Positions 1 through 34,334 of a DNA stretch of 34,334 bases are shown here, one piece after another (positions within the stretch are counted from its first letter, which is position 1; the number at the start of each line of letters is the position of its first letter). The notes under the pieces were generated by a model that saw only the letters and a list, made by a program, of their open reading frames with translations, had not been told where the DNA came from and made no database searches. Origin of the DNA: Gemmatimonadota bacterium (GTDB lineage: Bacteria > Gemmatimonadota > Gemmatimonadetes > Gemmatimonadales > JACORV01); assembly GCA_016209905.1 (NCBI GenBank), contig JACQVG010000053.1, positions 1 through 34,334 on the forward strand. Direction: 5' to 3'. The translations under genes and the position numbers were made by a program.

Positions 1-607
1 CCCCTTCGCCGGGACGGGCCGCACCCGGGAAGCGGCGCGTCGTCCGGTGATTCTCGCGAAGCACGGCTGGCGCATCGCGCTGTTCGCGGTGACGCGCGCC
101 TACAACCCGGCCCCCAACGCGTTCTACCGGCACGTGGGGTCGCGCCACATCGCGTACGCGGACACGGCCTGGCTCTACCCGGCGATCCGCCGCATCCGGG
201 CGGACAGCGCCGCCGACCTCGTGGTGCTGAGCATCCACGCCGGAGACGAGTACACGCCGCTCCCCGACCAGCGACTCGTCGACTTCGTGCGCGGCGCGGT
301 GGACGCCGGCGCGGACATCGTCCTCGGCCACCACCCGCACGTGCTGCGGCCGGTCGAATGGTACCGCGGGAAGCCGATCGCCTACTCGCTCGGCAATTTC
401 ATCTTCCAGCAGCGGCCGCCCTGGACCAACCTGTCGGCGATCTTCCAGTTCACGGTCGAGCCGGACGGCACCATCACCGTGGGCCTGGTGCCGATCCGCG
501 TGGGATTCCAGGCCACCCTGGCCGACAGCGCCGCCGGCGACAGCGTGCGAACCCGGATGCAGCTCTCGCCCACGGCGCCCACGGTTTCCTCGACGCAGAC
601 CCGATGA
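1..607 (+). CDS. CapA-family (poly-gamma-glutamate synthesis-like) protein, 3' part
   Basis: This is the C-terminal part of a CapA/PgsA-type protein, a member of the calcineurin-like phosphoesterase superfamily often found in capsule or surface-polymer synthesis. The reading frame is open from base 2, so the gene begins upstream of the window. A GTG at 47 lies inside the domain and is not the start. Visible family features are the block SIHAGDEYTPLPD, the metal-binding GHHPHV, and YSLGNFIF, in the usual order. The TGA at 605-607 overlaps the ATG of the next gene in ATGA, which suggests translational coupling. After the last conserved block there are about 60 low-complexity residues. The family is clear; the substrate cannot be told from sequence. 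Confidence 0.85.
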   Translation, partial: PFAGTGRTREAARRPVILAKHGWRIALFAVTRAYNPAPNAFYRHVGSRHIAYADTAWLYPAIRRIRADSAADLVVLSIHAGDEYTPLPDQRLVDFVRGAVDAGADIVLGHHPHVLRPVEWYRGKPIAYSLGNFIFQQRPPWTNLSAIFQFTVEPDGTITVGLVPIRVGFQATLADSAAGDSVRTRMQLSPTAPTVSSTQTR

Positions 608-740
608 ACCCCAACTCGCTCGCCTTCCTCAAGCGTCTGCTCGACACCCCCGGCCCCTCCGGGTTCGAGACGGCGCCGGCCCGCGTCTGGCGGGAGGAAG
701 CCGGCAAGTTCGCCGACGAGGTGACGGCGGACGTGGCATG
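604..740 (+). pseudogene. M42-type glutamyl aminopeptidase, N-terminal stub cut by an IS remnant
   Basis: The ATG at 604 overlaps the stop of the CapA-like gene. About 45 codons read as the start of an M42 metallo-aminopeptidase: an LKRLLDTPGPSGFE block followed by a helix ending in DEVTADV. Family members are normally about 340-360 residues, and their zinc-binding residues all lie further downstream. Homology stops near base 736-740, where IS21-like sequence begins. The frame then runs through non-coding sequence to a stop at 979-981. I found no continuation of the peptidase on the far side of the IS remnant, so the rest appears deleted. The product cannot be an active peptidase. Confidence 0.75.
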
Positions 741-1500
741 GTGCGTTGATCGGTTGAGGCCGCCGGGTCAACTCCAGAGCGCTTCGGGCTCCTCGTCGAG
801 GCCGAGTGGCTCGCCCGCGAGAACAAGCGCACCACCCGCGCCCTGCAGGAGGCCAAGCTCAAGCTCTCTCAGGCGGCCATCGAGGCCATCGACTAGCCGC
901 CGCGCCGCGAGCTCGACAAGACCCTCATCCGCCAGCTCGCGACCTGCCAGTGGATCGCCGCCCACCAGAACGACCTCGTGATCGGCGCCACCAGTACGGG
1001 CAAGAGCTTTCTCGCCTGCGCGCTTGCTCAGCAGGCGTGCCGCAAGGGCTACCGCGCCTACTACCGCCGCACCTCGCGCCTCTTCGACGACCTCCGGCTC
1101 GCCCGGGCCGACGGCTCCTATGGCCGCCTGCTCGCCAAGCTCGCCCGCACCGACGTCCTGGTCCTCGACGACTGGGGCCTCGCCCCCCTCGGCGACCCGG
1201 AGCGCCGCGACGTCTTGGAGATCCTCGAAGACAGCTACGCGGTGCGCGCCACCATCGTCACCAGCTAGTTGCCGCCGACCGCGTGGCACGACTACATCGG
1301 GGAGCCCACGCTTGCCGACGCCATCTGCGACCGGTTATTTCACAACGCTCCTCGGATCGTCCTCAAGGGACCGTCCCGCCGAAAGGAGGCCACGCTCCAA
1401 GGCTGAGACCACCAGCCAGCGTCGCTCCGCTCCGAGCCCGAGCCCGACGTGTTCCCGATCACCGATCCGCGTGTTCCACATCAGCGGACTGCTTCCGAGG
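741..1500 (+). mobile_element. Decayed IS21-family element remnant (istB end)
   Basis: The segment holds the 3' part of an istB-like gene (768-1406), then two copies of a terminal-repeat-like motif, GTGTTCCCGATCA at 1449 and GTGTTCCACATCA at 1471. IS21-family ends typically carry multiple copies of such repeats. No istA is visible and the left end is missing, so the insertion was followed by deletion. The left limit is set by the loss of M42 homology. The right limit is approximate because no target duplication can be identified. Confidence 0.7.
768..1406 (+). pseudogene. istB: IS21 transposition helper ATPase IstB, broken
   Basis: IstB is the AAA+ ATPase that helps the IS21 transposase choose its target. 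Read in one frame, the segment gives FGLLVEAEWLARENKR, then a Walker A-like stretch, IGATSTGKSFLACALA, and a Walker B-like stretch, VLVLDDWGLAPL. It ends with the [12 protein letters not shown] block typical of the C-terminus. Two in-frame stops interrupt it. TAG at 894-896 stands where a Tyr is usual in a DY/HP-type sequence, and TAG at 1266-1268 stands where Gln is usual in TSQLP. The first roughly 40 codons are absent. Walker A reads GATSTGKS rather than the usual GPTGTGKS. It is a clear pseudogene. Confidence 0.8.
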
Positions 1501-1589
1501 GGACTGGTAGGCCCCGGACGAGCGGGGCCTCGACGCGGCGGTTCGGCCGCCGGTCGCTGCCGACCTCGTCGCTCGGCGCGGAAGCATGG

Positions 1590-1618
1590 TTGACCACCCC
1601 TGGGCACCCTCCTAGATT
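1590..1618 (+). promoter_or_regulatory. Probable sigma-70-type promoter of the thiC riboswitch leader
   Basis: TTGACC at 1590-1595 and TAGATT at 1613-1618 are 17 bases apart. The expected transcription start, about 7 bases downstream, falls at about 1625, exactly where helix P1 of the TPP aptamer begins. That coincidence strengthens the call. There is no experimental support. Confidence 0.65.
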
Positions 1619-1624
1619 GCCCAA

Positions 1625-3126
<1,502 letters not shown>

Positions 3127-3259
3127 GCGGCGTGCCGGTGCAGGGCCGGAGCCGCGAGGGACACGTCGTCGGCTCGCGGCCGGAGGCGGCGCCGGCCGGG
3201 CCCGCGAGCGAGGCGGGCCAATGCCTTTCCGGAACCCGGGGGGGCGCCCGCGGCTCCAC

Positions 3260-3289
3260 TTGACATGGCCGAACGGCCTCCGGCATCTT
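3260..3289 (+). promoter_or_regulatory. Possible promoter of the ferredoxin gene
   Basis: A perfect TTGACA at 3260-3265 is followed 17-18 bases on by GCATCT/CATCTT (about 3283-3289), a poor -10 box. It lies 54-83 bases before the GTG start. The rest of the 216-bp gap after thiC is GC-rich with no coding signal. Confidence 0.35.
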
Positions 3290-3342
3290 GGCGCCTTAGG
3301 GGTACCGATCGCGCAAGCCCGCCGTCGGCGGAGGAGTCCTAG

Positions 3343-3612
3343 GTGGCGTACATCATCGCCGAACCGTGCATCAACGTGAAGGATCGTGGTTGCGTCGATG
3401 TCTGTCCCGTCGACTGCATCTACGAGGGGGAGGGTCAGCTATACATCCACCCCGATGAGTGCATTGACTGCGGAGCGTGCGAACCCGAGTGCCCGGTGAC
3501 CGCGATTTTCGCTGAAGAGGACACTCCGCCGCAGTGGAAGCATTATATCGCACTGAACAAGGATGTCTTCACGAGCGCCAATCCGCCGGGGCCGCCGCTG
3601 AAGAAGGCTTAG
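3343..3612 (+). CDS. 7Fe-type ferredoxin ([3Fe-4S][4Fe-4S])
   Basis: This is a small soluble electron carrier of 89 residues. Cysteines lie at 9, 17, 21, 25, 40, 43, 46 and 50. By comparison with 7Fe ferredoxins of the Azotobacter FdI/FdxA type, Cys9, Cys17 and Cys50 would hold a [3Fe-4S] cluster, and Cys21, Cys40, Cys43 and Cys46 a [4Fe-4S] cluster. The non-ligand cysteine usual two residues after the first is replaced (Val12). The start is GTG at 3343 with GGAGGAG 6 bases upstream. A strong terminator follows, so it is probably a single-gene transcript. The partner enzyme is unknown; its location after the iron-sulfur enzyme ThiC is suggestive only. Confidence 0.9.
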
Positions 3613-3633
3613 CGGATCCGCTGCGAGAGGGTC

Positions 3634-3669
3634 CAAGCCCCCGAGGATCGCATCCTCGGGGGCTTGTTT
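3634..3669 (+). terminator. Intrinsic terminator after the ferredoxin gene
   Basis: A perfect 15-bp stem, 3634-3648 with 3652-3666, closes a 3-base loop and is followed by a short T-run (GTTTG). The leftward hydrolase gene ends at 3686, so the hairpin lies between two convergent genes. On the minus strand there is no T-run after the stem, so it should work mainly for the ferredoxin transcript. Confidence 0.85.
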
Positions 3670-3685
3670 GCACAGGAGCTCTCCG

Positions 3686-4567
3686 CTAGGGCCGGTGCAC
3701 CGCTTCCAGGAACTCCCCAAACACGCGGCTCACGGCCGTTGGCGCCTCGAGCGGAGCGAGGTGGCCGGCCGCCGGGATGATGGTCATCGCCGCGGAGGGG
3801 ATCGCAGCAGTCATCGCCTTGGACAGTTGGGGCGGAGTAAGTTCGTCCTCCTCTCCGACGACGATCAAGGTCGGCACGGCGATCGAGGCGAGGAGGGCCG
3901 TCGAGTCCGGGCGGTCGCGCATCGCGCGAAGCGCACCCACGATCCCGGCCTCGGGTGCCCGGGCGATCGTCTCGTGCAGCGACCTGACGAGCTCCGGCTG
4001 GGTCTGCTGGGTCGAGCGGCCGAGAAGGCGCGGCACCAGTCGCCCCGCGATGGCGGTTGCTCCCTGTGACGCCGCTAGCGCCGCCATCTCGTCGCGTCCG
4101 CGGCGTCCCTCGTCGCTGTCCGCGTCGGCGCGCGTGTCCGCGAGGATCAGGCCGGCGACGCGCGCCCGGTATCGCCGCAGGATCTCGAACGCGATGTAGC
4201 CTCCCATCGAGAGACCGGCGATGACGGCTGTGCTCACCCGCAGGCAATCGAGGAGACGTACGAGGTCCTCGGCGTACGTCGCCATGGAGTAGCCGTCGGC
4301 AGGAGCATCCGAGGCGCCGAAGCCTCTGAGGTCGGGCGCGATCCGGCGCCAGCCGGTGAGGGTCGCGACTTGGTGAGCCCAGAGCGAGCGGTCGAGCGGA
4401 AACCCGTGAACGAGGAGCAAGGCCCGGCCCTCGCCTCGCACGTCCACCGCCAGCGTCACCTCGCCGAGGTCGCAGCGCACCACCTCGCCCGGCCGGGCGG
4501 ACACCCGGTGGCTGGGAACGCCGCTGCCCTGGGCGGCGACCGGCGGAGGGGTGGCTGACTCATCCAT
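3686..4567 (-). CDS. Alpha/beta-hydrolase fold protein
   Basis: This is a soluble alpha/beta hydrolase of 293 residues if it starts at the ATG at 4567. The family shape is complete: oxyanion-hole block LLVHGFPLDRSLW, nucleophile elbow GLSMGG with Ser120, an acid at about Asp241 in GEEDELTPP, and His269 in AAGHLAPLE. The frame stays open to 4744, but the extra 59 residues are Cys- and Ser-rich without family similarity, so the internal ATG is preferred. No clear Shine-Dalgarno is seen for either start. The family includes esterases, haloperoxidase-like enzymes and 3-oxoadipate enol-lactonases. No pathway neighbours are present, so the substrate is open. Confidence 0.85.
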   Translation of the reverse strand: MDESATPPPVAAQGSGVPSHRVSARPGEVVRCDLGEVTLAVDVRGEGRALLLVHGFPLDRSLWAHQVATLTGWRRIAPDLRGFGASDAPADGYSMATYAEDLVRLLDCLRVSTAVIAGLSMGGYIAFEILRRYRARVAGLILADTRADADSDEGRRGRDEMAALAASQGATAIAGRLVPRLLGRSTQQTQPELVRSLHETIARAPEAGIVGALRAMRDRPDSTALLASIAVPTLIVVGEEDELTPPQLSKAMTAAIPSAAMTIIPAAGHLAPLEAPTAVSRVFGEFLEAVHRP

Positions 4568-4951
4568 CGGGCACCAAGGTACGTGAAGCAAGCTCGCCGC
4601 GCACGCCGGCGCTCCCGCGCCCGACGCTGAGCTCTTCAGGCGACTGGCGAAAGCGTTCGCCGAGATCGCCCGGGTACTCAACAGGCTCCAGCAGACCAGG
4701 AATAGTCCAGCTACTCGCCCGTGGGGGCATGGCTCGACAGGCACTCCGTGACCCCAAGATGCGCTTACCGTAGCTACAGTATTACAACAGCGACGTTACT
4801 GCGTCATTGCATGTAGCTCTCAAGTTAACACAGCGTCAACACATCAACACGCCAATGTTGGCACCTCTATACACCCCGCTGTGGACAGGTGGAAAAGCGT
4901 GTGCTCTAGCAGTTGCGCCGCGCCACCAGGCCGGGCGAGCTTCCATGCCTC
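4568..4951. other. 384-bp non-coding gap with an AT-rich core
   Basis: This gap lies between the divergent hydrolase and RNase D genes. From about 4750 to 4910 the sequence is clearly less GC-rich than the rest of the window. It contains three near-identical 8-mers: TTAACACA (4825), TCAACACA (4836) and TCAACACG (4844). It also holds the inverted repeat GCCAA-TG-TTGGC (4851-4862) and the spaced inverted repeat GCTACA/TGTAGC. Both genes could be controlled from here. Short frames in the gap show no family resemblance. Confidence 0.5.
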
Positions 4952-6106
4952 ATGATGGTTAGAGGGTCGGAACGGCGAGCGCCGCACCGGTACGTCCGGA
5001 CGCCGGCAGATCTGGCGGCGCTGATGCGACGGGTGGCGAGCGAGCCCCTCGTCGGAGTGGACACCGAGGCGGCGAGCTTCCACCGTTTCGTGGACCGCGT
5101 CTACCTGATCCAGCTCTCGAGCCGGCGGGAAACTGCGATCATCGACCCGCTGACGGTGGGGGACGTCGCAGCGCTCGGGACCCTCCTGGCCGATCCGCGC
5201 GTCGAGGTGGTCTTCCACGACGCGGACTACGACCTTCGCATACTGGATCGGGACTGCGGCTTCCGGGCGCGGCGGCTGTTCGACACGCGGATCGCGGCGC
5301 AGCTTCTGGGCGAGCCGGCGATCGGCCTGGCGGCGCTACTTGAGAAGCATCTGCGCGTGCGGCTTGACAAGAAGTTCCAACGCGCCGATTGGTCGCGTCG
5401 CCCTCTTCCACCGGAGATGCTGGAGTACGCTGCGACGGACACGCGCCACCTGCCGGCGCTGCGCGACACGTTGCGCTCGGCATTGGAACGGGGCGGTCGG
5501 CTGGCGTGGGCCGAGGAGGAATTCGCGAAGCTGGAGGGACTCCGCTGGGCGCCGCCGCAGGTGAACGGCGCCGCCTACCTGCGGGTGAAGGGTGCCAGGC
5601 TCCTGTCGCGGCGCGGCCTCGCCCTTCTGCGAGAGCTCTCTCAGTGGCGGGACGCGGTGGCTGGCGAACTCGACCGTGCGAGCTTTCGGGTGGCGTCGAA
5701 CGACGCCCTACTTACGCTGGCCAGTCTCGCGCCTCGCACGCGCGACGCGCTCAGCAGGGTCCGTGGGCTCTCACCGCGTCTCCTCGCCGAGCGGGGTGGC
5801 GCGCTCCTCGAGGCGGTGGAACGCGGCCTGGCTGTGCCGGAGAAGGAGCTGCCTCGCTTTCCGCGCCGGGAGCGGCGCGAGAGCGATCCGGCGTTCAACC
5901 AGCGGGTAGAGCGGCTCAAGGTCGTCCGCAACGCCGCCGCCGAGCGGCTGGCGCTGGACCCCGGCGTGCTCTGTCCGAAGGGAACGCTGGAGGCCGTCGC
6001 TCGAGCGATGCCCAAAGCCGTGGCGCAGCTGGAAGCGATTCCGGAAATGCGGAGGTGGCAGATCCAGGTGCTTGGGACCGACTTCTCGAAGGCGCTCGCG
6101 GGCTAG
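4952..6106 (+). CDS. rnd: Ribonuclease D (DEDDy exonuclease with HRDC domain)
   Basis: RNase D is a 3'-5' exoribonuclease that trims tRNA precursors and other structured RNAs. Counting from the ATG at 4952 (384 residues), the DEDDy residues are visible: Asp37 and Glu39 in VDTEAASF, Asp94 in HDADYDLRIL, and Tyr159 and Asp163 in YAATDTRHL. The second half fits a helical HRDC-type domain (SQWRDAVAGELDRASF, then a downstream repeat of it), as in E. coli RNase D. An in-frame TTG at 4913 would add 13 residues without similarity, so one of the adjacent ATGs at 4952/4955 is preferred, though neither has a good ribosome site. The stop interlocks with that of the convergent gene in CTAG at 6103-6106. 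Confidence 0.9.
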   Translation: MMVRGSERRAPHRYVRTPADLAALMRRVASEPLVGVDTEAASFHRFVDRVYLIQLSSRRETAIIDPLTVGDVAALGTLLADPRVEVVFHDADYDLRILDRDCGFRARRLFDTRIAAQLLGEPAIGLAALLEKHLRVRLDKKFQRADWSRRPLPPEMLEYAATDTRHLPALRDTLRSALERGGRLAWAEEEFAKLEGLRWAPPQVNGAAYLRVKGARLLSRRGLALLRELSQWRDAVAGELDRASFRVASNDALLTLASLAPRTRDALSRVRGLSPRLLAERGGALLEAVERGLAVPEKELPRFPRRERRESDPAFNQRVERLKVVRNAAAERLALDPGVLCPKGTLEAVARAMPKAVAQLEAIPEMRRWQIQVLGTDFSKALAG

Positions 6107-6402
6107 CCGCCGAGGAAGGCCCGCAGCCGGGGATCAATCCTTTCCGGGGTCCAGTAGGGCGTCCACACCAGTTCGATATCGACCTTGCCTGCTCCCTCGA
6201 GCGCCTCGACGACGCTCTGGGCCTCCGCCATCATCTCCGGGCCCGAAGGACATCCGGGCGACGTGAGCGTCATCCGGACATGGACGTCGCCGCCCTCGCC
6301 GACCTCAACATCGTAGACGAGTCCGAGATCAACGATGTTGAGGTTGAGCTCCGGATCCTTGACGCTTCGGAGTGCGGTTCGGACCTGCTCCTGGGTCACC
6401 AT
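6103..6402 (-). CDS. MIP18/DUF59-family Fe-S assembly protein (SufT/PaaD-like)
   Basis: This 99-residue protein of the MIP18 family is related to SufT, PaaD and eukaryotic CIA2, which help mature iron-sulfur proteins. It shows the DPE motif (16-18), NIVDLGLVYDVEV, and the near-invariant Cys51 in TSPGCP. It is the last gene of a leftward group with the DCC protein and the radical-SAM enzyme AmrS, whose iron-sulfur cluster could be one target; that link is inference. Its stop overlaps the RNase D stop tail to tail. Length matches single-domain family members. Confidence 0.9.
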   Translation of the reverse strand: MVTQEQVRTALRSVKDPELNLNIVDLGLVYDVEVGEGGDVHVRMTLTSPGCPSGPEMMAEAQSVVEALEGAGKVDIELVWTPYWTPERIDPRLRAFLGG

Positions 6403-6453
6403 GCCCTTAGCTCCGCAGATAGTGTCGCAACGTACCGCCGTGCGGACCCGCGA

Positions 6454-6837
6454 TCAACCGCCCCGCCGGCAGGCAGCGGAACCGCACCCGAGCCGGTGCC
6501 GGTTCCGCGCCACGACCCGGTAGATGCCGCCGGCGAGGATCGCGACGCCCGGCACGGCGAATAGGGAAGCGGGAACGCGCCCGCCCGGAAGCAGCCGCAG
6601 AATCGTCGGTGCCGCGGCCGCACCAGCTAAGATAGCCCCCTCGGGGCTCACGAGATGCATCGCGCGCGCGAGGGCGGCAGCCGGGATCGGAGGCAGCTGG
6701 CGCAACCCCGCCGCCGACTGGAACGGAACGAAGCGCAGGCGGCTGCGCCGATCCAGCCGCGCGAGGACGCTTACCCACCCTCGACAGAAACGGCAATCAC
6801 CGTCGTAGATCAGAGTCCACACCGCTGTCGCCCTCAT
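6454..6837 (-). CDS. DCC-family thiol-disulfide oxidoreductase (DUF393)
   Basis: This 127-residue protein has the family signature near the N-terminus, YDGDCRFC, where Asp14-Cys15 and Cys18 form the DxxCxxC-type redox motif of this thioredoxin-like family. The block RLRFVPFQS follows. A hydrophobic stretch near residues 90-105 (ASLFAVPGVAILAGGIY) resembles the C-terminal helix of family members. It lies 51 bases after amrS and 51 before the MIP18 gene on the same strand, so co-transcription is likely. The exact biochemical role of DCC proteins is unsettled. The C-terminal GCGSAAC adds two further cysteines. Confidence 0.85.
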   Translation of the reverse strand: MRATAVWTLIYDGDCRFCRGWVSVLARLDRRSRLRFVPFQSAAGLRQLPPIPAAALARAMHLVSPEGAILAGAAAAPTILRLLPGGRVPASLFAVPGVAILAGGIYRVVARNRHRLGCGSAACRRGG

Positions 6838-6888
6838 GGGGCTGGTGGGTAATCGGCTGGGGCCGCCGCGGGGACTGGGGGAAGCCGG

Positions 6889-7995
6889 TCAGGACCAGAC
6901 GCCGGGGATGCGGGCTGCGCACGACGGGCAGCGGCCGTCGGCGCCGAGGCGCTGCTGGAGAATCTGGTAGCCGAAGCGCTCGATCAGCAGGTCTCCGCAG
7001 CTGGGACACCATGTGCTTTCCCAGCGGCCCACCTGGCCGGGCAGGTTTCCCGCGTAGATGAACTGCAGTCCGGCGGCCCGCCCGATCTCGCACGCCCGAA
7101 CGAGGTCCGCCGCCGTGGTGTTGCGAGGCTCCGTCATCCTGTAGTCTCGATGAAACGCCGTGATATGCCAGGGAATGGTGGGCGAGATGGCCGCGATCGT
7201 CTCGGCCATGCGGCGCAGGTCATCTGCGCCGTCGTTGAAACCCGGGACCGTGAGCGTAACGACCTCGAACCAGAACCCGCGCTCATACACCATCCGCATC
7301 GCGTCGAGCACGTGCTCGAGGACTCCGCCCAGCTGGCGGTAGGCCCGGTCCTGCATCGCTTTGAAATCGATCTTATAGCAGTCGGTCCACGGGCGAAGGT
7401 AGTCCAGCACCTCCGGCGTGGCGTTCCCGTTGGAGATGAATGCCGTCCGGAGCCCGGCCTCGCGCGCCAGCCGAAAGACGTCGACCGCCCACTCGGAGGT
7501 GATCAGGGGCTCGTTGTAGGACGAGCCGATCACGCGTGCCCCGCGCTCGATGCCGACGCGAACGAGGGCTTCCGGGGTGACAGCCGTCGGAGCGACTCCT
7601 GCGGCCGGGTCGCGCAGCGCCTGCGACGTGAGCCAGTTCTGGCAGTAACCGCAGTGGAAGTCGCAGCCGAGCATGCCGAAGGTCAAGCAGTCGGAGCCGG
7701 GCAACACGTGGAAGAACGGCTTCTTCTCCGTGGGATCGGTCTGCAGCGCCGCCACGTAGCCGCGGGGCACGTAAAGCGTGCCGTCGCAGTTGAAGCGCAC
7801 CTTGCAGATCCCGCGCCGGTCCGGCTTGATGAGGCAGCGGTGGCCGCACGCGAAGCAGCGGACGGCGCCGCTGGATTCAGCGCGCCAGAGATCGCCCGGT
7901 GCCGAGCGCTCATCCAGCGCAGCCTGGAGCGTCGTTCCTGCCGCTTCCCGTCCGGCGATGAGGCTCGCGAGCTGGCGTGGACGGCCGGCGGCCAT
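6889..7995 (-). CDS. amrS: AmmeMemoRadiSam-system radical SAM enzyme AmrS
   Basis: This 368-residue radical-SAM protein is of the AmrS type, formerly annotated as pyruvate-formate-lyase-activating-enzyme-like. The SAM-cluster motif CxxxCxxC is Cys111, Cys115 and Cys118 in GCDFHCGYCQNW. An N-terminal cysteine cluster (Cys47, 50, 54, 64) and two CxxC pairs at the C-terminus (CPSC and CPSC) look like zinc-ribbon elements, which is typical of the family. In other genomes AmrS goes with a MEMO-like and an AMMECR1-like protein; neither is in the window. The reaction is unknown. The ATG at 7995 is 57 bases from the divergent peptidase start. It heads a likely operon with DCC and MIP18 genes. Confidence 0.9.
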   Translation of the reverse strand: MAAGRPRQLASLIAGREAAGTTLQAALDERSAPGDLWRAESSGAVRCFACGHRCLIKPDRRGICKVRFNCDGTLYVPRGYVAALQTDPTEKKPFFHVLPGSDCLTFGMLGCDFHCGYCQNWLTSQALRDPAAGVAPTAVTPEALVRVGIERGARVIGSSYNEPLITSEWAVDVFRLAREAGLRTAFISNGNATPEVLDYLRPWTDCYKIDFKAMQDRAYRQLGGVLEHVLDAMRMVYERGFWFEVVTLTVPGFNDGADDLRRMAETIAAISPTIPWHITAFHRDYRMTEPRNTTAADLVRACEIGRAAGLQFIYAGNLPGQVGRWESTWCPSCGDLLIERFGYQILQQRLGADGRCPSCAARIPGVWS

Positions 7996-8016
7996 GGCTC
8001 AATGTTGACGAACGGC

Positions 8017-8046
8017 TTGCCGCCGCGCCAGGGGGGCGCTTAGGAT
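8017..8046 (+). promoter_or_regulatory. Putative promoter of the M28 peptidase gene
   Basis: TTGCCG (8017-8022) and TAGGAT (8041-8046) are 18 bases apart. The predicted start of transcription coincides with the GTG at 8053, which would make the mRNA leaderless. No Shine-Dalgarno precedes the GTG, which agrees. Confidence 0.45.
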
Positions 8047-8052
8047 GCCGGC

Positions 8053-9591
8053 GTGCGACCGAAAGCGATTGCCGCTCTTGCGCTTGCGTTCCACCTCGCG
8101 GGGTCGGCCGGGAAGCTTCGTCTGGAGGCGCAGACGGTTGCCGTCCCGCCGAGCATCGATTCCATCCGCCTGCGCGCGCATCTGTATTTCCTTTCGCACG
8201 ACCTGCTCGAAGGCCGCGGCACGGGCCGCCACGGGCACGATGTCGCCAGCCTGTATCTCGCCACCGAAGCGGCGCGCCTAGGCCTGGTCGGCCCGGGCCC
8301 GGGAGGCAGCTACTTCCAGGCAGTCCCGCTGGTCGAGGTCGACATCGACTCAGCTCGAACCAGCCTCGTTCTCTCGGTCGGTCGGAGCGAGGGCGGTGAC
8401 GGGACTCGCCGGCGCTTTACCTACCCCTCCGGCTTCATCCCCAACGTCGGAACGGCACGCACGTTGAGGGACTTCGGCGGTGACCTCGTCTTCGCCGGCA
8501 CTGCCCGCGGAATCCTGACGCACGCCGAGCGGCTGCCGACGCTGGCTGGCAAGGTGGCCGTCGTACGGGGGACGTTTGGATCCGAGGCGGCTGCCGCGGA
8601 CACTCTGCTGGCCCGGGGCGCCGCCGGCGTTGTGCATCTGGTCGGCGGCGAAGAGCGCTACGCTCTCTACGTCCGCAGTCGCGGTCGGTCTCGGATGTAC
8701 AGCGCGGATGGGACACAGGGGGGGTCGTCGTTCAGTCCTGAGATTCCGGCGGTGATCGCGAGCCCGGCTCTGGAGGAGCTTCTGCTGGCCGACTGGGGGG
8801 CCGGCCCCGATCCCGATCGCCCCGACGTCCTCGCTGGCCGGCGTCTCGAGGTCGAGATCGGGCTGGGCGAGCGCCGTATCGCGCCCAGAAACGTGGCGGC
8901 GCTCCTGCTGGGAGGGGAAGAGGCGCAGCGGTCAGAAGTCGTCGTTCTTGCCGCGCACTACGACCACCTCGGCATCTCGACGCCGGATGCAAGTGGCGAC
9001 TCGATCTACAACGGCTTCTCGGACAACGCGGCGGGCGCCGCCATGCTCCTGGGCGTCGCGGAAGCGATGGCCCGTGGGCGCCGGCCGGCGCGGTCGGTGC
9101 TGCTTCTCTGGTTCACCGGGGAAGAGTTCGGGTTGCTCGGATCCGACTACTTCGCGGCGCACCCGATGGTCGCGCCGCAACGGATGATTGGGGCCATCAA
9201 CCTCGACGCCGGCGCGCCGCCGGCGCCGAGTGTCACCTGGCGGATCGAGGGTGGAGATGTCTCGACCCTCGGGCAACTCGCAGTCGAGGTGGCACGGCGC
9301 GCCGGCTGGGAAGCCCGGACGGCGCCGGCGACGCCGAACTCCGATCATTTTCCCCTGCTTCGGATCGGCGTGCCGGCGGTCTTTCTCATTCCCGGCCCGG
9401 GCGCGTTTGAGGGGCAGAGCGCCGAATCGTCGCGGGCACTCCGGCAGCGGTGGGATCGCTATCACCAGGCATCCGATCAGTGGGCTGCGGATTTCCCGCT
9501 GGCGGGGTTGGTGCGGTACGCGGATTTCGCGTACCGCCTCGCGACGGAGCTCGGAGCCGGGGCGCGCCCGCGCATGATCACGTCACGCTAG
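8053..9591 (+). CDS. Secreted M28-family metallopeptidase with PA-type insert
   Basis: This is a 512-residue exported zinc aminopeptidase-like protein. An N-terminal signal-like hydrophobic stretch (AIAALALAFHLAGSA) is followed by the LSHDLLEGRGTG block common in bacterial M28 proteins. A protease-associated domain-like insert follows (about 130-260), then the catalytic domain. Zinc and catalytic residues are all visible: His302 in AAHYDHLG, Asp324 in SDNAAG, the pair Glu357-Glu358 in TGEEFGLLGS, Asp in INLD, and His in NSDHFPLL. GTG at 8053 is used. It probably digests peptides in the periplasm or outside the cell. It is upstream of, but probably not co-transcribed with, the MMPL gene, which has its own promoter-like sequence. 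Confidence 0.9.
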   Translation: MRPKAIAALALAFHLAGSAGKLRLEAQTVAVPPSIDSIRLRAHLYFLSHDLLEGRGTGRHGHDVASLYLATEAARLGLVGPGPGGSYFQAVPLVEVDIDSARTSLVLSVGRSEGGDGTRRRFTYPSGFIPNVGTARTLRDFGGDLVFAGTARGILTHAERLPTLAGKVAVVRGTFGSEAAAADTLLARGAAGVVHLVGGEERYALYVRSRGRSRMYSADGTQGGSSFSPEIPAVIASPALEELLLADWGAGPDPDRPDVLAGRRLEVEIGLGERRIAPRNVAALLLGGEEAQRSEVVVLAAHYDHLGISTPDASGDSIYNGFSDNAAGAAMLLGVAEAMARGRRPARSVLLLWFTGEEFGLLGSDYFAAHPMVAPQRMIGAINLDAGAPPAPSVTWRIEGGDVSTLGQLAVEVARRAGWEARTAPATPNSDHFPLLRIGVPAVFLIPGPGAFEGQSAESSRALRQRWDRYHQASDQWAADFPLAGLVRYADFAYRLATELGAGARPRMITSR

Positions 9592-9596
9592 GGCGA

Positions 9597-9625
9597 TTGC
9601 CAAACGGGGCGCGAGGCGCCAATAT
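9597..9625 (+). promoter_or_regulatory. Putative promoter of the MMPL transporter gene
   Basis: TTGCCA (9597-9602) and CAATAT (9620-9625) are separated by 17 bases, 63 bases before the TTG start. It begins 6 bases after the stop of the peptidase gene. Confidence 0.45.
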
Positions 9626-9687
9626 CCGCGCCTGCGCTGTCGGAGCGTCAACCGGATCTCTCACCGCGAGCTTTTCGGGACCGAGCG

Positions 9688-11991
9688 TTGATCCCACTGC
9701 CGGCCAACTTCATCGTGCGATGGCGCTGGCCGATCGTGGTGGCGTGGGCGCTGGGCGCGGGGCTCATGCTGCCCGTCGCGCGAGGGGTGCATCAGCGTCT
9801 TCAGGTCGGTGGGCAGAAAATACCCAACGCGGAGTCCACCCGGGCCGAAAACATCATCCGCGACCGCTTCAGCACGCCCTATGCCCAATTCGTCGTGGCC
9901 GTGGTGCGGCATGAGGCGCTGACGCTCGATCATCCGCGGTACGCGGCGTATGTGGACTCCCTCACCGTCGCCCTCGACAGGCTGCCGTTCGTCCTCCAGA
10001 CGCTGAACTGGCGCCGGGCGAACGATGCGCAGTTCCGGAGCGAAGACGGCAAGATCACGTTCGTGATCGCGGGACTCCGGGGGCACAACGACAACGACGC
10101 GACGAGCTACGTGCCGCGGCTCCGCGAAGCGCTGCGGGGAACGCAGGCCACGGGCGGGCGCGGCTTCACGACCTACCTGACGGGAAGCCTGGCGTTCGAC
10201 TACGATACGCGCACGGTGGCCGCCGAGGATTCGCGGTCCCTCGAGCGCAGCCTGTTCCCGCTCGCGTGGCTGCTCCTCGTCGTGGCGTTCGGAGCGATCG
10301 TCGCCGCCCTGGTCCCGGTGGCGGTGGGGTTCATCGCGATCAACGTGACGCTGGGCGTCATCGCGATGCTCACCGCGATCACGCCGATGTCGATCTTCGT
10401 GCTCAACATCACCACGATGGTGGGCCTCGGCGTGGGAATCGACTACTCCCTGCTGGTCCTGACGCGCTTCCGGGAGGAACTCGAGTCTGGCGCGAATCCG
10501 TTGCTGGCGGCGGAACGGACGATTCGCACGGCCTCGCAGGCGGTGATCACGTCCGGGGCGACGGTGATGGTAGGTTTGTTGGCTCTGCTGATCGTGCCCC
10601 TGTCGGAGACGCGCTCGGTGGGGATCGGCGGGTTGATCGTCGTCGCCGCGGCCGTCGCGCTCTCGGTCTCGTTTCTGCCGGCGGTGCTCGCGATTCTCGG
10701 CCACCGGGTGGATTGGCCGCGCGGTCTGGCTGCGAAGCTGGCGCGCTTCCGCTCCGAGGTCGGCTGGAACCGCTACGCCCTCGGAATCTCGCAGCACCCC
10801 GTGCGGGCCGTGGTGATCTCTGCGAGCGTCATCGTCGCGCTCGCCGCGCCCGCGGCATGGCTCCGGATCGGCTTGCCCGCGTCGGGGTGGTTCCCGAAGG
10901 ATACGGAGGCGGGGCGCGGGCTCGAGGTGCTCGAAGCGATGGGCCAGGGAGGAGCGCTCCAGCCGCTGCGGGTGGTGCTCACTCTGCCGGACGGCGGCGC
11001 CGTACTCGACGGCGACCGGTTGCGTGGCCTGAAGGCGCTGACCGACACCTTCCGGGCCAATCCGAGGGTCAAAGAGGTGCGCGGGTTGGTCGATGTGCGC
11101 CCCGGAATTCCGCTGTGGCAGTATGCGGTGCTGTACGCCGATACGGCCAGGGCGCGGGCGCGGATGCCCGATGTCCTGCGGGCATTCGTGAGCCGCGACG
11201 GGGCAGCCACCGCCATGGATGTGATCCTGCGCGACAGCGTCACGCTGGACGGCTCGATGGCGGCGGTGGCGGACGTGCGACGCGTTCCGGTCCACGCGCT
11301 TCCAAACCTCGGACGCGCAGAGCTCGTGGTAGGCGGATTCGCCGCTTCGAGTCTCGATTTCCGTGACGAGCTGCTGCGGCGCTTTCCGTTCCTGGTCGTC
11401 CTCGTCCTCGGGGTGACCGGGCTCATGCTCGCCCTCGTGTTCCGGTCGGTGCTCGTGCCCATCAAGGCCGTCATCATGAACACGCTCTCGGTGGCGGCCG
11501 CCTTTGGCCTGACCGTGGTCGTCTTTCAGTGGGGGATCGGCGGATCGGTGATCGGGCTGGAGGGGCCGACGCGGGCGATCTTCGTGATGGGACCGGTCCT
11601 CGTCTTCGCGATCGTATTCGGGCTGTCGATGGACTACGAGGTCTTCTTGCTGGCCCGGATCAAGGAGGAGTTCGACGTTTCGCACGACAACGACGCGGCG
11701 ACGACGGCCGGCCTCGCGGCCACGGGGGCGACGATCACCAGCGCGGCGCTGATCATGATCCTCGTGTTCGGCGCGTTCGCCTTCGCACGGGTGCTGGCGG
11801 TACAGCTGATCGGGTTCGGGCTCGCGGTTGCGGTGCTCCTGGACGCCACCGTCATCCGAATGGCCATGGTGCCCGCGGTCATGCACCTGGCGGGGCGGTT
11901 CAACTGGTGGCCCGGCTACCGGCGCGGAGCCGGTAGCGGTCACTACCGGCGCGGGAGCGGCGGTACGGTCGAGGTCTCGACGGACGATTGA
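9688..11991 (+). CDS. MMPL/RND-superfamily transporter
   Basis: This 767-residue inner-membrane exporter follows the MMPL plan: one N-terminal membrane helix, a large periplasmic loop, five or six helices, then a repeat of this arrangement. The proton-relay type motif appears in both halves, as GLGVGIDYSLLVLTRFREE and VFGLSMDYEVFLLARIKEE. Related proteins move lipids, hopanoids or other hydrophobic molecules to the outer envelope. No biosynthetic neighbours point to a substrate. The start is TTG at 9688. A GC-rich inverted repeat at 12013-12042 lies between it and the convergent propeller gene and may end either transcript, but it has no T-run. Confidence 0.93.
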   Translation: MIPLPANFIVRWRWPIVVAWALGAGLMLPVARGVHQRLQVGGQKIPNAESTRAENIIRDRFSTPYAQFVVAVVRHEALTLDHPRYAAYVDSLTVALDRLPFVLQTLNWRRANDAQFRSEDGKITFVIAGLRGHNDNDATSYVPRLREALRGTQATGGRGFTTYLTGSLAFDYDTRTVAAEDSRSLERSLFPLAWLLLVVAFGAIVAALVPVAVGFIAINVTLGVIAMLTAITPMSIFVLNITTMVGLGVGIDYSLLVLTRFREELESGANPLLAAERTIRTASQAVITSGATVMVGLLALLIVPLSETRSVGIGGLIVVAAAVALSVSFLPAVLAILGHRVDWPRGLAAKLARFRSEVGWNRYALGISQHPVRAVVISASVIVALAAPAAWLRIGLPASGWFPKDTEAGRGLEVLEAMGQGGALQPLRVVLTLPDGGAVLDGDRLRGLKALTDTFRANPRVKEVRGLVDVRPGIPLWQYAVLYADTARARARMPDVLRAFVSRDGAATAMDVILRDSVTLDGSMAAVADVRRVPVHALPNLGRAELVVGGFAASSLDFRDELLRRFPFLVVLVLGVTGLMLALVFRSVLVPIKAVIMNTLSVAAAFGLTVVVFQWGIGGSVIGLEGPTRAIFVMGPVLVFAIVFGLSMDYEVFLLARIKEEFDVSHDNDAATTAGLAATGATITSAALIMILVFGAFAFARVLAVQLIGFGLAVAVLLDATVIRMAMVPAVMHLAGRFNWWPGYRRGAGSGHYRRGSGGTVEVSTDD

Positions 11992-12052
11992 TGCTGCCGC
12001 GATGCCTGGCGGGGCTCCGGCCCGGGGGCCCGGGGGCGAGCCTGTCTCCCCG

Positions 12053-13042
12053 CTACTCCCGGGTCACCCGCCCGATCCGGCCCTGCCCGTTATTGCCGTA
12101 CCACACGGTGTTGGTCGCATCGACGGTCAGCTTGCGTACCAGCGCGGGGCCGGTCGGGATGGGGTAGCGTGTCATCTCGCCCGTGGCGGGGTCGAGTTCG
12201 ACGAGGTCGTTCAGCGACGGCTGGAACTCGTTGAACCAGACGTGGCCCGTCGAGTCTACGCTCACGGCGTATGGACCCGCGTCGCGCCCGCCCGGCGCGT
12301 CGAACTCCCTGAATTGCCGCGTGGCGGGGTCGAACCGAGCGACTTTGCCGGCTCGGAAGTAGGTCATCCAGATGCCGCCGGCGCGATCGACCGCGAGCCG
12401 CCGCACGCCGGAGTTCGGGGTTGGGGTACCGAACTCCTCGATGCGGCCCGTCCCGGGATCCACCCGGCCCAGCTTGTGGCCGTTGAGCTCGGCGAAGTAC
12501 ACCGCGTTCTCTCGGCGCGCGTAGATGATGCCGTACGCGTTCGCGTTCGGCGTCGGCACCGGGTACTCGGTGACGACTCCGGTGCGCGGATTCAAGCGAC
12601 CGATGCGATTGCCGCGCTGCTCGGTGAACCAGATCTCGCCGTCCGGACCTTCGATCGGCGTATGTGGTCCCGCTTCCGGGCTGGGGACTGGGTACTCCGT
12701 GAAGCGCTCGGTGCGCGGATCGAAGGCCGCGAGCTTGTTTCCACGCTGTTCGGTCAGGTAGACGCGACCGTCGCTGGCCCAGACGATACCGTGGGGGCGC
12801 GACGAATCGGTCGGCAGGGACCAAGCCGCGAACCGCTCGGTGTGAGGGTCGAACCGACCGAGCTGGTTGGTTCCGATCTGGGCGATCCAAATCATCCCGT
12901 CGGGGGCCGCCACCAGACAGTGGGGAGCGGCGTTCGGCGTCGGGATGTCGTACTCCCGGATGCGCACCGCCGGATGGGAAACCGGCGCGAGAGCGAGGGC
13001 CGCGGTGGCCGCGCCGAGGACGAGGGCCGGGCGAATCGGCAT
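12053..13042 (-). CDS. Secreted streptogramin-lyase-like (Vgb family) beta-propeller
   Basis: This 329-residue protein has a signal peptide (LVLGAATAALALAPVSHPA) followed by about seven repeats of roughly 42 residues. Each has the form TPNxxPxxxxxxxDGxIWFxExxxNxIGRxDPxT, the blade pattern of the Vgb/SMP-30-like propeller. The family name comes from virginiamycin B lyase, which opens streptogramin B, but most homologues in soil bacteria have no known substrate. The signal peptide argues against a cytosolic resistance enzyme. The promoter is excellent and AAGGAG precedes the ATG. I could not assign the catalytic residues of Vgb, so antibiotic lyase activity should not be assumed. Confidence 0.85.
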   Translation of the reverse strand: MPIRPALVLGAATAALALAPVSHPAVRIREYDIPTPNAAPHCLVAAPDGMIWIAQIGTNQLGRFDPHTERFAAWSLPTDSSRPHGIVWASDGRVYLTEQRGNKLAAFDPRTERFTEYPVPSPEAGPHTPIEGPDGEIWFTEQRGNRIGRLNPRTGVVTEYPVPTPNANAYGIIYARRENAVYFAELNGHKLGRVDPGTGRIEEFGTPTPNSGVRRLAVDRAGGIWMTYFRAGKVARFDPATRQFREFDAPGGRDAGPYAVSVDSTGHVWFNEFQPSLNDLVELDPATGEMTRYPIPTGPALVRKLTVDATNTVWYGNNGQGRIGRVTRE

Positions 13043-13044
13043 GG

Positions 13045-13074
13045 TTGCAAGCTCCTTTCGCGCGGGTCATACTA
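13045..13074 (+). promoter_or_regulatory. Putative promoter of the second M28-like gene
   Basis: TTGCAA (13045-13050) and CATACT (13069-13074) are 18 bases apart, about 38 bases before the ATG at 13112. Its -10 box shares bases with the -10 box of the opposing promoter. Confidence 0.4.
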
Positions 13075-13094
13075 GCGCCGTGCCGTTCTGTCAA
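13066..13094 (-). promoter_or_regulatory. Strong promoter of the Vgb-like propeller gene
   Basis: Reading leftward, a perfect TTGACA (13094-13089) is 17 bases from TATGAC (13071-13066), followed by AAGGAG and the ATG at 13042. It is the best consensus promoter seen in the window. Confidence 0.7.
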
Positions 13095-13111
13095 CTGAGG
13101 CAGAGGATCTC

Positions 13112-15184
13112 ATGGACCGCTTCGCGCTAGCTGTCATGCTCGTCGCCGCGCCCCTGTCGCTCGCCGCGCAGGAGCTCCCGTTCGTCACCCGCGCCGAGTA
13201 CGGCGCTCTCGTAGGCACGATCTCGGGCGACGCCGCCTACGAGCACCTGCGCTTCACAACTCAGTTCCACAAGCCGCGAGGGGGAACAGAGGGATTGCTG
13301 GCGGTCGCCCAGTACGTCGAGGCCCGCGCTCGCGAGTACGGCCTCGACGAGGTCCGCCTGATCCGCCAGGCGGCGAGCTATCCGTCGTGGAACGCGCGGG
13401 CAGCGGAGCTCTGGGTACAGGGGGCTGCCGCACCGGGCACGGCGCCCGAATGGAGGCGCGTGGCGTCGCTGCGCCAGACGCCCCTGCACCTCGCCGATTT
13501 CAGCCAGTCGGCGGACGTGACGACCGAGATCGTGGACGTCGGCAGGGGCGCTGACAGCGCGAGCTACCGCGACCGCGACGTCCGCGGCAAGCTGGCGCTG
13601 GCCTTCGGCCCGATCGACAGCGTGGTCCTGGAGGCCGTCACAAGGCGCGGCGCGGCGGGCGTCGTGGTCCGGCCCGACCCGATGGGGGCGCAGGCGATGG
13701 ACTATCCCGATCAAGTGCGATGGAGCCGCACGCCGGCGGCGTTCGCCTTCGTGCTCTCACACCGCCAAGGGACCGCGCTCGCGCAGCTCCTCGCGCACGG
13801 CCCGCGACAGGCACGCGCCTCGGTGGAGACGCTCACCGACAGCGGTCAGGGATGGCAGGTCATGGTCGAGGGAGTGCTGCGCGGCACCGATCCGGCGGCA
13901 CGCGCGATCGTCCTCACCGGACACATGCAGGAAGAGAAGTTCTCGGCGAACGACGACGGCTCCGGGGTCGCCAACGTGCTGGAAATCTCGCGTGCGCTGT
14001 CGCGCCTCATCGCTTCCGGCCAGCTGCCCCGTCCGCGACGCACGATCCGGTTCTGGTGGACCACGGAGATCGGGAGTGAGCGGCAGTATTTCGCGGACCA
14101 CCCCGACGAGGTCGCTCGGCTGTGGCTGAACATCAACCAGGACATGGTGGGCGCGAACCAAGGGCAAGACGTGCTGCGGGTGCAGAACATCACCCGCGTC
14201 CCCTGGACGCGTGCCCACTTCCTCGACGAGGTGGCGGCGGCCACGATCGACTTTCTGGTGGCTGCGAACGGCGCCCAGCTCGCTTCCCGGCAGGTGCCGG
14301 TGCCGCCGCGCTGGAGGCCGGCGCCGATCGTGGCGCACCTTGGCTCACGGCACCGCTTCGCCGCGGCCCTGATCCCGTTCCACAACAACACGGACCACAT
14401 GACCTTCACGGAAGCGCCGATCGGGCTTCCTGCGATCACCTTCACAAACTGGCCGGACAACTACATCCACACCACCGACGACGACTTGTGGAACATCGAT
14501 CGCACGCAGTTGGAGCGGAATGCCGTCGCGGTCGCGATGATGACGGTCTTCCTGGCGCGCGCAGGCGACGCCGATGCGCCGGCACTGGTCGCCGCGACCA
14601 CGGGGCGCGGCCTGGAGCGGGTCGCGGAGGCATACCGACTCGCTGCGTCGTGGCTACTCGGCGCGGACTCGACCGGGCGGGAGGACGCGTACTGGCTCGG
14701 CCGGCCGCAGATCGAGACGGTCGCGGCCGTCGCGGCCCGGCACGTCCGCACGGTTGGCGACGTGGCGACCAGCCCCCCCGCGCTGCGCCTGATCGCACGC
14801 GGCGCGTCGCAAGTCGAGGCGGACGGCCGCGCGCGTCTGGCCGACCTCGATGCGCTGTGGCGGGAACTCGCCGGCCGCGCTCCGCCGGCACCGCGGCAGG
14901 CGGCGGCCGAACAGAGGCTGGAGAGCCTCCGGCCCACCCTCGTCGCGGGCCCGCGGGAATTCCTCGACGGCCGCGGCCGGGCGCGGGCCGTTGCCGGCCT
15001 GCACGATCTGATGGCGTTCGAGATCGCGAACGCGGTGGACGGCCGCCGCAGCGGACTAGACATCTACCAGCTGGTCAGTGCGGAGGCGCGAGCCGCGGGG
15101 GCACACTACTATGGCGTGGTCACCCCGGCCATGGTGGAGCAGTACCTGGCGAACCTCGTCGCTGCCGGCCTGGTGCGGCGCTAA
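13112..15184 (+). CDS. Secreted M28-like peptidase, altered active site
   Basis: This 690-residue exported protein begins with a clear signal peptide ending LSLAAQ. A PA-like region (about 110-250) precedes an M28-type catalytic domain, and a long helical C-terminal part (about 470-690) has no assigned family. Expected zinc ligands are visible: His271 in VLTGHMQEE, Asp281/282 in SANDDGSG, Asp344 in NQDMVGAN and His429 in NNTDHMTF. The usual Glu-Glu pair is Thr318-Glu319 in WWTTEIGS, so the catalytic Glu may be missing, somewhat as in DUF4910-type relatives. GAGG precedes the ATG. The TAA at 15182 interlocks with the stop of the convergent gene. Confidence 0.87.
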   Translation: MDRFALAVMLVAAPLSLAAQELPFVTRAEYGALVGTISGDAAYEHLRFTTQFHKPRGGTEGLLAVAQYVEARAREYGLDEVRLIRQAASYPSWNARAAELWVQGAAAPGTAPEWRRVASLRQTPLHLADFSQSADVTTEIVDVGRGADSASYRDRDVRGKLALAFGPIDSVVLEAVTRRGAAGVVVRPDPMGAQAMDYPDQVRWSRTPAAFAFVLSHRQGTALAQLLAHGPRQARASVETLTDSGQGWQVMVEGVLRGTDPAARAIVLTGHMQEEKFSANDDGSGVANVLEISRALSRLIASGQLPRPRRTIRFWWTTEIGSERQYFADHPDEVARLWLNINQDMVGANQGQDVLRVQNITRVPWTRAHFLDEVAAATIDFLVAANGAQLASRQVPVPPRWRPAPIVAHLGSRHRFAAALIPFHNNTDHMTFTEAPIGLPAITFTNWPDNYIHTTDDDLWNIDRTQLERNAVAVAMMTVFLARAGDADAPALVAATTGRGLERVAEAYRLAASWLLGADSTGREDAYWLGRPQIETVAAVAARHVRTVGDVATSPPALRLIARGASQVEADGRARLADLDALWRELAGRAPPAPRQAAAEQRLESLRPTLVAGPREFLDGRGRARAVAGLHDLMAFEIANAVDGRRSGLDIYQLVSAEARAAGAHYYGVVTPAMVEQYLANLVAAGLVRR

Positions 15185-16134
15185 CGCCGCGGGCGGGCGG
15201 GCGGCGGGGACCGGTCCGGCCCGCGCCACTGCTGCGAGAACCGACCGAGGCGGTCGGGTGACAGGATCTCGAACTGCCACTCGCCACCGCTCACCCACCC
15301 GCACAGCACTTCGTCACGACCGTCGCCGTTGAGGTCGAAGGCGCTCACCGACCGCAATTCCTCACTGATCCCCGGCGCGAGCCGGCGGGCGCGGCCGGTC
15401 GCGGCGCGCAGCAGCGTGTCGGCAGCGATCCCCACAACCACACCGCTCAACGCGCCGGCGCGGCCGAGGTCGTAGGACCCGCCGGCGACGAGCACTCGCC
15501 GCGCGTTGTCAACGTCGTTGATGGCGAAGACCACCGGTGTGGACATCTGCTCTTCCCGGATCGGCTGGCGGGGGCCGGCCGCCATGCGGAACACTGCCAG
15601 GAGAGCGCGCGACGCCGCGCCCACTTCGTCGTCGGTCGGCTCCACCGTCTCGGCCGAGTGCGTCGGCGGGGGGCTCACCGCCACGATGGGTGGTGTGGAG
15701 CTGGTCAGCCCGCCGACGACCTCCACCGTCGCCCTGGTCGGGCACCACGCCGGCGGCTCATCGCATAGCCCTGCCTGCACCTGACGCACGCGCCCGGTGC
15801 CTACCGCCACTCCGTCGATGTACAGCCCGACTGCCTTGCCCACCACGCTACGCGCGGCCCGGAGACTGTCGCGCCGGAACACGGGCTCGGCGATGGTCCA
15901 CTCCCCCGCCACCGTGCGATAGAGCGCGCGAGGCTCGTAGAGCGCTGGCAGCAGCAGGGTGTACTGGGAGTCGGCGGAGACGGCAAGCACCTCGGGGAGC
16001 GCGATGCGGGTCGCGGCGCGGGCCGGCAGCAACGGGCCCACGGTGGCCCGCTGGGCCGCGAGGAGTTCAGGTGACACGGCGGTCACAGCGAACAGCCAGG
16101 GGGCGCACCGCGAAAAAAGCCCGGGTCTGCTCAT
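15181..16134 (-). CDS. Secreted hypothetical protein with one FG-GAP/VCBS-like motif
   Basis: The function is not recognised. The 317-residue product has a signal-like N-terminus (CAPWLFAVTAVSPELLAAQ). Its C-terminal part contains VSAFDLNGDGRDEVLCGW, which resembles the calcium-binding loop of FG-GAP/VCBS propeller repeats. Only one full copy is evident, although an earlier segment (PVVFAINDVDNARRVLVAGG) could be a degenerate one. The region between has no recognisable motif and includes a Pro/Thr-rich stretch (about 150-170). It is probably periplasmic or surface exposed. It is convergent with the M28-like gene, with stop codons overlapping in CTAA at 15181-15184. Confidence 0.7.
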   Translation of the reverse strand: MSRPGLFSRCAPWLFAVTAVSPELLAAQRATVGPLLPARAATRIALPEVLAVSADSQYTLLLPALYEPRALYRTVAGEWTIAEPVFRRDSLRAARSVVGKAVGLYIDGVAVGTGRVRQVQAGLCDEPPAWCPTRATVEVVGGLTSSTPPIVAVSPPPTHSAETVEPTDDEVGAASRALLAVFRMAAGPRQPIREEQMSTPVVFAINDVDNARRVLVAGGSYDLGRAGALSGVVVGIAADTLLRAATGRARRLAPGISEELRSVSAFDLNGDGRDEVLCGWVSGGEWQFEILSPDRLGRFSQQWRGPDRSPPPARPRR

Positions 16135-16263
16135 GAGCCTGCTCCCGTGGAGGGGGGCGCGAGGTACTGGGGTCGGCCGGCCCGCAGCGCTCGGCGAAGC
16201 CCGAGCGCCGCGGAGTCGGCGCAGCGCGCCGGACGCGAGACGGGGCGAACGGGCCGCTTCATT

Positions 16264-16539
16264 TCACGCGTCGTCGCGGCCAGGAGGAAGGCTGTTTCCC
16301 CAGAGATCCCAGTGCCAGGCGGGAACGCGATCGCCCGTACGTGGGTCGCGCAGCGGCTTGTACTGGAGCCAGCGCGGATCGAGACCGGCGCTCCGCCCCC
16401 AGGCGAGCAGCGCGTCCCGGTCGCTACTGACCAGGTGTGCCATCGCGCGGTCGCCCAAGGTGAAGCGGTGGAGCCAAAGTCCGCCCTCCAGCGCGTGCAC
16501 GAAGCCCTCGCGGCGCCGACGGAACTCTCGCCACACCAC
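16264..16539 (-). CDS. Small DUF4031-like protein
   Basis: This frame of 91 residues starts at either of two adjacent GTG codons (16539 or 16536), just after the pilin stop. The sequence AMAHLVSSDRDALLAWGRSAGLDPRWLQ, with a downstream AWHWDLWG, resembles the DUF4031 pattern. In that pattern a CHMxAD-type strand is followed by a helix ending in WFQ and a PHYD-type motif, here changed to WHWD. No good ribosome site is visible, so translation may depend on the pilin gene. The frame stays open further upstream across the pilin gene, but that part is low-complexity shadow. The function of the family is unknown to me. It is moderately likely to be real because it fills the gap and has non-random composition. 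Confidence 0.5.
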   Translation of the reverse strand: MVWREFRRRREGFVHALEGGLWLHRFTLGDRAMAHLVSSDRDALLAWGRSAGLDPRWLQYKPLRDPRTGDRVPAWHWDLWGNSLPPGRDDA

Positions 16540-16540
16540 C

Positions 16541-16921
16541 CTACTGACAGGCGACCTGGCCCTCTTGTGTGGCCGTGCCGACGGGGGCGGCGTTGCCGAC
16601 GAAGAGGTAACACTGTCGCGAGGAGTTGGGGTGCTCGGCGGTGGCGGACCAGCCACCCATGCTGGCTTCATTCACCGTGACCGTCACGCCCGTGGAGGGG
16701 CGGAAGGTCGAAAGAGCCGCGAGGCTCAAGGCGTACGTCGCGTTGTCGTAAAAATACGACTCTTCCGCGGCCGCGAGATTGCGGAGATCCGACTTCACGG
16801 TGGCGATGAACGCCTTCTCGCGCGAGTTGGCGAACCGGGGGATGAGCACGGCCGCCAGCAGTCCGATGATGACCACCACCATCATGAGTTCGACCAGGGT
16901 GAAGCCACGCGAATGCCCCAC
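16541..16921 (-). CDS. Type IV pilin / pseudopilin
   Basis: The start is taken at GTG 16921, 7 bases after AGGGAGGG. This gives a short 6-residue leader ending in Gly and the prepilin peptidase site G|FTLVE, with Glu5 of the mature protein conserved. A hydrophobic helix follows (MMVVVIIGLLAAVLIPRF). The mature protein is about 120 residues. A cysteine pair near the C-terminus (RQCYLF and the final VACQ) probably forms the D-region disulfide. An upstream frame start at 16984 would give an implausible 27-residue leader. No other pilus gene lies nearby; it is 87 bases downstream of polA on the same strand. Major and minor pilin cannot be told apart. Confidence 0.9.
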   Translation of the reverse strand: MGHSRGFTLVELMMVVVIIGLLAAVLIPRFANSREKAFIATVKSDLRNLAAAEESYFYDNATYALSLAALSTFRPSTGVTVTVNEASMGGWSATAEHPNSSRQCYLFVGNAAPVGTATQEGQVACQ

Positions 16922-17008
16922 GCCCAAACCCTCCCTGGTCGGCAGCGAGCAGGTGCTCAGTCCAGCAGCGGGGGAAGGTATCAATCGTGTCGGGACGCAG
17001 CAAGCCGT

Positions 17009-19759
17009 TCATTCGGCCTTGGCATCGAGCCAATTCCGACCGATGCCGATCGCCGCGACCAGCGGCACGGTGAGCGTCGCCGCCCCCTCCATGTGTGTCT
17101 TGACCAGGTGGGCGACGGCGTCAATCTCCTGCGCCGGGCTCTCGATGACCAGCTCGTCGTGGACCTGGAGCAGAAGCTTGGCCCCGAACCCGGCGCGGAG
17201 GGCCTCCTGCACGCGGATCATGGCCACCTTGATCAGGTCGGCTGCCGAGCCCTGCAGCGGAGAGTTGGTCGCCGTCCGCTCGCCGAACGCGCGCACGTTG
17301 TGGTTCTTGTCCCTCAGCTCGGGGATGTACCGTCGTCGCCCGAAGATCGTCACAACGAAACCCCGCTCTCGGGCAGACGCAACGGTCTCGTCGAGGAATC
17401 GCCGCACTCCCGCAAACCGGTCGAAGTACTGCTCAATGAATCGTTTCGCCTCATCGTAGGAGACGCCGAGTTGACGCCCGAGCGCGTGGGGGCCCTGACC
17501 GTAGATGGTCGCGAAGTTGATCGTCTTGGCGCGGCCACGCTGTTCCGTCGTCACCGCTTCTGCCGGGACCCCGAAGATCAACGCCGCCGTCTGGCGGTGG
17601 ATGTCGCCGCCGGCTCGAAACGCCTCGACGAACGCGGGATCCCCGGAAAGGTGGGCGAGGAGGCGGAGCTCGATTTGCGAGTAATCGGCGACCACAAACT
17701 GCGCCCCGGCCTGCGGAACGAAGCCACGGCGGATCGACTCGCCGCGCGCCGAACGGACGGGGATATTCTGGAGGTTGGGGTTCGTCGAGCTGAGGCGACC
17801 GGTGGCCGCACCGATCTGGTTGAAGGAGGTGTGGATGCGGCCGGTCTCAGGATTCACCTCTGCCGGGAGCGCCTCCAGGTAGGTGGACAGCAGCTTCGAC
17901 ACCTCGCGGTACTCCAGCAAGAGCCGCGGGACCTCGTGGCCCATGGCGGCGAGCTCCTCAAGCACGTCGGCGTCGGTCGACGGACCGGTCTTGGTCCTCT
18001 TGATCACCGGCAACTGGAGCTTCTCGAAGAGGATGTGACGGAGCTGCGGTGTGGACTGCAGGTTGAAGCCGGCTCCCGCTGCGGCGTGAGTCGCTGCCTC
18101 GAGCGCCGCCAGCTCGCGCCGGAACTCCTCGGTCAGCCGCGTGAACAGCCCCGAGTCGATGGCGATCCCGGCCCACTCCATGTCCGCGAGGACGCCGATC
18201 AGGGGCAGCTCCACGTCGCGAAAGAGACCGGCGAGATCGTGGTCGCCGAGGGCCGGTTCGAGTCGGCTCCGGAGGCGCAACGAGAAGTCGCTGTCCGCGC
18301 AGCAGTAGTCGGCCGCGTCGCGGACCGACACCGCAGCGAAGGGGACCGCGTGCTTCCCCCTGCCGGTGAGATCCTCGAAAGCGCGCAGCTGAGCGCCGAA
18401 GTGCTCCCGCGCCAGGGCGTCGAGCGCGTGCGAGCGCTTGCCCGGGTCGAGCATAAAGCTGGCGATCATGGTGTCGAACGTGACGCCGCGGAGCGGGGTG
18501 CCGGCTCGGCGCAGGACGAGCATGTCGTACTTGACGTTGTGCCCGACCTTGCCCACGGCCGGATCGGCGAGCAGCTCGACGAGCGGACCGAGCGCGGGGT
18601 CCCTTGGCGCGGGCAGGTTTCGCACCTCGGGCCCGCCGAAGACGTCGGTCGGCGCACGGTGCCCGAAAGGCAAGTACCAGGCGACGCCGTCGGCCACTGC
18701 GATCGAGAGACCCACCAGGTCGGCGCGCGTCGCGGCGAGAGCGGTGGTCTCGACGTCGACGGCCACGGTCCCCGCGCTGCGCGCCTGCCGCACGACCTCC
18801 AGCACCGCATCGACCGAATCGGCGACCCGATACGCGGCGCCCGCGCCTGCCCGCCCCCCCTCCGCACGCCCGCCGAGGGCGCGCGCCAACGAGTGGAATT
18901 CGAGCTCGCCCAGGAGGCCGAGGAGCGCCGGCCAGTCCGGGTCGCGCGACTGGAGCGCGGCCAGCTCGAGCGCAATCGGCACATCACGGTGTAGCGTCAC
19001 CAGCGCGCGCGAGAGTCGCGCGCGGTCGGCGTCGCGCCCGAGCGCCTCCCGCACACGCCGCGCCGGGATGTCGGCCGCGTGCGCCAGGATGGCGTCCAAG
19101 CTCCCGTACTCACCGAGCAGCTTCTGCGCCGTCTTTTCCCCGACGCCGTCGACACCCGGCACGTTGTCGGCGCTGTCGCCCACCAGTGCGAGAAAGTCCA
19201 CGGTCTGGGCGGGCGGCACGCCGAGCCTCTCCATGGCGTTGGCGGCGGTCACCAACTGTTCCTCGATCGCCGCGGGCCCGCCGCGGCCCGGGTTCAGGAG
19301 CGCGACACGAGTCTCGATCAGCTGGTAGAAGTCCTTGTCACCCGAGACGATCACGACATCCAGGTCGTGTCCGGCAGCCCGGGAGGCGAGGGTGGCGATG
19401 ACGTCGTCGGCCTCGTAACCGTCCAACGTGACGAGCGGAATGCGGAACGCGCTCAGCAGCGCCTCGACCCGCGCAACCGAGCGGTCGAAGTCCTGCTGCA
19501 GCTCTTCATCAAGCTTTTCGCGCGTCGCCTTGTACGCCGGGTACGCTTCGTGCCGGAAGCTGGTGCCGGCGTCGTGAACCCAAGCGACGTAGTCGGGGTG
19601 GTGACGATCGCGCAGGCGGAGGAGGAAGTTCGTGATGCCCCACGCCACCGAGGTGTTCTCCCCGCGGCTGGTTGTCAGCGGCCGGGCGAGCATCGCGAAA
19701 AACGCGCGATAGATGAGCGCGTAGCCGTCGATCAGAAACAGTCGGGGGCGGTCGGCCAT
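17009..19759 (-). CDS. polA: DNA polymerase I
   Basis: This 916-residue repair and Okazaki-fragment polymerase has all three domains. The N-terminal 5' nuclease shows LFLIDGYALIYRAFFA, GYEADDVIATLA and VSGDKDFYQL. The 3'-5' proofreading domain keeps DVETTAL, GHNVKYDML and YCCAD, so it looks active. The polymerase domain has motif A VVADYSQIELR with Asp692, motif B RGRAKTINFATIYGQG, and motif C VHDELVIE at about 866-873. The Phe of motif B that disfavours dideoxynucleotides is kept. The ATG at 19759 is 22 bases after the kinase-like gene, suggesting one transcription unit with it and the GWxTD gene. Length is normal for a full-length enzyme. Confidence 0.98.
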   Translation of the reverse strand: MADRPRLFLIDGYALIYRAFFAMLARPLTTSRGENTSVAWGITNFLLRLRDRHHPDYVAWVHDAGTSFRHEAYPAYKATREKLDEELQQDFDRSVARVEALLSAFRIPLVTLDGYEADDVIATLASRAAGHDLDVVIVSGDKDFYQLIETRVALLNPGRGGPAAIEEQLVTAANAMERLGVPPAQTVDFLALVGDSADNVPGVDGVGEKTAQKLLGEYGSLDAILAHAADIPARRVREALGRDADRARLSRALVTLHRDVPIALELAALQSRDPDWPALLGLLGELEFHSLARALGGRAEGGRAGAGAAYRVADSVDAVLEVVRQARSAGTVAVDVETTALAATRADLVGLSIAVADGVAWYLPFGHRAPTDVFGGPEVRNLPAPRDPALGPLVELLADPAVGKVGHNVKYDMLVLRRAGTPLRGVTFDTMIASFMLDPGKRSHALDALAREHFGAQLRAFEDLTGRGKHAVPFAAVSVRDAADYCCADSDFSLRLRSRLEPALGDHDLAGLFRDVELPLIGVLADMEWAGIAIDSGLFTRLTEEFRRELAALEAATHAAAGAGFNLQSTPQLRHILFEKLQLPVIKRTKTGPSTDADVLEELAAMGHEVPRLLLEYREVSKLLSTYLEALPAEVNPETGRIHTSFNQIGAATGRLSSTNPNLQNIPVRSARGESIRRGFVPQAGAQFVVADYSQIELRLLAHLSGDPAFVEAFRAGGDIHRQTAALIFGVPAEAVTTEQRGRAKTINFATIYGQGPHALGRQLGVSYDEAKRFIEQYFDRFAGVRRFLDETVASARERGFVVTIFGRRRYIPELRDKNHNVRAFGERTATNSPLQGSAADLIKVAMIRVQEALRAGFGAKLLLQVHDELVIESPAQEIDAVAHLVKTHMEGAATLTVPLVAAIGIGRNWLDAKAE

Positions 19760-19781
19760 CAGCGACCCGGCTGAACGGTGC

Positions 19782-20360
19782 TCACGCGAGCCAGGTCAAC
19801 ACGGCAGCGGTCAGCACGGGAACCGCCACGTTGTCGCTGGCTCGCCACGGCACGCGCTCGGCCAGCGCGCTCGCCGCGCTTGCCGCCGCCGCGCTCGCCG
19901 GGGGCACGCTGGCCAGAAGAAGGGCTACTCCCGCCGCGAGCGCGAACGCCGCCGATCCGATCCACGTTTTCCTCTCCGAGCCCGGAGCGAAATGTGTTCC
20001 GATGGTAGCCGCGACGGGGTCGGCGATCGCGGCAACGGCGATCGCCCGTGCGGCGGCAGGACCGGGAAAGAGCCACCACGTGAGCGCGTAGCCGAGGGCG
20101 AGGGTGGAGGCGCCGCTGACCGCGCCGCTCTCGGCCGGTCGAAAGAGGGGCCCGGCAAGCCGCTCGACCAGTCCCCGGCGCTCTCGCGCCGCGAGCCGTG
20201 CCGCCTCGAGGCCGACCGCGAGGAGAACCAGGGCGGCGAAGCCGTAGGAGGCCACCGGCGGGGGCAGCCACGCCGCCAAAGGCGCGATCACGACGGAAGC
20301 GGCGTGAAGGGCGCGGCGCCAGCCTTCACGCTCAGCAGGCCTCGGCACGGCGGGACGCAT
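19782..20360 (-). CDS. Dolichol/phytol-kinase-like integral membrane protein
   Basis: The start is taken at the ATG at 20360, giving 192 residues. The frame is open to 20501, but that would overlap the upstream gene and add unrelated sequence. Features of the CTP-dependent polyprenol/phytol/dolichol kinase family are visible: an N-terminal RRALHAASV helix, DPVAATIGTHF, a basic ERKTWIGSAAFA block, and near the C-terminus ASDNVAVPVLTA. About five or six hydrophobic helices are predicted. Possible roles are phosphorylation of an isoprenoid alcohol or a diacylglycerol-type lipid at the inner membrane; the substrate is open. It sits 40 bases after the GWxTD gene and 22 bases before polA. Confidence 0.8.
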   Translation of the reverse strand: MRPAVPRPAEREGWRRALHAASVVIAPLAAWLPPPVASYGFAALVLLAVGLEAARLAARERRGLVERLAGPLFRPAESGAVSGASTLALGYALTWWLFPGPAAARAIAVAAIADPVAATIGTHFAPGSERKTWIGSAAFALAAGVALLLASVPPASAAAASAASALAERVPWRASDNVAVPVLTAAVLTWLA

Positions 20361-20400
20361 TCCGAGGCGGAGGGCGCGCCCGGCGGGCCCGCCGCGCTGA

Positions 20401-21804
20401 TCACGTGTCGCGACGGATGCGTTGGCGGACGCGCAAATACTCCGACCGGGAGCGGGCATCGAGACGGAACCGACCGGTGCCGGCGTCGTCCACGAAGGCA
20501 ACGGTCAGACGGTGCTCGCGGTAAACCCAGAACAGCACTCGACTCCGACCCTGGAGGTCCGCGCGCCGGTCGAGCACTTCATCGGGCTCGCCGAGGGTAA
20601 TGAACACTTCGCCGCGCTCGGTGAGCCAGCCCGGGATCCCCTCGTCGCGGAACCGATCGTTGGCGACTTGAAGCCGGACGAAGTACTGGTCGAGCGCCTC
20701 GTTCTCGGCCGTGGCCGGCGCGGGGTCCGTAGACCGCCAGAAGCGGAGCCACGCAGCGCCCCGCTCGCTAGGCGGCGCTTCGAGGAGGGCGCGCAGCGTG
20801 TCGGGCGACGTGAAGTGGCGAAGGAGCGAGACGATTTCCTCCAGGCTGGAAACCGCCCATCGGTCGGAGAACGACACCAGGAACGGGGCCGTGACCGTGA
20901 CGCCGGCGGCGGCGACTGCGACCCGCAGCTCGTAGCGGCCGATCGAGAGCTGCGACGGCGGCACCGTGAAGGCCGCCCCCCGCACCGGCCCGGCGACCTC
21001 GATCCGGCTGGTGTCCATCCAGGCCACCCGACCCGAGGCGTCGAAGGCCGAAACAACCAGCACGGTGCCCGCCGGAACGCCGTACGACTCCACGTAGAAA
21101 TGCAGCGAGTCGATTCCGTACTGCACCGTGCTCCTCGGGTTCGCCACGAGGTCGGGCGCCACGGAAAGCGCCGTTCGCGACCGACTTTCGTAGACGGCGA
21201 GCGGCGTCGCTACGCCGGGTGACGAAACCGGGGACACTGTCAGTGGTTCCTGGCGGTGGCTCGCGTTCGGCCCGTTGCGGTCCCGGATGCTGATCGTCAG
21301 GACGTACTGGCCGGCCGCCAACCTGACGAACTGCTGGTAGATCACGCTCTCGTCCAACCGCTGGGTTTCGCGCAACGTGCTCACGCGGACCCGCTCGTCG
21401 CGGACGACCTGCTGCGCGATCTCCGTCCCTCTGCGGAAGATCAGCTCCACGTGATACTCGGCCACGAAGGCGTCCGCGTCCCGGCGAAACGTCAGCCCGT
21501 GGTTTCGAAGCGACAGCGCCACCACGGCAATCAGCGAGTCGGGCGTCGGCCCTGCGAAGAGGTGCACCGATCCCACGAACGGGATCGGACCCGTCTCGGC
21601 GATCAGGCCCATGGCGCCGTAGACCACCGACGGGCCGAGGATCTGGGGGGCTCTGGCCGGAGCGAGCGGGGGGTTGCCCGAAGTATCTCCCTGCCCGGGC
21701 GATCCGCAGGCCGCGAGCGGCAGGAGGAGGGACCAGCGAGTGAGGCGTTTCAGCGAAGCAAGCGTGTGGGCCTCGGTGCCGGGAGCCGGGCTGCGTCGGC
21801 GCAA
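20401..21804 (-). CDS. GWxTD-domain lipoprotein
   Basis: The product has a lipoprotein signal (KRLTRWSLLLPLAAC, lipobox LAAC). A long beta-rich region follows, then near residue 392 the GWxTD motif (GWLTERGEVFITLGEPDE) with its downstream strand block. GWxTD proteins are typical of Gemmatimonadota, Acidobacteriota and Bacteroidota-related lineages and have no settled function. The TTG at 21804 makes the frame 467 residues, but it overlaps a likely -10 box. The signal peptide would look most natural from a CTG at 21753 (450 residues), so the start is uncertain. It leads a co-directional series with the kinase-like gene and polA. Confidence 0.85.
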   Translation of the reverse strand: MRRRSPAPGTEAHTLASLKRLTRWSLLLPLAACGSPGQGDTSGNPPLAPARAPQILGPSVVYGAMGLIAETGPIPFVGSVHLFAGPTPDSLIAVVALSLRNHGLTFRRDADAFVAEYHVELIFRRGTEIAQQVVRDERVRVSTLRETQRLDESVIYQQFVRLAAGQYVLTISIRDRNGPNASHRQEPLTVSPVSSPGVATPLAVYESRSRTALSVAPDLVANPRSTVQYGIDSLHFYVESYGVPAGTVLVVSAFDASGRVAWMDTSRIEVAGPVRGAAFTVPPSQLSIGRYELRVAVAAAGVTVTAPFLVSFSDRWAVSSLEEIVSLLRHFTSPDTLRALLEAPPSERGAAWLRFWRSTDPAPATAENEALDQYFVRLQVANDRFRDEGIPGWLTERGEVFITLGEPDEVLDRRADLQGRSRVLFWVYREHRLTVAFVDDAGTGRFRLDARSRSEYLRVRQRIRRDT

Positions 21805-21832
21805 GCTACGGGGGCCGTGGCTGTCGAGTCAA
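21803..21832 (-). promoter_or_regulatory. Putative promoter of the GWxTD gene
   Basis: Reading leftward, TTGACT (21832-21827) and TAGCTT (21808-21803) are 18 bases apart, with an expected start near 21796. That is downstream of the TTG at 21804 and argues for a later start codon. Confidence 0.45.
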
Positions 21833-21851
21833 GCCGCTATGGTGCTTTCAC

Positions 21852-21880
21852 TTGCTGCGTTCAGCGGCCCGCGATACATT
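21852..21880 (+). promoter_or_regulatory. Putative promoter of the Ser/Thr kinase gene
   Basis: TTGCTG (21852-21857) and TACATT (21875-21880) have a 17-base spacer. The expected start is about 5 bases before the ATG at 21892, leaving almost no leader. Confidence 0.5.
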
Positions 21881-21891
21881 GGCGCGAGTCG

Positions 21892-22797
21892 ATGCCACCG
21901 GAAGACCTCACGGGCGCGGTCGTCGCGGGCTACCAACTCCTGGAGCGCGTGGGGGAGGGCGGCACGGCCACTGTCTATCAAGCCCGGCACGCCGAGCGGG
22001 GCACCTGTGCCCTCAAGGTCCTGCGCGCCAAGCTTCGCTCCGACCGGACGGCGGTGCAGCGCTTTCTGCGCGAGGCCTCCTACGGCGCGCGGGTGATCCA
22101 TCCTAATGTGGTCCAGACGTACGATTTCGGCGAGGCCGACGGGCTACACTACCTGGCTCTCGAGTGGGCTGACGGCGAGATCCTGGCCAAGTTCGTACGC
22201 CGCTCGGGACCGCTGGCCCTCTCGCTGGCGACGGTTATCGTCGAACAGATCGCTGGCGCGCTGGACGCCGCGCACGCTGCCGGGATCATCCATCGAGACC
22301 TCAAGCCCGAGAACGTCATCTACGATCCGCGCACCCAGCGGGCGCGACTGCTCGACTTCGGGATCGCCCGCGACGCGGAGCTGTCGCCCGAGGAGCGGCT
22401 GACCAAGACGGGCTTCTTCGTCGGCACGCTCCAGTATGTGGCGCCGGAGGCGCTCTCGGGCGAACTCGTGAACGAAGCGGCCGACATCTATTCGCTGGCG
22501 ACGATCGCGTACTTTTTGCTCACCGCACAGCTGGCCTACGTGGCGAAGTCGCCGCGGGAACTCTTCCATCAGTTGCTCACCCAGCCTCCCGTGGCTCTGA
22601 ACGCGGCGCGGCGCGACCTGGACTTTCCCCAGGCCGTCGAGGAGGCGGTGATGCGCGGATTGCACCGCGATCCGAAGAAGCGGCAGCGGACGGTGCTGGA
22701 GTTCGCGAGGGATCTGGCCGCGGCCTCGACCCAGCCGATCGTCGCCCGTCGCGGGCTCCTTGGCTCACTGAGGGGGATGCTCGGCGGCCGCCAGTGA
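21892..22797 (+). CDS. Ser/Thr protein kinase, Hanks type, kinase domain only
   Basis: This 301-residue soluble kinase starts at the ATG at 21892. The conserved subdomains are complete: glycine loop GEGGTATVYQ (21-30), Lys42 in ALKVLR, Glu61, catalytic loop HRDLKPEN (134-141) with Asp136, DFG (155-157), and the APEAL block. The domain fills nearly the whole protein. Unlike PknB-type receptors there is no membrane helix or sensor domain, only about 25 basic residues after the domain. The frame is open 5' to 21256, antisense to the GWxTD gene; that part is shadow. It is divergent from the GWxTD gene and followed 45 bases on by pyrE. Substrates are unknown. Confidence 0.93.
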   Translation: MPPEDLTGAVVAGYQLLERVGEGGTATVYQARHAERGTCALKVLRAKLRSDRTAVQRFLREASYGARVIHPNVVQTYDFGEADGLHYLALEWADGEILAKFVRRSGPLALSLATVIVEQIAGALDAAHAAGIIHRDLKPENVIYDPRTQRARLLDFGIARDAELSPEERLTKTGFFVGTLQYVAPEALSGELVNEAADIYSLATIAYFLLTAQLAYVAKSPRELFHQLLTQPPVALNAARRDLDFPQAVEEAVMRGLHRDPKKRQRTVLEFARDLAAASTQPIVARRGLLGSLRGMLGGRQ

Positions 22798-22842
22798 GGC
22801 AGTTACGGCGACCGGCTCCCGCGCCGCCTGTTCGGTGGCGTC

Positions 22843-23388
22843 TTGTCGGCTAGACGCCAGCGATTGATCGCGCTGCTCAAGGAGCGGTCGCTTCTGCAGG
22901 GAGAGTTCGTGCTGTCGTCCGGCCGCCGCTCATCCTGTTACGTCGACTGTCGCCGCACCACCATGCACGCGGAAGGCTTGGCGCTGATCGGTGCGCTGGG
23001 CCTCGAGGCGCTGCGCCGCGTGGGCTGGCAACCGCAGGCTGTAGGGGGAATGACACTCGGCGCCGATCCCGTCGCGTACGCGATCGCCGCCGCGTCGCAC
23101 GCCGACCCGCCGCTGGTGCACGGGTTCACGGTCCGCAAGGACCCTAAGGTGCACGGCGCCGGCCGCCGAGTGGAGGGATGCTTCGAGCCCGGGGCCCGCG
23201 TCGTGGTTGTCGAGGACGTCCTCACCACCGGGAACTCGTCGCTCGAGGCAGCGCGCGCGATCGGCGAAGCCGGCGGGAGCGTGCTCGGCGTTCTGGCAGT
23301 GGTAGATCGCGGGGAGGGCGGGCGCGAGGCGATCGAAGGTGCAGGGCTAGCGCTGCACGCGCTGGTGGCGCTGCCCGAACTGGTGTGA
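22843..23388 (+). CDS. pyrE: Orotate phosphoribosyltransferase
   Basis: PyrE joins orotate to PRPP to make orotidine monophosphate in de novo pyrimidine synthesis. The protein is 181 residues, normal for the family. The PRPP-binding signature VVVVEDVLTTGNSS is at 120-133, the flexible-loop VRKDPKVHG with Lys99/Asp100 is present, and FVLSSGRRSSCYVDCR is the N-terminal substrate block. The start is TTG at 22843 with no strong ribosome site, 45 bases after the kinase gene, so it may be translated from the same message. No other pyr gene is nearby. The hairpin GGCGCCGC-GTT-GCGGCGCC at 23460-23478 lies between it and the convergent AraC gene. Confidence 0.95.
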   Translation: MSARRQRLIALLKERSLLQGEFVLSSGRRSSCYVDCRRTTMHAEGLALIGALGLEALRRVGWQPQAVGGMTLGADPVAYAIAAASHADPPLVHGFTVRKDPKVHGAGRRVEGCFEPGARVVVVEDVLTTGNSSLEAARAIGEAGGSVLGVLAVVDRGEGGREAIEGAGLALHALVALPELV

Positions 23389-23503
23389 GCGCCGGACTGG
23401 GCGCGCGCCGCCAACCCCAGCGCCCGTCGGTACTGGGCACACCGTGGTTGGTCAGGCAGGGCGCCGCGTTGCGGCGCCGTCATCACCCCGCCGGGTCGGC
23501 AGC

Positions 23504-24376
23504 TCACGCGGCGCTTCGTCCGTGATCGCCGGGCCACGTTCCCAATGGATGGAACGCGAGCAGCCGATCCCGGTACGGGGTGATGAAGGAGGCGCAGAAG
23601 CGATCCAGCGCCTCGTCAAATGGCAGGCGCCGGCGGAACTCTCCCGCCGTCACTCCCAGGAGCGTGCGCAGATGCCGGCCGAAGCTTTGAGGCGAGGAAT
23701 ATTCGAGCCGGTGCGCCACGTCCGCGATGCTGAGGCCGTCGCTCCGAAACAGGTGCGCGGCGTGGAGCAGTCGCGCGTGCGCGAGGTAGATCTTGGGCGA
23801 GGGCAGCTCGGCGCGGTAGAAGCGCGACATCAACGAGCTCGGGACGACGTCCAGCGCGCCGGACAGGGTCGTGACCGTGCGCAGCTCGGGAGCGCGGCGC
23901 ACCAGTACCTCGAAGAAAAGCCGGCAGTCGGGCGGCGCGTCCCGCAACTCGGGATCGAGGGCCGCCATCACGCGGGCGACGACCGGTGAGCTGGGCTCGC
24001 GCAGCAGCTCGCGCAGGCGATGCCACCCGGCCGGGACGCTGACGTCGACCACGGCGCGTACGCCGGACGCGCCCAGTCGCAGGACGCGCTCCGACGCCTG
24101 GGAGTCGGCACGAGAGATGAGGGCCACCGCCGGCACGTGGGGGAACTCCCGGACGAACTGCGCGACCCGGGGGAGTTCCGCGTCGCCGCACCAGTGCACC
24201 GAGAGAAACACCGCGTCCACGGTCTGGCGCCGGACCTGCCGGGTCGCCTCTTCGAGGGACTCGCCGTGCAGGGTGACGAAGCACCCCTGGCCGGCGGCTT
24301 CCACCCGGGAACGCTCCGCCGGCAGCAGAACCGTCGCGACCGTGGCGGTGCAGCTGCGCATCCGCGAGTCCTCCAT
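23504..24376 (-). CDS. AraC-family regulator with degenerate receiver-like N-domain
   Basis: This 290-residue protein starts at the ATG at 24376; a longer frame from 24418 would begin upstream of the likely -10 box. The C-terminal part is an AraC/XylS double helix-turn-helix: LSIADVAHRLEYSSPQSF is the second helix pair and the GVTAGEFRRRL end is typical. The first 120 residues have the alternating pattern of a response-regulator receiver (VDAVFLSVHW, FPHVPAVALIS, RLGASGVRAVVDVS), but the phospho-acceptor Asp position is not an Asp. It probably senses something other than phosphate. It is divergent from the DUF885 gene, which is its likeliest target. Confidence 0.85.
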   Translation of the reverse strand: MEDSRMRSCTATVATVLLPAERSRVEAAGQGCFVTLHGESLEEATRQVRRQTVDAVFLSVHWCGDAELPRVAQFVREFPHVPAVALISRADSQASERVLRLGASGVRAVVDVSVPAGWHRLRELLREPSSPVVARVMAALDPELRDAPPDCRLFFEVLVRRAPELRTVTTLSGALDVVPSSLMSRFYRAELPSPKIYLAHARLLHAAHLFRSDGLSIADVAHRLEYSSPQSFGRHLRTLLGVTAGEFRRRLPFDEALDRFCASFITPYRDRLLAFHPLGTWPGDHGRSAA

Positions 24377-24392
24377 CCGTGGTCCGAGGCCG

Positions 24393-24398
24393 ATAGTA
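24393..24398 (-). promoter_or_regulatory. -10 box of the AraC-family gene
   Basis: TACTAT on the minus strand lies about 17 bases before the ATG at 24376. No convincing -35 box was found, so an activator may be needed. Confidence 0.35.
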
Positions 24399-24435
24399 GC
24401 GCCAGCGGTCACCGCCACGTCACCGGGAGCGAAAC

Positions 24436-26139
24436 ATGATCGTGGCCTTGCTCAGCGCAGTGGCCTTCACCGCGGATTCCTCGGCGATCCAGCGGCTCGA
24501 TGCGCGCGTCCGGGAATACCTTGAGGCGACGTGGCGGCGGCATCCGGAGTCGGCCACCGCCGTCGGCATTCATCGCTACGACCGGCTGTCGAGCGACCTC
24601 TCCTTGCGGGCCGCGGCGGTCGAGCGACGCGCCGTCGCGGCGGCGCTGGACGCGCTGCGGCGGGACGTCGACACCGCTACGCTCGACGAGGGGTCCCGCA
24701 TCGACTTCCTGCTCTTCCACGCCGCGCTCGCCACGGCCGTGCGCAGCGCCGAGATCAGCGAGCCGCTGCGGCGGATCCCCGGCGCCTACATTCCCTTCGG
24801 TGGCGTCTACCAGCTCATCGAGGACGGCGGGCCCGCGCGCGGGCAGCTTCTCGCCGCGGCGACGGCGCGGCTCCGGACGTGGCCGATGGCGTTTGCGCTG
24901 GCGCGGCGCCAACTCGACCGCCCTCCGCGCCTGTGGACCGAGCTGGCCCTGGGCAGCGCACAGGGAATCGCACGGTATCTGCGGACCCGCGTGGCCGCTG
25001 CCGCCGACTCGGCGCCCCCGCGGGTGGGCGCCCCATTGCGGGGCGCCGCTGCGCGCGCGGCCGATGCCCTCGATGCATTCCGACGCTGGATGCAGGACAC
25101 CTTGCTGATCCGCTCGGAGGGGTCGTGGGAAATCGGCGCACCGCACTACGACTGGCTGCTCGCCAACAGCAAGCTCCTGCCGTTCACCGCGAATGCGCTG
25201 ATCGACCTGGGCCGCGAGGTGATGCGCGAGACCGAAGACTCTCTCGCCGCCCTGGGTCGTCGCATCGACTCGACCCGCTCCTGGCAGCAGCTGGCGGACT
25301 CGTCGAAGACCCTCCACCCTCCGCGCGACAGCGTGCGCGCAGCGTACGCTCGCGAGACCGCCCGCGCCCGCGACTTCATCGAGCGGCGAGGCCTATTCGC
25401 TCTTCCGGCCGACGAGCGTCTGGAGATGATCGATACGCCGCCCAATCTCCGGGCGACCTACGCGTACGGGGGCTACGACGCCCCGGCACCCTTCGCCAGC
25501 GAGCGAGTCGGGCGCTTCTTCGTGACGCCGGTCGATTCCGAGCTGTCCAGCGGAGACGCGGAGTCGAAGCTGCGTGGCCACAACTACGGCTGGATCACGG
25601 TGGTCGCCGTCCACGAGGGTTATCCGGGGCACCACCTGCAGACGGTGAAGGCGCTGGAAAACCCTCGACTCGTGCGACGTCTGTTCGGCAGCGAGGTCTT
25701 CGGGGAGGGCTGGGGGCTGTATGCGGAAGAGTTGATGTACCGGAGCGGGTTCTACCGCGACTCGCTGGCTCGGCTCACGCAGCTGCGGATGCGGCTCTGG
25801 CGTGCCGCGCGCGTCGTGATCGACCCGTCGCTGCACACCGGCCGGATGAGCCTCGAGGACGCGGTGCAGTTCTTCGTCGACCGGGTCGGACTGGAGCGCC
25901 GCGACGCCTGGGCCGAGGTGGCCCGCTACACGACCTGGCCGACGCAGGCCATCAGCTACATCGTCGGCATGCGGGAACTGGAACGGCTGCGCGAGGATGT
26001 GAGGAGCGCGTTGGGGAGCGGCTTCGACGAGCGCGCCTTTCACGAAGCGGTGCTCGCCGAAGGATCGCTCCCACCGATCCTGATGCGTCGCGCCGTCGCG
26101 ACGCGCCTCGGGCTGGCACCCCGCCGACTGTCGCCATGA
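24436..26139 (+). CDS. DUF885-family metallopeptidase-like protein
   Basis: This 567-residue protein of the DUF885 family is common among exported enzymes of soil bacteria and thought to be a zinc-dependent carboxypeptidase-type hydrolase. The key motif AVHEGYPGHHLQ places His393, Glu394, His399 and His400 in an HExxxxHH arrangement. A downstream EGWGLYAEELM with Glu424 would supply another ligand. The N-terminus (MIVALLSAVAFTADSSA) resembles a short signal peptide. GGGAG precedes the ATG. The C-terminus matches the family pattern FHEAVLAEGSLPPILM. It is followed 71 bases on by an exported M24-like gene on the same strand, suggesting a joint peptide-processing role. Confidence 0.9.
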   Translation: MIVALLSAVAFTADSSAIQRLDARVREYLEATWRRHPESATAVGIHRYDRLSSDLSLRAAAVERRAVAAALDALRRDVDTATLDEGSRIDFLLFHAALATAVRSAEISEPLRRIPGAYIPFGGVYQLIEDGGPARGQLLAAATARLRTWPMAFALARRQLDRPPRLWTELALGSAQGIARYLRTRVAAAADSAPPRVGAPLRGAAARAADALDAFRRWMQDTLLIRSEGSWEIGAPHYDWLLANSKLLPFTANALIDLGREVMRETEDSLAALGRRIDSTRSWQQLADSSKTLHPPRDSVRAAYARETARARDFIERRGLFALPADERLEMIDTPPNLRATYAYGGYDAPAPFASERVGRFFVTPVDSELSSGDAESKLRGHNYGWITVVAVHEGYPGHHLQTVKALENPRLVRRLFGSEVFGEGWGLYAEELMYRSGFYRDSLARLTQLRMRLWRAARVVIDPSLHTGRMSLEDAVQFFVDRVGLERRDAWAEVARYTTWPTQAISYIVGMRELERLREDVRSALGSGFDERAFHEAVLAEGSLPPILMRRAVATRLGLAPRRLSP

Positions 26140-26210
26140 GGTCGTTCGCCCCCGCCCCCCCCCGGGGCCGGAGCCCGTGACCGAAACCACCCACGCACTC
26201 GGAGCCGCAC

Positions 26211-27593
26211 ATGAACACCAGCCGCCGGGATTTCCTCGCCCAGACGACCGTTGCCACGGCCGCCGCGCTCGCGCTGCCGCGGGACGCCGTCGGCGCCGTG
26301 CCCTCGTGGTGGCGCCATCCCGCTCGAGACGCCGCCACCGGTATCCGGGATGCTCCCGATCGCCTGCCGGTCGCCTGGTATCGCGCCCTCGTGGCGCGGC
26401 TTCAAACTCGACTCGGCGAGATCGGGCTGGACGGTATTCTGCTGCGGGACCCCTGGAACATCGTCTACGTCTGCGGCTACTTTCACACCACGACCGAACG
26501 CCCGGAGGCGCTCTGGGTGCCGCGAGAAGGGGAACCGGCGCTCTTCGTCCCGGGCCTCGACCGCGACCTGGTCTCCGCGTGGTGGGTGCGCGATGCCGAG
26601 TACTACTTCGATTTCCCGCACGCCGAGGTCGACGGCGACCCGCGCGCCGGCGGGGTGCGCTCGCCAAGCGGCACGACCAATCTCTGGGTGTGGATGCTCC
26701 GCGCGCTCGACCGCCGCGGCTTCGGCGCGAAGACCCTCGGGCTCGACTGGGAGCCGGCTACCAGCCAGGCGCGCACCTTCCAGGAAGCCCTGCCGGCCGC
26801 ACGGTTCCGTCCGGCTCCGGACCTCCTGCTCGCGATGCGCATGATCAAGACGCCGGAGGAGATCGCCCTCACGCAACGGGCGATCGACTACCACGACCGC
26901 ATGCTGGCATTCTGCCGCGACTACGTGCTCCGGCGCGGCACCGACGCGACGGACTTCGACGTGCGCCACGAAGCGGTGCGCTACGGTACCGAGTTGGTCC
27001 TGAACGACATCCCCCACGACGGCCGACCGCACAGCGGGCTCGGGGTGTCCATTTCCTGCGGCTGCCGGACGGGCGTGGGGACAGCGTACCCGCACCCGAA
27101 CCAGTTCTTCCTGACGCGCATCCAGCGGGGTCAGGCAATCCAGTTCAGCGGGATCATGGTGCGCATCGGCGGGTACGGCGGCGAAGGCTACCGCGCCTGT
27201 CACGTGCTTCCGATGACCTCGGAGCAGCAGCGCATGTGGGAGGTGCACACGGAGATGACGCTGGCCCAGCAGGAGCACTCGCGCGCGGGAGTCGAGTGCC
27301 GACAGGTCGCCAGCCGCGTGCTGGAGATCGCGAGGCGGGCGCGCCTGGAGGAGTACGTCTATCACCGCCCGGCGCACGGCGCGGGCATGGAGGGTCACCA
27401 GGCCCCCTATATCGCCCTCGGGGACGCCACCGTGCTGCAGCAGGGGATGATGTTCTCCAACGAGCCGGGGCTCTACAGCCCGGCAGGGGGCTACGGATAC
27501 AATCACTCGAACAACCTGCTCATCACGGCGACGCGCGGCGAGCAGATGAATCGCACGCCGCTGACGCCGGAGTGGTGCTGGCTGCGAGTATGA
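26211..27593 (+). CDS. Tat-exported M24 (creatinase/Xaa-Pro peptidase-fold) protein
   Basis: This 460-residue protein has a twin-arginine signal (SRRDFL at 4-9, then AATAA-type hydrophobic residues). A creatinase N-terminal domain (about 60-215, LDGILLRDPWNIVYVCGY) is followed by a pita-bread domain. His389 in HGAGMEGH and Glu418 in FSNEPGLY match metal-site positions. The two aspartates expected in a VDFG...D-TR pattern are Ser313 (QFSG) and a non-acidic residue in GYRACHV, and the final Glu is lost in YNHSNNLLIT. It may act without metal, as creatinase does, or bind rather than cleave. GGAG precedes the ATG. It probably shares a transcript with the DUF885 gene. Confidence 0.85.
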   Translation: MNTSRRDFLAQTTVATAAALALPRDAVGAVPSWWRHPARDAATGIRDAPDRLPVAWYRALVARLQTRLGEIGLDGILLRDPWNIVYVCGYFHTTTERPEALWVPREGEPALFVPGLDRDLVSAWWVRDAEYYFDFPHAEVDGDPRAGGVRSPSGTTNLWVWMLRALDRRGFGAKTLGLDWEPATSQARTFQEALPAARFRPAPDLLLAMRMIKTPEEIALTQRAIDYHDRMLAFCRDYVLRRGTDATDFDVRHEAVRYGTELVLNDIPHDGRPHSGLGVSISCGCRTGVGTAYPHPNQFFLTRIQRGQAIQFSGIMVRIGGYGGEGYRACHVLPMTSEQQRMWEVHTEMTLAQQEHSRAGVECRQVASRVLEIARRARLEEYVYHRPAHGAGMEGHQAPYIALGDATVLQQGMMFSNEPGLYSPAGGYGYNHSNNLLITATRGEQMNRTPLTPEWCWLRV

Positions 27594-27666
27594 CGATCCG
27601 CCGGTGGCGCTGGCGCCCGGCCGTGAGCGAGGGGACGGCCCCCTGGGCCGGCGGGCGAGTACAGGC

Positions 27667-27672
27667 TATCTT
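27667..27672 (+). promoter_or_regulatory. -10 box for rnpB
   Basis: TATCTT within GGCTATCTTG lies 7 bases before the predicted 5' end of RNase P RNA at 27679. No matching -35 box is evident in the GC-rich sequence upstream. Confidence 0.5.
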
Positions 27673-27678
27673 GTTGGT

Positions 27679-28060
27679 GCGGAGTGTGGTGGTCGCGGAC
27701 CCCCAGCGGGGTCTGAGGAAAGTCCGAGCTCCTAGGGCAGGCTGCCAGGTAACGCCTGGGCGTCGCGAGGCGACGGAGAGGGCCACAGAAAAGAGACCGC
27801 CCCGCCGGGAGGCGAGGCAAGGGTGAAATGGTGGGGTAAGAGCCCACCGCGCGCTTGGCAACAGGCGCGGCACGGCAACCCCCAGCCGGAGCAAGGCCAA
27901 ATAGGCGGCGAGGTCCGGCCCGGACCGTTCACGCCGGCAGCGCCATCGGCGTCTGTCACGGCGAGCCGCGGGTAGGCCGCACGAGGTGGCGGGCGACCGT
28001 CATCCTAGAGGGATGACCATCCGACCTTCGGGTCGAACAGAACTCGGCTTACGGCTCCGC
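27679..28060 (+). ncRNA. rnpB: RNase P RNA (bacterial class A)
   Basis: This is the catalytic RNA that matures tRNA 5' ends. Conserved regions are in order: GAGGAAAGTCCG (27715-27726), CCACAGAAAAGAGACCGCC, GGGTGAAATGGTGGGGTAAG followed by AGCCCACCG, GCAAGGCCAAATAG, GGGTAGGCCGC, CTAGAGGGATGACCATCC, and ACAGAACTCGGCTTA near the 3' end. Helix P1 pairs GCGGAG (27679-27684) with CTCCGC (28055-28060), which fixes the ends and gives 382 nt. Short open frames through this region are accidental. The protein partner rnpA lies about 4 kb to the right. Confidence 0.97.
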
Positions 28061-28064
28061 CTTC

Positions 28065-28101
28065 GGCGCTGCGATGCGGTCTTGGACCGCGCCGCAGCGC
28101 C
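28065..28101 (+). terminator. Long hairpin just after rnpB
   Basis: GGCGCTGCG (28065-28073) pairs with CGCAGCGCC (28093-28101), enclosing CGGTC-TTG-GACCG. It begins 4 bases after the RNase P RNA end. There is no T-run, so termination or 3'-end processing is inferred from position only. Confidence 0.5.
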
Positions 28102-28113
28102 GTCGCGCGTTCG

Positions 28114-29100
28114 GTGCCAGGGGTCCCGAGTCGCGGGCCCGTCGCCCGCAGGGCGGACCGAGGCCCCCTGAACCGCCTGCTGCGCCGCGGACCGTTATGG
28201 GGTGGCGCGGCACTCGCGGCGCCGATTCTCTGGCTGGCGTTCGTGTGGCCCCCGCCGACGTGGTGGCGCAGCCACTGGCCCGCGGAGACGGCGTTCATGG
28301 CGATGCGGGCGCGGCAGCTCGCGGCCGCGGGGGACACCACGCCGCGGCAGTACCGGCCGGTGCCGCGCGACTCGATCGCCCCCTGGCTATTGCGGGCGGC
28401 GACCACCGGTGAGGACGACGGGTTCTTCGCACATCACGGGATCGATTATCGCGCCGTGCGGGAGGCGCTGGGCTATCGACGCGCCGCCTTCACCTGGAGC
28501 GATCGGCGCGACCGCGCGGAGCTTCGCCGGGTGCTCGCGCGCGCCTGGGCTCGTCGCGAGCGGCTCCGGGGCGCGAGCACGATCACGCAGCAGCTGGCCA
28601 GGAACCTCTACCTGTCTGCCGCGCGCAGTCCGCTGCGGAAGGTCAAGGAGGCCGTGATCGCGTACCGCCTGGAGTGGGCGCTATCCAAGCCTCGGATCCT
28701 GGCGCTTTACCTCAACGTGGCGGAGTTCGGCCCGAACCTGTGGGGCGTGGACGCCGCAAGCCGGCGGTACTTCCACCGCGGCGCCGACCGCGTCTCGCTG
28801 GAGCAGGCGGCGCTCCTGGTCGCCACGCTGCCGCACCCGCTGACATCGAACCCCGCCTACCGACCGGGCAGGACGCGGTGGCGCCAGCAGCTCATCCTGC
28901 GTCGGCTGCGCGGCGAGGATGTCCTCGTGCCGAAGGGAGAGGCGGAGGAGGTTCCGGCCCCCGCCGCCGACACCGCATCCCACGCCGACTCGCTCGTGGT
29001 GCCCCGAGACGATTCAGCCGCCGCGCCGAGGAACGCCCCCGATACGGCGGCTGCGCCACCCAAGCCGCTCTTGGGACCGACGCTCAGTCAACCAACCTGA
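28114..29100 (+). CDS. mtgA: Monofunctional peptidoglycan glycosyltransferase (GT51, MtgA-like)
   Basis: This 328-residue inner-membrane enzyme polymerises lipid II into glycan strands. One membrane helix lies near residues 28-45. GT51 motifs follow in order: GEDDGFFAHHGID with catalytic Glu100, GASTITQQLARNLYL (from 153), KVKEAVIAYRLE and LALYLNVAEFG. There is no penicillin-binding domain; the C-terminus is a disordered Ala/Pro-rich tail of about 60 residues. The start is GTG at 28114, without a clear ribosome site, right after the rnpB hairpin. Its last 17 bases overlap the end of dnaN on the other strand. Confidence 0.92.
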   Translation: MPGVPSRGPVARRADRGPLNRLLRRGPLWGGAALAAPILWLAFVWPPPTWWRSHWPAETAFMAMRARQLAAAGDTTPRQYRPVPRDSIAPWLLRAATTGEDDGFFAHHGIDYRAVREALGYRRAAFTWSDRRDRAELRRVLARAWARRERLRGASTITQQLARNLYLSAARSPLRKVKEAVIAYRLEWALSKPRILALYLNVAEFGPNLWGVDAASRRYFHRGADRVSLEQAALLVATLPHPLTSNPAYRPGRTRWRQQLILRRLRGEDVLVPKGEAEEVPAPAADTASHADSLVVPRDDSAAAPRNAPDTAAAPPKPLLGPTLSQPT

Positions 29101-30196
29101 GCGGCATCACCAAGCACAGATAAGACGACGCGTCATCCCAGCCGACGGGCTCGGCCGTCGTCGCGCGCTCCGGCGCCTTGAACGTGAATCGCACCTCGTC
29201 CGTCGGCATGTACTTGAGCATCTCGAGCAGGTAAGCGGCGTTGAAGCCGATCTCAAGCGCGTCGCCCTCATAGGTCACCGCCATCTCGTCCTGGGCCTCG
29301 CCGAGATCGGGCGTCTGCACGCTGAATTTGACGGTCCCGCCCCCGAAGGCGAGGCGGATCCGGTGCGTCTGATCGCTCGCGAGGATGCTCATGCGCCGCA
29401 GCGCGGCGGCCATCGCCGCCTTGTCCACGGTCGCGAACTTGTCGTTCTCCCTGGGAATGACCTGCTCATAGTTGGGGTAGGGGCCCTCGATGAGTCGCGT
29501 GTATACCTGCGTGCCGCCCGAACGAAAGCCGAGGTGGTTCTCGCTCCTCGCGATCTCGACCTCCTCGTCGTGCCCGAAGAGGCGGCGGATCTGCTCGAGC
29601 GCTTTGGGCGGAACGATCAAGTCGGCCTGCGTGGCGCCGTCACCCTCCAGCGATACTTCCATCCGGGCCAGCCGGTGCCCGTTGGTGGCCACCATCCGCA
29701 TCCGGTCCTTGCGCAGCTCCCACAGGACACCGTTGAGGATCGGCCGACTCTCTTCGGTCGAGACCGCGAAGGCGACGTGGCCGATGAGTTTGTGGAGATC
29801 CTTCGCGGGAGCCTTCCACGCACCGTCGAATTTGACATGGGGAAAGGACGGGAACTCGTCGCGTGGCAGGCCGAGGAGCCGGAACTTGCTCTTGCCGCAC
29901 TCGAGCTGCGCCCGCTGCTCGCCCGCGGAGCTGATGCGGACCGGCGAGGTCGGCAGCTCGCGCGCAATGTCCGAGAGCTTCTTGGCCGGCAAGGTGATGG
30001 ACCCTTCTTCATCCACCTCGGCGCGGACCGTCGTGGAAACGGCGATGTCCAGATCGGTCCCGGAGAGACGGAGCCCGTCCTTCCGGGCCTCAAGCAGGAT
30101 GTTCGACAAAACGGGCAGCGTGGTCTTCGCCGGCACGCTCGATACGACGGCGAGCAGACCCTCCTGTAGCTTTTCGCGGGTGATCGTGAACTTCAT
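29084..30196 (-). CDS. dnaN: DNA polymerase III beta subunit (sliding clamp)
   Basis: This 370-residue ring-forming clamp tethers the replicative polymerase to DNA. The start is ATG 30196 after GAGGG; the frame stays open to 30418, but that part is the intergenic region. The N-terminal MKFTITREKLQEGLLAVVSSVPAKTTLPVLSNILLEA is classic for the family. GATNGHRLA-type sequence appears as VATNGHRLARMEV, and FNAAYLLEML and the C-terminal MPLRLVD are present. It follows dnaA on the same strand across a 225-bp gap. It is not followed by recF: the next gene is convergent and overlaps it. Confidence 0.98.
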   Translation of the reverse strand: MKFTITREKLQEGLLAVVSSVPAKTTLPVLSNILLEARKDGLRLSGTDLDIAVSTTVRAEVDEEGSITLPAKKLSDIARELPTSPVRISSAGEQRAQLECGKSKFRLLGLPRDEFPSFPHVKFDGAWKAPAKDLHKLIGHVAFAVSTEESRPILNGVLWELRKDRMRMVATNGHRLARMEVSLEGDGATQADLIVPPKALEQIRRLFGHDEEVEIARSENHLGFRSGGTQVYTRLIEGPYPNYEQVIPRENDKFATVDKAAMAAALRRMSILASDQTHRIRLAFGGGTVKFSVQTPDLGEAQDEMAVTYEGDALEIGFNAAYLLEMLKYMPTDEVRFTFKAPERATTAEPVGWDDASSYLCLVMPLRLVD

Positions 30197-30421
30197 CCAA
30201 CCCTCATGGGGTGCGAGTACGGCACTACCTCCACGATCTAATAAAGAATCTAGTAGCCGTAGTAGGGAATGTGGAACTGTGGGTGAGCCGGCTATTTCGC
30301 GCCGTGCGGCCCACTTGGACACCCCCACCGCGGAGCCTGCGATGTGGACGCAGTGCGCGGCTTCCCCATCGCCTGCCATACCGTCCACAGCCGCCCACAC
30401 CCATGCGCAAGCCGCCAACGT
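30197..30421. other. dnaA-dnaN gap, candidate replication origin (oriC)
   Basis: This 225-bp gap contains five TGTGG-type motifs resembling half or near DnaA boxes (consensus TTATCCACA). They are TGTGGAACT (30270) and TGTGGGTGA (30278) head to tail, TGTGGACGC (30343), and in reverse CCGTCCACA (30381) and CCGCCCACA (30391). An AT-rich stretch, TCTAATAAAGAATCTAG, lies at 30237-30253. None is a perfect box, so the call rests on clustering and location. dnaN must also have its promoter here unless it is read through from dnaA. Confidence 0.45.
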
Positions 30422-31816
30422 CTAAAGTGAGGACAACTCGGTCCGCGCCTGGCCCACTCGGTCGCGGAAGGTGTGGTCGCGCGCCATCTGGCGGCCCACC
30501 TTGTCCAGACTGTGGATGACCGTGGAGTGGTCACGGCCGCCGAAGGCCTGGCCGATCTCGACGAGCTGCATCCCGAGGATGTCCCGGGCGAGATACATCG
30601 CCACCTGACGGGGCACGGTGAGCCGCTTGGTCCGGGCCTTCGAGCGCAGGCCCTCCGGCGTCACGCCCCAGCGGCGGGCCACCACCTCCTGCACGCGGTC
30701 AATGGACGGCGGGGCGCGGCGGCCGTTCCCGCCGCCCTCCCCGTCCGTGCCGGCCTTGATCTTGTCGGCGAGCGCTTCCCGGGCCAGGTCGATGGTGATC
30801 TCGCGATGCTTGAGTGACGCGAACAGCAGCAGCTTGATAATGCAGCCTTCGAGTTCGCGGACCGAGCTGCGGACGTGCTCCGCGATGAACCCCAGCACGT
30901 CGTCGGGGATGGTCTGCTCGAGGTGGTCCTCCTCGGCCTTCTTGCGGAGGATCGCCGTCCGGTGCTCGAGGTCCGGTTGGCCGATGTCGGCGACCATGCC
31001 CGACTCGAAGCGGGACACGAGGCGCGCCTCGAGGCCCGGGATCTCGGTCGGCGGCCGGTCGGACGTGAGGACGATCTGCTTCCCGGTCTGATGCAGGGCG
31101 TTGAAGGTGTGGAAGAACTCCTCTTGGGTCATCTCCTTCCGCTCGAGGAAGTGGACGTCGTCGACGAGAAGGACGTCCAACTCCTGCCGGTACCGGCGGC
31201 GGAAGTCGGGCATCTTGCCGGCGTGGATGTGCTCGATGACCTCGTTGATGAACTGTTCGGCGCCGACGTAGACCGCCCGCCCTTCGGGCGACCGCTCGAT
31301 CAGCGCGTGGGCAACCGCCTGCATGAGGTGCGTCTTGCCGAGGCCCGTGGCACCGTAGATGAAGAACGGGTTGTAGGCCTTGCCGGGCGCTTCGACAACG
31401 CCGTACGCCGCAGCGGCCGCCAGCTCATTCGACTTGCCGATGACGAAGGTGCGGAAGGTATACCGCTCGTTGAGCGGCGTGGCCCAGGCGGGTGGCCCTC
31501 CGGCCGGTGCCGCTGCGGCCCCCGGCGGAGCCACGAAGAAGTCCATCTGGGGGCGTCGTGAGCGCTCCTCTTGCACGCGGAAGGACACCTCGAATCGGGT
31601 TCCGAACAGCTCGCTCCCGATCTCGGAGAGCAGCTTGGCGTGCTTCGACTCGTTCCACTCGGCGGCGAACTGGTCGGGCGCCGCCAGGACGAGTCTGTCC
31701 TCCTCGAGGGCCACTGCGTCGACCGGCTCCAGCCACGTCCGTAGCGTGGGCTCCGGCAAGCGGCCGCGCGCCTGGTCGAGGAGGCGCTTCCAGGTGTCTT
31801 GTGCTGATTGCTGCAT
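30422..31816 (-). CDS. dnaA: Chromosomal replication initiator DnaA
   Basis: This 464-residue AAA+ ATPase opens the origin. Domain I is residues 1-85 and domain II is very short (Ala/Pro-rich, about 95-112). Domain III has Walker A GATGLGKTH at 155-163 and Walker B LLVDD at 216-220. Domain IV carries the DNA-binding signature GRDHSTVIHS from 427. The ATG at 31816 lies about 40 bases after a good promoter but has no strong ribosome site. It is divergent from rpmH and upstream of dnaN, the standard origin layout. Confidence 0.98.
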   Translation of the reverse strand: MQQSAQDTWKRLLDQARGRLPEPTLRTWLEPVDAVALEEDRLVLAAPDQFAAEWNESKHAKLLSEIGSELFGTRFEVSFRVQEERSRRPQMDFFVAPPGAAAAPAGGPPAWATPLNERYTFRTFVIGKSNELAAAAAYGVVEAPGKAYNPFFIYGATGLGKTHLMQAVAHALIERSPEGRAVYVGAEQFINEVIEHIHAGKMPDFRRRYRQELDVLLVDDVHFLERKEMTQEEFFHTFNALHQTGKQIVLTSDRPPTEIPGLEARLVSRFESGMVADIGQPDLEHRTAILRKKAEEDHLEQTIPDDVLGFIAEHVRSSVRELEGCIIKLLLFASLKHREITIDLAREALADKIKAGTDGEGGGNGRRAPPSIDRVQEVVARRWGVTPEGLRSKARTKRLTVPRQVAMYLARDILGMQLVEIGQAFGGRDHSTVIHSLDKVGRQMARDHTFRDRVGQARTELSSL

Positions 31817-31861
31817 CGAGTCCGGGCGCTGGGATCGAGCGGTGGGTCTAAAGGGCGCCCG

Positions 31862-31890
31862 AAGGTACGAAGCGAATGTGGGAAAGTCAA
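31862..31890 (-). promoter_or_regulatory. Putative dnaA promoter
   Basis: Reading leftward, TTGACT (31890-31885) and TACCTT (31867-31862) are 17 bases apart. A DnaA-box-like TGTGGGAAA (31877-31885) lies within it, which would permit self-control. Confidence 0.6.
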
Positions 31891-31892
31891 CC

Positions 31893-31922
31893 TTGACCCC
31901 GGTCTTCGGCCACGTGTACGTT
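31893..31922 (+). promoter_or_regulatory. Putative rpmH operon promoter
   Basis: TTGACC (31893-31898) and TACGTT (31917-31922) are 18 bases apart, 40 bases before the GTG of rpmH. Its -35 box is two bases from that of the dnaA promoter. Confidence 0.6.
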
Positions 31923-31961
31923 TCGCGGCCTTCGGAGCTTTGAGGAGTGAGAGGCTGACCG

Positions 31962-32123
31962 GTGCAACCGACCTATCGTCCGCGCAATCGCAAACGCATC
32001 AACAAGCACGGGTTTCGGGCCCGGATGAAGACCCGCTGGGGCCGGGCCGTGCTGTCGCGGCGGCGCAAGAAGGGCCGCAAGCGTCTGGCCGTGCGGCTCC
32101 CGTCCAAACACCACGGCGGTTGA
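31962..32123 (+). CDS. rpmH: Ribosomal protein bL34
   Basis: This 53-residue, strongly basic large-subunit ribosomal protein starts at GTG 31962. The sequence opens [18 protein letters not shown] and continues [20 protein letters not shown], the typical bL34 pattern. The C-terminal LPSKHHGG is slightly longer than the usual L(S/T)V ending. GGAG lies 16 bases upstream and GAGG at 31950-31953 is a nearer candidate site. The TGA overlaps the TTG of rnpA in TTGA, so the two are probably coupled. Confidence 0.97.
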
Positions 32124-32482
32124 CGGCCGAGGGGCTGCCGCGGTCGTTTCGGATTCGGCGTGCGTCCGAACTGCGCGCGCTCATGACACAGGGGAAGCGC
32201 CATCGAACAGATCATCTGGATCTGTTCATCCGGCCTTCCCCTGTCGGCTGTTCCCGGCTGGCGCTCGTCGTGCCGCGCTTCGCGCACACGGCCGTCCGGC
32301 GCAACCGGCTGCGCCGTCAGCTGCGCGAGATCGGCCGGCGCCAAGTGCTGCCCGCGCTGGCGGTCCCGAGCGACGTCGCCGTGCGGGCGCGGCGGAGCGC
32401 CTACGAAACGAGCCTGGAGACTCTGCGCGGGGAATTGTTGCGGAGCCTGTGTCCATCGCCGCCCGAACACTCATCCTCCTGA
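32120..32482 (+). CDS. rnpA: RNase P protein component
   Basis: This 120-residue basic protein assists the RNase P RNA in tRNA 5' maturation. It shows the RNR signature in [16 protein letters not shown] and the N-terminal [18 protein letters not shown], with [16 protein letters not shown] between them. The start is the TTG at 32120, overlapping the rpmH stop; the frame is open further 5', but that portion overlaps rpmH in another frame. The end overlaps yidD by 34 bases. Its RNA partner is encoded about 4 kb to the left in this window. Confidence 0.93.
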
Positions 32483-32667
32483 TCCGCGGCTACCAGGTCA
32501 TGGTTTCGCCGCTCATGCCGCCGGCGTGCCGCTATGTTCCGTCATGCTCCCAGTACGCGCTGGCCGCAGTGGAGCGCTACGGGGCGGCGAAGGGGGCGTG
32601 GCTCGGAGTGCGGCGGATCCTCCGCTGCCATCCCTTCCGCGCCGGGGGCTATGATCCAGTGCCCTGA
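32449..32667 (+). CDS. yidD: Membrane protein insertion efficiency factor YidD
   Basis: This 72-residue protein starts at GTG 32449 inside the end of rnpA. The family core is intact: [35 protein letters not shown] and [17 protein letters not shown], with the three conserved cysteines. It is peripheral to the inner membrane and assists YidC-dependent insertion. It lies 3 bases before the yidC frame, in the standard gene order. Confidence 0.96.
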
Positions 32668-32670
32668 GGC

Positions 32671-34323
32671 GTGATGGAACGTCGCCTTCTTCTCGCTATC
32701 GTGCTCATGGTCGTGGTGGCCGTGCTGCCCTCGTTGTTCGTGAAGCCGGGACCGCGCGGGGTGCCAGCCCCGGGTGGTGCGGGTGGGCCGCGCTCGCCGA
32801 TCGGCCGGGCGGCGCCCGCGCCGCTCGAGCGGGGGCCGTTGCCGACGGTTGCCGAGCCGCAGCCCGCTCGCCGCGGGCCGGCGGCGGAACCGGTGGTGGC
32901 GGACACGGTCTCCCTCTCCGGAGCGTGGTTCCGCTACCGCTTCACAACTGTGGGCGGTGGAGTCGAGGGAGCGGAGTTCCCGGGGTACGCGTTCGGCGAC
33001 ACTGGCGTCGTCAGCCTCATCCGCCGCGACGATCGACTCCTGGGGCACCGCCTGATCGTCGGAGACGACACGGTACGGCTGGACAGCGTACGGTTTGCCG
33101 TGGAGCGCAAGCAGGAGCGCGTGCGCTTCGACGGGGCCGCTGGCGCGCTGCGGGTCGGGATCGAGTACGCAGCGGTGAGCGGACGGGACTATCTCCTGGC
33201 CGTCTCGGGCTCGGTCGGCGGCCTCGAGGGTCGCGGCGCGCTGCTTCTGGTCGGGCTCGGATCCGGGTTCGCCAACACCGAGGAGACGGACAGCGGGGAC
33301 AACTACCGGCACTATGGCGTCGTCACCAGGCGCGCGACGCCGGAAAACCTCCCCTTCCGGTCGCTGGATGCCGGCGAGACTCGACCGCTGTCCGGGCCCT
33401 TCGACTGGGTCGCCGTCAAGTCCAAGTACTTCATCGGCGCGCTCCTCTCGAGCGACAGCACGCGACCGCAGTTCGGAGGGGCGGTCGTGACGGGCGGTCC
33501 GCGCCTGGGCCGCGACGCGACGCGCGTGGAAACGTGGGTGACGATGCCGGTGGGGCCGGACGGCAGGTTCCGCTACCTGGTGTACTTGGGCCCCCAAGCA
33601 TACCGGACGTTACGCCCGCTCGGACGCCAACTCGACAAGGCATCGCCCTACGGTTGGATCTTCAGGCCGATCGTGATGCCGTTTGCGACCTGGATCACGC
33701 GGCTTCTCATCTGGATGCACGAAATCCTGCACCTCGCCTACGGGTGGGTGCTTGTGCTGTTCGGGGTCCTGGTCCGCCTGGCGCTGTGGCCGCTGAACCA
33801 GAGGGCGATGAGGAGCTCGGTCGCCATGCAGGCGGTGCAACCGTTGCTCAAGGACCTTCAGGCGCAGCACAAGGACGACCCGCAGCGATTGCAGCAGGAG
33901 ATGATGAAGCTGTATCGGGAGCACAAGGTGAACCCGCTCGGGGGTTGCCTCCCGATGCTGTTGCCCTTCCCGGTGCTGCTCGCGCTCTTCTTCGTCTTCG
34001 CCAACACCATTGAGTTCCGAGGTGTGGCCTTCCTGTGGCTCCCGGACCTCTCTCACCGGGATCCGCTGTATATCATCCCGGTGGTGATGGGGGCGTCGAT
34101 GTGGGCGCTGTCCAAGCTGGGGCAGATGGGGATGCCGCCGAACCCGCAGGCGAAGATGATGACGACGGTCATGCCGATCATGATGACGGTGCTGTTCCTG
34201 AACTTCGCCTCGGGGCTGAACCTCTACTACGCTGTCTCCAATCTCGTGAGCCTGCCGCAGCAGTACCTGATCAATAAGGCGCGGGGAGTGGAGCTGGCGC
34301 GGCGCAGAGTGGGGAAGGGCTAG
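32671..34323 (+). CDS. yidC: Membrane protein insertase YidC
   Basis: This inner-membrane insertase is 550 residues if started at GTG 32671; the adjacent ATG at 32674 is equally possible. An N-terminal helix (LLLAIVLMVVVAVLPSLFV) is followed by a Pro/Ala-rich linker. The large periplasmic beta domain of Gram-negative YidC (about 80-310) comes next, then the five-helix core. The groove arginine is in VLVRLALWPLNQ, followed by the cytosolic hairpin LLKDLQAQHKDDPQRLQQEM and the LGGCLPMLLPFPVLLALFFV helix. The last cytosolic tail is short and basic. The gene is complete, ending 11 bases before the window end. Confidence 0.97.
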   Translation: MMERRLLLAIVLMVVVAVLPSLFVKPGPRGVPAPGGAGGPRSPIGRAAPAPLERGPLPTVAEPQPARRGPAAEPVVADTVSLSGAWFRYRFTTVGGGVEGAEFPGYAFGDTGVVSLIRRDDRLLGHRLIVGDDTVRLDSVRFAVERKQERVRFDGAAGALRVGIEYAAVSGRDYLLAVSGSVGGLEGRGALLLVGLGSGFANTEETDSGDNYRHYGVVTRRATPENLPFRSLDAGETRPLSGPFDWVAVKSKYFIGALLSSDSTRPQFGGAVVTGGPRLGRDATRVETWVTMPVGPDGRFRYLVYLGPQAYRTLRPLGRQLDKASPYGWIFRPIVMPFATWITRLLIWMHEILHLAYGWVLVLFGVLVRLALWPLNQRAMRSSVAMQAVQPLLKDLQAQHKDDPQRLQQEMMKLYREHKVNPLGGCLPMLLPFPVLLALFFVFANTIEFRGVAFLWLPDLSHRDPLYIIPVVMGASMWALSKLGQMGMPPNPQAKMMTTVMPIMMTVLFLNFASGLNLYYAVSNLVSLPQQYLINKARGVELARRRVGKG

Positions 34324-34334
34324 GCGTCGAGAGC

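Follow-up and report, generated by a model that had tools for sequence, protein, structure and literature searches.

The 222-bp gap between dnaA and dnaN in the 34,334-nucleotide stretch analysed here (the window) is, to judge from its sequence, very probably a chromosomal oriC of a known kind in the usual place, in an uncultured Gemmatimonadota bacterium. The preliminary description had named this gap a candidate oriC, and the proposal is well supported, mainly because a DnaA-trio array adjoins tandem DnaA boxes, with such an array present in 102/109 dnaA–dnaN gaps of the same order. The middle bases of the trios in Gemmatimonadota origins change disproportionately from A to C on the trio strand, and one trio of the window itself has such a C.

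DnaA boxes, trios and AT-rich DNA in the dnaA–dnaN gap

The genome to which the window belongs, as contig 11, comprises 2.17 Mb in 225 contigs and is 89.5% complete. Among the best 80 of 590 matches, from a set that may exclude records very close to this genome, the nearest named records to the window's DnaA are MAGs labelled Gemmatimonadales, Gemmatimonadetes and Gemmatimonadaceae (63–73% identity), and a single match is labelled Nitrospiraceae (61% identity). On these grounds we assign the window to the order Gemmatimonadales. Other proteins encoded in the window include a DUF885 protein (24436–26136), a GWxTD-domain protein (20401–21804) and two separate M28 peptidases (8053–9588 and 13112–15181). 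The location between the two genes given in the preliminary description stands, but its length of 225 bp counts the dnaN start codon, without which the gap measures 222 bp (Table 1).

Table 1 Features of the dnaA–dnaN region, in window coordinates.
Feature	Position	Strand	Remarks
dnaN	29084..30199	-	Three beta-clamp domains; start codon 30197-30199
dnaA–dnaN gap, proposed oriC	30200..30421	.	222 bp; TGTGG cluster and conserved trio array
Reversed trio motif, weak	30223..30229	-	GGTAGTG, GTAGT core only
AT-rich segment, likely unwinding element	30226..30255	.	GC 0.33; overlaps trios 4 and 5
Trio array CTA CTA CGG CTA CTA	30251..30265	-	Trio strand + (5'-TAG TAG CCG TAG TAG-3')
Trio 3	30257..30259	+	Middle base C on trio strand (CGG on -)
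Spacer TTCC	30266..30269	-	4 nt
Downstream BUS box	30270..30277	-	GTTCCACA, abuts upstream box
Upstream BUS box	30278..30286	-	TCACCCACA, 2 mismatches to TTATCCACA
DnaA-box-like site	30343..30351	+	TGTGGACGC on +
DnaA-box-like site	30381..30389	-	TGTGGACGG on -
DnaA-box-like site	30391..30399	-	TGTGGGCGG on -
dnaA	30422..31816	-	Bac_DnaA, Bac_DnaA_C and DnaA_N domains (N-terminal, AAA+, HTH)

The gap holds the five TGTGG motifs in both orientations that had been described, three on the + strand (from 30270, 30278 and 30343) and two on the - strand (CCACA at + 30385–30389 and 30395–30399). The check proposed alongside them, motif enrichment, came out in favour: 20 further contigs from this genome, 177 kb together, have 1.12 TGTGG per kb counting both strands, giving 0.25 expected in the gap (nearer 0.26 once three of these contigs that consist of N, amounting to 6.6 kb, are discounted). 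The densest 222 bp hold 4 motifs in the background contigs and 6 in the window, compared with 5 in the gap itself. The AT-rich stretch was likewise confirmed, as no 30-mer anywhere in the window has a lower GC content than this segment, which ties with two others.

A motif scan of the gap found no perfect TTATCCACA, as had been noted. Across 159 Gemmatimonadota gaps (109 from the window's order and 50 from other orders) TTATCCACA is rare, with 6 cases and a 2.5-fold enrichment over the dnaA coding sequence. The box core in these gaps is [T/C]CCACA, with a mean of 3.4 per gap, and relative to the dnaA coding sequence CCCACA is enriched 20-fold, TTTCCACA 21-fold (89 cases) and CGTCCACA 19-fold (29 cases). 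The suggestion of a GC-shifted box such as TGTGGACGN therefore holds in part: it corresponds to one enriched form (CGTCCACA) but is not the consensus, and is one among several box forms because the commoner TTTCCACA, as well as CCCACA, is enriched as much.

The preliminary description overlooked the layout that becomes apparent on the dnaA strand, which reads TCACCCACA GTTCCACA TTCC CTA CTA CGG CTA CTA GATTCTTTATTAG, that is, two tandem DnaA boxes, a 4-nt spacer and an array of five trios. The array matches (CTA)5 at 13/15 positions, and the background contigs contain no site with 13 or more matches. The basal unwinding system (BUS) of Bacillus subtilis is described as co-oriented DnaA boxes followed, after a short spacer, by a trio array that reads 3'-GAT-5' on the other strand (PMC8287927, PMC6669920). 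The window resembles it in its tandem co-oriented boxes, short spacer, 3'-GAT-5' trio consensus, AT-rich segment, location between dnaA and dnaN and conservation of the residue Asn187 in DnaA, but differs in that its boxes are weaker, trio 3 has a middle C and three consecutive NAN trios are missing.

This last difference bears on detection, since the published BUS rule calls for three or more consecutive trios with a middle A, NAN (PMC8287927). In our version, which implements only the first step of the rule (≥3 NAN trios 0–16 nt after a box with ≤2 mismatches), no BUS was found on either strand of the window gap, where the middle bases run A A C A A. The upstream box TCACCCACA, with its 2 mismatches and 12 nt to the trios, lies within the limits set for a BUS box (≤2 mismatches and a distance of ≤16 nt), and once C is allowed the rule returns one site in the gap, with five trios 12 nt after TCACCCACA. 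As a general detector, the relaxed N[AC]N rule was rejected: it raised the count from 48/109 gaps to 76, but shuffled controls with the boxes kept reached 79.4, and the count rose as high with N[AG]N (82 of the 109 gaps) or N[AT]N (79). Since shuffled controls score just as well as N[AC]N, any usable rule must take trio positions 1 and 3 into account too.

Conservation of the array and placement of the probable origin

The order was sampled with 121 genomes, and dnaA loci were taken from 110 of them (the window's genome included); among the 11 left out, several listed matches were partial or weak. Both genes are present in 109 loci, the contig of L045 ending too early. Defining a trio array as 11 or more of 15 matches to five CTA trios, we found arrays in 6/6 gaps of the window's family (f1), 54/54 of family f3 and 42/49 of family f2, a clear array being missing from 7/49 f2 gaps. 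The distance from box to array is less uniform, as spacer length varies across the phylum. In f1, the end of CCACA lies 4 nt from the array in 5/5 scorable arrays, and the position of the downstream BUS box reads TTCCACA in the other five origins. In the sample from other orders, 18/20 canonical arrays are separated by 1 or 4 nt from the end of CCACA, while in f2 the distance equals 1 modulo 3 in only 15/29. Most f3 arrays (30/39) stand 12 nt from the last CCACA, the second box there being degenerate. TCCACA boxes also occur 3' of the array in 24/42 f2 gaps (1.24 expected); unlike in f2, TCCACA is absent from the enriched 6-mers downstream of the array in f1 and f3.

A short motif from the array was tried and rejected as a stand-alone origin marker, as CTACTANNNCTACTA is present in 68/121 genomes and often lies off the origin. 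It occurs twice in the window's own genome, once at the gap array and once inside a reading frame whose translation we take to resemble UvrB, and a reversed control of CTACTANNNCTACTA also has one occurrence there.

Boxes beside dnaA could in principle serve only to regulate dnaA or dnaN, with the origin elsewhere, for example upstream of dnaA, and the 240 bp upstream of dnaA do hold boxes too (mean 4.97 per kb, 104 loci). Boxes are nevertheless more concentrated in the dnaA–dnaN gap, at 12.04 per kb, and it alone has trio arrays with at least 12 matches (94/104 gaps against 0/104 of the upstream 240-bp stretches). Cumulative GC skew, sampled as 40 stretches of 20 kb in each of two single-contig relatives, agrees with this placement in one of them. 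In G059, of the same order, the samples at 3.55 and 3.68 Mb bracket the minimum, dnaA lying at 3.69 Mb, and the skew range was reached in 4/2000 permutations. In G092 the skew is noise (range reached in 1340/2000 permutations), and a purely regulatory role of the boxes could draw on this weak, uninformative signal. Sweeps of codon third positions and gene orientation were not significant in either G092 (105 and 74 of 200 permutations) or, over 20 stretches, G059 (166 and 116 of 200), and GC skew within the window shows no clear flip. Weighing these observations, we regard a regulatory role with an origin elsewhere as highly improbable, and return to the gap as the probable origin.

A or C at the middle of the trios

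The window's DnaA aligned to the B. subtilis BUS structure 8btg across residues 5–460, which makes Asn191 the counterpart of B. subtilis Asn187, and asparagine occupies this position in 143/143 pattern-matched DnaAs (160 DnaAs in total). DnaA-like proteins of other architectures also turned up in the order. Locus L293 of genome G008 encodes a 651-aa frame (1143–3098, - strand) that by eye has two tandem DnaA-type AAA+ regions and no DnaA-type HTH, and among the matches listed, many same-order genomes have long open frames matching the DnaA AAA+ region at ~42%. Genome G083 carries a second DnaA of 360 aa (L297, 1045–2127, + strand) with AAA+ and a GRDHSTV HTH, in which inspection by eye shows no N-terminal domain; G055 has a second match of a similar kind.

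In B. subtilis, C can replace A in a trio, both bases carrying the amine contacted by Asn187, and C works at trio 1 in vitro (PMC10721633). The middle T of the trio complement has been called highly conserved (PMC8235120). If the box-guided filament, base capture and amine contact are carried over from that species by analogy, DnaA would bind the tandem boxes (30270–30286) and be guided over the 4-nt spacer onto the + strand, where successive monomers would each take one trio and capture its middle base, and the AT-rich segment, which overlaps and follows the array, would be opened by DnaA. Trio 3 would be read despite its middle C, because Asn191 would contact the primary amine common to A and C. 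In this lineage A would be required at trio 1, with A or C allowed in the trios that follow, and the remaining boxes would be accessory. We infer that replication starts in the gap and that DnaA uses the C-trio instead of skipping it; we hold it quite likely that the C-trio is read, and consider the reading as a whole, a Gemmatimonadota origin opened by the BUS mechanism with the C-trio read, to be likely.

The layout, its conservation and an A/C bias can be seen directly in the sequences of the window and its relatives. To quantify the bias, the register of each array was set by trio positions 1 and 3 only, because no middle base should be favoured, with at least 9/10 matches, a unique placement and a box-like sequence upstream; 71/159 Gemmatimonadota origins qualified. 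Parsimony on a DnaA tree gave, for these 71 origins, 24 A>C, 5 A>G, 1 A>T and 2 C>A changes at the middle base of the trio strand, and three of the five A>G changes, all at trio 1, are probably due to misregister. Under the same treatment, changes away from consensus comprised 32 transitions and 11 transversions at trio position 3 (90 origins), and three transitions and four transversions at trio position 1 (50 origins).

These counts bear on another explanation, in which the C of trio 3 is decay: the trio is skipped, its bases drift, and the array functions with the two trios on either side. A-trios do flank trio 3 on both sides in the window, and box-proximal trios are reported to matter most in B. 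subtilis (PMC10201434). Under drift, however, A>G should be no rarer than A>C, against the 24 A>C and 5 A>G inferred, and position 3 of the same trios shows mostly transitions. Base composition points the same way. Within arrays, triplets of the form C.A number 292 CTA, 28 CGA, 1 CCA and 1 CAA, whereas elsewhere in the same gaps, with boxes masked, there are 128 CTA, 216 CGA, 244 CCA and 203 CAA (Fisher p = 1.4e-11, relatedness of the origins ignored), so that CCA is as common as CGA outside the arrays. A looser register (8/10, 91 origins) admits more A>G, as decay would have it, with 29 A>C, 12 A>G and 3 A>T events counted by genus and trio; the A>C excess is smaller but persists. We judge decay of trio 3 to be unlikely. 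The A>C bias at the middle base fits, at the level of sequence, the amine-contact result from B. subtilis.

Trio 1 departs from this latitude, its middle base being A in 98/98 same-order arrays. Other phyla show a similar trend in small numbers, with 13 C, 6 G and 2 T at the middle base under the looser threshold (26 origins) and 5 C, 1 G and 1 T under the stricter one (14 origins). The idea that C-trios are rarer in these other, partly DnaD-bearing phyla was unsupported, as they make up 13/130 trios there and 36/435 in Gemmatimonadota.

A run of C-trios is possibly present in genus g62, of the same class but another order. CCACA, four bases and [C/T]TA TGA TGA follow one another in 15/18 of its origins, the remainder comprising one with CCACC instead of CCACA and two without TGATGA. 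In these 15/18 origins the block [C/T]TATGATGA stands where a CTA array would be (L306 and L309 are examples of g62 loci). The fourth trio is CGA in 12/16, and its middle base on the strand as read is G in 15/16. If the spacer is 4 nt, the trio strand would have A, C, C and then C as middle bases; a shift of the register by two lengthens the spacer to 6 nt and gives A twice, followed mostly by G. We favour the 4-nt register because distances of 1 or 4 nt predominate in the other-order arrays (18/20) and 4 nt in those of f1 (5/5).

A reversed trio motif beyond the array and implications

A second, shorter signal appears to lie ~20 nt past the array on the other strand in some of these lineages, with no evident DnaA box of its own by eye. 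It was scored against 400 shuffles as CTA/CTG trio dimers in reversed orientation in the 46 nt that follow the array, in a test that was devised after the sequences had been seen and so was not blind, and in which genomes of the same genus are not independent. In f3, reversed dimers occur in 38/54 gaps (11.8 expected, shuffle maximum 21), or 16.5/28 when weighted by genus (5.6 expected, shuffle maximum 13.2), and GTAGT-type pentamers concentrate 17–23 nt past the array. The f2 count of 17/42 (8.4 expected, shuffle maximum 14) falls to 4.8/15 when weighted by genus (2.6 expected), and with shuffles of up to 5.8 is not beyond chance. In f1 the dimers occur in 3/6 (0.5 expected, a count that shuffles also reach), and in other phyla in 2/43 (1.2 expected). 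As controls, same-strand dimers in f3 gave 6/54 (3.3 expected) and reversed dimers upstream of the array in f1 and f3 together 9/60 (5.5 expected). An earlier scan using the 9-mer GTAGTAGTA had given a weak signal. The window's own motif holds the GTAGT core only and does not count as a reversed dimer.

The motif sits just upstream of dnaN and is able to pair with the array, and the window segment folds with z -2.1, all of which would suit a part of the dnaN leader, a promoter or a hairpin that is no origin element. Such folding is not general: the reversed motif was rejected as a general RNA hairpin, with mean fold z of -0.66 in f1, -0.38 in f3 and -0.87 in f2 and values below -2 only in 2/6, 2/54 and 7/42 gaps, respectively, and no Rfam match was found in 29900–32200. 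A leader, promoter or hairpin is still a distinct possibility, somewhat short of an even chance. That the origins of this lineage hold two opposed trio signals, with DnaA also assembling on the second strand after the AT-rich segment has opened and marking it for the second helicase, seems to us a doubtful proposition, though one with a parallel in Bacillus, where this second-strand role has been proposed for DnaD at the DnaD recognition element (DRE). The two are alike in that the signal lies on the strand opposite the trios, which here carries the reversed trio motif, but the B. subtilis DRE is the complement of the trios themselves (TnnT pairs) and is bound by DnaD, while the motif here lies beyond the array (PMC10201434). 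DciA, described as an operator of the replicative helicase (PMC5109545), was found in 29/31 genomes, and the two genomes without it are 71% and 80% complete.

Among the literature entries listed, judged by title and the opening of the abstract, none dealt with an origin from Gemmatimonadota, with C-trios in nature or with a reversed trio; novelty is claimed only within the literature searched, because supplementary files lay outside it and DoriC may well list Gemmatimonadota origins.

This is very probably an ordinary origin in an ordinary place, and the modest but real extra is evolutionary support for A-or-C recognition, together with the reversed trio motif. The analysis places a probable origin in a little-studied phylum. 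It also lends natural, evolutionary support to what biochemistry in a single species had claimed, namely selection by DnaA of the middle-base amine, which admits A and C but excludes G and T. A limit comes from trio 1, whose middle base is A throughout the same-order arrays counted, though C works there in vitro in B. subtilis (PMC10721633). Origin searches that demand a middle A can miss such origins, as happens at the window gap. The reversed trio motif, if functional, would bear on the loading of the second helicase, a step that has been called unsolved (PMC10721633, PMC10201434).
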